From positions 372,001-436,000 of the forward strand of contig OX639992.1 of NCBI GenBank assembly GCA_951828515.1: DNA of 64,000 nt, in the 5' to 3' direction. The first letter of the stretch is position 1, and each line of letters starts with the position of its first letter. The notes beneath the pieces were generated by a model, which had not been told where the DNA came from, made no database searches, and was given only the letters and a program-made list of their open reading frames with translations. Origin of the DNA: an uncultured Poribacteria bacterium (lineage in GTDB: Bacteria > Poribacteria > WGA-4E > WGA-3G). A program made the translations under genes and the position numbers. This document shows, piece after piece, positions 1 through 64,000 of the stretch.

Positions 1-528
1 CAGATTGATCTGAAGTGTCCGACCTTGAAAGAGGAGGAAATGGCGTATTTAACGTCGAAGCTTCAGGAGACTTACAATTTGACAGTCAGGAGTATTGAAG
101 CCGTTGATGAACAAGTGCCTCCGCCTATTGCCGCCGCGCCAACGACGCACGCAATTGCGCAATCAACAGATACATCGAACAATCGTGATAGCGAACCTTC
201 AAAGATTATACCGTATACAATTCGCTCGGGACAGGCAGAAAATTTCCCACAAGGAAGTCTCATTATCTACGGCGATGTCAATTCGGGTGCGGAAATAAGA
301 GCTGGTGGAGATATTGTTGTGCTTGGCGCGTTACGCGGCAACGCACATGCGGGTATAAATGGCAGGCTTTCCGCTGTGGTCATCGCCATGGATTTAGTGC
401 CTGTACAACTCCAAATCGGTAACTTTACAAATCGACGAACCATTAACCAGAAACCCCGAGGGTATCCAGAAATTGCGCGTATCGGGGTAGAAGATGTAAT
501 TATTGTTGAAAAATTTGTTAAATTTTAA
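1..528 (+). CDS. minC: Septum site-determining protein MinC, 5'-truncated by window edge
   Basis: MinC inhibits FtsZ polymerisation away from midcell and is recruited to the membrane by MinD. The frame is open from base 1, so the N-terminus lies outside the window; the first in-frame start-like codon (TTG at 25) is unlikely to be the true start. The visible part has the end of the N-terminal domain (about residues 1-40), a low-complexity linker rich in Pro/Ala/Thr, and a C-terminal beta-helix with the repeated Gly pattern typical of MinC (SLIIYGDVNSGAEIRAGGDI, then VLGALRGNAHAG). The gene ends 17 bp before minD, followed by minE, the classic minCDE order. Identification rests on the C-terminal domain and this context. 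Confidence 0.93.
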   Translation, partial: QIDLKCPTLKEEEMAYLTSKLQETYNLTVRSIEAVDEQVPPPIAAAPTTHAIAQSTDTSNNRDSEPSKIIPYTIRSGQAENFPQGSLIIYGDVNSGAEIRAGGDIVVLGALRGNAHAGINGRLSAVVIAMDLVPVQLQIGNFTNRRTINQKPRGYPEIARIGVEDVIIVEKFVKF

Positions 529-545
529 CATAGGAGGTTCGGGTT

Positions 546-1340
546 ATGGGAAAAGTAATCGTAGTGACATCAGGAAAGGGAGGTGTCGGAAAAACGACCA
601 CTACTGCCAATTTAGGCACAGCACTCGCACTTCTTGGTAAAACAGTTGTGGTTGTTGATGCGGATGTCGGGCTTCGGAACCTCGATATCGTGATGGGTCT
701 TGAGAGTCGGGTTGTTTATACATCCATGGATGTAATCGACAAACAATGCGAACTTAGCAAAGCCCTCGTGAAAGATCGGCGTGTTGATGGGTTAACGCTA
801 CTTGCGGCATCCCAGAAAAACAACAAAGACGACATGCAACCGGAGGAAATGAAAGCGATTTGTAGCAAGTTACAGACGGACCACGATTTTGTGCTGGTTG
901 ACTCACCGGCGGGCATTGAACGCGGTTTCAACAATGCTTCGGCAGGTGCCGAGGAAGCCATCGTTGTCACGACCCCGGACGTATCAGCGATTCGGGATGC
1001 TGACCGGATTATCGGGTTGTTGCAACACGCTGGCATTGAACCGATCAACCTCGTTTTAAATCGCTTCTCCCCACAACTTGTAGGGAATGGTAGCATGATG
1101 GACCAGGCCGATGTCTTGGATATTCTTAATATAGATTTACTCGGTATTGTTCCTGAAGACCTGGGTGTGATTACTTCTACGAATCGTGGGATTCCTTTAG
1201 TGTACGAAGACACTTCCGCCGGATCCCAAGCTTACATGCGCATTGCGCGCCGGCTCACCGGACAGCGAATCCCGATACCTGACTTAGAGGAAAAAGGCTT
1301 TCTTTCAAATATTGTCAATTGGTTCACCAGAAATAGATAA
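546..1340 (+). CDS. minD: Septum site-determining ATPase MinD
   Basis: MinD is a membrane-cycling ATPase that recruits MinC and is released by MinE, so setting the division plane. The 264-residue product has the deviant Walker A motif KGGVGKTT near residues 11-18 and a VVDADVGLRNLD segment that fits the switch region of the ParA/MinD family. It ends with an amphipathic helix (FLSNIVNWFTRNR) matching the membrane-targeting sequence of MinD. Length is normal for the family. AGGAGG lies 8 to 10 bases ahead of the ATG. It sits between minC and minE with gaps of 17 and 11 bp, so the three genes are probably cotranscribed. Confidence 0.97.
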   Translation: MGKVIVVTSGKGGVGKTTTTANLGTALALLGKTVVVVDADVGLRNLDIVMGLESRVVYTSMDVIDKQCELSKALVKDRRVDGLTLLAASQKNNKDDMQPEEMKAICSKLQTDHDFVLVDSPAGIERGFNNASAGAEEAIVVTTPDVSAIRDADRIIGLLQHAGIEPINLVLNRFSPQLVGNGSMMDQADVLDILNIDLLGIVPEDLGVITSTNRGIPLVYEDTSAGSQAYMRIARRLTGQRIPIPDLEEKGFLSNIVNWFTRNR

Positions 1341-1351
1341 GGGGTCTTCTT

Positions 1352-1621
1352 ATGAATATTAGCATAAAACAATTATTCGGGCGCAAGCCGAAGTCGAGTA
1401 GCATCGCTAAGCAGCGCCTGAAACTTGTCATTACACAAGACCGACTCGATGTAGACGACCGCTTTATGACGAGGTTACATCACGAGTTAGCAGAGGTTCT
1501 GGCAAAGTATTTTGAATTCTCCGTTAACTCCGTCCAGATGTCGTTGAAACAGGAAGGGAACTCTTATGTACTCGTTGCGGATATTCCTTACAAAAAGTTT
1601 CACGATGCCAATCCGAGGTAA
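1352..1621 (+). CDS. minE: Cell division topological specificity factor MinE
   Basis: MinE stimulates the MinD ATPase and confines the MinCD inhibitor to the poles. The 89-residue product has a short basic N-terminal segment (NISIKQLFGRKPKSSSIAKQ), then the anti-MinCD region with RLKLVITQDR, and a C-terminal topological-specificity domain. Length and order match the family. It begins 11 bp after minD and completes the min operon. An ATG overlapping the stop opens a 64-residue frame that lies antisense to the next gene and is not taken as real. Confidence 0.93.
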   Translation: MNISIKQLFGRKPKSSSIAKQRLKLVITQDRLDVDDRFMTRLHHELAEVLAKYFEFSVNSVQMSLKQEGNSYVLVADIPYKKFHDANPR

Positions 1622-1683
1622 TGATTGTCAGTAAAGTGGTCACTCGACTGGAGAGCAAACATGAGGGAACACAATCGAATGCT

Positions 1684-2484
1684 TCAGAGAATCAATTCCC
1701 AAATAGCTTTTGCGACTCCGTCATCGTCATTTGTCGTCGTAATATGATCGGCGCAGGCACGGATTGGTGGCACTGCGTTCGCCATTGCTATGCCGAAACC
1801 CGCTGTTTTGAGTAAACTTTCATCATTGTAACTATCACCGAAAGCAACAACTGTCTCCATCGGAATATCAAATCGATCGGCGAGGGCTGTTAGCGCGCTT
1901 CCCTTAGCGACTGCCGGATTCATAAATTCAATATATTCTGCCTGGGTCTGCGTGACGTAAAGCTTCTCTGCATAATTGGTTTGAAAATTGTCTAAGAGCG
2001 GTTTCAATTTTTCGGGTGTGTGGATGACGAGTAATTTTGTGGGTGTCTCTCCGGCTAACTCGCGTAGGTTGCCTACAGGTGTAGCCGGTACACCTGTTCG
2101 CGCCTCGTAGAGATCGCTCCATGCGTTGCGTTCAGCGACGTAAAGTTCGTCATTCAAACAGAAGTTGAGATGTAAATTCTGCTCGACGCAGTCATTGACG
2201 ACCACCATTGCATACTCCGCCGGAACAGGTGTATGATGATACACCTCCCCAGTTGTAGCGTGTTGTACCATCCCGCCATTGTAAGAGATAATCGGGTTTT
2301 CAAGTCCGATCTCATCGCTAACGGGTTTGATAGAGCGGTGCATCCTCCCAGAGATCAATACCACAAGAATATTTTTTGCGGCAAGCTCCCGAAGCGCGTC
2401 TCGGTTTTTTGGTGACAATGCGTGCTCACTATTGAGGAGTGTTCCATCCAAATCGAAAGCCGCTAAACGACACGGTATTTTCAT
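1684..2484 (-). CDS. HAD superfamily (Cof-type, subclass IIB) phosphatase
   Basis: A 266-residue cytoplasmic hydrolase that probably dephosphorylates a sugar phosphate or similar small molecule. Motif I is FDLDGTLLNS near residues 9-18, with the two catalytic aspartates. Motif II is ISGR near 45, the conserved SYNGG lies near 68, and motif IV is GDSYNDESLL near 217-226, followed by GIAMANA. A C2B cap domain fills the middle, as in the Cof/YbiV group. No membrane segment or signal peptide is seen. It faces minE, tail to tail, with 62 bp between. The substrate cannot be inferred from the sequence. Confidence 0.9.
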   Translation of the reverse strand: MKIPCRLAAFDLDGTLLNSEHALSPKNRDALRELAAKNILVVLISGRMHRSIKPVSDEIGLENPIISYNGGMVQHATTGEVYHHTPVPAEYAMVVVNDCVEQNLHLNFCLNDELYVAERNAWSDLYEARTGVPATPVGNLRELAGETPTKLLVIHTPEKLKPLLDNFQTNYAEKLYVTQTQAEYIEFMNPAVAKGSALTALADRFDIPMETVVAFGDSYNDESLLKTAGFGIAMANAVPPIRACADHITTTNDDDGVAKAIWELIL

Positions 2485-2519
2485 TATATTACCTTTTCCT
2501 CCATTTTTCTTTGGCAGTC

Positions 2520-2673
2520 AGCCTGCTTCGTAGTGAGAACCGTCAGCTTCAGCGAGGATGGCTATCAGCCGTCAGGTCGGGTTGCTACGCAACCCTTTCA
2601 GCTATCAGTAAAGACGCAAGCGTTACGGAACGCCTCTTTTCTTTGCTGACTGCTGATCGCCGATTGCTGATTA
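2520..2673. repeat. GTCAGC/ATCAGC-type dispersed intergenic repeat
   Basis: The spacer between the HAD gene and the MalK-type gene is built of words such as ACCGTCAGC, TATCAGCCGTCAG, TTTCAGCTATCAGTA and GCTGACTGCTGATCGCCGATTGCTGAT. The same vocabulary recurs at about 3815-3870, 4038-4070, 4720-4751, 7948-8120, 26583-26615 and 31811-31827, and once inside a gene at 51407-51500. It also includes GTTGCTACGCAAC, a short hairpin. It looks like a repeat family of the genome and is not coding. Confidence 0.8.
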
Positions 2674-3801
2674 CTATTCCACCCAGACGGATCGTTCTGT
2701 TTCTTGGTCAAAGAGATGCATTTCTGCTTCGTCAAAATTCAACCAGACAGTATCCCCAATGGTACCCTGAAATGCTGGATGCGTCCTGACCCGAAGCAGA
2801 ATAGGGTCTTGGGTCTCTGCATGCGTGCCGAGACGGATGTCAAGGATATTGACCGGCCCGAGGGGTTCAACGAGGTGTACATCAGCAGGAATTTGTTGTC
2901 CACCCGACTGACTCGCGGCAACCGTGATATGTTCAGGACGAATGCCGAACACCAAGCCGTTTTCTACCGCGTCTGACGTGATATTTGCTTGCCGTTCTGG
3001 AGAGAGCCGAAAACAGACATCGGTGTGCTGTACCTGTAGAACGGATTCCCCTCCCTGCCCGGTGACTTCTGCATCAAGGAGATTCATCGTGGGCATTCCC
3101 ATAAATCCCGCCACAAAGAGGCTTTCCGGCTTGTTGTAGATTTCATGCGGTGTGCCAATCTGCTGCAGTAACCCTTGGTGGATAACAGCAATCCTATCGG
3201 CGAGGGACATGGCTTCAACCTGATCATGCGTTACAAAGATGGTCGTTGCGCCGATTTCGTGCTGGAGTCGCTTAATTTCGGCGCGGGTATCGACACGAAT
3301 CTTGGCATCTAAATTCGCCATAGGCTCATCAAGGAGATATACTTTCGGTTGACGCACCATAGCACGTCCGAGCGCGACGCGTTGCATCTCGCCACCACTG
3401 AGAACATTCGGCTTCCGATTGAGCATATCCGATATTTGCAATATCTCCGCAACCCGTTTCACTTGGGCATCGATCTCCGGTTTCGAGACTTTCACTGCTT
3501 TGAGTGGAAAGGCGATGTTGTCATAGACACTCAGATGCGGGTAGAGCGCATAGAATTGAAAGACGAAGGCAATGTCTCGGTCGGCGGGTGAGAGATCGTT
3601 GACGCGCTGTCCATCGATGAAGATATCGCCCTCTTCAGGACTCTCTAAACCTGCGATGAGACGGAGCGTTGTGGTTTTGCCACACCCGGAGGGTCCCAGA
3701 AAAACAACGAACTCCTTGTCCGCGACCTCCAGATTGAAATCCTTAACCGCCACGAAGTCCCCGAAGCGTTTTACAATATTTTCAAGTTTGATATGTGCCA
3801 T
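2674..3801 (-). CDS. MalK/UgpC-type ABC transporter ATP-binding protein
   Basis: ATPase subunit of a carbohydrate-type ABC importer, acting on the cytoplasmic face of the inner membrane. In the 375 residues: Walker A GPSGCGKT at 36-43, Q-loop near Q82, signature LSGGEMQRVALGRA from 134, Walker B VYLLDEP near 154-160, D-loop ANLDAK and H-loop THDQVEAM near 191-198. Residues from about 240 to the end fit the TOBE/MalK regulatory fold (FGIRPEHITV). No permease or binding-protein gene is adjacent, so the subunit either serves a transporter encoded elsewhere or is shared between several, as is common for MalK/MsmK proteins. Confidence 0.93.
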   Translation of the reverse strand: MAHIKLENIVKRFGDFVAVKDFNLEVADKEFVVFLGPSGCGKTTTLRLIAGLESPEEGDIFIDGQRVNDLSPADRDIAFVFQFYALYPHLSVYDNIAFPLKAVKVSKPEIDAQVKRVAEILQISDMLNRKPNVLSGGEMQRVALGRAMVRQPKVYLLDEPMANLDAKIRVDTRAEIKRLQHEIGATTIFVTHDQVEAMSLADRIAVIHQGLLQQIGTPHEIYNKPESLFVAGFMGMPTMNLLDAEVTGQGGESVLQVQHTDVCFRLSPERQANITSDAVENGLVFGIRPEHITVAASQSGGQQIPADVHLVEPLGPVNILDIRLGTHAETQDPILLRVRTHPAFQGTIGDTVWLNFDEAEMHLFDQETERSVWVE

Positions 3802-4074
3802 AATATTAGTTGTCAGGGAATAGCTTTCAGCACGCTTCGCTACGCTACGCTTTCAGGTGTCAGCCGTCAGTAACAAAAGATATTATAGTAAAACCCATAA
3901 TTAAGTTTACACTCTGTAATGCGGCGAGGTTAGGGGGAAACGCCCTATCAAAAACACCTCGCCAGCAATGTGGGTTTTGTGTTTTCAAGAGCGTGCAAGT
4001 ATTTTCGGGCTTTACTATAGAATCATCAAAACCCTCTTTAACTGATGGCTGATGGCTGACTGCTGACTGCTACT
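3802..4074. repeat. Repeat-filled spacer with a MITE-like element
   Basis: A 136-bp segment at 3884-4019 is bounded by near-perfect 13-bp inverted ends (TATAGTAAAACCC and GGGCTTTACTATA, one mismatch). Inside is a second inverted pair, GGCGAGGT at 3923-3930 and ACCTCGCC at 3956-3963. No ORF is present, which fits a miniature, non-autonomous element. GTCAGC-type words flank it on both sides (about 3815-3870 and 4038-4070). Only one copy is in this window, so mobility is inferred from the structure. Confidence 0.6.
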
Positions 4075-4635
4075 CTACATCAGAAAGTGCATCACCGCGC
4101 CGGAAACGAGCGGTACCGTGAGGTTATCGTCAATTGGGACAGGAATAAGTTCCACGATTGTGGCGACCAAGGCACCAATGACTGCTATAAGAGGATTTAA
4201 TTTAACCAAAGCGATTAAAACGCAAACGACGAAACAGGCGGCACTGCCTTCCAAACTTTTTTTCCCGAGGAGTTTCGTCTTGCCCCACTTTTTACCCACC
4301 AATGCGGCGGCTAAATCCCCGAATATCATGAAGAAGATGCAAACGATGGCAAGTGTCTTGGCAAAAAAGAAGATACACAAGAAAGCACTGATGAGATAGT
4401 AGGTCGCACCTGTCATCGCGCCTTTGCGCTCGTGTGTGCGGAGGAGGGCAGCGAAAATTTGGAAAAAGAACTCGCCGAAACGCGGGGAGAGCCATTTCAT
4501 CAATTCCACGGTAAGTGCCAATCCGGTCAGCACTCCAATGAGGATTAACATCGTGGGTTTATCCAAGAAGAAATAGATAACCGGTAGGACAAGTCCTGAC
4601 AAATGAATGCTTTTTCGAAGCAATTCGGCTAACAT
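4075..4635 (-). CDS. Dolichol kinase/DGK1-like (SEC59-type) integral membrane protein
   Basis: A 186-residue, almost wholly hydrophobic protein with about six membrane segments. The features resemble CTP-dependent lipid kinases and the CdsA-like phosphatidate cytidylyltransferase fold: an N-terminal LRKSIHLSGL segment with the conserved K-x-x-H, the GDLAAALVGKKWGKTK loop, GKKSLEGSAA, and the terminal VELIPVPIDDNLTVPLVSGA. By family it would phosphorylate or activate a polyprenol, phytol or diacylglycerol at the membrane. The substrate is not determinable here. The gene is flanked by repeats on both sides and has no operon partner. Confidence 0.82.
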   Translation of the reverse strand: MLAELLRKSIHLSGLVLPVIYFFLDKPTMLILIGVLTGLALTVELMKWLSPRFGEFFFQIFAALLRTHERKGAMTGATYYLISAFLCIFFFAKTLAIVCIFFMIFGDLAAALVGKKWGKTKLLGKKSLEGSAACFVVCVLIALVKLNPLIAVIGALVATIVELIPVPIDDNLTVPLVSGAVMHFLM

Positions 4636-5071
4636 CAGTTCACCTTTCGTTCAACCATAACAACCTATCCCTAATTATTATAAGGTCAACATGAGAAAAT
4701 ATCAAGAGAAAAGCCAGATAGCCGTCAGCAATCAGCAATCAGCGGTCAGTGGGTATGCTTGTGTAGGAGCGAGTATTTCTTCGGATTTCCCATGCTTGCG
4801 ATACGGGTGCCAGCATCATTTCCAACCCCGTAAGGTTCTCACTGCGAAGCAATGTGCGTAGAATATGCGACGTTTTTTATCCCAATCCTGTAGGAGACAT
4901 TTGTGAGAATTTTCTATTTTTTAACAAAAAAATTACACATTTTTGTTGCATTTGGAGGTTATAATTTTTCTACCATTGGAAGAACGTTGAGAACAGAAAT
5001 GCTGACGGAGTCGCCTGACCAACAAAACTAAAAGAGGATTTTAAGTTTGCCTAAAGGGATAGAAAAATAAA
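4636..5071. other. Long spacer before the TonB-dependent receptor
   Basis: No gene is seen in these 436 bp. A GTCAGC-type repeat lies at 4720-4751. At 4940-4969 an AT-rich segment with TATAAT at 4960-4965 lies about 107 bp before the receptor ATG. About 20 of its 30 bases match a segment at 8155-8184 upstream of the next gene of the module, so it may hold a shared promoter. No clear -35 box at the usual distance was found. Confidence 0.45.
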
Positions 5072-7942
5072 ATGAGAGAATTTCTTAATATGGGCTTGCC
5101 AGTTCCATCCCTCAAGAACTGGTTTCGCATCGGAAGTCTGTTGCTTTTGGTGCTTGGTATAGGACTCGTACCCGGAGAAGTAGGTGCTGATAACCACGAA
5201 ACACAACAGATCATCAAGGTAACAGGTACCGTTGTAGATAACGACACCGAAATGCCGATAGCAGAGGTATCCATTCGGGTCACTGACACCCAAATTCGGG
5301 TAAAAACGGATGAAACAGGTGCCTTCTCGCTGGAACTGCCGAGCGGTACTTATAAGATTCATGCAAGCGCGCCGTTTTATAACACTTTTGTCATCACCGA
5401 TTTTCAGGTAAGCCCAGACGAGACATCGGCATCTCTTGATATCAAAATGACCCCACAGGTGGTAAAACTTGATGCCATCAAGTTGCCCGTCCGGCTGAGC
5501 GAAGCCAGTGAGCGGGGTCTCCTTGAAAAACGGATGCGTAGCTCACGAATTGAAGACAGCATCAGTACAGAGGAGATTAGCCGACTCCCTGCTTCATCTG
5601 CTGGCGAGGCTATCAAACGGGTGACAGGCGTCAGTATTGTCGGCGGACGTTACGTGTTTGTCCGTGGGCTGGGAGAACGCTACAGTAATACCCTCCTTAA
5701 TAATGTTGAGATCCCCAGTCCTGAGCCGAACCGTCGAGTTGTACCGATGGACATCTTTCCAGCAAGCCTTCTCGCGAGCCTGCAGACAGTCAAGACCTTC
5801 TCCCCTGACCAACCCGGGGGTTTCGCTGGCGGTTCTGTCCAAGTATTTACGAAAGATTTTCCTGAAGAATTGACGATGTCGCTATCAATGTCAAGCGGTT
5901 TCAACACGCAGGCGACAGGAAGAGATGGCTTGACATATCCGGGCGGCGATCTGGATTTTTTAGGATTCGATGACGGTTCGCGCGACCTACCGAGCCTTGT
6001 CCAAAATCGGGCGGCTGATCTACCGATTCGAGAGCGTGGACGTTTTACCCCATTAGGATTCACTCCCAAAGAGATTCAGGCGTTCGGACAATCGTTCTCC
6101 AACGTCTGGTCGCCAGAACGACGACAACTCCCAATCAATCAAGGCTATAAATTCAGTCTTGGTAATAGTAACAAGATTTTCGGTAAAGAGTTCGGTTACT
6201 TAGGTGTAATCTCTTACGGCAACAGCCATAGTTACGGCTCGCAAGTTCGCAATGCTTTTCGTCTCGGTTTAAACGAGACGCTTTCCCCTGTAACCTCGTA
6301 TAACATTGAGCGAAGCGGTAACGAAGTGGAGTGGGGTAGCGTCCTGAATACCAGTCTTCGTTTCTCTCCACAACACCTCCTTAGCATAAAGACGCTTTTC
6401 ACGCACACCGCTGAAGATGAAACACGTATATGGGAAGGATTCAACGCCGATAGAAATACCGATATGCGAAGCACACGGCTCCGTTATGTCGAACGCCAAC
6501 TCTTCTCTGGGCAAGTCGCAGGCATGCATGACTTTGACTTCGGAGAACCCGTATTAGAAGAAGATCCAAAGCACCCCGATGTTTCTATGGAGTGGCGGCT
6601 CACCTATTCTCGTGCGTCGCGCGATGAACCGGACACACGTGAAAACATCTACGAAGACAGAGGCGATGGAACGTACACATTCCGCGACGTCACACATAGC
6701 GGTAGCAGGTTCTTCTTTGATCTTGAGGACGATGAATATAACGCGCGTCTCGACTGGAAAGTACCGTTGGGTGCTGAAGGTCTCTTCAAATTCGGAGGAC
6801 TTTTACGAGATAGAGCCCGGACGTTCGATGTCCGCAGATTTAGATTCCTACCTTCTGACCAAGTAAACGCGATTGTCAATCTATCCGATCCCCCCGAAAT
6901 ACTCTTTCAAACCCAAAATATAGCACCGCGTGTCTTTGAATTGCGAGAATCCACACGCTCCACGGATAACTATCTTGCGGACCATAATATCTACTCGAGT
7001 TACCTGATGCTTGATCTGCCGATCTCCGCAAAATGGCAGGTCATGACGGGGGTCCGATTGGAGTCTTCGGATCAAACGGTTACAACCTACGATCCGTTCT
7101 CTGCCTCCCGAAAAGCGATTCAAGCGAATTTGGAAACACTCGACTGGTTGCCGGGTCTGAACGTAACCTATCGCCTAACAGAGCGGATGAATCTACGTCT
7201 CGCCGCATCGCGAACGATTACGCGTCCCGATTTCCGGGAACTCGCGCCCTTCGAGTTCACAGACTTCGTCGGTGGCAGAACGATTCTCGGCAATCCAGAT
7301 TTGGAACGGACCCAAATTAACAACTTCGATTTCCGCTGGGAGGCTTTTCCACAGATCGGGGGTATTGTGGCGGTCAGTGCTTTTTATAAACGGTTCCAAA
7401 AACCGATTGAGCAGATCGTCCAACCGCAGGCGGAAGTCCGGATTACTTATGAAAATGCCGAAGGTGCCAACAATTACGGCTTGGAGTTAGAAGCCCGTCA
7501 GAATTTAGGTGTCCTCACAGAGGCACTGCACAAGTTTTCGATTAATACAAACGCCGCACTGATTTCTTCACAGGTGGTCCTGCCAGAGGATATTGGGATT
7601 CAAACCTCTTCTGAGCGTCCACTACAGGGGCAGTGTCCTTACATCGTCAACGTCTCCGTCGGTTTTGAAGATCCCAACTGGGGTATTTCGAGTGCGATTG
7701 CCTATAACATCTTTGGACGTAGGCTCTCTGAAGTCGGGAACCACGGTGTGCCGGATGTGTATGAGCAACCGCGTGGACAACTGGATGTGAGTTTTAGTCG
7801 GACGGTTGCGAATTATTTCAAATTCAGTATTTCGGCGAAAAATCTGCTCGACCCGTACGTTCATTTCAAACAGGGTGAGGAGATCTACGTCGAGTATAAA
7901 CTCGGCAGAGCATTCTCATTTGGGATAAGTTACAACTTATAG
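5072..7942 (+). CDS. TonB-dependent outer-membrane receptor with carboxypeptidase-regulatory-like N-terminus
   Basis: A 956-residue outer-membrane transporter that should import a large or scarce ligand using energy from TonB. Layout: signal peptide (hydrophobic core LLLLVLGIGLVPG near 27-39), a carboxypeptidase-regulatory beta-sandwich near 48-130 (KVTGTVVDNDTEMPIAEVSI), a plug domain near 150-280 (PASSAGEAIKRVTGV, then RGLGERYSNTLLNN), and a 22-strand-type barrel ending in an aromatic-rich strand (FSFGISYNL). The regulatory domain resembles that of SusC-like receptors, but no SusD gene follows. Downstream are two lipoproteins and a TonB homologue, so the four genes look like one uptake module. 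The ligand is unknown. Confidence 0.93.
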   Translation: MREFLNMGLPVPSLKNWFRIGSLLLLVLGIGLVPGEVGADNHETQQIIKVTGTVVDNDTEMPIAEVSIRVTDTQIRVKTDETGAFSLELPSGTYKIHASAPFYNTFVITDFQVSPDETSASLDIKMTPQVVKLDAIKLPVRLSEASERGLLEKRMRSSRIEDSISTEEISRLPASSAGEAIKRVTGVSIVGGRYVFVRGLGERYSNTLLNNVEIPSPEPNRRVVPMDIFPASLLASLQTVKTFSPDQPGGFAGGSVQVFTKDFPEELTMSLSMSSGFNTQATGRDGLTYPGGDLDFLGFDDGSRDLPSLVQNRAADLPIRERGRFTPLGFTPKEIQAFGQSFSNVWSPERRQLPINQGYKFSLGNSNKIFGKEFGYLGVISYGNSHSYGSQVRNAFRLGLNETLSPVTSYNIERSGNEVEWGSVLNTSLRFSPQHLLSIKTLFTHTAEDETRIWEGFNADRNTDMRSTRLRYVERQLFSGQVAGMHDFDFGEPVLEEDPKHPDVSMEWRLTYSRASRDEPDTRENIYEDRGDGTYTFRDVTHSGSRFFFDLEDDEYNARLDWKVPLGAEGLFKFGGLLRDRARTFDVRRFRFLPSDQVNAIVNLSDPPEILFQTQNIAPRVFELRESTRSTDNYLADHNIYSSYLMLDLPISAKWQVMTGVRLESSDQTVTTYDPFSASRKAIQANLETLDWLPGLNVTYRLTERMNLRLAASRTITRPDFRELAPFEFTDFVGGRTILGNPDLERTQINNFDFRWEAFPQIGGIVAVSAFYKRFQKPIEQIVQPQAEVRITYENAEGANNYGLELEARQNLGVLTEALHKFSINTNAALISSQVVLPEDIGIQTSSERPLQGQCPYIVNVSVGFEDPNWGISSAIAYNIFGRRLSEVGNHGVPDVYEQPRGQLDVSFSRTVANYFKFSISAKNLLDPYVHFKQGEEIYVEYKLGRAFSFGISYNL

Positions 7943-8420
7943 GGGACGGTTGTCGGCAATCAGCCATCAGCAGTCAGAAGAATAGCCGTCAGCGGTCAGC
8001 GATCAGCAGTTAGCAAAGAGGACGTAGAAGTTCTGGGAAGTTGTAAAGTGTGCTAAAGTTTCAAAGTTATCAGTTGTCAGCAATCAGTAGTCAACCGAAA
8101 GCCGATAGTCGATAGCCATTTTCAAAGCGTAAAAAAAATCATATCATTGTCACTTTTTTGCAACAATTTATGGGTATCATTTTAAGTATGACAGAAATTT
8201 ACAACGGCGAATTAAAGTTAAAGGCGATGGGCATCGCCAGGTCGCAACCATCTGGGCCTGTCCGTAGGATCGGCAGGACATAGAAAAAACATAAAAAAGG
8301 AGTTTAGTTAGCTAATGTTGAATATTGGGTTCGCCCCTGCATCCACAGGGACGAGAGTTCTATACCAAAATTGGCTGTTCCAACTAATAGTCATTAATTT
8401 ACGAAAAAAGGAGACAACAG
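7943..8420. other. Repeat-rich spacer and possible structured leader
   Basis: This 478-bp gap has GTCAGC-type repeats at about 7948-8120, a promoter-like segment at 8155-8184, and a region at about 8221-8283 able to fold into two hairpins. One is GGCGAT-GGGC-ATCGCC. The other pairs CCTG(T)CC with GGCAGG. Near the end, 8361-8395 is a 35-bp copy (34 of 35 identical) of 8437-8471, which belongs to the 5' end of the next gene. No ORF is credible here. Confidence 0.5.
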
Positions 8421-8471
8421 ATGAAAATTAGAGGTTTATATCAAAATTGGCTGTTCCAACTAATAGTCATT
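8361..8471 (+). repeat. 35-bp direct repeat duplicating the start of the lipoprotein gene
   Basis: Bases 8361-8395 and 8437-8471 agree at 34 of 35 positions. The second copy encodes residues of the lipoprotein signal peptide (YQNWLFQLIVI). The first lies 26 bp before the ATG and has no start codon of its own. The pattern suggests a local duplication during insertion or slippage. It may leave two similar RNA segments flanking the ribosome-binding site (GGAG at about 8410). Confidence 0.85.
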
Positions 8472-9761
8472 CTCGCGACCGGATTAGCGTTGGCTGTTGC
8501 TGGTTGTGATAGTGATGATATAGAAGATACAGCAGTGACCGAAGAAGCGTTAGTAGAAGAGACTGTTATCGATATTGATGGACGGCAAGTGGTCGTCCTT
8601 GAAGGCAGATTGAACACCGATAAAACGCTCACTTCGGCTTACGATTATCTCCTCCGGGGTGCAGTATTTGTTGAAAGCGGCGCAACCTTAACCATTGAAG
8701 CGGGTGTCCACATTTACGGCGAGCAGGCAACGAATGGCACACTCATCATTGCCCAAGGTTCTAAGATCATGGCAGAAGGCACAGCATCTGACCCTATCGT
8801 TATGTCGAGTGATGCATTTGAAGGTTCCCGCGCACGGGGTCAGTGGGGCGGTTTGATTATCAACGGTCGCGCGCCCACGAACCAAGGCGTAACTTTCGGT
8901 GAAGGTGACACAGGTGCTTTCGGTGGAAACAATCCCGCTGACAGCAGCGGTGTACTCCGCTATGTCCGTGTCGAGTACGCGGGTATCGAATTTAGCCCTG
9001 ACAACGAGCTGAACGGTATCGCCTTTCAAGGTGTTGGATCCGGCACGGTCGTGGACCACATCCAAGTACACATGAACCAAGATGATGGCATTGAGATGTT
9101 CGGTGGCACCGTCAACCTGAAGTATGTCCTGGTTACGGGTGCCCGCGACGATTCTTTCGACTGGACAGACGGTTGGACAGGTAAAGCGCAGTTCCTCGTC
9201 GTGCAGCAGTATGGTGACGACGCTGATAACGGCTTTGAAGTTGACAACAGCAGTAAAGACAACGAGGCACAGCCCCGTTCCGCCGCGACGGTCTATAACG
9301 CGACGCTTGTCGGTGATCCCGACGGTCCAGAAAGCGATAACGGTCTGTTGATTCGTGAAGGTGCCGCTGGCGTCTTCGCAAACTTCATCGTCACCGGATT
9401 TAACAAAGTCGGACTCGATATCAACAACGAGGCGACCTACGCACAAGTGAAGAGCGGCAAACTGGTCGTAAAAAATAGTATCTTCTTTGAAAATGGGAAA
9501 GGCAATTTCAGCGATGAGAAAGACGACGATGGGTTCGATGAAGCCCGTTTTGCGGCTGACAACGGTAATAAAGAAACCGATCCGGGTTTGGTAGATCCGT
9601 TCAACAAGTCCGCCCCCGACTTCACACCCGGTGCCGAGGCAAATGCGGTAGCACCTGCCAGTCCACCCGCTGATGGTTTCTTTGAACAGGTTGACTTCAT
9701 CGGCGGTGTGAGTCCGAGCAACAACTGGACAATAGGATGGACAACCAGTGCGCGGCAGTAA
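8421..9761 (+). CDS. Lipoprotein with right-handed beta-helix-like repeats
   Basis: A 446-residue exported lipoprotein. The signal peptide ends in a lipobox at AVAGC, giving Cys near residue 29, followed by an acidic tether (DSDDIEDTAVTEE). The body has repeated strand-turn patterns typical of parallel beta-helices (GAVFVESGATLTIEAGVHIY, GTLIIAQGSKIMAEG, GTVVDHIQVHMNQDDGIEMF). Such proteins often bind polysaccharide or act at the cell surface. It lies between the TonB-dependent receptor and a second lipoprotein whose GTG start overlaps its stop by 14 bp, so it probably works with the receptor, perhaps as a surface ligand-binding partner. That role is inferred from context only. Confidence 0.85.
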   Translation: MKIRGLYQNWLFQLIVILATGLALAVAGCDSDDIEDTAVTEEALVEETVIDIDGRQVVVLEGRLNTDKTLTSAYDYLLRGAVFVESGATLTIEAGVHIYGEQATNGTLIIAQGSKIMAEGTASDPIVMSSDAFEGSRARGQWGGLIINGRAPTNQGVTFGEGDTGAFGGNNPADSSGVLRYVRVEYAGIEFSPDNELNGIAFQGVGSGTVVDHIQVHMNQDDGIEMFGGTVNLKYVLVTGARDDSFDWTDGWTGKAQFLVVQQYGDDADNGFEVDNSSKDNEAQPRSAATVYNATLVGDPDGPESDNGLLIREGAAGVFANFIVTGFNKVGLDINNEATYAQVKSGKLVVKNSIFFENGKGNFSDEKDDDGFDEARFAADNGNKETDPGLVDPFNKSAPDFTPGAEANAVAPASPPADGFFEQVDFIGGVSPSNNWTIGWTTSARQ

Positions 9762-10299
9762 TGAACGCACCATTTATATATTTCACACCCTTCTCACCAT
9801 ACTGTTTGTCTACAGCAGTTTGGTAGGGTGTGAAAAATTGGTTTGGGAAGACAGTCTCGACTCGCCGAGCCAACTCGGTCTGGCAGTCGTAGACGCACTG
9901 AATCGAAAAGATATTGAGCAGTTGGATCGTCTACGTGTGCAGCGCGAGGCGTATCTCGATTGGATTTGGTCCGCGTTCCCCGCAAGCCGTCCGCCGAACA
10001 ATTTTCCGGGCGACTTTGCATGGTCGAATCTAAATAAGAAATGTAACCTTGGTATGAAAAAGTGGATTGCTCAGTTCGGAGGTCATAATCTGAAGTTCGT
10101 TGACATCCGTTTCGATCGACCCGCGGAGACTTATGAAGGCTTCCGACTTTTGCGTGGAACCGTCTTGACGTTCCAAAACGTCGCTGGCGAAAAACGGGAA
10201 TTGGAGATTCTCGGCTCGGTAGTTGTTAAAAACGGTAAATATAAGTTACTGAGTTGTCAAGTACCCCCCGCTAAAGCAGGGGGCTTGTTAGAGTGTTAG
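9748..10299 (+). CDS. Small lipoprotein, C-terminus replaced by IS605-type sequence
   Basis: A 183-residue lipoprotein of unknown function. The start is a GTG with AGGATGG upstream; translation overlaps the preceding lipoprotein by 14 bp, suggesting coupling. The signal peptide ends in SSLVGC (Cys near 28). Residues 40-170 look like a compact alpha+beta domain (NTF2-like folds have similar size), not recognised further. The last 12 codons (VPPAKAGGLLEC) are read from the end hairpin of the IS element. If the IS is removed just after TGTCAA, the frame would continue as FPIRKL and stop, so the native protein was probably of almost equal length and may still function. Confidence 0.75.
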   Translation: MRGSNERTIYIFHTLLTILFVYSSLVGCEKLVWEDSLDSPSQLGLAVVDALNRKDIEQLDRLRVQREAYLDWIWSAFPASRPPNNFPGDFAWSNLNKKCNLGMKKWIAQFGGHNLKFVDIRFDRPAETYEGFRLLRGTVLTFQNVAGEKRELEILGSVVVKNGKYKLLSCQVPPAKAGGLLEC

Positions 10300-10420
10300 C
10301 TCCAACAAGCCAGTTGTAACAACTGATTTCTCGTTTCACAGAGGATGGTATCCCATACCTCTCCACGAAGGGCGCAAGCCGCCCTGTGTAAGATATTCAA
10401 AGCCGCGTTGTGGTCGCGGT
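10262..10420 (-). ncRNA. Predicted omega-RNA (reRNA) of the TnpB element
   Basis: In TnpB systems the guide RNA is read from the 3' part of tnpB through the right end of the element, with the guide taken from flanking DNA. Here that would run on the minus strand through the end of tnpB and the hairpin at 10264-10283. The guide would then begin at about 10261, reading into the lipoprotein gene (ACTTGACAACTCAGTAACTT or close to it). Only the hairpin and position are visible; length and the 5' end are inferred. Confidence 0.4.
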
Positions 10421-11516
10421 CGAGTTTCAACCCACAGAACTGACAATGGAACACACGCTCAGACAACTTCAGTTTAATAGGCGATTTCTGGCAGCAGTGC
10501 GAACAGGTTTGACTCGTATGGTGCGGTGGCACTTGATGGAAATGTTTGCCATCGCGCTTTGCGACCCAACTGCACCAGTCAAAGAACGTACCCCAAGACG
10601 CGTCAGAAATAGACTTCGCAAGGTGTCGGTTCTTGACCATATTGCTGGGCTTGAGTTTCTCGGCAACAACGGCATCAAACCCTTTGTGGTGAAAAAGTTT
10701 GTAAGCCGTTTTCGCGATAAAATCAAGACGTTGACAGGCAACAATATCTGCCTGTTTCGCCAATGCGTCCTTTGCCTTATACCAGCGTTTACTTCGGTAG
10801 TGCTTGCGCGAAAGGTCGCGATGCAAGCGTATCAACTTCTGTTCAGCTTGGCGATAAAAGCGTGGGTTGCCCTCTTTTCTCCCTTCGGAGGTCGTCAGAA
10901 AATCGTGTGTTCCAACATCTATACCACAAGCAGACTTTGGAACACATTTCAGTGTGTCCGGCACTTCACAGACGATAAAGCAATACCAGCCGCGGGCCGT
11001 CTTTTTCAACGTGACCTCTTTCGGGTCTCCGACGATTCGACGGTGTTGGCGGATTTTGACTTCACCGAGTTTCGGTACTTTCAAGCCGTTATACCGAGTG
11101 CCTGTGGAGCGGATAGGATTCTGACGGACACGTTCACCCGTCTTGAGTTTGTGTTTTCGCAAGTTCCACGTCAGCGAGCGAACAGAACGCTTGAACTTCG
11201 GATACCCCTTTTTCTCCGCATTCTCTCGACATCGGCGTTGGAAATGCTCATGCGCGGCGTTAACGCGTTTGATCGTAGACACCTGCATATCTTGCGAATG
11301 CTCAGAATAGTGAGAGGTCGTGGCGCGGAGTGTTTTCAGATGGTTAATCTGGTCATACATCGACACAGACTTACGACCATAGTCCCACATCTGCGAACGC
11401 ATCTGGAGCATGTAGTTCTGCAACTGCTTTTGATGGCGCAACTCCGAAAAAAGCCAACGTTCTTCTGTTTTCGTAGGCTTCGCACGGAACTTGAATGTCA
11501 TTTTCATGATTTTCAC
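10296..11516 (-). CDS. tnpB: TnpB RNA-guided endonuclease (OrfB, IS605 family)
   Basis: A 406-residue ancestor-type relative of Cas12 that uses an RNA from the end of its own element to cut DNA. All catalytic positions look intact: RuvC-I Asp in GIDVG (D200), RuvC-II Glu in VVAEKL (E286), a four-Cys zinc ribbon (C338, C341, C358, C361) and RuvC-III DRDHNAALNI (near 366-375). The N-terminal helix-turn-helix region begins MTFKFRAKPTKTEE. Length is normal, so the enzyme may be active. Biological roles known for the family are retention of the element at its donor site and occasional domestication. No tnpA accompanies it. Confidence 0.95.
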   Translation of the reverse strand: MKIMKMTFKFRAKPTKTEERWLFSELRHQKQLQNYMLQMRSQMWDYGRKSVSMYDQINHLKTLRATTSHYSEHSQDMQVSTIKRVNAAHEHFQRRCRENAEKKGYPKFKRSVRSLTWNLRKHKLKTGERVRQNPIRSTGTRYNGLKVPKLGEVKIRQHRRIVGDPKEVTLKKTARGWYCFIVCEVPDTLKCVPKSACGIDVGTHDFLTTSEGRKEGNPRFYRQAEQKLIRLHRDLSRKHYRSKRWYKAKDALAKQADIVACQRLDFIAKTAYKLFHHKGFDAVVAEKLKPSNMVKNRHLAKSISDASWGTFFDWCSWVAKRDGKHFHQVPPHHTSQTCSHCCQKSPIKLKLSERVFHCQFCGLKLDRDHNAALNILHRAACALRGEVWDTILCETRNQLLQLACWS

Positions 11517-11788
11517 GTATCACGCCTTTAACCCCTTCATAGTGGGTAGGCAGACACGTTACCAAGTGGTAACGCTATGAATGTCTGCCAACGTGATACA
11601 TCTATTAAACCATATTTTACTGAGAATGTCAAGTGTTTTTTCAAAAAAACGCTGTGGCCTCACACACGAGGGCGGATTTTCCTCCCCCCGCTAAAGCGTG
11701 GGGGTTTCCAATCCGTAAACTTTGATGAAGATTAATTACCGACATAGCACACCTGCGGGGTGCTGAAAGGAAACAGGAGTAGAAGAAT

Positions 11789-12664
11789 ATGAGAACGGTT
11801 ACCGATATTCAGCGGCAGAACCGAGAAGCTGCCCAACAACGAAAAAAGAAAGCGATTCGAATCGCAAGTAGTTTCGCAATCGGACTGCATGTCGTCGGGA
11901 TTATCGTTGGGGCTATCTACTTTGTTCGGAAAACCGTGTTGGAGATGCCCAACGATAAAGTAGAAAGTGTTGTTTTGGAAGCCGAGAAACCGCAACCCAA
12001 ACGTCGTACGCCACCGCGCACAACACGCAAACCGAAACAACCGAAGTTTTCTAAGATCCAAGCCCCCAAAGGACAGGCTGTTACGACGAGTGCTAAAATC
12101 CCGATGGGTAACGCACGTTTCACACTACCGTCGAGTGACGTTTCGACACGCCCGGTCATGGCACCGAGTACAGTTGGCATCGGCAAAAATCTGTTCAAAG
12201 CAACACAACAACAAGCAAATATTGTCACAATGCTGCCGAAGTTCGAGGTGCCGAAGTTTGAGAGTACAAGCTTGGTCACAAGAATGGATATGGGAACAAA
12301 TCTCGCACAAACGGAATTCAACGATCCGGGGAATCTGGAACTCGCCTCTGTCAATTTAGGGGATGCGAAACAGTCGTTTAACGCATTCTTAAAGGCGGTT
12401 CGGGACCGAATCAAACAGGTTCAACGGTTCCCACCGCGTGTTCGGAATTTAGATGACGGTGCGAGCACCACCGTCCGGTTCACGCTTTTCAAAGATGGCA
12501 CGATTCGGAATCCGACAGTCACGGATACTTCCGGCTCAAAGGCACTGGATAGTGCGGCGATTGCGGCTGTTCAAAATGCGGTGCCGTATCCCGTCTTCCC
12601 TGAAGGGCAGGAAGGGAACAGTTTGCGGCTTGAACTCCCGATTATTTTCGAGTTGACGAATTAA
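11789..12664 (+). CDS. TonB-family energy transducer
   Basis: A 291-residue inner-membrane protein that passes proton-motive force to outer-membrane receptors. Layout: cytoplasmic basic stretch (QQRKKKAIRIA), one membrane anchor near 33-52 (FAIGLHVVGIIVGAIYFV), a proline/lysine-rich periplasmic linker (KPQPKRRTPPRTTRKPKQPK), a long spacer, and a C-terminal TonB domain near 195-291 (RFPPRVRNLDDGASTTVRFT, then KALDSAAIAAVQNA). The context says it energises the receptor at 5072-7942. It is followed 23 bp later by a strong terminator, so it closes the module. The IS element upstream may force it to use its own promoter. Confidence 0.9.
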   Translation: MRTVTDIQRQNREAAQQRKKKAIRIASSFAIGLHVVGIIVGAIYFVRKTVLEMPNDKVESVVLEAEKPQPKRRTPPRTTRKPKQPKFSKIQAPKGQAVTTSAKIPMGNARFTLPSSDVSTRPVMAPSTVGIGKNLFKATQQQANIVTMLPKFEVPKFESTSLVTRMDMGTNLAQTEFNDPGNLELASVNLGDAKQSFNAFLKAVRDRIKQVQRFPPRVRNLDDGASTTVRFTLFKDGTIRNPTVTDTSGSKALDSAAIAAVQNAVPYPVFPEGQEGNSLRLELPIIFELTN

Positions 12665-12687
12665 CCGATAGTATCTGACGTAAGGCA

Positions 12688-12716
12688 GGGACGACTCTTG
12701 GGGTCGTCCCTTTTTT
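12688..12716 (+). terminator. Rho-independent terminator after the TonB gene
   Basis: GGGACGAC (12688-12695) pairs with GTCGTCCC (12703-12710) around a 7-base loop, followed directly by TTTTTTG. Position, 23 bp after the TonB stop, fits termination of the uptake module. Confidence 0.9.
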
Positions 12717-12780
12717 GTTTGTCTGAATCGCGGATTATCACAGATTTAGCAGATTACGCGGATTTTGGCACCTGTTGAGT

Positions 12781-15700
12781 TCACTCTGTTTTGAGTGCAT
12801 ATACGCCTCGTCGGACCTTTACGATTTCGCCTGTTTTTACAAGCCGCGTGAGTTCATTATTTATCGCTTTTGGATGTCCCTGAATAACAGAAACGAGTTC
12901 TGCTGTCTTTTTCTCACCATCAGCAAGGAGGGAGCGGATTTGCTCTTGATAAGGGACACGTAACTTTTTCACGCCCCTAAGTCTATGTAGCATGCGCGTT
13001 GTTTGTCTTTCAGAGTATCCCAAGACACGCCGTACCTCTTCTCTGCTGGATTCGGCATTTAGGTTCTTACGTTCTGTTTCAAAACGCTGGCGTGTAGCTA
13101 TCACCTCAGGAAGTTTGTCTAACCCACCAGCGACTTCAAAATCTTCCCAGTCGAACAGGAGGGTCTCAGGTCTATCGGTAATATCTGGCAGTGGAAAGCT
13201 TGTAATCAACACAACCTTCTTACCTGGCAAGCGATTCAATCCGGTACGTCCGATAATCTTTGAGAGTAAATCAACAACATGTTGTTCATAAACACTTTGG
13301 ACGCGCTCATCTTTATAGCTGTAAGCATCTGTTTTTATGTCATAACGGAGAGGTTTCTCGTCGTTTCCAAATAGAATCTGTGCTCGCCGCCAAATAATAC
13401 CAGGTTCCCAGCGTGGCATGCCAACTATCCAAACGACTTGTGTTTCTTGAAAAGCGGTCTCCAGACGCTCCAACTTTTTGAAATCCGTTATGAAACAGAC
13501 GTTTTCCTTTTCTGCGACCTCTGCCAAATGTTCAATAATTAACTGATCGGTGATGATCGCATGCTTAACACTCGGATTTCGCTCAATTTCTTCTTGGATA
13601 CCGAGTAAGATCCGCTGTCCGGTTTTAGAGACTCCAATAACATCCCAACTGTTGTTATATTCTAATATTGTTTCCAGTGGATAAGTACCTGTGCGGATCT
13701 GAAAAACTTGATTTCCCGCAATCCAAGCAGTCGGTTTGATGCAAATAGCCTCGATTTCTTCATCTGGAAACACATTCCGCAAATCTTGCTTTGAAAGGGT
13801 TGATGACATCAGCAGAAGGCGTTTAACGCTTGGGTGTAGCCCCGGTGGCATCCAGAACCATAAGACTTTGTGCTGCCATATCATGGGAGCGTCGGCATCG
13901 CGTGTGTAATACGTAAAGAAATGCTTCAGCTGATGCCAGAGTGTCCAATTCGGATACCGACAAACAGCGGGAAATTTCCCAATGCTCTGGACGGTTTCTA
14001 TGTCCAAGATGCCCAGCCGAATTGCCTGCTCCATGGATATCTGTATTTTTATGTCTTCATTAGGCAGAAAGGACTTGAGTTGGAGAAAGGGCACCCCATT
14101 CGCCATGAATCTATCTGCGGCGTTATCATCTAAAGGGATATGGGTAGTCGCGCCTCCCTCAAACTCAATGCTGAAGTGCGCCAATTCTTTTCCAGTTTCT
14201 GCATCAACAGTCCAACGTTCCACTACCTTACCCGGCAAATTGACCAAGCCCATTTGTCTGACGAGTTCCGCTTCGTGTTGTTGGAAGGCCTGCATTACGA
14301 CGCGAATTCGACCGACAGCACTATCATTAGGATAGTCTTTAATTTCCAATGCGTCCAGTAGAGCCTGGGCAAAGTTACCTAAGATATCCCCTTGCCAGTT
14401 GACACACCATTCCTCTAATGTATTTTTTGATATATCAGTAAAAAAAAACAAACCGTGTGCATGCACTTCATCAATGATACAAAGCTGCTGTGTATCATTG
14501 ACTTCCTCAAGAATCTCTTCGACCAGTTCAGAGTATTGCGGATCGAAAAACTGATAAGGTGTGCCAGATATTTGCGCCTTAGCGTGTTTTAGGGCGGTAG
14601 GTTGTGATAAATACCCGCGTTGCTGACACGCTGTATAGACTCGACACTGCGGACAGATGATTTCATTCGGGTCTCCACCCTTTTTCTCAAGTGCCTCACA
14701 CCGATCATAATCCTCACAGACGTTTCCGTGTTGAAAAGGATTCGCCATGCGCGCCTCAACGGGTATCTCTTTAACCTCGTTCCACCGGTACCGTCGCGCT
14801 CTCCAGCGTGCTACCGATGGTAAGTTTTGCTGATGAAAGAGGTTTACTGCCGCTTCCACCGTCCAGAATCCGGCGTTTAAACTGATCGCACCGCCACTGA
14901 GAACATAGGCACCTACCGCGTGGCTTTTCCCCGCGCCGGTCTCGGCAATAAGTCCAGTGATGCGTGCAGTTCCCTTAAAAGCACGCTGTATCTGAACTGC
15001 ACTCTCTTCGAGAGTTTCATAAACCTTATGGATGTGTTCAGGTTTCTGCAGCACTGGTAATGGACGTTTTATTGCTAAAGGACTCAATTTCCCTTCCCGT
15101 ACTGCGAGGACTTTATCGGATATAAGCAAACCTGCAGCGGGTAGCAGTGGCAGAATACCGGTATCGTCCCAGACATCCGTTATTTGTGTTGCTTCGGTTG
15201 GCAACCCGGCATCAGACATAGATGCCCGAATCCACACTGCCCCGTTGTCCTCCCATAACCACACGCGTCTCTCCTCAACTCTGCCTACATGCTGAGTCCA
15301 GAGATGCAAACCGTTCTCTTGGCGGACATAAGAAAAACCACGCTTCATAAACGCCTCTTTCGCGAGGTCTAAACGGAGTGAACCGAGCGATGGTGGTGCA
15401 AGAGTGCCGGATTGGGAATCGGATTCCAGTATACGCTGTCGAGGTGGTGCTGGTTCGTGAAGCATCGCCCGGAGAGTATCAATAAAGGGAAAGATGACCT
15501 CCTTGGAAACCACGGGTGGGTCTAACAAATTCCCAAGTAGAATCTCGTAGCGTCCATCCCAACGACTATAGCCCTTCTCTCCTAAGATTTCGAGATACAC
15601 GTCTTGCTGGTGTGGGTTTTCCACGGTTGGTGAGTGTTTATAGATATACAGTCTGTCCTCTTCAGCATTTGGATGGAGATAGTCTGGGATTCTACAAGAA

Positions 15701-16176
15701 AAACGCAATCCACTGGACTTTGAAAGTGTCAGAAGCGGATTCGCAACGGCGTTGACGAGTGGCTCAATACAGGCAATGACGGTATCGGGTGCGGCACAGA
15801 GTGCCTCGTATTTAAAATCGAAATCGTGCCATCGTGCGCCATCGCGTTCCGACGGGATACCGGTATATACCTGAAGCCCCCACGATCTGTGCCACTGTCC
15901 GATTCCCCAATCTTCTATTTTTTGGCGTTTCAAGAACCTTTCGCCACCAAAAGATCTTGGACCGCGATCGTTCTCAGGAGCGCGACCGATCGGCATAAAA
16001 GAGATGTCTGCCTGCTCCAAGTCATAGAGTCTCACAGGACATCTGTGAGTGCAATAGACTGTGAACTGATAAGGAAGCCCCGCGTACGGTGCGGGTGTTA
16101 CGATGGTGCTACGCTGTCGAAGTGGCTTCTCATGACGTTCGTGGCAATATTGAATAAGATCTTTCAAGGCGTTCAT
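12781..16176 (-). CDS. Large primase-like/helicase-like protein with Cys cluster and C-terminal winged helices
   Basis: An 1131-residue protein, not recognised as a named family. Residues about 1-240 resemble an archaeo-eukaryotic primase/PrimPol domain: HDFDF near 117-121 as a possible DxD motif, SKSSGLRFS near 152-160, and a strand-rich EILGEKGYSRWDGRYEILL. Residues from about 395 form a helicase-type ATPase: Walker A AETGAGKS at 411-418, then five cysteines (487, 493, 508, 511, 517) placed as an Fe-S or zinc cluster is in XPD/DinG helicases, and Walker B with DEVH at 569-572. The motif LLLMSSTLSKQDL matches helicase motif III/IV spacing. The last ~110 residues hold two helix-turn-helix units. 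It is a single gene, convergent with the TonB terminator. Replication of a lost mobile element or a defence role are both possible. Confidence 0.65.
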   Translation of the reverse strand: MNALKDLIQYCHERHEKPLRQRSTIVTPAPYAGLPYQFTVYCTHRCPVRLYDLEQADISFMPIGRAPENDRGPRSFGGERFLKRQKIEDWGIGQWHRSWGLQVYTGIPSERDGARWHDFDFKYEALCAAPDTVIACIEPLVNAVANPLLTLSKSSGLRFSCRIPDYLHPNAEEDRLYIYKHSPTVENPHQQDVYLEILGEKGYSRWDGRYEILLGNLLDPPVVSKEVIFPFIDTLRAMLHEPAPPRQRILESDSQSGTLAPPSLGSLRLDLAKEAFMKRGFSYVRQENGLHLWTQHVGRVEERRVWLWEDNGAVWIRASMSDAGLPTEATQITDVWDDTGILPLLPAAGLLISDKVLAVREGKLSPLAIKRPLPVLQKPEHIHKVYETLEESAVQIQRAFKGTARITGLIAETGAGKSHAVGAYVLSGGAISLNAGFWTVEAAVNLFHQQNLPSVARWRARRYRWNEVKEIPVEARMANPFQHGNVCEDYDRCEALEKKGGDPNEIICPQCRVYTACQQRGYLSQPTALKHAKAQISGTPYQFFDPQYSELVEEILEEVNDTQQLCIIDEVHAHGLFFFTDISKNTLEEWCVNWQGDILGNFAQALLDALEIKDYPNDSAVGRIRVVMQAFQQHEAELVRQMGLVNLPGKVVERWTVDAETGKELAHFSIEFEGGATTHIPLDDNAADRFMANGVPFLQLKSFLPNEDIKIQISMEQAIRLGILDIETVQSIGKFPAVCRYPNWTLWHQLKHFFTYYTRDADAPMIWQHKVLWFWMPPGLHPSVKRLLLMSSTLSKQDLRNVFPDEEIEAICIKPTAWIAGNQVFQIRTGTYPLETILEYNNSWDVIGVSKTGQRILLGIQEEIERNPSVKHAIITDQLIIEHLAEVAEKENVCFITDFKKLERLETAFQETQVVWIVGMPRWEPGIIWRRAQILFGNDEKPLRYDIKTDAYSYKDERVQSVYEQHVVDLLSKIIGRTGLNRLPGKKVVLITSFPLPDITDRPETLLFDWEDFEVAGGLDKLPEVIATRQRFETERKNLNAESSREEVRRVLGYSERQTTRMLHRLRGVKKLRVPYQEQIRSLLADGEKKTAELVSVIQGHPKAINNELTRLVKTGEIVKVRRGVYALKTE

Positions 16177-16482
16177 GGTTTAAAAAGATAGGGTGCGAAA
16201 ACCTTAGAGACTGTCAAGTTAGAACAGACAATGACTGGTAGGGCATCATATCACACATCTGCTTTTTAGTCAAATTCTTAAGGCGAGTAAAATCGGTGAT
16301 AGCAAGACTTTAGGCAGACATTTATGTGGGGTAAAAAATAACAGAATGTATTAAGTAAATCGTATGAATATGGATTTTTGTTTTAACTTAAGAAAACCTG
16401 GGTAAAGATCTATTTCTTTCTGAATTACTCCGCAAACTTATCAAGAAAAATAACACTTTCATACTCTTTTTGCAGATTTAAT

Positions 16483-16512
16483 TTGACTTAATTGAATCAA
16501 TTTTAGTATACT
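16483..16512 (+). promoter_or_regulatory. Sigma-70-like promoter, rightward
   Basis: TTGACT and TATACT are separated by 18 bp. The spacer contains ATTGAATCAAT, an 11-bp imperfect palindrome that could be an operator. It is 450 bp before the TolC start, with the MITE in between, so if used it gives a long leader. Confidence 0.5.
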
Positions 16513-16758
16513 TTAAAACCGTATTAGGTCTATATATTATACTATAACTATAAAAAATATTGGCTAAATATAACTTTAAGCAGTTTACCCGGCAGTCACC
16601 TTAGGCTAACACGTTGGATCTAATCAGCTTACCCTCGGCGCAAATAAAAAAGATTCAAGGGAGGAGACGCTTGCATAGAGTTGCCTGAAAAAACGAGGCA
16701 TAAATTCAGGTGGTGAGAGGTAAACTTGCAAACGCCGTCAACTGAACATGACTGAATC

Positions 16759-16890
16759 AGGACTTACGCAAAATCAAAGAATTCAGTCTATTATGGCGCA
16801 ATCAGTGCGGTTAGGGGATTTGGTCTGGGAATAGACCAAATCCATTCCTCGTATTACATTCCGCACCTACCGGGGACGTGCGTAAGTCCT
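16759..16890. mobile_element. 132-bp MITE with AGGACTTACGCA inverted ends (copy 1)
   Basis: Perfect 12-bp terminal inverted repeats (AGGACTTACGCA at 16759-16770, TGCGTAAGTCCT at 16879-16890) enclose non-coding DNA. A second copy lies at 29164-29280, sharing 28 of the last 30 bases, including CCGCACCTACCGGGG. Similar ends are known on cyanobacterial and other IS-derived MITEs. No transposase for it is in the window. Confidence 0.85.
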
Positions 16891-16964
16891 ATGAATGCTG
16901 TATTGATAGTGTGTCGTGGGGTAAACCATCGCGTAAGGTAAATTATCTTTTCAGAGAGGTGTAT

Positions 16965-18371
16965 ATGTTTACAAGATATCTCGGATTTGGTGTTGTTTTT
17001 TTGCTACAAATGCTTGGCTTAATTCTCGTCCTCCACATTAATGGGGAAATGGCTTCGGCTCAGGAACCTGTCCAAACTTTTACACTTGTTCGCAGCATTG
17101 ATTATGCCTTGGGTAACAGTCGCGAGTTCCAGGCGGCTCAGAAAGATGTCGAACTTGCCGCTGAGAAAGTCAAAGAAGCCCGCGCTACGTTGCTCCCACA
17201 ATTGACGTTAGATGGGCGTTACAGATTCGACGGGGATCTGTCGACGATTGTGCTGGATTCGCGTTTTCTGGAGTTTTTCAAAGGTCCTATGTCCGAAGAC
17301 GGTTCTATGGGTGGAAGTCGAAATGAAAACGACGCTGAACCGATCGAAATTGAACTTGGGGCGAGACACAATTTTCAGGGACAAGCGCAGATAGTATATC
17401 CTTTATTTACGTGGGGACGACTCAGCAACATTTACCGTCAGGCAATCTTAGGAGAGCAGGCAGCGGAAAGAGCGTTGGAAGTGGTTCAACTTGATGTTGA
17501 GCTAAAGGTTCGTCAAGCATTTCACGCCGTGCTATTGATGGAGGCCTTCATTCAGGTCTCGGAGCAAGCCCTTGCTCAAGTTGAAAAACGCTATAAGGTC
17601 GCACAAGAACAGAAATCCGCAGGTGTCACCACACGGTTGGAAGTAATTCGATCCAATGTTCAAGTTGTCAATGCTCGTTCTCAGTTGATTCAGGCGCGGA
17701 ACCAGCGCAAACTCGCCAAAGAGAACCTTAAATTGACCCTTGGGCTCCCGCTTGACCAACCTATCCTGATTGAAGGTGAACTGCGTGCTGAACGCAAACA
17801 AGTGAACATTGAACACGCCATGACGACAGCACTTGACAGGCGTCCCGAAATCCATCAGTTTAATATCCAAGAGCAGATCGGTGAAAAGCAGGTCAAAGTC
17901 GCCAAAGCCGGAAATAAGCCAACGATTTCTACGTTTGGCAACTATATGTTCAATGACAGCGAGCGTCAAGTCTTCGGGACCGCTTGGAATGTTGGATTCG
18001 CGATTCAATTCCCAATTTTCGATGGATTCTCGACTCGATCACAGGTTAACCAAGCGCGTATACATCTCGATCAACTTCAGACAAACAAAGACCAGATTCT
18101 TGACAGCATCAAACTTGAGACTAAAGCCGCTGTTTTCGATCTTCGAGCGGCAGAAAAATTAATCGAGGTACAAGAGGGTATTGTTGAGGAAGCTGCGGAA
18201 GCCCTGCGTATTGCGAATGCCCAACATGAAACTGGAATGATCACAGGTGTGGAATTGACAGACGTTGAGATGTCCCACACACAAGCGCAAGTCAATCAAC
18301 TACAAGCCATCCATGACTATATCGTTGCTGTTGCGAGGGTGGAACGCGCACTTGGCAGTAAACTTGAATAA
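16965..18371 (+). CDS. TolC-family outer-membrane efflux protein
   Basis: Outer-membrane channel of a tripartite efflux pump, 468 residues. The frame opens at 16878, but that start lies inside a MITE; the ATG at 16965 has GAGAGG upstream and gives a proper signal peptide (MFTRYLGFGVVFLLQMLGLI, cleavage after ASAQ). The body has the duplicated TolC helical hairpins with heptad-like repeats (VKEARATLLPQLTLDGRY; SAGVTTRLEVIRSNVQV; ETGMITGVELTDVEMS). It lies 24 bp before the membrane-fusion gene and two genes before the RND pump, so all three parts of the pump are encoded together. Confidence 0.93.
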   Translation: MFTRYLGFGVVFLLQMLGLILVLHINGEMASAQEPVQTFTLVRSIDYALGNSREFQAAQKDVELAAEKVKEARATLLPQLTLDGRYRFDGDLSTIVLDSRFLEFFKGPMSEDGSMGGSRNENDAEPIEIELGARHNFQGQAQIVYPLFTWGRLSNIYRQAILGEQAAERALEVVQLDVELKVRQAFHAVLLMEAFIQVSEQALAQVEKRYKVAQEQKSAGVTTRLEVIRSNVQVVNARSQLIQARNQRKLAKENLKLTLGLPLDQPILIEGELRAERKQVNIEHAMTTALDRRPEIHQFNIQEQIGEKQVKVAKAGNKPTISTFGNYMFNDSERQVFGTAWNVGFAIQFPIFDGFSTRSQVNQARIHLDQLQTNKDQILDSIKLETKAAVFDLRAAEKLIEVQEGIVEEAAEALRIANAQHETGMITGVELTDVEMSHTQAQVNQLQAIHDYIVAVARVERALGSKLE

Positions 18372-18395
18372 CAGTCAGATGCGAGGAGGGAGCAG

Positions 18396-19982
18396 ATGAG
18401 GCAAAACAGATTTCAATATTTTATCTTACTATTGTGCTTTGGATTAGGTGGATTCAGTTTTGATTATGCCCACACTCAAGAAGCTTCAAAGCCCAAACCG
18501 GTCAAAGTTACCACACCTCAGCGGGGTAAGATTGAACGGAAAATCACTTATACTGGGAACTTGGAAGCCGATGCGATGCTCAATATTTTCGCCAATATTC
18601 CTGGGAAACTGACGGTGCTGAATGTCAACGAAGGCGACCACGTCAACAAAGGAGACGCTCTGGCACAAACTGACTCGCGGGAACTACATCTTACGTTGAA
18701 ACAAGTGCAAGCGGCGTTAAAGGCGGCGGAGGCACAGTTATCAATAACCAAGGCGACTGCACGCATCAAGATCGAAGTTCAAGCGGAAACTGCTTACGCC
18801 TCCCTTGATGCGGCGAAAGCTCAGTTATCGCAAGCACTGGCATTGTCAGAGATACAAGGGACATCTCAGTTTAAACAGGCAACAGCCGCTGTCACTGTTG
18901 CCGAAGCGAACCTAAACAAGGCTTTGAAAGGTGCGAGGCATCAGGAAATACAACAAGCAAAAGCGGTCGTTTTGGGGGCAAAGGCGGCGTTAGATAACGC
19001 CCGGTCGAACTTTGAGCGAGTCCAGAAACTCCATAAAACAGAAGCGATTAGCGATCGTGATTTTGACAATGCTAAGGCACAGCACGACAATGCCAAAGCA
19101 CAGCACGAAAGTGCAGTTGAACAGTTGAGTTTGGTTCAAGAGGGCCTGCAGCCGGAAGATATTACCGCTGCGGAAGCTCAACTCCATCAGGCACAGGTAT
19201 CGCTGGCACTCGCTCGTGTTGCGGTAGATACCAAAGACTGGAACACGCAAATCACAATGGCAACATCTCAAGTCAGGCAGGCAGAAGCGAATTTACGCTC
19301 TGTGAGCGAATTAGTCAAAATCCAGGCTTGGAAACATGATATCGCTGCCGCAGAAGCACAATTCGATCAAGCAAAGCAACAGGTGAACCTCGCACAAAAG
19401 CGGCTTGATGATGCAACGATTATCTCTCCGATAAGTGGTATCGTGGTGAGTCGAGGCTTAAATCTCGGTGATTATGCAGCAAGCGGACCGGGGGGTACTC
19501 CTATACTTACAATTGTCAAAATGGATGTGGTCAAAGCGGTTTTCACCATCCCTGAAGTTGACCTGAGCAATGTCGCAGTTGGGACCCCGGTAAGCATTTC
19601 TACCAGGCAACACCACATCAGCGGAGAAGTCAATTTTGTTAGCCCAATTGTGAATCCCGAAACCCGGACTATAAAGATCAAGGCAGAGATTCCAAACCCA
19701 ACGTATCGACTCAAGCCGGGCATGTTTGTGGAAGTCAGTATAGACCTTTCAACTACTGATGATTCGTTGCTTCTCCCTCGCGATGCCGTCTTAGATATCC
19801 AAGATCGGGTGGGACACGTTTTCATTGTATCAGATGGCAAAGCACGCCAACAGACTGTAAAAGTAGGTCCCGCTTGGGGCGAGAATATCTCAATCCTTGA
19901 AGGTGTGATCGACTCGACGCCCATCATTGTGAGGGGGCATCAGCAGTTGGCAGATGGCACAGAAATCTTAATTGTGGAATAA
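18396..19982 (+). CDS. RND efflux periplasmic adaptor (HlyD/membrane-fusion family)
   Basis: Periplasmic adaptor linking the inner-membrane pump to TolC; 528 residues, longer than AcrA (about 400). After a signal peptide (cleavage near HTQEAS) come the first lipoyl half (GNLEADAMLNIFANIPGKLT), then an extended alpha-hairpin of about 250 residues (70-320) with many Ala/Gln/Lys heptads (QAALKAAEAQLSITKA; DFDNAKAQHDNAKAQHESA), the second lipoyl half (DDATIISPISGIVVSRGLNL), a beta-barrel and a membrane-proximal domain. The unusually long coil explains the extra length and may span a wide periplasm. It is 138 bp before the RND gene. Confidence 0.93.
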   Translation: MRQNRFQYFILLLCFGLGGFSFDYAHTQEASKPKPVKVTTPQRGKIERKITYTGNLEADAMLNIFANIPGKLTVLNVNEGDHVNKGDALAQTDSRELHLTLKQVQAALKAAEAQLSITKATARIKIEVQAETAYASLDAAKAQLSQALALSEIQGTSQFKQATAAVTVAEANLNKALKGARHQEIQQAKAVVLGAKAALDNARSNFERVQKLHKTEAISDRDFDNAKAQHDNAKAQHESAVEQLSLVQEGLQPEDITAAEAQLHQAQVSLALARVAVDTKDWNTQITMATSQVRQAEANLRSVSELVKIQAWKHDIAAAEAQFDQAKQQVNLAQKRLDDATIISPISGIVVSRGLNLGDYAASGPGGTPILTIVKMDVVKAVFTIPEVDLSNVAVGTPVSISTRQHHISGEVNFVSPIVNPETRTIKIKAEIPNPTYRLKPGMFVEVSIDLSTTDDSLLLPRDAVLDIQDRVGHVFIVSDGKARQQTVKVGPAWGENISILEGVIDSTPIIVRGHQQLADGTEILIVE

Positions 19983-20120
19983 CCTGACTTTCAAAACTAC
20001 CCATTCGATATGCTACCCATCCTGTTCGCGTCCTGATGAGGTATGGAGGCATTTGATGTTTCTCCTTAAGAGGCTGCGAAGTAAAAGAGCCGTACATTTA
20101 CTGGAAGGAAATTATATAAT

Positions 20121-23100
20121 ATGAATCTATCGAGAATCTGTGTTGAACATCCGGTGCTCGCGGTGATGCTCAATTTGGTGTTCATATTTCTCGGCATTGT
20201 TTCGTTTTCAGTACTAACCATGGATCTCCTCCCACAGGTTGATATACCCGTGGTGACGGTACAGACTATCTGGGTCGGAGCCAACCCAGAGGAGATTGAA
20301 AGTCAAGTTACCAAAGAGATTGAAGATGCCGTTGCAACAATTAGTGGTATCGAAAGTATCGAATCCCGTTCACTTGAGAGTCTATCAATCGTTACCATTA
20401 GATTTGAGTTTGGAATTGATATCAATTTCGCTCACATTGATGTGAAAGACAAAATTGATGCTATTATCGCGCAATTACCAGATGATGCTGAGTTGCCAAT
20501 TGCAGTAAAACACGATATAGGTGCTGCTCCCATCATGGAGTTGATGGTCACAGGGGACAGCCCGTTGCAGGAATTATCTGAACTGGTAGATCGAGAGATA
20601 AAGGAACCATTATCTCGGATTCAAGGCGTCGCCGATGTTAATATCTTGGGGGGAGAAAAACGAGAGATCCAGGTGAACCTTTCCAAAGAATACTTGAAAG
20701 GATATGGCCTCTCGATTACCGATGTCGTACAAGGAATAAGAGCCGGAAATATGTCAATCCCCGCTGGCAGAATTACGCAATCGCAACAGGAATTCACTGT
20801 CCGTATGGAAGGCGAATTCACAAACCTCAACGAACTCTGGCATTCAGACATTTTCCTTCAATCAGGCGAGACGGTCAAGCTTGGGGAACTGGCTTCAATC
20901 GATGATACGTCAGCCGAGAAGCGGACGATGGTTCGATATGATGGCAAAGAGGGAATTGCGCTGAGCATTGTCAAGCTCGGCAATGCACAACCGATTAAAC
21001 TCGCCGATGACGTTCGTAAAACTATCAAAGCACTTGAAGCGGAATTTCCAACGGATGTTGATATTGCGGTGATCAGAGATGACTCAATCAAAATCTTGGA
21101 TTCAGTCAACGATGTTCAGACAAACATCATTATTGGGATCATTTTAACCTCAATTATTCTCTACCTGTTTCTTCACAATCTACGAATGACGATTATCGTC
21201 GCGGTTGTGATGCCAGCCTGTATTCTCTCGGCGTTCCTTCTGATGAGGTTATTCGGATTTACCCTAAACATGATGTCGATGCTCGGACTCGGGCTATCAA
21301 TTGGGACGCTTGTCGTTAACGCCATCGTTATTCTGGAAAGCGTGACCCGGCGTCTCGATGCAGGTGAACCTGCTGAGATTGCAGCAGTGGAGGGAACGAA
21401 AGATGTTACCGTTGCTGTCATTAGTTCTACGATGACGAACATTTTTGTTTTCGTTCCAATCGCGTTTATGTCCGGAATCGTTGGCGCGTTTTTCCTTGAA
21501 TTTGGACTGACAGTTGTTTTTGCTACAATTTTTTCGCTCTGGATGTCCTTTACAATGACCCCAATGTTAGCGGCTCATCTCCTTAAACCGGCCGAGGCGG
21601 GGCAAACACCAAACCTTTTTTTCCAACTTTGGAACCGAGGTATGCATAGTCTGGAACGAGGTTACGCGAGAATATTGGGTTGGTCCCTAAAACACCTTTG
21701 GGTGAATGTCCTAATTTCGATTACGCTGACCGTGGGTGCGGTATTTTTAGTGGGCACGTTAGGCGGCGAATTCATCCCTAAGTCCAATGGCGACTTTATT
21801 AGGGTCTATGCGGAACTTCCTCCGGGTGCCACATTAGCCGAAACAGATGGGATCACCTTGGATATAGAAACCGCCCTTAGAAACTCCCCAGAAGTCAAAG
21901 ATGTCTTAACAAAAATTGGGACTAACGAGGGGGTTAATTATGCCGAGTTGCTGGTGGTTTTACCCCAAAACCATAAAAAACACGTGCTTGAGGTTAACGA
22001 TGAATTGCGATCTGTTTTGGACGGTAAGTTTCCTGGCGTCATTCGGCAACAGATGCTTCCTGGCGATGGCGCGGATATCAGCGTTGAAATCTTCGGAACT
22101 GAAAAGGAAGAATTGATTAAAATCACCGACCAAGTGAAAGACATTGTGGACAATATTCCGGGGTTAATCGAGACAAAATCCACTATTCGAACGGGTAAAC
22201 CCGAAATTACCTTTATTCCTGACCGAAATCTGCTCAAAGATCACGGCGTAACGGTCGCCGAGATCGGACAGGTCTTAAACTACAGTTTAACAGGGACAAC
22301 AGCCTCCACATACCAAGAGGCAGACGAAGCGTATGACATTCGGGTACAATTAGCGAAGACGGATCTCAACACCGCTGAGAGTATTGACCACATCCTGATC
22401 CGAACTCGAAAAGGATTAGTACCATTGTTCTCATTGGGAACCGTCATCGAACGCCCGAGTGAAACACAAATCACACGTAAAGCCAAACAGAAAGTCTTTC
22501 GCGTCGAAGCAAATATCCTCAATGCCTCCATTGGAGAAGCCAGCAGCAAAATTCAACAGCAGGTTAGTCAGATTGCGTTACCCCCCGGCTATCGGATTAG
22601 TATGGGAGGCGATACAGAAAGTCAAACCGAGTCCTTTCAAGTGATTGCCATAGCGTTAGTTCAAGCCATTATCTTGACATACATGCTGCTTGCTGCTATT
22701 TTAGGATCCTACATCCACCCCTTTACAATTATGCTGACGCTCCCTTTGGGATTTGTCGGTGCTATATTATCAATGTTGATCTTCGGACTGACCCTTAATA
22801 TCTTTTCACTCTTGGCACTCGTTATGTTGATTGGAATTGTTGTTAATGATGCGATTTTGCTGCTCGATCAGACGCGTATTTTTCGGCAGGAAGGGCTCCC
22901 AATTAAAGAGGCACTCCTGAAGGCCTGTCCGCTAAAATTACGGACCATTATCATGACAAATTTAACCATCATCATCAGTATGTTTCCGCAGACGCTTGGC
23001 GATCGAGGGGCAGCCGTTATGCGGGCAACCTTGGCGGGTGTCGAAATTGGTGCAATAATCGTCCAGACCCTATGTACACTCACTATCATTCCAGTGTTTT

Positions 23101-23198
23101 ACACGATTCTCGATCGATTTTCTGTCCGTAGGTACGCCTCAGATGTTCAGGCGGCTACACTCGCAGAAACGAATACCGCGAGCGATCCGGATTCTTGA
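20121..23198 (+). CDS. RND family inner-membrane efflux transporter
   Basis: A 1025-residue pump of the AcrB/HAE superfamily: a first membrane helix near 10-30, two large periplasmic loops, and helix clusters near 335-540 and 860-1010. The overall layout is normal. What is odd is the proton-relay. Where AcrB has LVDDAIVVVENV in TM4, this protein reads LVVNAIVILESV, so both aspartates are replaced (Val, Asn). Where AcrB has GLSAKNAIL in TM10, it reads GIVVNDAIL, so the lysine is Asn and an Asp follows. The family is otherwise clear. Substrate could be drugs, lipids or siderophores; nothing here decides. Confidence 0.93.
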   Translation: MNLSRICVEHPVLAVMLNLVFIFLGIVSFSVLTMDLLPQVDIPVVTVQTIWVGANPEEIESQVTKEIEDAVATISGIESIESRSLESLSIVTIRFEFGIDINFAHIDVKDKIDAIIAQLPDDAELPIAVKHDIGAAPIMELMVTGDSPLQELSELVDREIKEPLSRIQGVADVNILGGEKREIQVNLSKEYLKGYGLSITDVVQGIRAGNMSIPAGRITQSQQEFTVRMEGEFTNLNELWHSDIFLQSGETVKLGELASIDDTSAEKRTMVRYDGKEGIALSIVKLGNAQPIKLADDVRKTIKALEAEFPTDVDIAVIRDDSIKILDSVNDVQTNIIIGIILTSIILYLFLHNLRMTIIVAVVMPACILSAFLLMRLFGFTLNMMSMLGLGLSIGTLVVNAIVILESVTRRLDAGEPAEIAAVEGTKDVTVAVISSTMTNIFVFVPIAFMSGIVGAFFLEFGLTVVFATIFSLWMSFTMTPMLAAHLLKPAEAGQTPNLFFQLWNRGMHSLERGYARILGWSLKHLWVNVLISITLTVGAVFLVGTLGGEFIPKSNGDFIRVYAELPPGATLAETDGITLDIETALRNSPEVKDVLTKIGTNEGVNYAELLVVLPQNHKKHVLEVNDELRSVLDGKFPGVIRQQMLPGDGADISVEIFGTEKEELIKITDQVKDIVDNIPGLIETKSTIRTGKPEITFIPDRNLLKDHGVTVAEIGQVLNYSLTGTTASTYQEADEAYDIRVQLAKTDLNTAESIDHILIRTRKGLVPLFSLGTVIERPSETQITRKAKQKVFRVEANILNASIGEASSKIQQQVSQIALPPGYRISMGGDTESQTESFQVIAIALVQAIILTYMLLAAILGSYIHPFTIMLTLPLGFVGAILSMLIFGLTLNIFSLLALVMLIGIVVNDAILLLDQTRIFRQEGLPIKEALLKACPLKLRTIIMTNLTIIISMFPQTLGDRGAAVMRATLAGVEIGAIIVQTLCTLTIIPVFYTILDRFSVRRYASDVQAATLAETNTASDPDS

Positions 23199-23268
23199 TA
23201 TTCTCTCACAACCCAGACAGAGGAATCTTTAAAATCTGTCGGTGCGGAAAAATTAGGGAATTTAAACA

Positions 23269-23733
23269 ATGAAACCAACCAAAGATTCCGACCACAAGTT
23301 AGTACTTAGACGGGCTGTTAAAGAGACGCTTCTCCTTGCCCTGGTAGTTCTTCTCGCTATCGCTCTCTTCATAGGGACGATCCACTTTATCGTTAACATA
23401 GAATCAAAACAAGAGTTGCAAAACCGACGGTGGGGATTGTTATTAGGCTGGTTGACAACCGTTACTGTCGGTCTCGTTCTGGGCAGGACCCGGCAGAAGG
23501 AAGAAGGCGTTCTACTGCCCAAATCAATTATTGTAATCCAAGAATCACTTCAAGTTGTTATGTTACTCCTCGCTTTGAGTGTGCTTTGCTATGGCTCCTA
23601 CCTCGTATACACATCAAGGGCATTGATTGTGCACCGCCCCTGGGCCCTCCTGATTGGATGGTTTGCTTTCTTGGTATCTATTGCATTCTTTGTGAAAGCG
23701 AGACACCTTGTTCGATTTGCGAGAGGTAAATAA
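23269..23733 (+). CDS. Small four-helix membrane protein, unknown function
   Basis: A 154-residue protein with four predicted membrane segments: near 20-42 (LLLALVVLLAIALFIGTIHF), 55-70 (WGLLLGWLTTVTVGLVLG), 88-110 (SLQVVMLLLALSVLCYGSYL) and 122-142 (WALLIGWFAFLVSIAFFV). The two WALLIGW/WGLLLGW segments suggest an internal duplication of a two-helix unit. It follows the RND gene by 70 bp in the same direction and may belong to that operon. No family was recognised. Confidence 0.7.
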   Translation: MKPTKDSDHKLVLRRAVKETLLLALVVLLAIALFIGTIHFIVNIESKQELQNRRWGLLLGWLTTVTVGLVLGRTRQKEEGVLLPKSIIVIQESLQVVMLLLALSVLCYGSYLVYTSRALIVHRPWALLIGWFAFLVSIAFFVKARHLVRFARGK

Positions 23734-23853
23734 ACTGCTGCGGGTCTTGCATTAGGCGCGCCACGTGTTGAAATTGTTCCGTTTATTGCGGACCGCCCCT
23801 TCTTCTTTGCAATTCGCGATAACAAGACAAAAACGGATATATCCCCAGACAAA

Positions 23854-25122
23854 TCATCTTCCAAGTTCCTCCGCGATAATCACAAGGTCAAGTATATTGA
23901 CAATACCATCACCATTGATGTCGGGTTCGGCTTTGCCGAATCCACTCGCAACCGCGACTAAATCCAAAATATTGATGACCTCATCGCTGTTGACATCGTG
24001 TATGCCTGCAGATTTAAGGGAAGTACCTCCGCCTGCATTGCTACCATCATCATCTCGGATTGTGCTAAACACAGCCCAAACCGGACGGTGGTCACTCACA
24101 GCAAGATTCGCAGCTTTATCGTCATTCCCGAAATCCGTTTCGTCAAACCTGTCAATTCCCGATCTATCAAGGTACTCTTTGACATTATTTTTCTGGAAAA
24201 AGATGTTGTCGTAAAGACTGGCGTCTCTAATGTGTGATTTCTGCGGCAGCTCGAACAAGCGAATCATCGAAGGAATTGCCATGATTTGACTGTAGGATTC
24301 CGCGTCATTCGGATTTCGATTAAAGTCACCGACCAGCAGAACATCATCTTCAGCCCCATTCACTTTCTGGACATACCTATAAACGTCTGCCAACGCTCTC
24401 ACTTCAGCTTTCCTTGGTCCGACCGTATCCCCCCAAATGACATGAACAACAATCACTGAAAAATCAAACCCACCGGCACGGAATGTTGCCCAGTACGGAT
24501 CGCGAATGAAGTCATCTTTGCCATCAGCGGCATCAGGATACAATTCACCTCGCCTGACAACACTGACCAGCTCTGGCTCGTAGAGGAAAGCATATCGCTC
24601 TTTCACACCGCGTCCGACCGCAGGACTCAACTGATACTGATACGTCTTCCCCATCTGCGCGAGGATTTCCTGGGTGCGTTTTAAAACGACTTCATCACGC
24701 AACTCCACAATCGCAATGAAATTGTAATCCGCAAGGGTACGTGCGATCGCTTGCAATTCGGCATCCGTTCGGCTCTTGTTACTCATAATTCGGATGTTCC
24801 AAGCCGCTAACCTCAACTCAGCGCGTTTTGCATCGCTTGCAATGGTATCCTGACTGACTCCCAAATCTGCATCACTTTCCGCCTCATCTGATTCTTTAGA
24901 ATCATCTGACTTTTCAGACTCTGGCGGACTGGCATCAGCAGGTGCTGGAGAACTTTCCTTTACGTGCTTGTGATATTCACCCGTTTCGCGATTATAATGC
25001 CCACCATTTGCGTCTGTTCGCCCAGGATGCGCGTTCCCTAAATCATTGGATAGAACGAAAAAAATGAAAAAAAGGATCGCTAATACTCTAAAATTAATCT
25101 TTTTATACATCAAAAAAGTCAC
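23854..25122 (-). CDS. Exported endonuclease/exonuclease/phosphatase-fold protein with dockerin
   Basis: A 422-residue secreted protein with three parts. After the N-terminal hydrophobic segment (VLAILFFIFFVLSN) is GRTDANGGHYNRETGEYHKH, a motif typical of YHYH-type proteins, then an acidic low-complexity linker. Residues about 105-345 have the EEP/DNase I fold: AAWNIR, VELRD (catalytic Glu), VHVIWGD, LLVGDFNRNPND and SDHRPVWA, all key motifs. Residues about 372-422 carry two dockerin-like calcium repeats (DVNSDEVINILDL and DINGDGIVNILDL). The first repeat has Glu where Gly is usual. It could degrade extracellular nucleic acid. The dockerin suggests attachment to a cohesin protein, none of which is in this window. 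Confidence 0.85.
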   Translation of the reverse strand: MTFLMYKKINFRVLAILFFIFFVLSNDLGNAHPGRTDANGGHYNRETGEYHKHVKESSPAPADASPPESEKSDDSKESDEAESDADLGVSQDTIASDAKRAELRLAAWNIRIMSNKSRTDAELQAIARTLADYNFIAIVELRDEVVLKRTQEILAQMGKTYQYQLSPAVGRGVKERYAFLYEPELVSVVRRGELYPDAADGKDDFIRDPYWATFRAGGFDFSVIVVHVIWGDTVGPRKAEVRALADVYRYVQKVNGAEDDVLLVGDFNRNPNDAESYSQIMAIPSMIRLFELPQKSHIRDASLYDNIFFQKNNVKEYLDRSGIDRFDETDFGNDDKAANLAVSDHRPVWAVFSTIRDDDGSNAGGGTSLKSAGIHDVNSDEVINILDLVAVASGFGKAEPDINGDGIVNILDLVIIAEELGR

Positions 25123-25182
25123 CTTTCACAAAACTCAGTAAAAGAGGAAATAACGGAACTATTTTCTTACGCTTCCTCTAAC

Positions 25183-26490
25183 TCAGAACGCCAGTTTATT
25201 TGCTTTTGCCTTTTCCTCATCTACGAATCCCAATAGAATCAGTCCGACGATAAAGAATATCATCAATGAAATGATAGCGAGGCGTGCGCTGCCGGTGATC
25301 TGTTCGATAACACCAAACGTTACGGGTCCCCAAATTGACGAAAACTTGCTAAAGACAGAATAGAACCCGTAAAACTCTGCACTTGCCTGCTCTGGAATCA
25401 TTGCACCGTAGAAGGAACGGCTCAACGCTTGTGTCCCACCGAGCACAAGCCCCACAACCATTCCAAGAACAAAGAATTCTGTTGCGGAATGAATGAAATA
25501 CCCATAGGTAACAACCCCACTCCACAAGACTAAGGCAAACATTACAGAGCGTTTCGCACCGATACGACTTGCGAGCCGACTGAAGATCAACGCGCCCGCT
25601 ATCGCAACGACTTGCACCAACAAGAGCGTTACCATGAGTGCCGTTGTCGAAAGCTCTAACTCTTCTGTGCCGTAAATTGTCGCCATGCTGGTAACGGTGT
25701 GGATCCCGTCGTTGTATATCATATAGGCGACGAGGAAGAGGGTCAGGTGTTTAAAGCGTCCGACCCGTTTTGCTGTTGCAAGCGTCCGACTGATGCCAAG
25801 GATGAGATAAGCGATAGGTTTTGGTTTGTTGCGGTGTGCCTCTGGAAGTTGATACGACGTTTTTTCCTCTTTTAGGTATTTCATTGTCAACAGGGTCCAA
25901 CCTGCCCACCAAATTCCTGTCATCGCCATTCCGATCCGTGCTGCCATCGCTTGGCCTTCCGGTGTCTTTTGCGTAGCGACGAGGGCGAGGGCAATGGTAA
26001 ATTGCAGCGAACCGCCGACATATCCGAAAGCATAGCCTCGGGCAGAAACGGCATCCAGTTTGTCTTCGGAGGCGATCTGTGGCAAGAACGCATCGTAGAA
26101 AACATTACCGCCGACAAAGCAAATTTGAGAACCGAGAAATAGCACAATCGTCAATCCGACATCGCCAGACTTGCAAAAATAGAGCAGCGTTGCGAAGATA
26201 CTGCCCATATATGCGAAGCCCATAAGAAACCGTTTTTTTGCGGCAGAGAAATCGGCAATCGCCCCAAGCACGGGGGCAAAGAGGAATACGCAGAACGCCG
26301 CGGTTCCCAACATATAGCCCCACAAGGCTGTCGCACTCACATTCATACCGAGAATGTTCACACCTGCTTCGCCGACAATGGCTTTCGCAAAATAATTCGG
26401 CAATATGGCGGCGACCACAGTGGTGATATAGGCTGAATTCGCGCAGTCGTACATGCACCAACCGAAGATTGTTTTCTTATCATTTTTCAT
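25183..26490 (-). CDS. MFS transporter, UMF1/Atg22-like family
   Basis: A 435-residue inner-membrane transporter with about 12 helices. The start at 26490 is preferred because AGGAGAC lies just upstream and the protein then begins MKNDKKTIFGWCMYDCANSA, which matches the family's W-x-x-YDxANSA signature. A longer frame from 26589 adds 33 unlikely residues. Other family-like segments are FLPQIASEDKLDAVSARGYA and GLVLGGTQALSRSFYGAMIP. UMF1 relatives export amino acids or other small molecules, but the substrate here is unknown. No partner gene is adjacent. Confidence 0.88.
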   Translation of the reverse strand: MKNDKKTIFGWCMYDCANSAYITTVVAAILPNYFAKAIVGEAGVNILGMNVSATALWGYMLGTAAFCVFLFAPVLGAIADFSAAKKRFLMGFAYMGSIFATLLYFCKSGDVGLTIVLFLGSQICFVGGNVFYDAFLPQIASEDKLDAVSARGYAFGYVGGSLQFTIALALVATQKTPEGQAMAARIGMAMTGIWWAGWTLLTMKYLKEEKTSYQLPEAHRNKPKPIAYLILGISRTLATAKRVGRFKHLTLFLVAYMIYNDGIHTVTSMATIYGTEELELSTTALMVTLLLVQVVAIAGALIFSRLASRIGAKRSVMFALVLWSGVVTYGYFIHSATEFFVLGMVVGLVLGGTQALSRSFYGAMIPEQASAEFYGFYSVFSKFSSIWGPVTFGVIEQITGSARLAIISLMIFFIVGLILLGFVDEEKAKANKLAF

Positions 26491-26582
26491 GGGTCTCCTG
26501 TCTGTGAAATGATCAGGATGGGATTTTCCTTGTATTTTCACACACTTTAGGAAGGAAATCAATAAGATTCTTGGTCGGTAAC

Positions 26583-26642
26583 CAGCCATCAGCAGTCAGC
26601 GGTCAGCAGTCAGTAAGAATCGCGAGTAAAACTCGCTCCTAC
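26583..26642. repeat. GTCAGC-type repeat plus small hairpin
   Basis: CATCAGCAGTCAGCGGTCAG and the words that follow belong to the dispersed family. It is followed by GCGAGT-AAA-ACTCGC (26622-26636), a 6-bp hairpin. Similar GAGT/ACTC elements sit next to such repeats elsewhere (for example near 4760 and 31848). Confidence 0.7.
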
Positions 26643-26707
26643 AAGAAGGATGGAGGCGCGGAAGGAGGGAGGGGAGATAAAACAAGTCTAAAGAGCGAAT
26701 TGGGGAG

Positions 26708-26739
26708 CAGTGGGAGCGTGAGGGTTCACGCTCCCACTG
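26708..26739. terminator. Strong hairpin after katG
   Basis: CAGTGGGAGCGTGA (26708-26721) and TCACGCTCCCACTG (26726-26739) form a 14-bp stem around GGGT. It lies 18 bp beyond the katG stop. There is no strong T-tract on the katG side, so it could be a rho-independent terminator in either direction or only a 3' stabilising structure. Confidence 0.55.
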
Positions 26740-26756
26740 TCTTTACTTTACCGAGA

Positions 26757-29555
<2,799 letters not shown>

Positions 29556-31808
29556 ATGGATTATCTATGTAGATGGCTATCAATTTTATTTTTTCTTTGC
29601 ATCAGTGCTGGCGTGTATGCCGAAACTGATGAACTGCGGGCGGAGGCATCCCGTACCTACCAGAGCATCGAAATCGACGGTGAACTTTCAGAGTCTGATT
29701 GGCAGAAAGCGACACCTATCCGTCAATTCACGCAATTTGAACCCGATGCAGGCGAACCGCTGACGGAATCCACAGAGGTTCGGATTCTTTACGATGACAG
29801 ACATATCTATTTCGGTTTTGTCTGCAGTGAGCCTGAACGCTCTAAGATTATTGCCAATAAGATGCGCCGTGATGCCATGATGTGGGACCAAGACAACGTT
29901 TTTGTGCTGTTGGATACTTATAACGACCGGCGTAGTGGTTTCTTCTTCCGTGTCAATCCGTTGGGTGCGCGGGAAGATGTCGCACTTATGGACAGCGGCG
30001 ACAGTCGAAATGAGAATTGGAATGCAGTCTGGGACGCTCGCGCAAAAATTAATGGCGATAATTGGACGACAGAGATCGCGATTCCGTTCAGTCAACTCCG
30101 GTTTAAAAAGGAAGATATACTGACATGGGGTTTGAACCTCGGACGCACCGTCCGGAAAAATCAGGAAGAAGGCACCTGGTCACCCGTGCCAGCAGCGTAT
30201 ACGTTCCTGGCGCGCTATCGGACGACGCACTTAGGGACGCTCACGGGTTTATCTGGGATCTCACAACGCCGAAATATTGAGTTTCTGCCGTATCTTCTTC
30301 CTGGCGTTGCCCAGACAGAGGAAGAAGGGACAGTTGGCGTGCTCGATTTAGGGGCGGACATGAAGGTGGGCGTTACTTCAAATCTAACCGCCGATTTAAC
30401 CGTCAACACAGACTTCGCACAGGTCGAGGCGGACCAAGAGCAGGCGAATTTGACCCGGTTCAGCCTCTTTTTCCCAGAGAAACGTCAATTCTTTTTGGAA
30501 GGCGCGGGATTATTCGATTTCGGTATCCCACGGACGAGTTTCAATGCCCCGCCACCGCTCCTACTTTTTTACAGTCGCCGCATCGGTATTGAAGAAGGAC
30601 ACGCCATCCCAATTCTGGCGGGTGGAAAAATTACGGGTAAAGTGGGGGGCTTCGGCGTGGGGTTACTGAACGTACTCACGGATAAGCATGCAGCAGACGC
30701 TACGGAACATTTGGACGCGATTGATGCTGATAGGCGGAACTACTCTGTCCTGCGTATCAAGCGCGATCTTTTCACAGGATCGAGCCTCGGTGTGATTGGA
30801 ATTAATAAGCAAGGTCTCGACGCACACAACAGCGCGACTGGCGTTGATTTTATCTATCGTCCGACTGACAAAATGAATTTTCGAGGACTCTGGGCACGTA
30901 CGTTTGAATCCAACGAAACCAACGAGCAAACCTCCCCGGAAAACAGCATTTCACCCAATGAAACCGCTATAGGAAACCCGAATGCGTTGTACTTCGGTGG
31001 AAACTGGCAGAGCGAAGTCGCGCGAGTGAACGCCTCTTATACGGACATCGGTGATGATTTCAACCCCGAATCCGGCTATGTGTATCGTACAGGCAGCAGA
31101 TGGTTTCGTGGCGAAATGCGAGCCACGCCTTACCTCCATTGGCACGGGTTTCGTCGGTTGTGGGCTGGACCGGAGATTGATGTCATCCTTAATTCAGATA
31201 ATGAATTAGAAACACGAACCTTTATCTGGAGCACGTGGCTTGAATTGGAAACGAACGGTTGGGGGGGTCTCCGAGTCTACCGAAACTTTGAGAACCTTAC
31301 TGAGGACTTTGAGATTCGAGAAGGGGTTATCATTCCGAGAGGCAAGTACAGCTACAATAACTACACCCTCATGCTTAACGCTGAAGGCAAGGTCTTCAAC
31401 GGACGTTTCGGGTTCAATGTCGGAGATTTCTACAACGGCACCCGACGGGGATTTGACCTCCGTTTCGACCTTCGGTTCGGTGGACGCTTCAGTCTGGAAC
31501 CGAGATACGAGTTTAATCGCGTCACGTTGCCACAGCAGGGTTCGCCTGACAAAACAACATCCTTTGATACAAACGTCTTTGGTGGGCGTGTTGTCTATTC
31601 GTTTTCAACCGACCTCTTTACCAAGCTTTACGTACAATGGAACAGTGATCGGAATTTGGTTACCACGAATTTCTTAGTTAATTACATCTACCGACCTGGT
31701 AGCGATTTCTATTTCGTTTTCAACCAGACATACGGAACAGACAGCATCACATCGGGATTGCTGGATACCACCTTGGTTGGCAAGGTAACCTATTGGTGGA
31801 ATCCATAA
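29556..31808 (+). CDS. DUF5916-type protein: CBM9-like N-terminus and outer-membrane barrel
   Basis: A 750-residue exported protein. The chosen ATG (29556) gives a clean signal peptide, MDYLCRWLSILFFLCISAG, cleaved after VYA; a longer frame from 29448 would start upstream of the TATAAT-like box. Residues about 25-210 resemble a family-9 carbohydrate-binding module (SIEIDGELSESDWQKATPI; VRILYDDRHIYFGFVC). The rest is rich in alternating aromatic/hydrophobic strands ending in VGKVTYWWNP, as expected of an outer-membrane barrel. DUF5916 proteins are often found in organisms that degrade polymers. Function is unknown. Confidence 0.85.
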   Translation: MDYLCRWLSILFFLCISAGVYAETDELRAEASRTYQSIEIDGELSESDWQKATPIRQFTQFEPDAGEPLTESTEVRILYDDRHIYFGFVCSEPERSKIIANKMRRDAMMWDQDNVFVLLDTYNDRRSGFFFRVNPLGAREDVALMDSGDSRNENWNAVWDARAKINGDNWTTEIAIPFSQLRFKKEDILTWGLNLGRTVRKNQEEGTWSPVPAAYTFLARYRTTHLGTLTGLSGISQRRNIEFLPYLLPGVAQTEEEGTVGVLDLGADMKVGVTSNLTADLTVNTDFAQVEADQEQANLTRFSLFFPEKRQFFLEGAGLFDFGIPRTSFNAPPPLLLFYSRRIGIEEGHAIPILAGGKITGKVGGFGVGLLNVLTDKHAADATEHLDAIDADRRNYSVLRIKRDLFTGSSLGVIGINKQGLDAHNSATGVDFIYRPTDKMNFRGLWARTFESNETNEQTSPENSISPNETAIGNPNALYFGGNWQSEVARVNASYTDIGDDFNPESGYVYRTGSRWFRGEMRATPYLHWHGFRRLWAGPEIDVILNSDNELETRTFIWSTWLELETNGWGGLRVYRNFENLTEDFEIREGVIIPRGKYSYNNYTLMLNAEGKVFNGRFGFNVGDFYNGTRRGFDLRFDLRFGGRFSLEPRYEFNRVTLPQQGSPDKTTSFDTNVFGGRVVYSFSTDLFTKLYVQWNSDRNLVTTNFLVNYIYRPGSDFYFVFNQTYGTDSITSGLLDTTLVGKVTYWWNP

Positions 31809-31866
31809 TGGCTGTCAGCAGTCAGCAAGCGATAAAGATTCGTAGTAGGGCGAGGTTACCTCGCCC
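31809..31866. repeat. GTCAGC repeat and GGGCGAGGTTACCTCGCCC palindrome
   Basis: GTCAGCAGTCAGC starts 6 bp after the DUF5916 stop. The perfect 19-bp palindrome GGGCGAGGTTACCTCGCCC is at 31848-31866. The related words GGCGAGGT and ACCTCGCC occur inside the MITE-like element at 3884-4019, which links the two repeat families. Confidence 0.7.
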
Positions 31867-31945
31867 CTACAGGAAGGTCGGAAGGATGGAAGAACGGAAA
31901 ATGCCAGAATTCGGAGATTGCACCTACTGAAATAGGAGATATAGC

Positions 31946-33064
31946 ATGAAGATTGTTGATGTGAAAACGTATCTCGTTGATGTGCCGCCACCACACTGGG
32001 GTGGAAGGCGTTGGATTTTCGTCAAACTGATAACGGACGACGGCATCGAAGGTGTAGGTGAATGTACCTATCATACGCAATTGAACCATGTCGTCATCGA
32101 ACTCATCAAAGACTGGGGAGAACGTTACCTAATTGGTGTAGACCCATTTCGGATTGAAAGGATCTGGTCTACCCTTTATGAAGGACCGTGTGTGCGGCAC
32201 TCCGGTCCCCTGACGAGTCCTGCAATGAGTGCGATTGAGATGGCGTGCTGGGACATCGTCGGCAAAGCACTGAACCAACCAATTTACAATCTGTTAGGTG
32301 GGATGTTTCACGAGAAGCTGCGCGCCTATTCGTATTTGCTGCCATGGCGGCGCGGCGATTCTCCAGAAAAAACGGGTGAACTCGCGCTTTCTTACGTCGA
32401 AAAAGGTTTTACCGCTGTCAAGTTTGACCCCGTCGATCCAAGTACAGCGGATCGGTTGGAAACGCTCGACTACGCAGAGAGCGTCATCCGAGGGATTCGC
32501 GATGCTGTCGGGGATCGTTGTGATATTCTGATTGGCACGCATGGTCAGTTCAATACAAACAGTGCAATCCGTTTCGCGAAACGCGTCGAGCCTTACGATC
32601 CGCTCTGGTTCGAGGAACCATTACCACCGGAAAATGTCAAGGAGATGGCACGCGTCGCACAGTCTACGAGTATTCCGATTGCCACCGGAGAACGACTGTT
32701 GACGAAATATGAGTTCGTGGATCTGCTGGAACAGCAAGCGGCATCCATTCTGCAGATGGATTTGACGATCACAGGTGGTATCCTTGAAGCGAAGAAGATT
32801 GCATCCATGGGTGAGGCACACTACGCCCAGATCGCACCGCACCTGTATGGCGGTCCGATTGGGGGTGCTGCGAATATCCAGTTGGATGTCTGTAGCCCGA
32901 ATTTCCTGATTCAAGAGGGTATCCATACATGGGACGGCTTCCATACTGATATTCTCAAGGAGCCGATACAGTGGGAAGATGGCTACATTATTCCGTCAAC
33001 GAAGCCGGGGCTGGGTGTTGAATTGAACGATGCGGTTTTGGAGAAGCATTCCGTTGCTGTTTAA
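31946..33064 (+). CDS. Enolase-superfamily dehydratase (galactonate-dehydratase-like)
   Basis: A 372-residue cytoplasmic enzyme that should abstract an alpha-proton from a sugar acid and eliminate water. The N-terminal capping domain includes FVKLITDDGIEGVGECTYHT. The barrel has the KFDPVD strand, WFEEPLPPEN (Glu metal ligand), IATGERL (Glu), QMDLTITGG and the catalytic-type AQIAPHLYGGPIGGAANIQL, which closely follows D-galactonate dehydratase. Odd point: the DFHG of that enzyme, whose Asp binds Mg2+, is IGTHG here, so the Asp is absent, although the His remains. The substrate is probably an aldonic acid. The preceding ATAGGAGATATAGC provides the ribosome site. Confidence 0.87.
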   Translation: MKIVDVKTYLVDVPPPHWGGRRWIFVKLITDDGIEGVGECTYHTQLNHVVIELIKDWGERYLIGVDPFRIERIWSTLYEGPCVRHSGPLTSPAMSAIEMACWDIVGKALNQPIYNLLGGMFHEKLRAYSYLLPWRRGDSPEKTGELALSYVEKGFTAVKFDPVDPSTADRLETLDYAESVIRGIRDAVGDRCDILIGTHGQFNTNSAIRFAKRVEPYDPLWFEEPLPPENVKEMARVAQSTSIPIATGERLLTKYEFVDLLEQQAASILQMDLTITGGILEAKKIASMGEAHYAQIAPHLYGGPIGGAANIQLDVCSPNFLIQEGIHTWDGFHTDILKEPIQWEDGYIIPSTKPGLGVELNDAVLEKHSVAV

Positions 33065-33221
33065 ACTGAATGAAACAGTAGTGCCTAAGAAGTTTTATTA
33101 TTTGAATTGTTTCCACCGAAATGGGTTAAAAGGAATAAGAGAACGGAACACCGTCATATAGGCTGCCTTTTTGCGTGCATCTGTCAAATGCTATTGGCTC
33201 AAGAGTCACCTATATTTGGAA

Positions 33222-33467
33222 ATGGATCACATAGGGATATACCCCATGTACTTAGTCTGTTATTCATGCAGACGCGGTTATCGCGTCCACCAAGAAAGCG
33301 TTGACTTTGTTGAAAAAAAGACCTGCTCAAATGGACATGTCCATGACATACGATGCCGGTGTGGTCGGAAGATATACGCTGTCCAACGTGTCGATTCGAG
33401 GCGTTGGAAATCTATTGATCGCAAAGCTCTTTGGAAATATCCGGACGCACGGACGCCCGGGAAGTAA
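33222..33467 (+). CDS. Small cysteine-rich (zinc-ribbon-like) protein
   Basis: An 81-residue product with two CxC/CxxC pairs: CYSC near residue 13 and, after a gap, CSNGH and RCRCGRK. This spacing fits a treble-clef or zinc ribbon. A start further upstream at 33171 is possible. It ends 21 bp before the ABC transporter gene, which itself carries a four-Cys ribbon, so the two may be functionally linked. No family was recognised. Confidence 0.5.
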   Translation: MDHIGIYPMYLVCYSCRRGYRVHQESVDFVEKKTCSNGHVHDIRCRCGRKIYAVQRVDSRRWKSIDRKALWKYPDARTPGK

Positions 33468-33488
33468 GTACGGGAGAACAAAGAAGGA

Positions 33489-35810
33489 ATGGCAACTGCA
33501 GAGACACCCACGGGTACGCTTGACCCGATACCCAATTTAGTTGAAGAAACACTCGAAAAATTAGATATCCGTCCAGAACAGATTCGATTCGCTGTCCAAA
33601 GCGATGTGAGTTCGACAGGTAGCTACGGTGAAGAATGGTTTGCGCTAACGGACGTGGCGATTTTCACCGTAACAGGTGAGGGTGACGTACTTCACTATAT
33701 CCCCTATAAGAATGTGCTTGGCATCCGTGCCGAGATCGTTGTAGACGCTGGGATTCTGGTCCTGGAAACACAAGAAGGCACGATCGATCTGATTCGGTAC
33801 TCCAATGGCTACGCGGCGAAGTTCGGATTTGTTGCTCGATTTATCGGTGACGAAATTGAGTACCGAAATGGTAAACGGGACGAGGCACCGATATGGGACT
33901 ACAAGCCGGAGGAACAATTCTGTCAGTCCTGCGGTTTACCGTTGCCGGATGAGTTTTCGCCTTGCCCGGCATGTACGAAAAAACACAAGGTCATGTTGCG
34001 GATTTTGTCCTACATACAACCTTATCGCGGTAGGGCAATCCTTTTCATGCTCTTTGTGATCGCCGGAACACTCATTTCACTTATACCACCATATTTTTCT
34101 CGTATCCTGATTGACGATATCCTGATGCCGAGCGGTGTTGATACCGCGGCATCCGAAGCATCGAGCACATGGTTAGGATCTATTTTTCGCAATATTGATT
34201 CGGCGGCATTGGCTTTGTCAATTGCTGTAGGGACCCTATTAAGCATACAAATCATCCGTGAAATTTTCACAATCTTTCGACTGCGTTTGGGTGCTTGGCT
34301 GACGTTCCGCGTCGCGGCGAACATTCGGGCGCACGTCTATCAACACTTGCACAACCTGTCGATCCGATTTTTTGATAAGCGGAAGACCGGGACGGTTATC
34401 TCGCATATCACAGAGGATAGTGAACGGCTCCAGGACTTCATGTTAGAGGGACTCTCGTTTCTTGCAGTGGAACTGCTACTCTTCTTCGGGATTGGAGGGA
34501 TGCTTTTCTGGATGAACTGGAAATTGGCATGTTTCATCTTAATCCCGATTCCGATAATTGTCTTTGGAGCAGGTTGGTTCTGGAAGAAAGTGCGAAGCCT
34601 TTGGCACCGCGCGTGGCGCCGTCGTTCAAAACTATTTGATGTCGTCAACGATTCGGTATCCGGTATTCGGGTCGTCCGTGCCTTCGGACAACAACGGAAT
34701 GAAGTCAATCGGTTCGCCGATGCGAACGTAGATGCCCGCGACTACGAAACCCACGCTGAGATGATCTGGGCAACCTACTATCCGCCTCTGATGTTCGCCG
34801 TGCAGTTAGGTTCCCTCATCGTTTGGTATGCCGGGGGTCTCAACATTATCGGCGGGACAATGACGTTCGGGACCTTGATGGCTTTCCACGCCTACCTGAT
34901 GATGTTCTATGAACCGCTACGCTATATCAGCCCGCTGATCAACTGGGCTTCCCGCTCGATGACAGCGGCGGAACGGCTTTTTGAAGTCATCGACTCACAA
35001 CCGGAGCAGTTGGACGATGGCAACCTCAAAGCAATGCCGGAAATCACTGGAGAGGTCAAATTCCACAATATGACGTTCGGTTACGATTCGCACAAACCGG
35101 TGCTTCGGGACATCAATCTCCATGTGAAGCCGGGTGAGATGATTGGACTCGTTGGACATTCGGGTGCGGGGAAATCGACGCTCATCAATTTGATTTGTCG
35201 GTTCTATACACCGGACGCTGGACGTTTAGAGGTCGATGGTGAGGACATCAAGGAAATCGATCTCAAGGATTTGCGCCGACAAATTGGCGTCGTGTTACAA
35301 GAACCGTACCTGTTCAGTGGTACCATCGCCGAGAACATCGCCTACGCGCATCCCGATGCGACTATGGAGGACATTATCACAGCGGCGAAGGCGGCGAACG
35401 CCCATGAATTTATCGTCAAGTTCCCCGACGGCTACGATACAGAAGTCGGTGAACGTGGTGGACGGCTGTCTGGCGGTGAACGGCAACGTATCTCCATCGC
35501 ACGGGCAATTTTGCACAACCCGCGAATCCTGATTCTCGACGAAGCCACCTCATCTGTGGATGTGGAAACTGAGAAGAAAATCCAGCAGGCGATCGACAGG
35601 CTCGTGCAGAACCGGACGACGTTCGCGATTGCCCACCGGCTTTCTACGCTCCGAAATGCTGACCGGCTTTTCGTGATTGAAAAGGGAAAAGGCGTTGAGT
35701 GCGGATCTCACGAAGAACTCATGGAGCAAAAGGGTATCTATTACAAACTCGTAGAAACACAGCGCGAAGCCGCTAATGTGCGCGCAGCAGCGCAAGCAGT
35801 GGAGAGATAA
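33489..35810 (+). CDS. ABC exporter with N-terminal extension and zinc ribbon (cyanophycin-associated type)
   Basis: A 773-residue fused permease-ATPase. Residues 1-130 form a beta-rich, PH-like extension (VLHYIPYKNVLGIRAEIVVD). A four-Cys ribbon follows (C145, C148, C159, C162). A six-helix ABC membrane domain spans about 175-480. The nucleotide-binding domain has GHSGAGKST, LSGGERQRISIARA, LILDEATSSVD and the IAHRLSTL H-loop, all intact. This extended layout, followed 2 bp later by a DUF1854 gene, matches the ABC/DUF1854 pair that NCBI-style annotations call cyanophycin-metabolism-associated. No cyanophycin synthetase or cyanophycinase is visible in the window, so that role is uncertain here. 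Confidence 0.88.
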   Translation: MATAETPTGTLDPIPNLVEETLEKLDIRPEQIRFAVQSDVSSTGSYGEEWFALTDVAIFTVTGEGDVLHYIPYKNVLGIRAEIVVDAGILVLETQEGTIDLIRYSNGYAAKFGFVARFIGDEIEYRNGKRDEAPIWDYKPEEQFCQSCGLPLPDEFSPCPACTKKHKVMLRILSYIQPYRGRAILFMLFVIAGTLISLIPPYFSRILIDDILMPSGVDTAASEASSTWLGSIFRNIDSAALALSIAVGTLLSIQIIREIFTIFRLRLGAWLTFRVAANIRAHVYQHLHNLSIRFFDKRKTGTVISHITEDSERLQDFMLEGLSFLAVELLLFFGIGGMLFWMNWKLACFILIPIPIIVFGAGWFWKKVRSLWHRAWRRRSKLFDVVNDSVSGIRVVRAFGQQRNEVNRFADANVDARDYETHAEMIWATYYPPLMFAVQLGSLIVWYAGGLNIIGGTMTFGTLMAFHAYLMMFYEPLRYISPLINWASRSMTAAERLFEVIDSQPEQLDDGNLKAMPEITGEVKFHNMTFGYDSHKPVLRDINLHVKPGEMIGLVGHSGAGKSTLINLICRFYTPDAGRLEVDGEDIKEIDLKDLRRQIGVVLQEPYLFSGTIAENIAYAHPDATMEDIITAAKAANAHEFIVKFPDGYDTEVGERGGRLSGGERQRISIARAILHNPRILILDEATSSVDVETEKKIQQAIDRLVQNRTTFAIAHRLSTLRNADRLFVIEKGKGVECGSHEELMEQKGIYYKLVETQREAANVRAAAQAVER

Positions 35811-35812
35811 AC

Positions 35813-36382
35813 ATGCCAAACGAAAAGAAAGAAAAACCAGCCACTCTTGCGGCGGCACCGACAGTGATGCCTGTGCCATCTGAATCGGATGACTTCACGC
35901 CGCGCTACTTGGACGCCGCCGAACTGACGTTCACGCGTTCTGAGGTGGGAACGGTGCGGCTTGAAATTCGGGATGAAGCCTGCTACTTGCGCGTGGTCAT
36001 CCGAAGGCTTATGCCGCTTAGCAACCCGGATAGTTATATCTCGCTCGCCGCGGATGAGGACACCGAAATCGGGATTCTCGTGAACCCATCGAAACTCGCA
36101 CTGGAGAGCGAAAAAATCCTACAGGAAGAGTTGGATAAACGGTATTTCACGCCGACGATCGAGAAGATTTATCGGGTGAAAGAGCAATTCGGCATCCATG
36201 AATGGGAGGTTGAAACGGAGCGGGGTCGTGTAACCTTCGCGGTGCGTGGGTTGAATCAAAACATCAAACAGGTACCGCCTGCGCGACTCTTTGTGACAGA
36301 TGTCCGAGGCAATCGATACGATATTCCGGACTACCGAGAACTCGATGCAGAGAGTTACCAACAGATTCAGCGGCATCTCTAA
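35813..36382 (+). CDS. DUF1854 family protein
   Basis: A 189-residue soluble protein. After a Pro/Lys-rich N-terminus, the conserved core begins LDAAELTFTRSEVGTVRLEI, followed by RVVIRRLMPLSNPDSYISL, YFTPTIEKIYRVKEQFG and the terminal DVRGNRYDIPDYRELDAES. All of this fits DUF1854. It starts 2 bp after the ABC exporter stop, so the two are probably translated together and the proteins likely interact. The biochemical role of DUF1854 is not established. Confidence 0.87.
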   Translation: MPNEKKEKPATLAAAPTVMPVPSESDDFTPRYLDAAELTFTRSEVGTVRLEIRDEACYLRVVIRRLMPLSNPDSYISLAADEDTEIGILVNPSKLALESEKILQEELDKRYFTPTIEKIYRVKEQFGIHEWEVETERGRVTFAVRGLNQNIKQVPPARLFVTDVRGNRYDIPDYRELDAESYQQIQRHL

Positions 36383-36472
36383 TGTGCTCTATATTGGTGC
36401 GTGCTGCAAGGAGCCAGATATGAAACCTCCAGGAAACAAAAGGATAGGTTACTGCTTCATCAGATATAGTAT

Positions 36473-38218
36473 ATGAAAACATCGCACAGTCAATATTGGG
36501 GCTTACTTATTGACTACCTCAAACCGCAGTGGCCAAGGGTTTTGCTGATGACACTGCTCTTGTTTGGCAGTATCGGTCTACAACTCGTCAGCCCACTAAT
36601 TGTGCGTCATTTCATTGATACTGCGAGATCCACCGAGGCACTACAGAAATTGATTCAAGCTGGGCTGCTTTTTATTGGTGTGGGATTGATTCATCAGGCT
36701 GTATCAGCCATTTCAGTATACGTCAGCAGTGATGTGAGTTGGCGTGCAACCAACCGCCTACGGGCAGATTTGACCCTCCATATCTTGGGATTGGATATTT
36801 CCTTCCATAGCACCCACACACCCGGTGAATTGATTGAACGCGTTGACGGCGATGTGGATAGGCTTGCCAACTTTTTTTCACAATTTGTGATGGAGATATT
36901 GGGCGGCATTCTGTTGTCAGTTGGCACATTGATAGTCCTCTTTTACGAAGACTGGCGACTGAGTGCGATCCTCGGCGTCCTTGTGACGGTCTATTTGATG
37001 GTTCATATTCGCTCTCAGCTCATCGCTGAGCCTTACTGGGACGTTGAGAGACAGACGAGTGCCGATCTGTCGAGTTTTCTTGAGGAACGTCTTTCTGGAC
37101 TCCGAGACATTCGGGCGAATGGCGCAATCACTTATGTGATGCGGCGTTTTCATGAGGTCATGAGACGAGCAGTCCTATCAAAGTTCAAAGCCGACGTTAT
37201 CACCGATGTGGGGTGGACTATATCGAACATTGTATTTGCTGTCGGTTTCGCCACTGTGATGGGGTTTAGCGTATACCTATTCCAAGCCGATGTTATTACT
37301 ATCGGGACAGTCTATCTCGTTCTCCATTATCTCCAGATGTTGCATGCTCCCCTGAACAGGATTCAACGCCAGATAGAAGACTTCCAAATGGTTAAGGTTA
37401 GCATCAGGCGTGTTCGGGAACTTAGGCAAACCACACCGAAGATCCAAGATGGTCCAGGAGCGGTTCTACCTCTGGATGCCTTGTCAGTTGAGTGCGAAAA
37501 TATCTCCTTTTCCTACCAGCCGGAGCAATCCATTCTCAAGAACCTGTCATTTCATCTCAGCCCGGGTAAAGTGCTCGGTCTGCTCGGACGCACCGGAAGC
37601 GGAAAGACCACGCTTTCTCGTCTTATATTCCGTCTCTATGACACCAGTGATGGTACAATTTACTTGGGCGACACAGACATAAAAAACCTACAATTGTCTG
37701 ACCTTCGTCGGCACATCGGCATCGTCACACAAGAAGTCCAACTCTTCCAAGCATCTGTTCGAGATAACTTAACCTTGTTCGATCGAACAATTCAGGATGA
37801 TCAAGTCCTTACAGGGCTCCGAGCTCTGGGATTGAGTGCTTGGTACGATACGCTGCCTGACGGACTTGATACAGAACTGCCTCCAGGTGGCGGTGGACTT
37901 TCTGCTGGCGAAGCACAGTTGTTGGCATTTACGCGAGTTTTCCTAAGAAATCCCGGATTGATAATCTTGGATGAAGCCTCATCCCGTCTGGATCCTGCCA
38001 CTGAAAGACACCTTGAGCGAGCAATAGACACACTCCTGAGAAATCGGACTGCGATTATAATCGCACATCGCCTTTCAACTGTGCAGCGGGCGGACGAAAT
38101 TATGATTCTCGAAGAAGGTCGAATCAGAGAATATGGGGAATATGAAAATTTGGTAGCGAATCCCAATTCCATTCTTTTCGGTCTCTTGCGAACGGGGTTA
38201 GAGGAGTTCCTTGCGTGA
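36473..38218 (+). CDS. ABC exporter half, canonical catalytic site (subunit A)
   Basis: A 581-residue permease-ATPase, 91 bp after DUF1854. Membrane helices occupy about 15-310. The ATPase domain has GRTGSGKTT (Walker A), [13 protein letters not shown] (signature, Ala and Glu replacing the usual Gly-Gly-Gln), [12 protein letters not shown] with catalytic Glu, and IIAHRLSTV. The next gene overlaps it by 4 bp (GTGA) and encodes a similar protein with a weakened catalytic Glu, so the two most probably form a heterodimeric exporter. Substrate unknown. Confidence 0.9.
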
Positions 38219-40053
38219 AAACACTATCTCTCAACAGTCAAAAGAAACGACATTATTTCTGGCGGCTGATACGTTTTAGCCCGCTGTTGTATGGGCTCAG
38301 TTTCATTTTTTCCTTGGCTTATTATGGTCTACCACTGCTCATTGGGTTAATCATACGCGAGTTCTTTAATGCCTTGACAGGTGAAACACCGGTCGGTTTC
38401 GATCTCTGGACCTTGGTGATCCTTTTCTTAGGCACGCGGTTGACTATCCAAATATTTGAACAGAGCTATGCTGCGACCTATGCATACTTTGAAGGTAAGC
38501 TTCAAACACTGATTCGCAGGAATTTGTTCAAATCCCTCCTGCAAGACGCAGAGATTCATTCTGTGCAAAACCCTGGCGAGATCATCAACCGTTTTGATGA
38601 TGATACACAAGGGGCAGTCGCTCCGATTACAATCGTTATTGAATTGAGCGGACACGCGCTATCTGCGCTTATTGCGTTGGTTGTGCTATTGCGTGTCAAT
38701 GCTTTCATCACACTGTTTGCCTTTCTACCGATGATAGCAATTGTAGCCCTGACAAACGGGTTGGGGCAGCGCATTCAAACTTATCGACGTGTAAACCGCG
38801 AAGCTACAGGTCGTGTCACCGGCTTTCTCGGCGAACTTTTCGGGGCAGCACAGGCGGTCAAGGTTGCAAACACCGAGACGGATGCCGTTCATCATTTTGA
38901 TGGACTCAGCGAAACAAGACGCAAGGCTGTTATCAAAGAGAACCTTTTCAACCAATTGCTAACTTCGATGAACTCGACAACAATCAACCTCGCCATGGGC
39001 GTGATTTTGATATTGGCTGGCGAGATGATGAGAGGCGGTGTTTTTACCGTAGGTGATTTCGCACTGTTTGTTAACTACATCGCACTCGGGCAGGTTTCGG
39101 TGTTAGGGTTCGCCAATTGGCTTGGGCGTTTGTTAGCGGCATTCAAGCAGGCTGATGTTTCTCTGAAACGACTCTCTGAATTGACGTCCGATGATACGCA
39201 AGAGAAACTACTCAGGCTTGGACCGGTATACCTACGCGGTAGCTTTCCGAGCGTTCCGTTCATCGTCAAAAACAGAAGTCATCATCTAAGCCGCCTTAAA
39301 GTCGAAGGGCTGACCTATCGCTACCCAGATACGGGACGCGGGATTGAAAATATCAACCTCAGCATAGAAGCCGGTACCGTTACTGTCATCACCGGACGTG
39401 TCGGTTCGGGTAAAACGACGCTTTTGGGGGTCCTATTGGGGCATCTACCTCGAGACACCGGAAACGTCTACTGGAATGGTAAACTCATCGGGGATGCGGC
39501 ATCGTTCCTCGTCCCTCCACGCTGTGCATACACCCCACAAGTCCCACGACTTTTCAGTGATGCCCTTCGAGAGAATATCCTGATGGGGCTACCGGAAGAT
39601 AACGTCAATCTTCCTGCAGCTATCCGGGCAGCTGTGATGGAGGACGATCTGAAAACATTTGAAAGCGGACTGGATACGGTGATTGGTCCCAGAGGCGTTA
39701 GACTCTCCGGTGGACAACGACAGCGAACAGCAGCGGCGCGGATGTTGGTGCGTGAGCCTGAATTACTGGTGTTTGATGATCTTTCCAGTGCCCTTGATGT
39801 GGAAACAGAGCAAAAGTTATGGAGTCGGGTATTTGATCAGCGGGACCCGACTTCACTACGTCTACCCATAAGTACGTACCTGGTCGTGTCACATCGCCCT
39901 ATTGCCTTACAACATGCCGATAATATTGTCCTCCTCAAGGACGGAAGAATAGAAGCGGAAGGCACATTAGAAGTACTTTTGGAAACATGCGAGGAGATGC
40001 AAGGATTGTGGCAAGGAAATATGGATGTAGTGGAAGATAAATCGCCCTACTAA
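38215..40053 (+). CDS. ABC exporter half, degenerate catalytic site (subunit B)
   Basis: A 612-residue partner of the previous gene, overlapping it by 4 bp. Its ATPase domain has GRVGSGKTT, a perfect signature ([14 protein letters not shown]) and VVSHRPIAL, but Walker B is [12 protein letters not shown], with Asp where the catalytic Glu should be. In heterodimeric exporters one composite site is typically degenerate, and here the non-canonical signature of A and the Asp of B would fall in the same site (signature of A opposite Walker B of B). The start is GTG. Directly after it is an integrase remnant. Confidence 0.9.
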
Positions 40054-40054
40054 C

Positions 40055-40294
40055 CGATCAGAATCCGCACGCCGCATTATCAAAAAGCGAGCCGCTGATG
40101 CCGGCGTGGACGGTTTTATTTTCGGGCACTCCCTTCGCGTCGGATCTGCTGTCTCACTTGCACAAGCCGGCGCAACCGTCGTCGATATGCAAGTCGCTGG
40201 ACGCTGGAAATCCTCGCAAATGCCTGCACATTATGCAAAAGCTGAACTCGCTGAACGCGGTGCCATCGCTCGATTCAAAGACGGAAAGCGATGA
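40055..40294 (+). pseudogene. C-terminal fragment of a tyrosine recombinase/integrase
   Basis: In one frame the sequence reads SARRIIKKRAADAGV, then IFGHSLRVGSAVSLAQAGAT, VDMQVAGRWKSSQM and PAHYAKAELAERG. HSLR is the HxxR box and HYAK holds the catalytic Tyr of the phage-integrase C-terminal domain. The first ~200 residues are absent; the fragment starts at the stop of the ABC gene. It is probably a scar of a lost integrated element. Confidence 0.8.
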
Positions 40295-40389
40295 GTAGGA
40301 GATAGGCTGCAAGGAAAAGTCTTGAATAGGACCCGAGAATCGTGTATAATTTGCATAAACTTTATGTTCTTGCCATGCGGAGGTCCCCG

Positions 40390-40596
40390 ATGCACGCTAC
40401 CTCACAAAACATATTAGAAGCATTCAGCCAACTTCCTGAAATAGAAAAGCATGCGATCGCCTCTGAAATCATAAAGCAGGTCGCTCTGTTGGATTTCCCG
40501 CCTCTAACAGATGAGGCACTTACGGAAATTGCGGACGCGCTTTTCGTCGAACACGACAAGACGGAGGCGGCTGATGTCGAAACAAAATCGAGGTGA
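40390..40596 (+). CDS. Putative antitoxin of a MazF/PemK-like module
   Basis: A 68-residue acidic, helical protein (MHATSQNILEAFSQLPEIEK, then EALTEIADALFVEHDK). The ATG at 40390 is chosen over 40342 because GCGGAGG lies just upstream. Its end overlaps the toxin-like gene by 23 bp, as usual for type II toxin-antitoxin pairs. The sequence is not a classic MazE. The role is inferred from the neighbour. Confidence 0.65.
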   Translation: MHATSQNILEAFSQLPEIEKHAIASEIIKQVALLDFPPLTDEALTEIADALFVEHDKTEAADVETKSR

Positions 40597-40855
40597 AGTC
40601 TGGCTCGTTGACCTCGGAATGGTAGCAAAAGTTAGGCCCTGCCTCGTCATCAGTATCCCAGCTCGTGTCCAAGATCGCGCTCTTGTTACCGTCGGGACAC
40701 ATACAACGAGCACGCGTGGTTCAAGATTTGAGATCCCTATAAGAACGAGATTTCTAGATATCGGTGTTTTCGATGCCCAGAGTCTGGTCACAGTCTCAGA
40801 AGCTATGAATATGCAGTCTGAAGGGACAACGCCCAAATTCTTACATGCGTGTTGA
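40574..40855 (+). CDS. MazF/PemK-like toxin, C-terminus replaced
   Basis: A 93-residue protein that begins like an mRNA endoribonuclease of the MazF/PemK family: QNRGEVWLVDLGMVAKVRPC, LVISIP, LVTVGTHTTSTRGSRFEI, then FDAQSLVTVS. From about residue 75 the sequence (EAMNMQSEGTTPKFLHAC) is simply the reverse strand of a HAD-phosphatase gene fragment. So the native C-terminal helix is missing. GGAGG precedes the ATG at 40574. It may be inactive. Confidence 0.65.
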   Translation: MSKQNRGEVWLVDLGMVAKVRPCLVISIPARVQDRALVTVGTHTTSTRGSRFEIPIRTRFLDIGVFDAQSLVTVSEAMNMQSEGTTPKFLHAC

Positions 40856-40890
40856 TAGATGTCAGGGTCGGGTTTGACCATCCCGGTCAC
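40797..40890 (-). pseudogene. Fragment of a HAD-family hydrolase gene
   Basis: On the minus strand the DNA encodes GMVKPDPDIYQHACKNLGVV, then PSDCIFIAS. This is the hallmark segment of HAD hydrolases around motif III (KPDP.IY..A...LG). There is no start, motif I or motif IV nearby, so only about 30 codons survive. The fragment supplies the false C-terminus of the toxin on the other strand. Confidence 0.75.
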
Positions 40891-41124
40891 ATTGGAAAAT
40901 ACTGTTAGGACTTTGTGTAGCAATGGAACAGAAAATCCAGTTAAGGATTTTCAATTAGCTTTCTAGTTCGGATGAAATGATGAAGTGTTGCTGGGTCAAC
41001 TCCTGTTATCTTGGCAATCGACAACTGGCTTATTTGGGCAAAATCGAGGTGTTCACTTGACATTATACATCAAGTTGGGTATAATTAGAGAATACAGTTT
41101 GGAAACCAACGTGGAAGAGGTGGA

Positions 41125-41306
41125 GTGAGTCTGGGGGATCTCAGAGCAGGATCACTTTCCAACGGAGTCATCAATGAGGTCGCCCTCTTCAACATCGCTC
41201 TATCCGATGCTGATATTAGAACCCTGATGCGGGGCTAGCAGTTTCCATTACGGCTGTCAAACCGTCTGGTAATCTTGCCATTACATGGGGTAAGATTAAT
41301 CTGTAA
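41125..41306 (+). pseudogene. LamG-domain tail, frameshifted remnant
   Basis: Reads SLGDLRAGSLSNGVINEVAL, then FNIALSDADIRTLM and a stop in one frame. After a one-base shift it continues GLAVSITAVKPSGNLAITWG and KINL. This is the end of a concanavalin-A/LamG domain with the same tail (TTWGQVK-like) as the gene at 41387. The upstream part of the gene is absent. The rest of 40900-41386 shows no other gene. Confidence 0.75.
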
Positions 41307-41386
41307 GAGGACGGTTTTCCCATTTTCTATTCTATCTCAGGTTTTTCCATTTTCATTCTATCTCAGAAAGTAAGGAGGAACTATCG

Positions 41387-42199
41387 ATGATACGGGTATT
41401 GGTGATACAGGTCCTAGCGTGCGCATGTCTGGCTTCTGCATTCCCTTTACTAAGCGCAGCTGAAGTCAGCGTAGATGACGCAATCGGGATATGGCTCTTT
41501 GACGAAGGTAAAGGAAATGTCGCTAAAGATTCCTCACCCAATGGCAATGACGGCGAGCTCATCGCCGGACCCAAATGGGTTGAAGGTAAGTTCGGAGGTG
41601 CTCTGGAATTTGATGGCAGCGGGACCTCGGTCGAGACGGAAAGTGCTGACAAACTGAATGAGTTTGAACTCGGCGATAAGACTGACTTTACTGTTACCGC
41701 TTGGTTTAAAACGGATACGGGCACGGGTTTCGTAATGAGTAAAACACGGCTCGCTGGAGACTGGACCGGGTTTGAAGTCAAGTTCAGTGGCGGCGGAGTA
41801 ATCAGGACCTGACTGCAGACTGAACCTGTCACAGTTTGTGACAACAGAGGCGCGGGTCTTGACGACGGGAAATGGCATCATCTTGCTGTGGTCTTTAGCA
41901 GAACAAAGGGCGAGCGATACGTCTACGTCGATGGAGAACAGCAGGGAAACGCTATTGACCATAGTTCGGTCAAAGGTAGCATTGATCACGAGAACGGCTT
42001 TGCAATCGGAGTCAGCATGGGGGATCACAGAGGCGGTTCATTTTTCAACGGCATCATTGACGAGGTCGCCGTTTTCAAAGGCGAGCTGGATAAAGACGAT
42101 ATCGAGACGATCATGAATAATATGGAGGAATTTCTCCCAGTTTCTCCATTGGGGCACTTCACGACCACATGGGGTCAAGTTAAGCAGGCGTCCCAATAG
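41387..42199 (+). pseudogene. Secreted LamG-domain protein broken by an in-frame TGA
   Basis: Signal peptide (VLVIQVLACACLASAFPLLS, cleavage after SAAE), then a LamG/concanavalin-A-like domain: GIWLFDEGKGNVAKDSSPNG, FGGALEFDGS, DFTVTAWFKTDTG. At 41810-41812 a TGA interrupts the frame. The same frame then goes on without a shift: DDGKWHHLAVVFSRTKGERY, VYVDGEQQ, FFNGIIDEVAVFKGELDKDD and a tail ending FTTTWGQVKQASQ at 42199. The two parts together form a complete 270-residue LamG protein, so a single base change has inactivated it unless it is read through. Confidence 0.85.
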
Positions 42200-42277
42200 A
42201 CACTCCCTTTCATACAACTGATGGCGCAAGCGGCAGATGAGATGCGCCGCGAAGCGCATAAGCCAAGTTTTTGGAAA

Positions 42278-42307
42278 TGAGAAAGCGGTGAAACCTCCGC
42301 TTTCTCA
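42278..42307. terminator. Hairpin after the LamG pseudogene
   Basis: TGAGAAAGCGG (42278-42288) and CCGCTTTCTCA (42297-42307) form a perfect 11-bp stem with an 8-base loop. No T-tract follows. The remaining 257 bp before the next gene show no other feature apart from AT-rich DNA. Confidence 0.5.
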
Positions 42308-42564
42308 CTTCCCCGGGTTCTTTGGCAGTAAACCTGTTATGAAAAAGCAGACGCTTGCTCGTCCCTTATCTTTACATATTTAAGGAGGGTTCACTATCTG
42401 GTTGGCAATTTGCTTTTTTTATCCGCTAATCTTCGCGAATCTTCACGAATAAAATCAGAAAATTCGCGTTATTAATCCCGCGCCGCATTTCCTTTTCTGG
42501 TTGGCATCCTTTTCCCTGATCCATTCTTCTGATAGCCCACGACAGGCATGGATAGAACACTACG

Positions 42565-44538
42565 ATGAGATATATCTGGCGTTTAATCCTGATAATAACG
42601 GGTTTCTTGATACTGGCTCTGAGCGCGCCAAACGAAATCACTTATCCTGCTAGCGAAACTGGAATGGCTTATAAGATGAAGTATATCCAGAGCGCGCTTG
42701 GCGAGAATACGTCCATCGAGGTTAAATTCTTCGGATCCGAGTTCACTTTATCTGCGGGTGCCTTTCTCATGTCGTTAGCCACGTTATGTGTCGGCATGAT
42801 TCTGATAACCCCCTCTGCCCGGAAATGCCTTAAGTCGCTGATCCGCCAGCCTCGGCGACTGACGCTTCTGCTTCTCGCTTTGGGATATCTACTCTTCACG
42901 TTGACGCCAAGTGAGAAAGGCTGGCCAATTGTGTTATACCTCACGCTTGGAACAGCGGGGATAACGATGATATGCGTCGGTGCCTCATCCCTGGTGGACA
43001 CTTTAATCTTTAAGCTGAGAAGTCTAGGACAAAAGATTGAGCGATGGTTCTATGGGATGCCAGCTTGGACGCTGCTGGTGTCCCTTTTCGCCCTGGTCTT
43101 CACCGCAACAAATCTGTGTTCTTATTTCCTTTTCGAGCACATACCCCACGTCGCAGACAGCGTTGACCAGGTCTTCCATGCCAAGATATTTCTTCTGGGC
43201 AAACTAACGGTTCCATCGCCTGAACCCAGAGAACTCTTCGACTTCACACTCATGATTAACAATGGCAGGTGGTACTCCCAGTATCCGCCGGGACAGACCC
43301 TCTTACTGAGTTTCGGTCACATTCTTCACGCTCCCTGGATTATTAACCCTTTGCTTGGATCCCTCTGCATCGTTCTGCTCTATTTCATCGGGAAAGAAAT
43401 ATACTCTGAAAGAATAGGAAGGCTGGCCGCACTCCTGGGTGCTTTGTCACCGTTCTTGGTCTTCATGTCGTCTGAGTATATGAACCATACACCGACACTC
43501 TTCTTCTTCGAGCTTTTCCTGCTCGGATTTGTGCGTATGGTAAAGAGACTCAGGACAAGGGACGCTTTACTGGCTGGGTTTGCTCTGGGATATGTGGTCA
43601 ACATGCGCCCACTAACTGCTGTTGCTATTGGCATTCCGTTTCTTATCTATGCCATATCCAAACTTATTATGCTGTTTATGACATCGAGGAAGGAATCATT
43701 TCGCTTTACAGTGCTCTGCTTCACGGCACTGGCAATGTTCGGAGTGATGTTAGGAGGACTCCTAACGTTCAACTATCTCACGAACGGCGATCCACTTACC
43801 TTCGGGTACCACGTCCTGCATGGCAAGGAGCATAATCCTGGCTTTGGTCATAGTGGCTGGGGTGAACCTCATACACCCCGGCGGGGTCTCATCCAGACGC
43901 TCAACAACCTGAATGCCTTGAACAAGTTTCTCTTTGAACTTCCTATTCCATCTCTGATCTTCGTTTTTCTTGCATTCGTTTCTTTAAAAGCAAATACCTG
44001 GGATTTGCTTCTCATAGGTTATGCCTCGTCGCTGATACTTGCCTACTTTACCTACTGGCATCAGGACTGGTGTTTGGGTCCCCGGGTTCTGTTTTCATCA
44101 ACTGCTGCCTTCGTTCTGCTCACCGCACGTGGAATAGCCGCCGTGCCAGATATTGTCCACAACCTCTTCGGTATCGTCGATAAGAGCAGAGTGAAAGGTT
44201 ACATTGCCATTATCCTCATAGCCTGCTTTTGCCTGGGTTTCGCATCGAACATCCCCAGTCTGGTGAGAGTCTACTCGGACGGCTACTGGGGCGCAAACGC
44301 GCAGATTGTGAAAACCGTCAAAAAGATGCAGATAGAGAACGCCATCGTGTTCGTCAGATCAGATAGGCCTATGGGGTATAGAAGTGTATTTCCACAGAAC
44401 CATCCGCTTTTGAAATCCGATGTTATCTATGCAAGGTTTCTCGACGAGAGAAAGAATGCCGAGCTTATGAGGCAGTTTACGGACAGAAAGTTCTACATAG
44501 CAGACGGACCTTCTATTACTGAGTATCCGATGAATTAA
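42565..44538 (+). CDS. Multi-pass glycosyltransferase (GT39/ArnT-like)
   Basis: A 657-residue membrane protein with about 12 helices. The loop SQYPPGQTLLLSFG after the first few helices, with acidic residues in HVADSVDQVFHAK before it, resembles the catalytic periplasmic loop of polyprenyl-phosphate-sugar transferases (PMT/ArnT clan). ALLGALSPFLVFMSSEYMNH is also typical. It would transfer a sugar from a lipid carrier on the periplasmic side. The first four helices (residues 1-150) are an extra N-terminal unit. It is 12 bp before the next gene, so it leads the operon that runs to 50761. Confidence 0.78.
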   Translation: MRYIWRLILIITGFLILALSAPNEITYPASETGMAYKMKYIQSALGENTSIEVKFFGSEFTLSAGAFLMSLATLCVGMILITPSARKCLKSLIRQPRRLTLLLLALGYLLFTLTPSEKGWPIVLYLTLGTAGITMICVGASSLVDTLIFKLRSLGQKIERWFYGMPAWTLLVSLFALVFTATNLCSYFLFEHIPHVADSVDQVFHAKIFLLGKLTVPSPEPRELFDFTLMINNGRWYSQYPPGQTLLLSFGHILHAPWIINPLLGSLCIVLLYFIGKEIYSERIGRLAALLGALSPFLVFMSSEYMNHTPTLFFFELFLLGFVRMVKRLRTRDALLAGFALGYVVNMRPLTAVAIGIPFLIYAISKLIMLFMTSRKESFRFTVLCFTALAMFGVMLGGLLTFNYLTNGDPLTFGYHVLHGKEHNPGFGHSGWGEPHTPRRGLIQTLNNLNALNKFLFELPIPSLIFVFLAFVSLKANTWDLLLIGYASSLILAYFTYWHQDWCLGPRVLFSSTAAFVLLTARGIAAVPDIVHNLFGIVDKSRVKGYIAIILIACFCLGFASNIPSLVRVYSDGYWGANAQIVKTVKKMQIENAIVFVRSDRPMGYRSVFPQNHPLLKSDVIYARFLDERKNAELMRQFTDRKFYIADGPSITEYPMN

Positions 44539-44550
44539 GGAGAAAATTTC

Positions 44551-46002
44551 ATGGACACTAACGGTAGTTCGACGATACTATTTTTTGACGATTGGTACCT
44601 GCATCGCCGGGAAAACCTCGTCCGTCATGTCGGACGCCCTCAATTAGTAACTGAGGGGATATTTATAGACCCTCATCTCGATCCTTCCTGGGGCTATCCA
44701 ACTGTCTTTGTAGACGCCAATACCGGTCGCTGGCGTTGTCTGTATCAGGGTCAACTCGATGCTCAATACACACGGCCAGGCCGTCGGATGCAGCACGTCG
44801 CGGTAGCAGTCGAAAGCGATGACGGCGTCAGATGGGAGATTGAAGACCTATCGGATAAAATACAAATCCCAGATCGTGCTTGTTCTCACCAGGTCCTTCC
44901 TCTTGAAGGGTTCGGCGAATGGGGCCCGTGTTTCTTTGATGCCCATACGGATAACGCCGCTGAACGGATTAAGGCTTTTGTCAGTTCGAGTAACCTAAAA
45001 AAAGGCTCCCAAGGACACTCTCCTTTGTATGTTTCACCCGATGGTTTATCCTGGAAACTCATCGAAGATGCCAGGTGGCACCCATTTGGAATAGACCCGG
45101 CGGTATCGGGTTTCTGGAACCCTATCCGGGGTCGCTACGTTATTGCAGCAAGGCCGAAAGGTGGAGATCGCCGGATCTCGGTTTATGAAACCCAGGATTG
45201 GCGTACCTTCTCCCACCCCGAGGTGGCTCTCCGGACCGATGCCCAGGATACGCCAGCCGCTGAGGTCTATGGTATGCCCGTTTTCCCCTATGAGCGCATA
45301 TTTGTCGGATTCCTGTGGATATATCAAGTGTCCCCTATTGTTGACAGCCCGAATAAGTACATACATGGGAAGGTGCGGTGCCAACTGGCTTACAGTTATA
45401 ATGGGTTGCACTTCCAGCGAGCCCTCAGAGAGCCGTTTTTACCCAACGCCGAGCCAGGTGAATTCGGGTATGGTTGTATCTACCCATCGAGTATGGTCAT
45501 TACTGAAGACAAAAAGATCAGGATCTATTCCAGCGCCTCAAAGGGAGAACATGCCCAGATCCACGCACGTCCGGATCTGGGTGAGGGGGCAATATTAACC
45601 CACGAGTTAAGGCTTGATGGATTTTCCTATTTTGAACCGCAGGGCGGTCCAGGATCTTTTATGACGCGGCTGTTCTTCTTCCACGGTGAAAAACTCACCC
45701 TCAACGTCCAGACCCCTCAGGGGGAAGTCCGGGTTCAGATAACAGATCCAGATGGGAAACCTTACCCAGGTTATACCTTTGAAGATTGCATACCGTTTAC
45801 GGGTGATGATCTTTTTTGGGAACCCAAGTGGAAGAATCACCCATCCATCTCAGAATTTATGGAGAAGGTGGTGCGGCTCGAGGTAAAACTCTTTAACGGC
45901 AGGATCTACAGCATCCGCGGTAATTTTATTCCTATTCAGAGCGGAGATTACCGGCGATTCAAAGATCAGGGCATACCCCCAAATCCAATTTATGAGCATT
46001 AA
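44551..46002 (+). CDS. Glycoside-hydrolase-like (GH32/GH43-type) five-bladed propeller protein A
   Basis: A 483-residue protein with repeated strand patterns of a five-bladed beta-propeller: DPSWGYPTVFVDANTGRWRC, HVAVAVESDDGVRWEIED, SPLYVSPDGLSWKLIEDARW and SVYETQDWRTFSHPEVALRT. SPDG.SW and W.TF words mark blades in GH32/GH43/GH68 enzymes. A jelly-roll-like C-terminus follows from about 375. No signal peptide is evident. The next gene encodes a protein with the same architecture, 14 bp away. Substrate and activity are not established; it may bind and not cleave. Confidence 0.65.
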   Translation: MDTNGSSTILFFDDWYLHRRENLVRHVGRPQLVTEGIFIDPHLDPSWGYPTVFVDANTGRWRCLYQGQLDAQYTRPGRRMQHVAVAVESDDGVRWEIEDLSDKIQIPDRACSHQVLPLEGFGEWGPCFFDAHTDNAAERIKAFVSSSNLKKGSQGHSPLYVSPDGLSWKLIEDARWHPFGIDPAVSGFWNPIRGRYVIAARPKGGDRRISVYETQDWRTFSHPEVALRTDAQDTPAAEVYGMPVFPYERIFVGFLWIYQVSPIVDSPNKYIHGKVRCQLAYSYNGLHFQRALREPFLPNAEPGEFGYGCIYPSSMVITEDKKIRIYSSASKGEHAQIHARPDLGEGAILTHELRLDGFSYFEPQGGPGSFMTRLFFFHGEKLTLNVQTPQGEVRVQITDPDGKPYPGYTFEDCIPFTGDDLFWEPKWKNHPSISEFMEKVVRLEVKLFNGRIYSIRGNFIPIQSGDYRRFKDQGIPPNPIYEH

Positions 46003-46016
46003 AATGAGGTATCATC

Positions 46017-47633
46017 ATGAGAAATGAGAAAGAAATTCTATATAATGGGATTCGTCTGCCGGAAGAGTGGCCCCCACGAAATTTGTGTGACACAACCCTT
46101 TCACCTATCTCAGTACCCTACTTAGAAAATCCCCCGACAGTTATTTATATAGATAAGGGAAGACAACTGTTTGTAGATGACTTTCTCATTGAAAACACCA
46201 CTCTAAAAAGGGATTTTCACCAACCCCGCTTATATGAAGATAATCCGGTTTTAAAGCCTGAAACGCAACTGGAGATCAATAATGGGAAATATCCGGTTGC
46301 CTCTCCGTTTAATGACGGCGTTTTTTATGATGCCGAAGAACAGCTATTTAAAATGTGGTATCATGCTGGATGGTTCGATGGTGTTGGTTATGCAATAAGT
46401 GAAGATGGCTTACATTGGGATAGACCCATGTTAGATGTAGTGCCAGCGACGAACAGGGTACTTCCGGTAAGGCAAGGATATCGGCGAGATGGAGTTGCAG
46501 TCTGGTTAGACCCCGAAACAGACGACCCGAATCAAAGGTTTAAAATGTTTGTATACTTCCGTTCTCCTGACGGGGAAGGCGGGGAAGTTTATACCTCATT
46601 TGATGGTATCCACTGGGGGAAGCCAGTCAGAACGGGTCCTTGTGGGGATAATACGACTTTCTTCTATAATGCCTTCAGGAAAAAGTGGGTTTACAGTATT
46701 AGGACCTCTAATCGTACGCTTGGACGCACCCGAAGTTATCGCGAACACGAGGATTTTATCAAAGGCGCTTCATGGAAGAAGGAAGATGTGGCCTTCTGGG
46801 CGAGAGCTGATGAACTGGACCCAGCTGACCCTGACCTCGGATACGCACCTCAGCTATATGACGTTAACGCAGTTGCCTATGAGAGCGTGCTTCTGGGCTT
46901 GTTTGCAATTTTTAAAGGTCCACCCAATGAGTTATGTGCCATAGGGGGATTCCCTAAGACGAATGAGCTGGTGTTAGGTTATAGCCGCGATGGTTTCCAC
47001 TGGCATAGACCTGTTCGCAGTCCTTTTATAGCCGCATCGCGAAAGGAAGGCACCTGGAATAGGGCGTATATTCATGCGGCAGGTGGTGGATGTTTGGTCG
47101 TGAATGATAAGATTTACTTTTATTTTGGTGCCTGGTCGGGAGAGTCACCTACACTCGGTAAGCATATGTACGCAGGGGGTTCTACTGGACTCGCAATACT
47201 TCGCCGAGACGGTTTTGCTTCCATGAATGCCGGTTTATCTACTGAATCTTTAACAACGAGACCCGTGATATTTAATAAGGGCAAGCATCTTTTTGTGAAT
47301 ACGAATACAAAGAAGGGTATGCTCCAAGTTGAAATTTTAGACGATCAAGGCAATGAGATTGAGCCATATTCCCATATAAACTGCGTTCCCATCAGCAGGG
47401 ATACTACCTGTCAATTAGTAAGGTGGAAAACAGGAGAAGATTTATCTTCTCTGGCTGGTAAGTCAGTAAAATTTAGGTTTTATTTAACAAACGGACAGTT
47501 ATATTCTTTCTGGGTGAGTCCCGATTTAACAGGTGCCAGCGATGGCTATGTGGCGGCTGGAGGTCCAGGATTTAGCACTGCCATTGATACCGTTGGCTCT
47601 TCTGTATCTAAGAATCCGCTCGAAAGATCTTAA
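46017..47633 (+). CDS. Glycoside-hydrolase-like (GH32/GH43-type) five-bladed propeller protein B
   Basis: A 538-residue homologue of the preceding protein. The N-terminal RQLFVDDFLIENTTLKRDFH matches FFDDWYLHRRENLVRHVGRP of protein A. Blade words follow: DGVFYDAEEQLFKMWYHAG, ISEDGLHWDRP, TSFDGIHWGKPV, YSRDGFHWHRPV. A C-terminal beta-sandwich is marked by LQVEILDDQGNEI and VKFRFYLTNGQLYSFW. Comparable proteins are common in Planctomycetes-like and Poribacteria-like genomes and are annotated as glycosyl hydrolase family 32-like. The pair may act on one polymer or on both sides of a linkage. Confidence 0.68.
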   Translation: MRNEKEILYNGIRLPEEWPPRNLCDTTLSPISVPYLENPPTVIYIDKGRQLFVDDFLIENTTLKRDFHQPRLYEDNPVLKPETQLEINNGKYPVASPFNDGVFYDAEEQLFKMWYHAGWFDGVGYAISEDGLHWDRPMLDVVPATNRVLPVRQGYRRDGVAVWLDPETDDPNQRFKMFVYFRSPDGEGGEVYTSFDGIHWGKPVRTGPCGDNTTFFYNAFRKKWVYSIRTSNRTLGRTRSYREHEDFIKGASWKKEDVAFWARADELDPADPDLGYAPQLYDVNAVAYESVLLGLFAIFKGPPNELCAIGGFPKTNELVLGYSRDGFHWHRPVRSPFIAASRKEGTWNRAYIHAAGGGCLVVNDKIYFYFGAWSGESPTLGKHMYAGGSTGLAILRRDGFASMNAGLSTESLTTRPVIFNKGKHLFVNTNTKKGMLQVEILDDQGNEIEPYSHINCVPISRDTTCQLVRWKTGEDLSSLAGKSVKFRFYLTNGQLYSFWVSPDLTGASDGYVAAGGPGFSTAIDTVGSSVSKNPLERS

Positions 47634-47666
47634 ACGTCGTCCGAACTTCTATCAAAGGAGCAGCGA

Positions 47667-48791
47667 ATGGGCACATCATCTATACATCGGAGTCAAACCG
47701 ACACCGTCGCCCCAGCAAGCCGCGTGCATGACCTGCTGCGGCCGGAAGTGCTTCAGGCATTTGACCGCACATTCTTCGAGCGCGAAGGATATTGGGTGTG
47801 GGAGGGTATACTGACCGACGCCGGCCGCAAGCGGTGGACGGAGAGCTTGCAGAATCTACAGCAGATGAACGATGAGATCGTCATGGACACCGACTGGGCT
47901 GCCATCGACTTCGCGGGCCGGGGGCTACAGCCGCCGTTGCCGGAGCAAATCACCCCGGAGTTTTTGGCGACGTGTTGCGGGGGCTCAGAGCAGATGCGCT
48001 TCATGCCACGAGGACTGATGCAATACATGCGCGACCCTGGGCTGTTCGGCCCAGGTCCTGCGTTGGTGACACGCGGGTACGAGTCGCAGGGAGTCATGCC
48101 GGAACATTTCTCGATTGGATACGACGACTTCATCAGGGATGTCGCCACCGCCCACCCTCAGATGATGGAGCTATTCACCAAACTTTTCGGTGACCGCTTC
48201 ATACTCGACCACTGCAACATGCTCAACCGGACACCGGACTCAATAGGGCGGCGGTGGCATGCTCACCAGTATCGGCAGGGGCAGTACGAGGTCGAAGATC
48301 CGATCGGTACCGGACACGCCCTTACCACCGAGTTTCTGCAACGGCAGTGTATTCGGACGCTCTGCTACCCAGAAGGTGCAACCCTCGAGGAGGGTGGGGA
48401 ACTTGGGGTCATCCCGGGTGCTCATCTCTACCGCATTCCGTATAAATGGAACACCGAGCGCCCCGATGATGACGCCGCCATGAAAGCGGGCTGGCTGAAG
48501 GGAAAGATCCACGCCTTCACGGGCAAGCCGTTGGAAATGGTACGCTTCTCGTTACCGCCCGGGAGCATGGTCTCGTTTCCGCATCACATGCCGCATCATG
48601 TCGGCCATCGCAAGCCAGGAACCCCGACCCGATGGGGCTTGCTGATAGCGTATCGGACACCAGACCCCGACGCAAGCCCGGCCAAGTGGACAAATGGCAT
48701 ACCTGCCCATTGGGTGGAACCGGCCGCGGCGGAAGGAAGGCTTTCCTCTGCGGCACGCCGAGTGCTTGAGGCGGACAATCCCCTCGACTGA
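47667..48791 (+). CDS. Phytanoyl-CoA dioxygenase (PhyH) family protein
   Basis: A 374-residue Fe(II)/2-oxoglutarate-type oxygenase: FFEREGYWVWEGILTDAGRK at the start is the family's opening motif, and SFPHHMPHHVGHRKPGTPTR carries the distal His and the 2-oxoglutarate-binding Arg. The proximal motif reads GRRWHAHQYRQG, that is H-A-H, where the family usually has HxD. So the carboxylate ligand is absent or lies elsewhere. The GC content is visibly higher than in its neighbours, suggesting separate acquisition. It is 9 bp ahead of the DUF6785-like gene. Confidence 0.82.
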   Translation: MGTSSIHRSQTDTVAPASRVHDLLRPEVLQAFDRTFFEREGYWVWEGILTDAGRKRWTESLQNLQQMNDEIVMDTDWAAIDFAGRGLQPPLPEQITPEFLATCCGGSEQMRFMPRGLMQYMRDPGLFGPGPALVTRGYESQGVMPEHFSIGYDDFIRDVATAHPQMMELFTKLFGDRFILDHCNMLNRTPDSIGRRWHAHQYRQGQYEVEDPIGTGHALTTEFLQRQCIRTLCYPEGATLEEGGELGVIPGAHLYRIPYKWNTERPDDDAAMKAGWLKGKIHAFTGKPLEMVRFSLPPGSMVSFPHHMPHHVGHRKPGTPTRWGLLIAYRTPDPDASPAKWTNGIPAHWVEPAAAEGRLSSAARRVLEADNPLD

Positions 48792-48799
48792 GTGGACAG

Positions 48800-50761
48800 A
48801 TGAACACGTCAAAACGGTTCGATACTTACTTAAACCCGACGAGCAAATCTGTTGGCATATCCTCGCGGGCAGTTCTCATTGGGCTCGTCTGTGCCGCCGG
48901 GGAATGTCTGATTGCGCCTTACAATGATTACGTGATTCGCAATGTCTTTCTCGCTGGCGGTCATTTTCCTGTCGGTCCATTTTTTGTCCTGACCCTCCTG
49001 GTGCTGATTGGCAACCGCATCTTGAGCGCAGTTTCTCCCAAACTCGCGCTGTCGGCGGGTGAATTGGTGACGATCTGGTGTATCATGGCAGCCGCCTCCG
49101 GCATTCCTTCGACAGGCATGATGAGATATGCGTTTCGCCCGCTTGTCGCCTACCAGTATTTTGCAACACCCGAAAATGATTGGGAAGCACTTTTCCATCA
49201 ATATATTCCCGACTGGCGCGTTGTTCGTAATGAGAATGCTATCAAATCCTTTTATGAAGGCATCTCTTCGGGTGAATCCATCCCCTGGGGGGCATGGCTG
49301 ATACCTCTATTCGCTTGGACACTTTACGTGTTTGTCCTCTACTTCGTTGTGATATGCCTCTCGGTGCTGCTGCGCAGACAATGGGTCGAGATTGAGCGGT
49401 GCAGCTTTCCGCTGGTTGTGTTGCCTGTGGAGATGGCAAACACCCCGCCGGGAGCGAGAAATTCACTCTTCAGGAACAAAGCATTATGGGTCGGATTTGC
49501 CGTTCCGCTATGCATTCACACGTTGAACGGTCTTCATGCGTTCTTCCCTGGCGTGCCGGAATTTCCCGTCCGATTCAATCCCCATCCCTACTTAATTGAA
49601 AAGCCTTGGAGTGCACTGAGACCTTTGCAACTCAACTTGTATTGTTCGATAGTGGGGTTCAGCTATTTACTGCCGCTTGAGGTGTCGTTTAGCCTGTGGT
49701 TTTTCTTTCTATTCTTCAAACTCCAATGTCTTATCGGCTCGATGCTCAATTTCCAAATCACCAAAGGTCCAGGCGTGCAGTGGAACGCGTATTCGTTCAG
49801 CGCTTCTCAGGAAATCGGTGCGTGCCTCACTTTTGTCATCTACACCCTTTTCAAAGCACGGCATCACATCAGAAGCATGCTTGTCAGTGCCTTTCGCAAA
49901 AGCGATGACGCAAACGAGGCGATGCCCTCTGGTTTGACAATTATTGGTCTCGTCGGCGGGATATTGCTGCTGGCGTTTGCAAATCATCTGATGGGAATGT
50001 CGTTAGGATTCGCACTGCTTTTTGTGCTGGTGCTTTTAGGAATTTACATTGTCTTGACATGGCAAGTCATCCACGGCGGAATTCCTTTTGTCAATCCTTC
50101 GTATTCAGCGCATTACGTTCTCTTTACCACGCTGGGTTCGGCGAGAATCAATCCTTCAACCATGACATCGCTGTTTATGCATCCGGTCTCTCTAACGCGC
50201 GACTTGAGGGAGATTATGATGCCGTATGTGGCAAACGGTCTCAAGGCGGCCGATGAAGTCAAGGTCAGACGGAGGGGGCTGTTAATAGGTATGGGCGCGG
50301 CGATGGTTATCGGAACCCTTGTCTCATATTATTCCGTCCTCGAGGTCAGCTATGCACATCGTGCGCCGTACACAGGTGGGGCGGGCGACATGCGGTGGCT
50401 GACTTCTGTGCTCGTTAGCGCCGATACCGGGACGGACTGGACGAACACAGGTTTTATGGTCGGAGGCAGCCTTTTCATGGGGCTATTGATGTGGCTGAGA
50501 AGGGTTTTCGTGTGGTGGCCGCTTCATCCAATCGGGTATACAATGCTGAGTTCTTGGGCCTCATTAAAGCTGTGGCCCTCAATCTTTATAGGCTGGATGA
50601 TAAAGTATACTCTCGTCAGGTACGGGGGATTGAGAATGTATCGAGGTGCGAGGCCGATATTCCTTGGGCTTGTGCTTGGCGAGATGATCTGCGCTGGCAT
50701 CTGGGCACTTGTTGGAATGGCAACGGGTGTCAGCACGGGTTATCGAATCTTGCTTAGTTGA
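48800..50761 (+). CDS. Polytopic membrane protein of the DUF6785/DUF6784 type
   Basis: A 653-residue protein with about 14 membrane helices. The opening FLAGGHFPVGPFFVLTLLVL, then LSAGELVTIWCIMAAASGIP, GSARINPSTMTSLFMHPVSL, PYVANGLKAADE and a helix-rich end match the DUF6785/6784 layout, which is distantly like OPT transporters. Such genes are numerous in Planctomycetes and Poribacteria. It ends the co-directional cluster that began at 42565. Function is unknown; oligopeptide or small-solute transport is a guess from the fold. Confidence 0.72.
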   Translation: MNTSKRFDTYLNPTSKSVGISSRAVLIGLVCAAGECLIAPYNDYVIRNVFLAGGHFPVGPFFVLTLLVLIGNRILSAVSPKLALSAGELVTIWCIMAAASGIPSTGMMRYAFRPLVAYQYFATPENDWEALFHQYIPDWRVVRNENAIKSFYEGISSGESIPWGAWLIPLFAWTLYVFVLYFVVICLSVLLRRQWVEIERCSFPLVVLPVEMANTPPGARNSLFRNKALWVGFAVPLCIHTLNGLHAFFPGVPEFPVRFNPHPYLIEKPWSALRPLQLNLYCSIVGFSYLLPLEVSFSLWFFFLFFKLQCLIGSMLNFQITKGPGVQWNAYSFSASQEIGACLTFVIYTLFKARHHIRSMLVSAFRKSDDANEAMPSGLTIIGLVGGILLLAFANHLMGMSLGFALLFVLVLLGIYIVLTWQVIHGGIPFVNPSYSAHYVLFTTLGSARINPSTMTSLFMHPVSLTRDLREIMMPYVANGLKAADEVKVRRRGLLIGMGAAMVIGTLVSYYSVLEVSYAHRAPYTGGAGDMRWLTSVLVSADTGTDWTNTGFMVGGSLFMGLLMWLRRVFVWWPLHPIGYTMLSSWASLKLWPSIFIGWMIKYTLVRYGGLRMYRGARPIFLGLVLGEMICAGIWALVGMATGVSTGYRILLS

Positions 50762-50794
50762 ATTGTAGGGGCGTATATGGTATGATAGAATGTG

Positions 50795-50965
50795 ATACTA
50801 CCCAACGCCTAAAGGCGTGGGAGACTTCGGTTTCATAGCGACTGCGGTTTTCTCAGAGAGTCCACCGTCTGACTGTCGCTCCACCCGCAGGCTATTATTC
50901 CGTCTCCGCCACACTCACGAAGTTGTGATCGAACGGACCTGATCGCGCATTGTTACGCGGGTACC
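50795..50965 (-). ncRNA. Orphan IS605/omega-RNA-like remnant without tnpB
   Basis: Read on the minus strand, the sequence has the features of an IS200/IS605 right end and guide RNA: CGGAGACGGAATAATAGCCT, GCGGGTGGAGCGACAGTC, GACTCTCTGAGAAAACCGC, GTCGCTATGAAACCGAAGTC, and finally the hairpin CCCACGCCTTTAGGCGTTGGG (50801-50821 on the plus strand). No tnpB or tnpA ORF is present on either side: the DUF6785-like gene ends 34 bp before it and DUF4159 starts 83 bp after it. The hairpin differs from that of the intact element at 10262-11706, so it comes from another IS family member. Confidence 0.6.
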
Positions 50966-51047
50966 CCAGCCTGAAAAATGTTGATAGCAGCGTTTTTTGG
51001 TGTTATTTGGGCTTGTATTTTAACGAACCGCAAGGTAAATAAAAAAA

Positions 51048-52391
51048 ATGAAACAGAGACGTTTCCACGCAGTTATTGCTTCAATCGGGTTGCATCTACT
51101 CTTTGTCATAATTGCGGCGTTGCTGTTTTCAGGACAACAGGAACTGAACAAAGATGCCTTCGAGGCAACAATCGTTACGCTGAATCCTGCAAGGACGGAT
51201 GTAGAAATCCGACCGACCCAACGTGCTGTCTCGAACACCCCCCTTTTAAGAGAAACTTCCACGGTTCACATACCGACACAAACGTCTCAGATGAGCCAAC
51301 TTTCGAGAAGCGAAACGGGGGTTGTGCGACAAGCACCATCGTTAGACATCGAAACGGATATGCTGAATCCGACAGAACTTTCGGTGGCACCCACGCTGCC
51401 GAATAGTCGTCAGTCGTCAGTCGTCAGTCGTCAGTTAAGCGGTTTTGTTAAACCAGAGTCCTCTTTAACTGATAGACAACTGAAAACTGATAACTATTCA
51501 ACAAGGCGTCGGGGAACCGGCACAACTCAAACAGGACTCTCGGAATTTCTGGATGGATCCTTACCGACTGGCGGTTTGGGAGACGGGTTTGATACTGCGT
51601 TTCGGAATCTTGTGAAGATACCGAAAGAGAAACTGGGGGGTATCCTTGAAGGAACGGGGACCGAGATTCGCGGGCATATTCGATTGATTCGACTTAAACA
51701 TTCGTTGTCGGATTGGTGGCAGGATCCGACGGCTATTCCTGCGCTCATCAAATGGTTAGAGGAACAGACCCCAATTCGGGCGGATATGGATTTCGCTGGC
51801 GGCGCGCTACGGCTCACCGAGCCCCAGATTATGGACGCTCCGCTCATCATTATGACAGGACACGATAAAGATATTACCGTCGGACGCGGGCTTGCGAAAG
51901 ATGGTCCCCTGCAGACAGGTTTCACACCATCAGAACGCGCGGCACTTCGGAAATATATCGTTGAAAAAGGCGGGATGCTGTTTTTCGATGACTGCGGTTT
52001 CAACGGACTTTTCGCACACATTGTCGCCGATGAACTCCAACAGATTTTTCCAGAATACCCACTCGATATTCTTCCGCATGAGCATGAGTTGTATAGTATC
52101 CATTACAATCTGCTGAAACCCCCCACAGGCGGTGATGTGTTCTGGGGAAACGAAAATAATGCACAACCGACGCAGTTCCGTTATCAGAAAGGGATTATCA
52201 TTGACGACCGGTTGGCAGTGGTCTACAATCGCAAGGATTATATGTGCGCGATGGAAACAGCGGAGATCGAGAGCCGCACGATGTTACGACTCCGCCGTTC
52301 TACAGATGTCTATCGATTTATGTCGAATCTACTGATTTATGCGCTGAAATATGGTGGGAATACGGATAGGACAGGCTATAAGGATTTTTAA
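51048..52391 (+). CDS. DUF4159 domain protein with N-terminal membrane anchor
   Basis: A 447-residue protein: a membrane anchor near 9-30 (IASIGLHLLFVIIAALLFSG, similar to the TonB anchor), a low-complexity linker (30-175), then DUF4159 from about 200 to 440 (RLIRLKHSLSDWWQDPTA, MTGHDKDITV, LRKYIVEKGGMLFFDDCGFN). DUF4159 has a class-I glutamine-amidotransferase-like fold, often with MoxR/DUF58 genes, none of which is present here. Within the linker, residues about 120-152 are encoded by a GTCAGC-type genomic repeat. The start is preceded by CCGCAAGGTAAATAAAAAAA. Confidence 0.87.
   Translation: MKQRRFHAVIASIGLHLLFVIIAALLFSGQQELNKDAFEATIVTLNPARTDVEIRPTQRAVSNTPLLRETSTVHIPTQTSQMSQLSRSETGVVRQAPSLDIETDMLNPTELSVAPTLPNSRQSSVVSRQLSGFVKPESSLTDRQLKTDNYSTRRRGTGTTQTGLSEFLDGSLPTGGLGDGFDTAFRNLVKIPKEKLGGILEGTGTEIRGHIRLIRLKHSLSDWWQDPTAIPALIKWLEEQTPIRADMDFAGGALRLTEPQIMDAPLIIMTGHDKDITVGRGLAKDGPLQTGFTPSERAALRKYIVEKGGMLFFDDCGFNGLFAHIVADELQQIFPEYPLDILPHEHELYSIHYNLLKPPTGGDVFWGNENNAQPTQFRYQKGIIIDDRLAVVYNRKDYMCAMETAEIESRTMLRLRRSTDVYRFMSNLLIYALKYGGNTDRTGYKDF
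51407..51500 (+). repeat. Dispersed GTCAGC-type repeat inside a coding region
   Basis: The segment CGTCAGTCGTCAGTCGTCAG continues with TCAGTCGTCAGTTAAGCG, and after a gap with CTCTTTAACTGATAGACAAC and TGAAAACTGATAAC. It uses the same words as the intergenic repeats (compare 4038-4070, ACCCTCTTTAACTGATGGC). In the DUF4159 frame it reads SRQSSVVSRQLSG and SSLTDRQLKTDNYS with no stop, so it has been accommodated as protein linker. Confidence 0.85.
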
Positions 52392-52486
52392 TTTTACCTT
52401 GCGGGTCGGTCAGGGAGATTAGATACATCACGCTACGCAACGTATATCCGTCCTCCGCTACGCTTACGGGCTATGTTCCTATTACA

Positions 52487-52834
52487 TTAGAAACTACTGG
52501 CTATTGCTTCTGCAAGGTTCTTCGGAAAGTCGAAGAGCGAATTCAGGTTCGTCCGAATTAGCATACGTTTGATGCCTTTATTGACGTTAACAAGTGAGGT
52601 ACGTCCGCCGCTCTGGCGGATTTGGGTGCTGGTCGTGATCAGGCCCCCTAAGCCTGCACTATCCATGGTTTGTACACCTGCCATATTAAAAATCAGCGTC
52701 GGTGCTCCACCTTGTGCCTCGAGTTGTTGAATATGTTCTTCAAGCATGGTTTTGAGGATCAGCGCATCTTGCCCGACAACTCTTCCCTTAATCTCTAAAA
52801 CTGTGAAATTCTTCGTTTGAATGTTAATTTGCAT
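52487..52834 (-). CDS. STAS-domain anti-sigma-factor antagonist
   Basis: A 115-residue single-domain protein. The fold starts with TKNFTVLEIKGRVVGQDALI, and the phosphorylation motif MDSAGLGGL (Ser near 67) matches SpoIIAA/RsbV proteins, followed by GGRTSLVNVNKGIKRMLIRT. Such proteins bind a kinase-anti-sigma factor and are switched off by phosphorylation of that Ser. No anti-sigma kinase gene is nearby. It points toward the DUF4159 gene, tail to tail. Confidence 0.9.
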   Translation of the reverse strand: MQINIQTKNFTVLEIKGRVVGQDALILKTMLEEHIQQLEAQGGAPTLIFNMAGVQTMDSAGLGGLITTSTQIRQSGGRTSLVNVNKGIKRMLIRTNLNSLFDFPKNLAEAIASSF

Positions 52835-52998
52835 AAGTTCCCTCTGCCATTTTTATACCAAAGTTTAGACGATTCTGCGTATGTTCGTGCCAAAAAAAAC
52901 AAAAAAACAAGCATCTTTTCAGAGGTTAAATCATAACAGATTTCCGTTTTCGTTTCAAGCGGCAAGATTGTCTATGTCCTATAGGACAGCGATTTCTT

Positions 52999-54069
52999 CT
53001 AACTCCATGCATCGTGTAAGAATCGGAGCCAGTTGCCGTGCATGATGGCGGCGATGTCATCGGCACTGTAGCCGCGAGCCTCCAACAAGCCCGTTAAGTT
53101 TTGCAAGTCAGCAATGGTGTCCAAGTCGCTGGGTGACTGCTCACGACCATAGCCACCATCTAAGTCAGTGCCGATAGCGGCATGACGACTGTTGCCTGCT
53201 AATTGGCAGATATAGTCAATGTGATCAACGACGGTGCTCAAGGTCACCTTGTCGTGGGGAGTTTCACCGGTAACCCAACCTGGGTGGAGCATCCACGCAT
53301 CGAAAGCGGCACCGATAACACCATCCCGCTCAAAAATAGCACGTAATTGCTCATCGCTGAACTGACGTTGATGCGGCACGAGTGCCCGACAGTTATTATG
53401 ACTGGCGAGGACTAATCCGTTGTAGTGTTCTAACGCCTGCCAGAACGCTTGATCCGAGCAGTGGGTGAGATCGAGGATAACACCCAAACGTTCCATTTCA
53501 GCCAGTAGCGGGGGACCGAGTTCGGTCAATCCAATCTCTGTGCCTGTTCCACCCGCGTAGCGTCCGGGACCATAGTGCGTCAGTCCGATCAAACGCAATC
53601 CATTCTTCACCCAAACCTCTAACTGATCGGGTTGAAGAATCGGGTCGGCACCTTCCATACTAATCACGAACCCCAAAGGAGGTGTATTATGAGGATCGCT
53701 TTTATCAGTTTCCCATGCCTGCCAGCCAGCGATGTGGCTGTCTAAACCTTGCAATGTTGTAATGATACGGACGTGTCCTGTTTCTTCTAAAGCGCGATAG
53801 TAAGCTAATTGCCCTTGGGCGACGCCGCAGGCTTGAACAGGCGAAGCAAAATCGAAATGCGGGGCAGGTCTACCGGTTGAGCGGGCAAACAGGGTAACGA
53901 AACTCAGAGCGATTCGTCCCTGACGCATCTCTGGGTACGCGACGGTACCTTGCCCCTTACCTGGTATTCCTGTTTCTTGAGTACGAATCGTATAGGCAGA
54001 ACGCAACAAGTCCCGGTTGCCTTGCAACGCATTCATTGACAAATCAAGATGTGCATCAATAATAAGCAT
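52999..54069 (-). CDS. Membrane dipeptidase (peptidase family M19)
   Basis: A 356-residue metalloenzyme that cleaves dipeptides. Zinc ligands are visible: IIDAHLDL (His, Asp near 5-7), SMEGADP (bridging Glu), LDLTHCSD, LASHNN and GTDLDGGYGREQ. No signal peptide is seen, so it should be cytoplasmic, as in other bacterial M19 members. The leader contains CCGCAAGGTAAATTAAAAAA followed by AAGGAAAATTAAAAA and the ATG. It sits next to a sulfatase gene with 228 bp between; that gap shows only this repeated leader and nothing else recognised. Confidence 0.92.
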   Translation of the reverse strand: MLIIDAHLDLSMNALQGNRDLLRSAYTIRTQETGIPGKGQGTVAYPEMRQGRIALSFVTLFARSTGRPAPHFDFASPVQACGVAQGQLAYYRALEETGHVRIITTLQGLDSHIAGWQAWETDKSDPHNTPPLGFVISMEGADPILQPDQLEVWVKNGLRLIGLTHYGPGRYAGGTGTEIGLTELGPPLLAEMERLGVILDLTHCSDQAFWQALEHYNGLVLASHNNCRALVPHQRQFSDEQLRAIFERDGVIGAAFDAWMLHPGWVTGETPHDKVTLSTVVDHIDYICQLAGNSRHAAIGTDLDGGYGREQSPSDLDTIADLQNLTGLLEARGYSADDIAAIMHGNWLRFLHDAWS

Positions 54070-54297
54070 TTTTTAATTTTCCTTTTTTAATTTACCTTGC
54101 GGGAGAGCGACGTAAATTAGAACTTTGACGTGCCGTCCTTAGTATCCGATCTCCATTCCATTACGATCTATGGATCAGGTTGTAGGAAGGGACTCCGATT
54201 ACCGACAGAATAAGCGCAAACCTTTGCCATCTTTTCTCCCTGTCGCGAGAAAATACAAGGGAATGCATAGTGGAGGGCAGTCCAAGGAGACCCTAAA

Positions 54298-55800
54298 TTA
54301 AAAATCTGGATACGCCGCGAAATGTGCTTGCGGTGTCCCGTTTCGGTAATCGCCATCACACGCCTCAAGGAGCCATCCACTGAATCGGGTAACGAGGTCA
54401 GGATGCTCCGCGGAAACGTCGGTTTCCTCGCGGTAGTCGTGCGGAAGATAATATAATTGGAAACTGTCCTCACTATTGATATACCGCAATTTCCAACCAT
54501 CTGTTGTTACCAATGCAGGACCGAGCCGAGAGGCATATACAACCCACCCACGATGTTGTTGGACATCGGGCTGTTCAAGCAAAGTCGGTAAGAAGGATAC
54601 GCCATCTTTGGGTTGCGGCAATTCCACATCGATGAGATCAGCAAGGGTTGGCATCAGATCGTAATTTGCGAGCATGTGGTTTGACACAGTGTCAGGTGCG
54701 ATCCTTCCGGGCAAGCGAACAATGTAAGGAATTCGAGTTCCGCCTTCCCAACTTGAAAACTTCAAGCCACCCATACCGTCGTTTCCATTGAACACATCGC
54801 CCCCTGTCTCCGAATAGAACTTCGTTGTGATTTCGTCGAAGGGTTCACCGTCCAAATTTTTCGTCCGACCAGAGGTGCGTCCTTCCTCCTTGGCATACAC
54901 TTCGTGCCCGTTATCAGAGCAGAAAACAATCATCGTGCGGTCATCAATGCCGAGGCGTTCGAGTTCGTCCAAGATGATTCCTACAGTCTCATCGAGTTTT
55001 AGGATCATAGAAGCGTATTCTTTTTCAAACGTCGTCAATTCGGAAGACTCTTTCACCGCTGGATGGATGTCAGGAATAGCAATCGGTCCATGTGGCAGCT
55101 GAGACGGATGATAGAGAAAAAAAGGTTTATCTTGATGAGAGCGAAGGAACTCGACGATTTTTTCGTTAAAAATGTCCTGAGAATATACGGCTTTCCCCTG
55201 CCGATTCGCGCGAAGTGCCGCATTCTCCTCGGATTCCCAGTCCAGATGCACCCCGCAGTCGGCATGTGTATTGCCTCGAATGTTCGTCACTTGTCCATCC
55301 TCAAAGAGGAAAGGCGGATAAAAGCCGTGGCAACGTGCATGGTCATAGTAACCGTAGTGATACTGCCAACCGTGGCGACGGATACGTGCCCCTGTTGTCG
55401 CGAAACCCCACTCAAGTTTTCCGATCTGTCCTGTGACGTAACCTGCTTCCTCCGCAATTTGTGCCAAGAAGACATCACTGGGATCCGCTTGGAGTCCGGT
55501 TGTATGGAGCAACTCTGTAACTTGACTCAGCGTTAATTCCCCGGCACTCAGCCTGTCATACAATCCGCCTTGGGTATAGGTCCATGTTCCGTCGTGGCAG
55601 TCGTGGAGACCTGTCAGCATGCTGGCACGGGAGGGCGCACAAAATGCACAACCGTAGGCGTGGTTGAACCGCATTCCTTCGCTTGCGAGGCGGTCGATAT
55701 TGGGGGTCTCGAAATGCCGCTGTCCATAGCAACTCAGCATCCCGCGTCCGAGGTCGTCGCCGTAGATGAGAATGACATTCGGGTTATCGGTCATAGCCAT
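54298..55800 (-). CDS. Sulfatase (alkaline-phosphatase superfamily)
   Basis: A 500-residue hydrolase of sulfate esters. ILIYGDDLGRGMLSCYGQRH supplies the metal-binding Asp pair. CAPSRASMLTG (Cys near 57) is the C-x-P-S-R motif that the formylglycine-generating enzyme converts into the catalytic residue. HGPIAI and FCSDNGHE (metal ligands) follow. No signal peptide is evident. The matching maturase is not in the window. Sulfatases of this sort are numerous in sponge-associated and marine bacteria and act on sulfated polysaccharides. The identification is firm; the substrate is unknown. Confidence 0.95.
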   Translation of the reverse strand: MAMTDNPNVILIYGDDLGRGMLSCYGQRHFETPNIDRLASEGMRFNHAYGCAFCAPSRASMLTGLHDCHDGTWTYTQGGLYDRLSAGELTLSQVTELLHTTGLQADPSDVFLAQIAEEAGYVTGQIGKLEWGFATTGARIRRHGWQYHYGYYDHARCHGFYPPFLFEDGQVTNIRGNTHADCGVHLDWESEENAALRANRQGKAVYSQDIFNEKIVEFLRSHQDKPFFLYHPSQLPHGPIAIPDIHPAVKESSELTTFEKEYASMILKLDETVGIILDELERLGIDDRTMIVFCSDNGHEVYAKEEGRTSGRTKNLDGEPFDEITTKFYSETGGDVFNGNDGMGGLKFSSWEGGTRIPYIVRLPGRIAPDTVSNHMLANYDLMPTLADLIDVELPQPKDGVSFLPTLLEQPDVQQHRGWVVYASRLGPALVTTDGWKLRYINSEDSFQLYYLPHDYREETDVSAEHPDLVTRFSGWLLEACDGDYRNGTPQAHFAAYPDF

Positions 55801-55821
55801 GATACCAAACGATTTGAAAAG

Positions 55822-56052
55822 TCAAGTTTGTTCATGCAAAAGTGTTTGGGATTCTGGAGCTTCCACCTGTTCGTAAAACAAATCAGGTAGATTCGCGTGT
55901 AAGTCGGCGTGTTCAATGGTTATTGCGACGAGATTTCCGTTAGCATCCAGATCTATGTAGATATTTTCGTTGATTTCTTTTGTTTCAGCAACGGCATGCT
56001 CAGAAAACTCAATCAATGCTGTAGCCGTGTCATGAAAATACTTTACCTTCAT
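55822..56052 (-). CDS. DUF2283 family small protein
   Basis: A 76-residue protein: MKVKYFHDTATALIEFSEHA, then ETKEINENIYIDLDANGNLV and ITIEHAD, which is the DUF2283 consensus (D-x-L-x-I-x-F, D-E-N-V-x-L-D-x-D-x-x-G-x-L-V). DUF2283 genes are often placed beside HicA/RelE-type small genes, and a toxin-antitoxin link has been suggested. Here it stands 21 bp before the sulfatase gene, on the same strand. No partner is visible. Confidence 0.85.
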   Translation of the reverse strand: MKVKYFHDTATALIEFSEHAVAETKEINENIYIDLDANGNLVAITIEHADLHANLPDLFYEQVEAPESQTLLHEQT

Positions 56053-56133
56053 TGTGAACTACCTTTAAAATTTCTGTCGAAGAAAGCATTATGAACTGTT
56101 TCTCCATCTACGAGCAAAATGGCTTAAAAATAA

Positions 56134-56210
56134 ACATGTCGCCCCTACAGGGCTAAAGAGGCTGGAGGCATTGTATTTCTATAGACATGCCGTCCCTACG
56201 GGACTAAAGA
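56134..56210. repeat. Two copies of a 26-bp ACATG(T/C)CG(C/T)CCCTAC repeat
   Basis: 56134-56159 (ACATGTCGCCCCTACAGGGC, then TAAAGA) and 56185-56210 (ACATGCCGTCCCTACGGGAC, then TAAAGA) agree at 22 of 26 positions. The core CCCTAC(A/G)GGG is a small hairpin, and the differences at its edges preserve pairing (GCCC/GGGC against GTCCC/GGGAC). This covers most of the 213-bp gap between DUF2283 and the aldehyde dehydrogenase. Confidence 0.75.
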
Positions 56211-56265
56211 ATAGAAGAACAAACACTGATATTGATGGAGCTGGATTTCACTGATTCAATCTAAC

Positions 56266-57675
56266 CTACTGAATACTACGCTGAAATGCGCGCTGTCTGT
56301 AGAGATGCTCGAATAGGTTCCCCTCATGCGGACTATCCCAAGAAATCTGATTCGTCGGAATTGTCCCTAAATTCAACCGATCAATGAGCGGCGTTGCTAT
56401 GAGATCTCGCGTGAGTGCTGTATCTTCTGTGATCGCTGTGGCAACAAGTGTCGCGCCCATAGCCTCGACCAACTGCGTCGGTGGCACTTCCACAACACTC
56501 ACAAATGGGAACGGGAATTCTATGTTCGCCAACGGATGCTCTGCGTCGTCACACCAGATAACAGTCGGTCTGAGGAAGGTGCAGCCATCCAATTCAACAA
56601 CTCGGTCTCCAGTTGTCAACTCCGTCGCACCCGGCTCTTTGAGGTGCCGGTCGATGAGCGATGAGATGCCGTGTGCAGACTTCGGATTCGCCCACGCTGC
56701 GATTCCCGCCTCCGGATGATCCAACGGTTTCGGTTCGATGTGCGCCAAGCGTTCCGCCAATGCTTCGGTAATTTCTCGCCCATGTGCCGTTACCCACACA
56801 CCAGAGGCGTTGATGCAGGATCTGCCACCGTTTTTGGCAACCGATTCCACGATGAGATCGAGGTACTGTTCCCAATTGTTCTGTCCCTCTTCATGGATGA
56901 TGACCTTGCTGCGTCCGGGTCCGTGAATCTCGACGCGAGGTGTGTTCACCCACGGTGCGACGGTTGAACCGCCACCGAAAAGCATGGCACGTCCACATCG
57001 GACGAGGATTTCGTTGGCACCGGCGTAATCGGTCGGATAGAAGCTGAACGCCTCTGCGGGAGCGCCTGCAGCGATAAACGCTTGCGCTATTCGATACGGA
57101 GTCCACGGTTCTTCGCGTCCGGGCTTCAGCACGAGCGGGACTTTCAAGGGAATCGCAGGCACCCATAAAGAATGAACGCCTGGCGAATTGCTGGGCAACA
57201 CGGCACCCAACGAATCCGTTTCACAGACGTAACTCAAGGTGCGTCCGTTTTGGGTTCCCCATCCAGTATCAAGAACCTCCAAATCAAGTCCGCGGGTGAG
57301 TCCATCCAAAACGGTATCTATGTTTTCCAGAACCCCTTGAATCTTGAACAGATTCTGTTGACAGAGTGCTTCAGGCATACCGGTTGTTCCAGAGACCTGT
57401 TGGATGTAGTCTGTCGGTGATTGAACTGTTCCATCAAGTGGCAACGTCTTCGTTGCGAAGAGACGCGCTGCCTTTTTGCAGATGGAGATCAATTCGGCAA
57501 CAGAACGTTGTCCAAGCACCTCTTTTTGGAGAGCGATGTCAACGAGGTCCTTCGCTATCAGCCCACGGTTGGCTTGGCTCACCTCGACTAAAGGTTCACC
57601 CGTTTTGATATGCGGCACACGGACAGTGTTCAGACTTCTGTAAGAACGTCCGGCACGTAGGATTGGAATGTGCAT
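56266..57675 (-). CDS. Aldehyde dehydrogenase superfamily protein
   Basis: A 469-residue NAD(P)-dependent oxidoreductase. The nucleotide-binding half contains AVLPSNSPGVHSLWVPAIPL, KVPLVLKPGREEPWTP and MLFGGGSTVAPWV. The catalytic Cys is in NGGRSCINASGVWV (Cys287). It is close to acyl-CoA reductase-like members (LuxC has a similar size and Cys position), but is not clearly LuxC. Two genes further on (59194) is a PaaK/LuxE-like ligase on the same strand, so the pair could reduce an activated acid to an aldehyde. The leader CCGCAAGGTAAAATTAAAAA abuts the ATG. Confidence 0.85.
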   Translation of the reverse strand: MHIPILRAGRSYRSLNTVRVPHIKTGEPLVEVSQANRGLIAKDLVDIALQKEVLGQRSVAELISICKKAARLFATKTLPLDGTVQSPTDYIQQVSGTTGMPEALCQQNLFKIQGVLENIDTVLDGLTRGLDLEVLDTGWGTQNGRTLSYVCETDSLGAVLPSNSPGVHSLWVPAIPLKVPLVLKPGREEPWTPYRIAQAFIAAGAPAEAFSFYPTDYAGANEILVRCGRAMLFGGGSTVAPWVNTPRVEIHGPGRSKVIIHEEGQNNWEQYLDLIVESVAKNGGRSCINASGVWVTAHGREITEALAERLAHIEPKPLDHPEAGIAAWANPKSAHGISSLIDRHLKEPGATELTTGDRVVELDGCTFLRPTVIWCDDAEHPLANIEFPFPFVSVVEVPPTQLVEAMGATLVATAITEDTALTRDLIATPLIDRLNLGTIPTNQISWDSPHEGNLFEHLYRQRAFQRSIQ

Positions 57676-57796
57676 TTTTTAATTTTACCTTGCGGAGAAA
57701 CAACGCCGGTTTCAACTTTGACGGTCGTTTCTTATATCTGAAGAAACACCCAAGCAAAAACCCTGCGCCGTTGTTGTAGGCTGCCATTTTTCCAAG

Positions 57797-58000
57797 TGTT
57801 ACGGCACAGCGGAGTGTGCCTACTACTTTATGTTACGGCACAGCGGAGTGTGCCTACTACCTTATGTTACGGCACAGCGGAGTGTGCCTACTACTTTATG
57901 TTACGGCACAGCGGAGTGTGCCTACTACTTTATGTTACGGCACAGCGGAGTGTGCCTACTACCTTATGTTACGGCACAGCGGAGTGTGCCTACTACTTTG
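57797..58000. repeat. Six tandem copies of a 34-bp hairpin unit
   Basis: The unit TGTTACGGCACAGCGGAGTG, continuing TGCCTACTACTTTA, is repeated six times without spacers (boundaries 57797, 57831, 57865, 57899, 57933, 57967, end 58000). Copies differ only at one position (TTTA or CTTA) and in the last base. Each holds the inverted pair GGCACA/TGTGCC around GCGGAG. ORFs across it arise because three units are 102 bp; they are not genes. Confidence 0.97.
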
Positions 58001-58004
58001 TCTA

Positions 58005-58700
58005 CTACCATGTAATCTTCGCTACCCATCCAGAAGAAGCATCACAATAGATGAAATCGTCTTCGTAAATGGAAAGCCCGTGCGGTTCTGGGCAGTCTTC
58101 AGGAACCTCAATCACATCAAGCGGTTTGCCGTCTTCAAGATCAAGTTTGACGATGACTCTATCAGAGGTATGGGTTGACCAGAGTCCATCTTCAACGCGA
58201 ACCATGCCGTGTCCACGTCCATGCGGCAACGGAAGCGTTTTTTGGATAGACCAATCCGCAATTCTGACTTTATGTGTGACCTGATCCTTAAGCGTTTGGA
58301 CCCAGAGATGTCCTTCATCGTAGTGGTCGTATTCAATGCCGTGTGTGCCGCCGCCATCGGGTATTGGATAGCGTTCAAGGGTTTCGCCGGTAGTGGGGTC
58401 TACTTTGAAAACCTCACCTGTCTCGGCATCTGTATCCCGGACGGGACGCCAGCGTTCTCCAGATCCATTTGCGGCTAACCAGAGTGCGCCGCCGCCATAC
58501 GTCATACCGCTTGTGTTCGAGGATTCACTCGGAATGTCGCGAATGAGTTTCGGCACGACGTAGTCAACATCCGATGTAATTTCAACTAATGCGACTCTGT
58601 CGGTAATCTGGTCAACGATCCACAGACCGTCATCTGTGACCTGTAGACCGTTGGGCACCGAGTAGGGGGATCGGAAAAGTTTTTCAATTTTCGTAATCAT
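58005..58700 (-). CDS. SMP-30/YncE-like beta-propeller protein
   Basis: A 231-residue protein with repeated blade motifs: PNGLQVTDDGLWIVDQITDR, GMTYGGGALWLAANGSG, THGIEYDHYDEGHLWVQTLK, GMVRVEDGLWSTHTSDRVIV, PHGLSIYEDDFIYCDASSGW. The W(I/L)xD/N words are typical of SMP-30/gluconolactonase and YncE propellers. The ATG at 58700 with AAGGAG upstream is preferred to 58754. It stops 5 bp from the tandem repeat. Substrate unknown. Confidence 0.8.
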   Translation of the reverse strand: MITKIEKLFRSPYSVPNGLQVTDDGLWIVDQITDRVALVEITSDVDYVVPKLIRDIPSESSNTSGMTYGGGALWLAANGSGERWRPVRDTDAETGEVFKVDPTTGETLERYPIPDGGGTHGIEYDHYDEGHLWVQTLKDQVTHKVRIADWSIQKTLPLPHGRGHGMVRVEDGLWSTHTSDRVIVKLDLEDGKPLDVIEVPEDCPEPHGLSIYEDDFIYCDASSGWVAKITW

Positions 58701-58714
58701 ATTCAGACTCCTTT

Positions 58715-58897
58715 TTAGTGGGCATTCACTTGTGCTAAAGATAACTTTAGCCACCTAAAATATTCGGATTTTCGTTCACTCTGGGGAAAAGACTCGTGAA
58801 ATTCATTCGTGGGCAGATGTTGGACAAATTCCAATTCCGGTGTCAGAATCAAAGGGTCTACCGGATAGACAAAATGTTCTTGGAGTTTTGCGACCAA
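58715..58897 (-). CDS. Doubtful small ORF upstream of the SMP-30-like gene
   Basis: Sixty residues from a possible GTG start (VAKLQEHFVYPVDPLILTPE, FVQHLPTNEFHESFPQ, SEYFRWLKLSL). The frame is open for a further 17 codons upstream (KFREGTGASTLGSATAAL), back to a stop. There is no obvious ribosome site. It could be the remains of an antitoxin or of the gene beside it, or may not be a gene. Confidence 0.25.
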   Translation of the reverse strand: MVAKLQEHFVYPVDPLILTPELEFVQHLPTNEFHESFPQSERKSEYFRWLKLSLAQVNAH

Positions 58898-58914
58898 AGC
58901 AGCTGTAGCACTCC

Positions 58915-59181
58915 CTAATGTGCTTGCACCTGTACCTTCGCGGAACTTCTAAGGACATTGCTAAAATCTACCACGTTTTTCCCTCTCTGTTGTTGGGAGT
59001 CCTCCAATTGAATCAAGAAGGTTTGGCAATCACCGAAATTGCCGTCTTCAAGCCGCTCAAGTCGTTCTCGAATTCTCGTTCGTGTCCTTCGATCTCGAAT
59101 TGATTTCAACCATTCAGTGAAAGATTCTCTGCCATTTTGCGTCTGGTAGACTTGCAGTTTTCTCAGATGTGCGTTAGGCAT
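58915..59181 (-). pseudogene. RelE/HigB-like toxin, disrupted C-terminal half
   Basis: The first 48 residues (LRKLQVYQTQNGRESFTEWL, then RTRIRERLERLEDGNFGDC) match the RelE/HigB-type killer-protein family very well. That family continues with a conserved block (KSV..GV.ELR..FG.GYR.YF). Here the next 35 residues are unrelated (QLEDSQQQRGKNVVDFSNVL), and the product ends early at 88 residues. A deletion or frameshift after GDC is likely. No antitoxin is convincing, although the ORF at 58715 is a candidate scrap. Confidence 0.6.
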
Positions 59182-59193
59182 TGATAAAAATGA

Positions 59194-60267
59194 TTAATAA
59201 ACCCCGACAACGACGCTTTCTTGGAGTTCCGTGAGTAGACGTAGATTTTCAACACCGTCCCAAGGGTATTCTGGAATCGGTTTGGCGCGCTCGGCTTCGT
59301 CCCGTTCCAGAAAACGGGGCATGAAAAATTCCTTCGTCAGGGTCGTGAGCATAACGCGTCCGGTTTCGCCGTAATCAACGAGTTCCTCTGGATTTTCTGG
59401 ATTAACGAGTTCAATAACAGCACGCGGGTGCGGTGGATAATAGATAATAGCATAGTTATCCGCCGGATCGAAGGGTTTACAAGCGGCTAATCCCATCAGG
59501 GTGTTGCCGTAGGTCGGGATGAAGTCGATGCCGGGTACGAGTTCCTCGCGTGCGAAGCGATGGAATTGCGCGTCCATCTCGGTGCCACCACAAAAGATAC
59601 CTTTGATACCAGCCTTCGGCAAGGAGATTTTTTCGCACAACGCCTCCAACAGTTTCGGCGTGGTGAAGAGGCATTGAACATTTTCATGAGCGCGCAGCAC
59701 GTTGAGTGCCTGCGAGATAACGTGATTTTTATATGCGTCCAATTCCTCATTTTTCCCGTAACGGACGAGTTGATTCACCCAACGCGGGTCGAGGTCTACA
59801 TGGAAACAGATACCGCCGCGATGCTGGGCGAGATGCTCAACAGCAAGTCGTAAGCGTCGGGGTCCCGTCGGACCCAACATGAGCCAATCGCTACCGGGTG
59901 GAAACCCTTCATCGGAAAGCGATTCACTGAACAGTTCATAATCGATGTGAAAATCACGAATACTGATTCTCGATTTCGGGACACCTGTTGAACCACCGGT
60001 TTCAAAGACGTAAATCGGTTCATTGGCGTAAGCCTTAGGGACCCAGCGTCGGACGGGTCCACCGCGGAGCCATTCGTCCTCGAAATGTCCGAGACACTTG
60101 AGGTCGGCATAACCTCCAATTTCTTTACGCGGGTCAAAATCGAGGTTTTTTGCATACTCCAGCCAGAACGGGCATCCGGTCTTTGGACTGAAGTGCCATT
60201 TGACGATTTCCCGGACGTGTGCGTCGAGTGATTTTCGGGATTCATTAATTTTTCGGGAAAAGTTCAT
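59194..60267 (-). CDS. PaaK/LuxE-like adenylate-forming ligase
   Basis: A 357-residue acyl-adenylating enzyme, shorter than PaaK (about 430) and near LuxE (about 370). The nucleotide motif ETGGSTGVPKSRISIRDF near 91-108 resembles both. Others: WLMLGPTGPRRLRLAVEHLA, CGGTEMDAQFHRFAREELVP, IPTYGNTLMGLA and the YGETGRVMLTTL adenylation-type motif. It would activate a carboxylic acid with ATP, then pass it to CoA or to a protein Cys. With the aldehyde dehydrogenase at 56266 on the same strand, it could form a two-part acid-reducing system. The evidence for that is only proximity. Confidence 0.8.
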   Translation of the reverse strand: MNFSRKINESRKSLDAHVREIVKWHFSPKTGCPFWLEYAKNLDFDPRKEIGGYADLKCLGHFEDEWLRGGPVRRWVPKAYANEPIYVFETGGSTGVPKSRISIRDFHIDYELFSESLSDEGFPPGSDWLMLGPTGPRRLRLAVEHLAQHRGGICFHVDLDPRWVNQLVRYGKNEELDAYKNHVISQALNVLRAHENVQCLFTTPKLLEALCEKISLPKAGIKGIFCGGTEMDAQFHRFAREELVPGIDFIPTYGNTLMGLAACKPFDPADNYAIIYYPPHPRAVIELVNPENPEELVDYGETGRVMLTTLTKEFFMPRFLERDEAERAKPIPEYPWDGVENLRLLTELQESVVVGVY

Positions 60268-60319
60268 TTGTATAACAACTCTCTACGAAGCACCATTTAC
60301 TTGGCACTTTCAAATTTAA

Positions 60320-60580
60320 CTAATCAACGTGTTCAACTGATTCCCTAACATGCTCAACCAAAAGAACATTTACTAAGGTCTCAATCGACACACCTTGGGA
60401 ACGCGCTTTTTTCATGAGTTCTTCAGCGATTTCGGGAAGAATTGCAACACGAATCGCTTGATTGGTATCAAAACGAAACCACTCTCCATCATCTTCCATA
60501 AAATCGGCGGTGTCAAGGTTATCCCAAAAAGCGGCTTCCTCTTCGTAAGTCGAAAATTCTGGGACTTGCAATGTTTTCAT
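60320..60580 (-). CDS. CopG-type antitoxin-like protein
   Basis: An 86-residue protein with the shape of CopG antitoxins of type II systems: YEEEAAFWDNLDTADFMEDD is the characteristic EExxFWxxxDxxD segment, and RVAILPEIAEELMKKARSQG begins the ribbon-helix-helix. A toxin of the BrnT or RelE type is expected next to it, but none is seen: the neighbour at 60607 is a nuclease-fold protein. It may thus be orphaned, or may silence the broken RelE-like gene at 58915, from which it is separated by the ligase gene. Confidence 0.75.
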   Translation of the reverse strand: MKTLQVPEFSTYEEEAAFWDNLDTADFMEDDGEWFRFDTNQAIRVAILPEIAEELMKKARSQGVSIETLVNVLLVEHVRESVEHVD

Positions 60581-60606
60581 TTTCGGAGTCTTCTAAAATT
60601 CCGAGC

Positions 60607-61212
60607 TTAGGCTTTTTGATCTACCATACTTGCAAGGATACCGAGGATTTTGTCACACCGTTCAATTTGGTAGACAGACATATCAATGTAGAGTTGCTTA
60701 TCCTCCAATTTGAGGAATCGCCACTCTGTCCCTGAAGTCGTGGCACCATAGATGCACGGAATGTTATTTCCTTTTTCGGCATTAAAGCGTTGGGCAGCCA
60801 CCATCTCCGCGACGCACTGTCCGAGTCCAATTTCCAGATTATCGTTTTTTGCTTCAACAAGGATAATGACAGGTGCCTTCAAAGAAAATTGCCTGGGCGA
60901 GAGACTCACGACAAAATCACATACGCCTGCTAATCCATTCTCGGGATCAACGTTGAAATCGATCCCTGAAAAGAGACTAATACGGTGCTCCATCTGCTCA
61001 CGTAGTTCAACGAGAACATCGGCGACAATCATCTCTGATTTTGCTTTCTCGGTGCCGATAGCCGTGGCTAACGGTATGTTTCGTGCCAACACGGCAGTGA
61101 GCAGTTCACTTGGAACCACCGACTCAAAGTCAGCAAAGATGCCAGCGGCATCAATCTCTTCTAACTCAAACGCCTCCTGTGCTGTATCTAAAGTGAAGTT
61201 GCTATATGCCAT
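60607..61212 (-). CDS. PD-(D/E)XK nuclease-like protein
   Basis: A 201-residue protein whose core reads GVCDFVVSLSPRQFSLKAPV followed by ILVEAKNDNLEIGLGQCVAE. That is the D...E-x-K active-site pattern of the PD-(D/E)XK fold, with the downstream Q helix. The start at 61212 is preferred over 61254 for the ribosome site (GAGGG). Similar proteins of about 200 residues are common in cyanobacteria and often near toxin-antitoxin genes. It may be a restriction-like nuclease or a non-catalytic relative. The native target is unknown. Confidence 0.75.
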   Translation of the reverse strand: MAYSNFTLDTAQEAFELEEIDAAGIFADFESVVPSELLTAVLARNIPLATAIGTEKAKSEMIVADVLVELREQMEHRISLFSGIDFNVDPENGLAGVCDFVVSLSPRQFSLKAPVIILVEAKNDNLEIGLGQCVAEMVAAQRFNAEKGNNIPCIYGATTSGTEWRFLKLEDKQLYIDMSVYQIERCDKILGILASMVDQKA

Positions 61213-61237
61213 GTGAGTGACCCTCTCAAAGAGATTA

Positions 61238-62722
61238 CTATTCTGAAATTGCAATCAGCATATTACGGGTTACGATGTAAAGGACACCGTTCTTCGCCAC
61301 TGGTGTCGTATAGACAGCACTGCCCATATTGGTTTCAAACAGTATCTGCTTCGTCTTTCCTGTTTTTAGCACCACAACATCGCCGTCCTCATCGCCGAGG
61401 TACACCTTACCGTCTACAACATAAGGCGATCCCCAAATTGCGGCGAATGTGTCATGCGTCCAATAAGGGTCTCCTGTGTTCACATCTAAGCAGTAAAGGA
61501 ATCCACTGAGATCCGAAATGTAGAGGAGTCCATCTGAAATGGCGACAGTGGACATCGTGCGATTGAACTGTTCATCGCCGAAGTGCCAAATGCCAGCGGT
61601 CTCGGTGATATCACCGGTTTGTGAAGCGTCAATACACCAGAGATGCCCTACGCCTTCGCCGTGCTCCGGGTCCTGTCCGACAGCAACAAAGACTTTGTCA
61701 TCATAGACGACAGGGGTTGAGATGATATTGTTGCGGGTGCCGCGTCCACCGAGTTCCCATTCAGAATTTTTTGGATTGCAATCAAACTTCCAAATAATGT
61801 CGCCGGTTTCGGGTTCAAAGGCGTAAATCCAGCCGTCGCCGCCGGGGATGATAACCTGTGGGACACCTTTGATAACGCCGTAAGTGGGGTTCGACCACTG
61901 CCCGTGTAGTATATTTTCGCCGGGAGAGGCATCTTCCCAGACGAGTTCGCCGGTGTGTTTATTGAGCGCAATGAAGGACGGCGCATCGGGTGAAGGGATA
62001 TGGATATGTCCCTCATCAACGCCGTTGCTCGTTTCCAAGAAAAGGAGATCTCCGACAGCAAGTGGTGAACAGGTGGCAAGATTATGCGGAAAAACATCCA
62101 ACTCATCCATCATGTCGTAGCTCCAGATGATGTCTGCATCAATCTCACTTGTTTCTGTTTCCTCGGTAAAGGGACCGTCATTTTCACCATCAAGGAAAGC
62201 TTCAGTATCAACACAGACGACTTCACACCGGTTGGAGATGTAGTAGAGTCGGTCGCCTTCAATAAACGGCGTGGAGCAGATGCCCTGTAGGGGCCAGTCG
62301 TTAACACGCCCTGAAGTCAACTTGGTATGTGTTGCTTGCCAGAGAAATTTGCCATCGGACTCGTTAAACGCCATGATGACCCCGCGGTCGCCGGTCAGTT
62401 TGGGATTGTAAAGTGCTTTGTTGTTTGTGCCGACAAAGACTTTGCCACCGATGACAAGCGGTCCCGCATAACTTTGGGAACCGAGTTCCGCTGTCCATTT
62501 AATATTCTCGCCGGTTTCCAGATCCCAACTCCCCGGGATATTCATTTCATCGGATATCATGTTCCGACTCAACGTGCCGCCCCACAAGGCAATCTCTTTT
62601 TCCGCTGAAGTAACGGATACCATAAAAGTGAGTAGCAGGGCAAGGTTTGCGATGTAGATACATCGGGATTTCCAACTTTCTAATTTACCTTGCGGAGTTA
62701 TAAAGCGGGTTAAATGTCTCAT
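61238..62722 (-). CDS. PQQ-like beta-propeller repeat protein
   Basis: A 494-residue exported protein. The ATG at 62722 is chosen over 62755 because AGGAAGG stands just upstream. A signal peptide follows (ANLALLLTFMVSVTSA, with a longish n-region). The repeats show the W-docking pattern of PQQ quinoprotein blades: YAGPLVIGGKVFVGTNNKAL, DGKFLWQATHT, GELVWEDASPGENILHGQWS, WIYAFEPETGDIIWKFDCNP, FLYCLDVNTGDPYWTHDTFA, KVYLGDEDGDVVVLKTGKTK. Dehydrogenase activity would need PQQ and a Ca site, which cannot be confirmed. It is the last of a minus-strand run that includes two related genes upstream. Confidence 0.88.
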   Translation of the reverse strand: MRHLTRFITPQGKLESWKSRCIYIANLALLLTFMVSVTSAEKEIALWGGTLSRNMISDEMNIPGSWDLETGENIKWTAELGSQSYAGPLVIGGKVFVGTNNKALYNPKLTGDRGVIMAFNESDGKFLWQATHTKLTSGRVNDWPLQGICSTPFIEGDRLYYISNRCEVVCVDTEAFLDGENDGPFTEETETSEIDADIIWSYDMMDELDVFPHNLATCSPLAVGDLLFLETSNGVDEGHIHIPSPDAPSFIALNKHTGELVWEDASPGENILHGQWSNPTYGVIKGVPQVIIPGGDGWIYAFEPETGDIIWKFDCNPKNSEWELGGRGTRNNIISTPVVYDDKVFVAVGQDPEHGEGVGHLWCIDASQTGDITETAGIWHFGDEQFNRTMSTVAISDGLLYISDLSGFLYCLDVNTGDPYWTHDTFAAIWGSPYVVDGKVYLGDEDGDVVVLKTGKTKQILFETNMGSAVYTTPVAKNGVLYIVTRNMLIAISE

Positions 62723-62820
62723 ATACCTTCCTATAGAGTTCGGGGAAATGCGCAAGCAAAAACCCCTCCATTCGTTACGGGCTACGGGCTTTATACGATG
62801 TCAAGAACCTACTCGTAATG

Positions 62821-62846
62821 AAATTATGCCTTAAGTGGCATAATTT
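62821..62846. terminator. 10-bp perfect inverted repeat, possible terminator or operator
   Basis: AAATTATGCC (62821-62830) and GGCATAATTT (62837-62846) flank TTAAGT. It is AT-rich with no T-tract, so a terminator is doubtful. It lies 98 bp downstream of the lipoprotein gene and 99 bp upstream of the PQQ gene start (both minus strand). Confidence 0.4.
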
Positions 62847-62944
62847 GTCTTTGCTTTAGATTTGGAGAGCAGGGCAAAAACCCGATAGTTAAAAAATTCT
62901 GTTTCGTTGTAGTCTGTATATTCGCGCGTGGTGTCGATTAAAGA

Positions 62945-63865
62945 TTACCACACTTTTAGGTTGTCATAATAGATTTCAGTTGCGGAGTAGCCGTAGATAC
63001 CGGGGCTTCCCTCGCGATTTGGAAGTGGGTCTTCGGCAGTAATCGTCCATTCTTCGGGTTCAGGTTCAGCAGTTCGCCAGACCTTTCCTCGAATTATTGC
63101 TTTACCCTCCATAACCTCTACTGTCATTTTCATTGTATACCAGACATCCGTCTGCCAAGCGAAGTCGATTGTCTTCGCCATGCGTAAATCGGATGCCCAT
63201 GAACGGATCTGCAAGCGTTGGTGTCTGCCCTGCATATCCAATGTGTAGCGGTTGGCAATTAAGCCCATGTCTGGTAGTCTGCGTTTATTTTTGGTTCCCA
63301 TCAAGTCGATTTGAATCTGATAGTCTTTCATTGTTGAGGGACCGAGATAGACGTTGGACCGGTTTAAGCCGCGTTGGACAGGCGTTTTTATTAAGACTTT
63401 ACCGCCATCCTTTTCACGGACAAAGAATTTGCCGGTCGCACCGATCCAGTGCGTGGGTATTTTTTCGAGTTCAATTGTTTCAAAGTCCTCTGTCCATGGG
63501 AGTGATGGAATTACGCGGACACGCGCCGTCGCTTCCATATCGCCGGATTGAGCGGTCACCGTGCCTGCATGCGCTCCTGCGCTTTTATCGGGTGTAAATG
63601 TGCCATCTTCAAATGCTCCAGTTAAGCCGGTGGATGCCCATTCTATAGCCCCGATTGCACGCGTCTGTTTTCCATCTGCATCGAAAGCGATGACGCTCAA
63701 CGCAACGGGATCGCCTGATGTGAGTGTTTCTGCGGGGGTAAGCAGCAGCGAAACAGCAGGCGCGGTTGACATTTCCATCGGCTCTGGTGCCATCTCTTTA
63801 CTGGCACAACCGGCAGCGAGGATGCACACCATCAGGATAACGTAAAGTGGGATAAAATTTTTCAT
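62945..63865 (-). CDS. Lipoprotein with Ig-like and jelly-roll domains
   Basis: A 306-residue lipoprotein. The ATG at 63865 is used (a TTG lies 3 bases earlier). Lipobox: VCILAAGC (Cys near 20), followed by a Pro/Met-rich tether. Residues about 38-118 look like a bacterial Ig-like domain (DPVALSVIAFDADGKQT; TVTAQSGDMEATARVRVIP). Residues 125-306 look like a jelly-roll/concanavalin fold (MKDYQIQIDLMGTKNK, VWYTMKMTVEVMEGKAIIRG, YGYSATEIYYDNLKVW). It follows the PQQ gene upstream with a one-base overlap (TGATG), so the two are probably translationally coupled. Confidence 0.75.
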   Translation of the reverse strand: MKNFIPLYVILMVCILAAGCASKEMAPEPMEMSTAPAVSLLLTPAETLTSGDPVALSVIAFDADGKQTRAIGAIEWASTGLTGAFEDGTFTPDKSAGAHAGTVTAQSGDMEATARVRVIPSLPWTEDFETIELEKIPTHWIGATGKFFVREKDGGKVLIKTPVQRGLNRSNVYLGPSTMKDYQIQIDLMGTKNKRRLPDMGLIANRYTLDMQGRHQRLQIRSWASDLRMAKTIDFAWQTDVWYTMKMTVEVMEGKAIIRGKVWRTAEPEPEEWTITAEDPLPNREGSPGIYGYSATEIYYDNLKVW

Positions 63866-64000
63866 CAATCGTTCCTCCCAATACAGTAGAGGTGTTCCTC
63901 TGTCGTGAAATAGACACGTCCGTCTGCAATCGCGGGTGAGCCGAAGATTTCGACGTAATGATCTTCCGCAGCTCGGCTTATCTCCTGAGCACTTAGCAGT
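63865..64000 (-). CDS. C-terminal end of a PQQ-like beta-propeller protein, cut by window edge
   Basis: On the minus strand the frame from the window edge reads [40 protein letters not shown] and GRND, then TGA. This is the last blade of a PQQ-like propeller (compare KVYLGDEDGDVVV in the gene at 61238). Its stop overlaps the start of the lipoprotein gene by one base. Only the last ~45 residues are in the window. Confidence 0.8.

Follow-up and report, generated by a model that had tools for sequence, protein, structure and literature searches.

The closest structure to the N-terminus of the protein described here is that of ORF904 from the archaeal plasmid pRN1, which combines a PrimPol domain, a helicase and a winged helix. 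In ORF904, the primase, the helicase and the C-terminal DNA-binding domain follow one another in the same order as in our protein, the helicase being of a type other than XPD/DinG-like SF2. Compared with ORF904, the family studied here has an XPD/DinG-like SF2 helicase with a Cys cluster, is chromosomal, occurs in many copies and is motor-degenerate. The Fe-S SF2 helicases XPD and DinG resemble residues 387-1025 of our protein both in fold and in the Cys cluster located between Walker A and the DE box, but our protein lacks motif VI, is fused to a PrimPol-like domain and is lineage-restricted. The diversity of AEPs and their SF2 fusions have been described (PMC5862659). Thermus Ppol of ICETh2 is a mobile-element primase-polymerase encoded with a helicase; it limits the uptake of environmental DNA and affects foreign DNA uptake instead of replicating its element (PMC7693054). 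Ppol and its helicase are encoded by separate genes, Ppol is not known to be motor-degenerate, and it is likened to our protein by description only.

We analyzed a window of 64,000 nucleotides, the whole stretch from position 372,001 to 436,000 of contig OX639992.1 from an uncultured Poribacteria bacterium. The ORF at 12781..16176 on the minus strand, with its ATG at 16176 and 1131 codons, was found to be real. It encodes a degenerate PrimPol/Fe-S-type helicase/winged-helix protein of 1131 aa (12784..16176, minus strand; all the gene parts given below are on this strand). Structure prediction and homology to plasmid-type relatives both support the order of its parts that a first-pass annotation proposed, namely primase-like, Fe-S-type helicase and two helix-turn-helix (HTH) units. 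That annotation knew of no family with such an order; Pfam, PHROGs, NCBIfam, PADLOC and PDB sequences gave nothing except the C-terminal winged helix, whose match is AbiEi_4. The architecture of PrimPol, Fe-S-type SF2 helicase and winged helix is recognized as a whole by none of the family libraries searched. No publication dealing with this Poribacteria family turned up in our search, which covered the literature in part.

Residues 1-245 (15442..16176) are predicted to form an AEP/PrimPol-fold domain with HDFDF as motif I (117-121), KSSGLR (153-158) and WDGR (206-209). Residues 1-262 alone were modelled by AlphaFold with a pLDDT of 76 and a pTM of 0.75 (alignment of 48 rows). The top structural match of this model was pRN1 ORF904 (1rni, Z 8.5, 170 residues, 3.7 A) and NrS-1 PrimPol reached a Z of about 7.5; the first ten rows were all AEP (Z 7.2-8.5), the best non-AEP row having a Z of 3.6. 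The AEP-like fold spans residues 39-243. Since Foldseek alone gave weak E-values (best 0.007), the AEP assignment rests on the agreement of the leading rows and on the motifs D118/D120, R158 and D207. No AEP sequence profile matched the N-terminus in Pfam, PHROGs or NCBIfam, and none was found against BT4734_N. Thus, the AEP-like N-terminus put forward from the sequence holds in the AlphaFold model and not in the profile search, and we assign an AEP/PrimPol-like fold to this predicted model with medium confidence. The AEP motif I (hhhDhD/E) is present, D118 being found in 60/60 members and a second acidic residue (D/E) in 41/60. Motif II is defined as sxH in the AEP superfamily (PMC5862659); at the presumed place of its His all 60 members carry R158, as do the plasmid-type relatives L174 and L155, which also have an R there. 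Homology of the N-terminus to BT4734_N, whose motifs look alike by eye, was rejected as profile comparison gave no support. The domain is followed by a linker (246-386; 15019..15441), and the corresponding region of L174 contains a CxxC/zinc-ribbon-like stretch.

The whole protein was modelled with a pLDDT of 73 and a pTM of 0.68 (alignment of 43 rows). The best solved matches of residues 387-1025 (13102..15018) are XPD/DinG (Foldseek E 6e-8 to 1e-6), with 472 residues aligned at Z 9.9 and 5.5 A, and the model points to a two-RecA SF2 fold of XPD type. Walker A, AETGAGKS (411-418; 14923..14946), is intact in the window copy, and Walker B reads DEVH (569-572; 14461..14472). The five cysteines noticed between them, C487, C493, C508, C511 and C517 (14626..14718), are indeed there and form a cluster of the Fe-S type as in the plasmid-type relatives, conserved in those relatives and in most full-length ones. 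Motif VI is degenerate (973-980; 13237..13260): the window protein has KIIGRTGL where the plasmid-type relative has QAILRLR, and does not fit the Q..xR.R of XPD/DinG. The strongest-conserved block of the family, ITDRPETLLFDWEDFEVAGGLDKLP, covers residues 999-1024 (13105..13182). A clear assignment to a known housekeeping helicase, which would have overturned the first-pass annotation, did not emerge: the fold is XPD/DinG-like, but members were found in two genera only instead of near-universally.

Both C-terminal HTH units seen by eye were recovered, a first HTH at 1045-1066 (12979..13044) and an AbiEi_4/ArsR/Zalpha-like winged helix at 1073-1131 (12784..12960), predicted by AlphaFold with regulator-like fold matches. 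Membership in the AbiE toxin-antitoxin systems was considered and rejected, because the PADLOC AbiEi matches concern the short C-terminal winged helix only and the AbiEii partner gene is absent beside the window gene.

Outside the family proper, a weak match in genome G018 (locus L127) corresponds to a protein of 993 aa, which carries a BT4734-like primase domain and shares the Cys cluster of the window family. The L127 region is an integrated plasmid with ParA, a Rep3-type initiator, an integrase and a DNA methylase, as judged by reading the sequences by eye; an initiator near L175, related to that of the L127 region, is Rep3 by Pfam. Profile comparison between the window family and this 993-aa plasmid primase-helicase covers 439-1003 with an E of about 6e-14, the shuffled and reversed controls giving at most 1.7% and the match staying at 94% with the Cys cluster masked. 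The Cys cluster and the second helicase domain are thus homologous, and the primase domain of L127, a BT4734_N, has no profile similarity to the window N-terminus. A search with the 993-aa protein retrieved motor-intact relatives in G069, G081 and G026. L174 (G081) matched the window family over its whole length, with 100% probability, an E of 6e-47, 871 columns and 28% identity. In the Poribacteria relatives of the L174/L155 type (G081, G069), domains and motifs are arranged identically, no motor motif is lost and the terminal HTH is a different one; the window family is set apart by its FDWEDFEV block and by a winged helix resembling AbiEi. Descent from mobile element to chromosome is argued from the intact motifs and the genomic context, the latter being read by eye for the L127 relative and less firm for L174 and L155; the plasmid-type relatives are few, and the branch leading to L174/L155 is long on the tree. 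In G049 (L176 1-3114, L177 264-4118), a related helicase half is fused to DUF3854, which suggests that the plasmid-type helicase is a module able to pair with more than one kind of primase. No relatives of the family were found in phage, plasmid and IMG/VR viral collections, nor relatives of the BT4734-type protein in IMG/VR.

The protein had been called lone on first reading, which turned out to be wrong, since the window gene is one of nine copies in its genome. Five of these encode about 1130 aa, and four have open frames of 786-1013 aa in which the middle is missing or divergent. Fifty of the 84 genomes of the phylum gave a match, with the winged helix alone in G047 and the plasmid-type protein alone in G018; family members are present in 48 of the 84, all within two genera of one Poribacteria family, and genomes farther away within the phylum have none apart from one winged-helix match. 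The named loci are from Candidatus Poribacteria assemblies. L068, the copy closest to the window gene (81% identity), has surroundings unrelated to those of the window gene, and the DNA similarity stops at the ORF, indicating that copies have moved. Within three genomes, the closest paralogues share 64-76% identity and none of the compared copies exceeds 76%; therefore, movement was not recent in those genomes. Several copies have the same position in different genomes, and some are broken by stops. At corresponding places of two genomes, L038 (1467-11408) and L040 (1481-11417) each contain three family genes in tandem; these differ in length, and one of them encodes about 795 aa and has no ATPase/Cys middle. 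In L069 (7977-10214), about 1.2 kb have been deleted in frame, so that residues near 577 are joined to those near 939, both sides being still 94% identical to L043.

The copies occur as single genes, and the genes around them (named by eye) are varied and mostly of housekeeping type. Their nearest neighbours, 55 genes, fall into 39 clusters, and no neighbour gene conserved beside family copies was found. The window copy is surrounded by genes for TonB, a TonB receptor and RND efflux instead of replicon or integrase genes, which bears out the earlier description of a single gene without phage or plasmid partners. No defence neighbours were found in the window except one TnpB-like IS605 protein (OrfB/TnpB-like, Cas12f in PADLOC; 10296-11516, minus strand), 1.3 kb past the 3' end of the gene. 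A strong terminator-like hairpin (12687-12711) separates this 3' end from the convergent TonB gene. A dispersed repeat of about 140 bp (16755-16892) lies upstream of a TolC-type gene; most, if not all, of the 38 genus genomes searched contain matches to parts of it, at several places per genome. A clean empty site at the efflux operon was sought in relatives and not found, the region being rearranged. The gene is preceded by a sigma-70-type promoter with an extended -10, TTGACT-17 nt-TATGAT (16245..16273), about 69 nt before the ATG. Many paralogues, located at unrelated sites, are preceded by the same type of sequence. In 0.78 Mb of the larger family loci, 11/11 sites of the pattern precede family genes in the sense orientation and the controls (reversed pattern, shuffles) gave 0 sites; the pattern was derived from the same upstream regions, several of the 11 sites are orthologous, and one precedes a start truncated by a stop.

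Walker A, Walker B (DE) and motif VI (Q..xR.R) occur together in 0/61 chromosomal members in the joint alignment, motif VI calls depending on the alignment of a divergent region. All three occur together in 4/4 plasmid-type relatives upon inspection of the alignment, by which the outgroup variants TPAQTGKT (Walker A) and LAIDE (Walker B), missed by strict patterns, were counted as intact. Walker A is kept in 18 and the DE box in 19 of the 61 chromosomal members. The window copy differs from the L174 type by the loss of motif VI. A family-wide loss of this motif was considered and rejected, as L080 and L046 keep Q..xR.R without the DE box. The minimum number of state changes on the tree is 7 for Walker A, 9 for Walker B and 5 for the Cys region, and several lineages miss the ATPase/Cys middle. 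Whole-gene dN/dS (Nei-Gojobori) is 0.17-0.37, motor-dead pairs included. By part, it is low for the Cys cluster and for the winged helix (0.05-0.2 in many pairs) and highest for the ATPase part. This purifying selection makes pure decay unlikely, and the dN/dS values together with the pattern of motif loss fit proteins in use whose motor is no longer needed.

Between the options of a relic replication protein and a single-gene defence or repair factor left by the first-pass annotation, the former is the better one in view of the motor-intact homologues and of the related type in an integrated plasmid, although a relic in the sense of mere decay is unlikely given the selection. As the copies are selected and no examined motor is intact, these sponge-associated Poribacteria seem to have given the replication protein of a plasmid another role. 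We give a probability of roughly 0.55 to the reading in which a mobile element's replication protein entered the chromosome, multiplied there and came to serve as a DNA-binding factor whose motor is crippled. The ancestor, encoded on a mobile element, would have combined a PrimPol primase with an XPD/DinG-like helicase of the Fe-S type and with HTH domains. The primase-like and C-terminal parts would still bind DNA, and the helicase part would be mainly a scaffold that may bind ATP and hardly hydrolyses it, making the protein a single-gene DNA-binding factor acting on replicating or foreign DNA, without processive helicase activity. Its most likely single use, which we propose tentatively, would be to limit or control incoming replicons related to the source of the protein; roles as a regulator or as a repair accessory share the remainder.

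Other readings were weighed against this reuse as a DNA-binding factor. The window copy could still be active, since it keeps Walker A, DEVH, all five cysteines and both motif-I aspartates (D118/D120), and its nearest relative in G028 gives a dN/dS of 0.20; it might then be an enzyme of replication restart or repair acting on blocked forks, with motor-dead paralogues as regulators or decay products. We consider this rather unlikely, as its motif VI is KIIGRTG, position 120 is N in its nearest relative L068, from which all three motif VI residues are missing as well, and 6 of the 38 genomes of its genus have no family member by this profile, a patchy presence ill-suited to housekeeping repair. 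The motor-crippled copies may instead act as a dominant-negative immunity system of which the paralogues are the repertoire, either by binding incoming related replicons at their origins or forks, or by mixing with the incoming primase-helicase, replication being blocked in both cases; taken jointly with this block, such a system seems unlikely.

A family of transcription regulators, in which the two C-terminal HTH units bind DNA and the primase-helicase part senses single-stranded DNA or nucleotides, would agree with the dispensable catalytic motifs and with the constrained, regulator-like winged helix; the scattered neighbours offer no common target and the protein is very large for a regulator, making this improbable. 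Finally, the unrelated surroundings of the window copy and L068, with homology confined to the ORF, the common promoter at unrelated sites and the copies broken by stops could be explained if each copy were a single-gene mobile element moving with its own promoter, purifying selection being then selection for movement. This is quite doubtful, since the paralogue identities indicate no recent copies in the three genomes, several copies stay in place, and no integrase or transposase partner accompanies the gene, the pairs compared sharing only ORF and promoter.

The joining of PrimPol, Fe-S-type SF2 helicase and winged helix is described here. On the favoured reading of a reused replication protein, a protein replicating mobile DNA would have given rise to a large family of chromosomal genes under selection, whose motors were lost repeatedly and whose binding parts were kept. 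This Poribacteria family makes it possible to test directly if plasmid replication proteins find a second use in bacteria, as immunity factors or regulators.

Follow-up and report, generated by a model that had tools for sequence, protein, structure and literature searches.

The minus strand of the window (the whole stretch of 64,000 nucleotides analysed here, G000:C1:372001-436000 of the single-contig 5.85 Mb genome of a Candidatus Poribacteria) carries a real and complete omega-RNA (wRNA) scaffold of IS200/IS605 type together with its RE hairpin. These belong to a 5'-truncated remnant of an IS1341-type (tnpB-only) element at 50792-50994 (minus strand), which consists of the 3' end of tnpB, the wRNA scaffold and the RE. 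Very probably this copy is a recent and most likely silent insertion sequence remnant without selected function, in which a complete wRNA end was left. The locus itself is an ordinary product of decay, yet it shows clearly how an element inserted at a TAM and was later truncated at its 5' end while the guide RNA was spared.

Anatomy of the remnant and neighbouring genes

The remnant was compared with the full element L002. The match starts at codons NAAINI..., spans the tnpB stop codon and the wRNA, and ends in TATCAC, the RE 3' end that the window copy (L001) has in common with most copies; homology stops at AAACGCTGC. The wRNA scaffold, guide excluded, occupies 50792-50980 (minus strand) and was matched by our covariance model R1 at G000:C1:422792-422980 with 161.2 bits (E 8e-38). 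The RE terminal hairpin, CCCACGCC-TTTA-GGCGTTGGG, lies at 50801-50821 (minus strand) and forms helix 9 of the structure, with nine pairs, four of them changed on both sides. The R1 score, the covariation and the homologous RE copies all bear out the initial annotation, which had read blocks and a terminal hairpin typical of IS200/IS605 guide RNAs on this strand; its limits for the locus, 50795-50965, proved too narrow for both scaffold and remnant.

The last 13 codons of tnpB and its stop codon (50953-50994, minus strand) overlap the wRNA, and the frame ends as it does in L002, L003 and L004. Nothing else of tnpB is left and tnpA is absent, so that the earlier description of the locus as having neither gene holds for tnpA and for a functional tnpB but overlooks these codons. 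The LE is also absent, and the sequence upstream of the remnant, as read on the minus strand, is native leader of the DUF4159 gene. No TldR-like ORF (TnpB-like, with inactive RuvC) was found at the locus, and a search of the window against Rfam returned nothing at gathering level, including no group I intron.

Upstream of the remnant lies a DUF6785/DUF6784 gene (48800-50761, plus strand) and downstream the DUF4159 gene (51048-52391, plus strand), the leader of which was altered by insertion and deletion. The predicted guide, host flanking sequence beyond the RE, covers 50776-50791 on the minus strand if it is 16 nt long and reaches 50772 if it is 20 nt, lengths taken from work on ISDra2 (PMC8612924). 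It does begin beyond the RE on the minus strand, as had been proposed, but falls within the 30 bp that separate the RE from the DUF6785 stop codon (50761) and therefore outside the gene in whose 3' end region it had been placed. A promoter-like stretch facing the DUF4159 gene, TTGAAT-17-TATGAT (50758-50786, plus strand; 9/12 consensus letters), has its -10 covered by the predicted guide. The TTGAAT motif is also present in the relatives G012 and G001, there with TATAAT.

Copies of the wRNA and their nucleases

The structure of the wRNA is strongly conserved across genomic copies. An alignment of 38 copies (A1) supports 36 pairs, 15 of which show compensatory double changes. Standard pairs were formed in 97.3% of 1358 pair cells, compared to a mean of 86.8% in shuffled alignments, and the covariation score was 0.307 versus 0.120, with 0 of 500 shuffles as high. 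Controls in which the register was slid were 34-47% paired; as A1 is a sequence-based alignment from which the structure itself was taken, these controls somewhat favour the structure. A1 represents 38 of the 47 wRNA copies prepared from the own genome and relatives (L109 was not among the 47), leaving out other subtypes or cut copies (L012, L013, L111, L112, L114, L115 and L120) and truncated ones (L113 and L117). The window copy keeps 35 of the 36 pairs, the one lost being that at the outer end of stem 1 (columns 7-101 of the alignment), and shows one private stem change relative to close copies. Because the scaffold is almost undecayed, the wRNA by itself gives no grounds for assuming that function was lost, and the copy may be young.

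Of the 26 rows returned by a DNA search of the own genome with the window locus, 19 were wRNA/RE copies; the others were short or doubtful. R1, which was built from the copies, gave 30 matches in the same genome (24 at E < 1e-8), and the covariance search that the initial annotation had suggested thus returned strong matches. By the coordinates of the TnpB matches, a full tnpB of 371-391 codons accompanies 15 of the 24 strong wRNAs and a broken one accompanies three (L003, L005 and L007); the remaining six, namely the window copy, L006, L013, L014, L018 and L019, have none. Truncation at the 5' end recurs as a mode of decay in L003 and L005. When named genomes were searched for exact matches to the wRNA core, all 50 stretches recovered were from Candidatus Poribacteria, which indicates that the subfamily belongs to this group.

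Over about 190 bp, the window wRNA is 95.2% identical to that of L002 and 94.2% identical to that of L004. Both are complete elements, with LE, promoter, leader, tnpB and RE but no tnpA, and the search for full-length elements with the same end, also proposed earlier, was therefore successful. Their TnpBs match OrfB_IS605 and TNB, and the L002 protein aligns to the ISDra2 TnpB chains 8bf8/8ex9/8exa (E 2e-47). The aligned RuvC triad D/E/D is kept in both proteins, and also in the TnpB at 10296; apart from D191, we take these aligned residues to be catalytic. D191 of ISDra2 TnpB is itself named as catalytic (PMC8612924). Judged by these comparisons, the cognate nucleases for the window wRNA are encoded elsewhere in the genome, by L002 and L004.

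The intact TnpB within the window (10296-11516, minus strand) had been put forward as a possible driver in trans. Comparison of both TnpB and wRNA places it in another subfamily: it is 31% identical to the L002 TnpB, and its wRNA is different and not among the 30 R1 matches in the genome. We therefore rejected it as the partner of the window wRNA. Contig C1 of the own genome has 48 TnpB (PF07282) matches versus six Y1 TnpA matches, five of them above the cut-off, and none of the latter adjoin the wRNA copies studied.

Insertion site, guide targets and deletion

An empty site was identified in the near relative G012 (L065), in which the DUF6785 region is 95% identical to that of the window. Read on the minus strand, this site shows TTAC followed by the guide sequence, and its promoter-like stretch runs directly into the native leader. 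The empty sites in G012:C208 and G001:C55 both consist of TTAC plus guide, with 0 mismatches to a degenerate pattern, and both retain the native leader missing from the window. Among 43 copies given, TTA[CT] stands on the LE side in 29 of the 29 with an LE hairpin recognised by regular expression (14 were unrecognised). The TTAC at the empty sites, taken with the TTA[CT] at recognised LEs, indicates that the element entered at TTAC; like other members it sits 3' of the TAM/target motif. The junction in the own genome reads TCAC, the RE end, where the empty sites have TTAC.

Guide targets were sought in the own genome with up to three mismatches. The only match was the junction of the copy itself, with no TAM-flanked target and no second site that the guide might regulate. 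Across 36 genomes searched, TTAC-flanked matches occurred in G012 and G001 only, and a further match in G004, with three mismatches, lacks the exact TAM. The target search proposed in the initial annotation thus succeeded in relatives but not in the own genome, and the only TAM-flanked targets found for the guide are the empty alleles of relatives. No wRNA was present at any of the 29 orthologous loci of relatives, a count that covers the relatives for which the locus was retrieved and leaves out orthologs listed without a locus.

The window copy has lost the LE, nearly all of tnpB and some 90 bp of the native leader to a deletion. TTT is common to both sides of the deletion junction, and the deletion probably took place at this microhomology. 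The distance from the -10 to the ATG of the DUF4159 gene is 269 nt in the window versus about 160 nt in G012. Between the promoter and the DUF6785 gene, G012 has about 320 bp that are absent from the window (50755-50766); there is a 9-base overlap at the junction of this difference.

Origin of the remnant and alternative explanations

We propose that a tnpB-only IS1341-type element inserted just 3' of TTAC, at what would be the start of the transcribed leader of the DUF4159 gene, with transposase presumably supplied in trans. While the element was intact, its TnpB and wRNA would have used the first 16-20 nt past the RE as a guide and cut empty TTAC sites whenever these were re-formed, which would have favoured retention of the element; cutting of empty sites with this effect is an established TnpB mechanism. 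The loss of the LE, of tnpB up to the last 13 codons and of the native leader sequence would then be the result of a later single deletion. What it would have left is an immobile remnant with a nearly perfect wRNA, antisense within the DUF4159 mRNA leader and lacking its own promoter, and for these last two reasons the remnant is most likely silent, with no selected function. No minus-strand promoter was detected when 50600-51400 was scanned for sigma-70-like sites. If read-through transcription did produce the window wRNA, a TnpB of the L002/L004 type could load it, and the known TAM-flanked targets would be only the empty alleles in relatives. The possibility of a decayed insertion sequence end, which the initial annotation had itself named as an objection, thus largely applies, although the structure is nonetheless strongly conserved among copies.

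The same features may be read as a functional orphan guide RNA that, once transcribed, serves a cognate TnpB in trans, either to cut empty alleles that enter by recombination or to repress the DUF4159 promoter. Scaffold and RE are intact, the cognate TnpBs keep their RuvC residues, and perfect TAM-flanked targets exist in G012 and G001. The predicted position of the guide over the promoter -10 would suit a regulatory guide, but it follows automatically from the insertion point, and as TCAC replaces TTAC at the own site, the own promoter is not TAM-flanked. With the LE missing there is also no mobility to protect; moreover, the minus-strand scan was negative and the copy occurs in one genome only. 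We therefore regard this explanation, the one raised by the initial annotation, as improbable for the window copy, which lacks a TAM-flanked target in its own genome. Stronger support for guide RNAs that act in trans comes from the tnpB-less copies L006, L013, L014, L018 and L019, which are the better candidates.

Still less weight can be given to a role in cis, in which the remnant was co-opted as a leader of the DUF4159 mRNA and the strand antisense to the wRNA folds in the 5' UTR. The remnant does lie between promoter and start codon, adding about 109 nt, but it is found in a single genome and at none of the 29 relatives' loci, and the terminator-like site on the plus strand (50971-51000) is within chance, two such sites being found versus 0.9 expected. 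A chance hairpin with low-complexity similarity, unrelated to any insertion sequence, would agree with the absence of an Rfam match and with the fold of the single sequence, the stability of which was not significant (z -0.59). This explanation is refuted by the 95% identity to full elements over about 190 bp and the strong covariation. Recent decay of a transposable element thus remains the preferred account.

Comparison with known systems

The window locus represents a known kind of element in a decayed state. Core-deleted IS605 derivatives and ORF-less IStrons are already in print. Standalone wRNAs of IscB are known in Ktedonobacter, and recent work on IStron guide RNAs exists. Unlike ISDra2, whose TAM is TTGAT, the window copy has neither tnpB nor LE, its TAM is TTAY and its scaffold has no Rfam match. 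It resembles the ISDra2 TnpB-reRNA system, as outlined in PMC8612924, in that the wRNA spans the tnpB 3' end and the RE, the guide is drawn from flanking sequence past the RE, and the TAM is on the LE side. The parent elements L002 and L004, with tnpB flanked by LE and RE, are built like IS1341-type elements (PMC9956272), of which the window copy represents the 3' end only.

The PATEs of Haloquadratum are described as transposase-free IS605 derivatives with the core deleted (PMC3119063). They hold both ends, whereas of the two only the RE is present in the window copy, which so does not qualify as a PATE or MITE. IStrons combine a transposon with a structured RNA, and ORF-less variants of BcISt1 are described (PMC4227781); in contrast to these, no group I intron was found by Rfam in the window or in 10 element loci. 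The overlap of guide and promoter recalls TldR, the TnpB-derived RNA-guided repressors (PMC13418256), but the window locus is without a TldR-like ORF.

Elements without tnpB and their leader RNA

Five of the 24 strong wRNAs of the own genome (L006, L013, L014, L018 and L019) are tnpB-less elements with a promoter-bearing left side. Among the six strong wRNAs without tnpB, the window copy alone has neither LE nor promoter, and it is not itself an RNA-only element. A clear LE hairpin is present in L006, L014, L018 and L013, while L019 keeps the promoter and has an indistinct LE hairpin. Both ends are kept in L006, L014 and L018, in which a structured RNA replaces the gene. In such elements (L014, L018 and L019 at C1:5069048, 1127470 and 3151613 of the own genome; the weaker L006 and L013; L155-L184 in relatives), a TTGACA-17-TATAAT-like promoter and a leader RNA with a pseudoknot are accompanied by a second structured domain (D2) and by a complete wRNA and the RE. 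The RNA domain covaries strongly in three of the five elements of the own genome and in relatives.

In copies of the L014 type, promoter and wRNA are separated by a 180-nt RNA. By DNA search this RNA was present in 12 of 40 genomes, including the own, and a full wRNA stood right behind it in 29 of 30 fetched loci. In a 24-copy alignment (A2), a pseudoknotted structure, written by eye from the same sequences as were tested, was paired in 99.4% of 839 cells, and the pseudoknot helix in 100%. Double changes were seen in 23 of 35 pairs, and the covariation score was 0.522 versus 0.179, with 0 of 500 shuffles as high. A2 comprises 24 of the 29 wRNA-bearing loci and leaves out duplicates (L168, L176, L178 and L179) and a broken leader (L172). 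With a second covariance model (R2), 48 matches reached 100 bits or more; they came from 18 of the 72 genomes searched within the order, 17 belonging to the genus and one to the family. L006 has a weaker relative of the 180-nt RNA (R2, 52 bits), and L013 had no R2 match at E 0.1. Rfam returned only one implausible snoRNA match (E 0.5) in 10 element loci, with nothing plausible even at E 1, and a group I intron or other known RNA family was therefore rejected; an HDV-like or twister-like leader was set aside by eye, on comparison with the architectures of those RNAs.

A descriptor search covering 30 of the 48 TnpB loci (L027-L056) found a leader with a nested hairpin and pseudoknot upstream of 20 of these 30, one of the positives (L035) being out of register, versus 1 of 30 shuffles. 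This tnpB leader architecture spans different subfamilies, including that of the window TnpB (about 11520-11610, minus strand), and Rfam matched nothing in those of the loci that were scanned. In named Poribacteria records, 18 of 52 wRNAs lacked the tnpB C-terminus motif. Inspection by eye, the last step, showed two to be cut by the end of the locus, four to have tnpB sequence missed by the motif, two to be ambiguous and 10 to be tnpB-less with a related upstream domain. Our literature search, which was open-access and incomplete, returned no report of tnpB-less wRNA elements with structured RNA cargo.

We consider it quite possible, if somewhat short of probable, that the element family of this lineage includes RNA-only mobile guide-RNA genes, with a strong promoter and no ORF, that use TnpA and TnpB in trans and parasitise the OMEGA nucleases of their relatives. 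The leader shared with tnpB mRNAs would then be a common regulatory or processing signal, and the window copy one more source of guide in a multi-copy, trans-acting pool. The tnpB-less elements make it testable whether the family can spread by guide RNA and conserved leader RNA alone, with the nucleases and transposases of other copies. One further locus of the own genome, L243 (C1:1423813-1423956), combines a leader-like RNA (R2, 50.7 bits) and a promoter-like stretch with no recognised wRNA behind them, and is perhaps a decayed copy.
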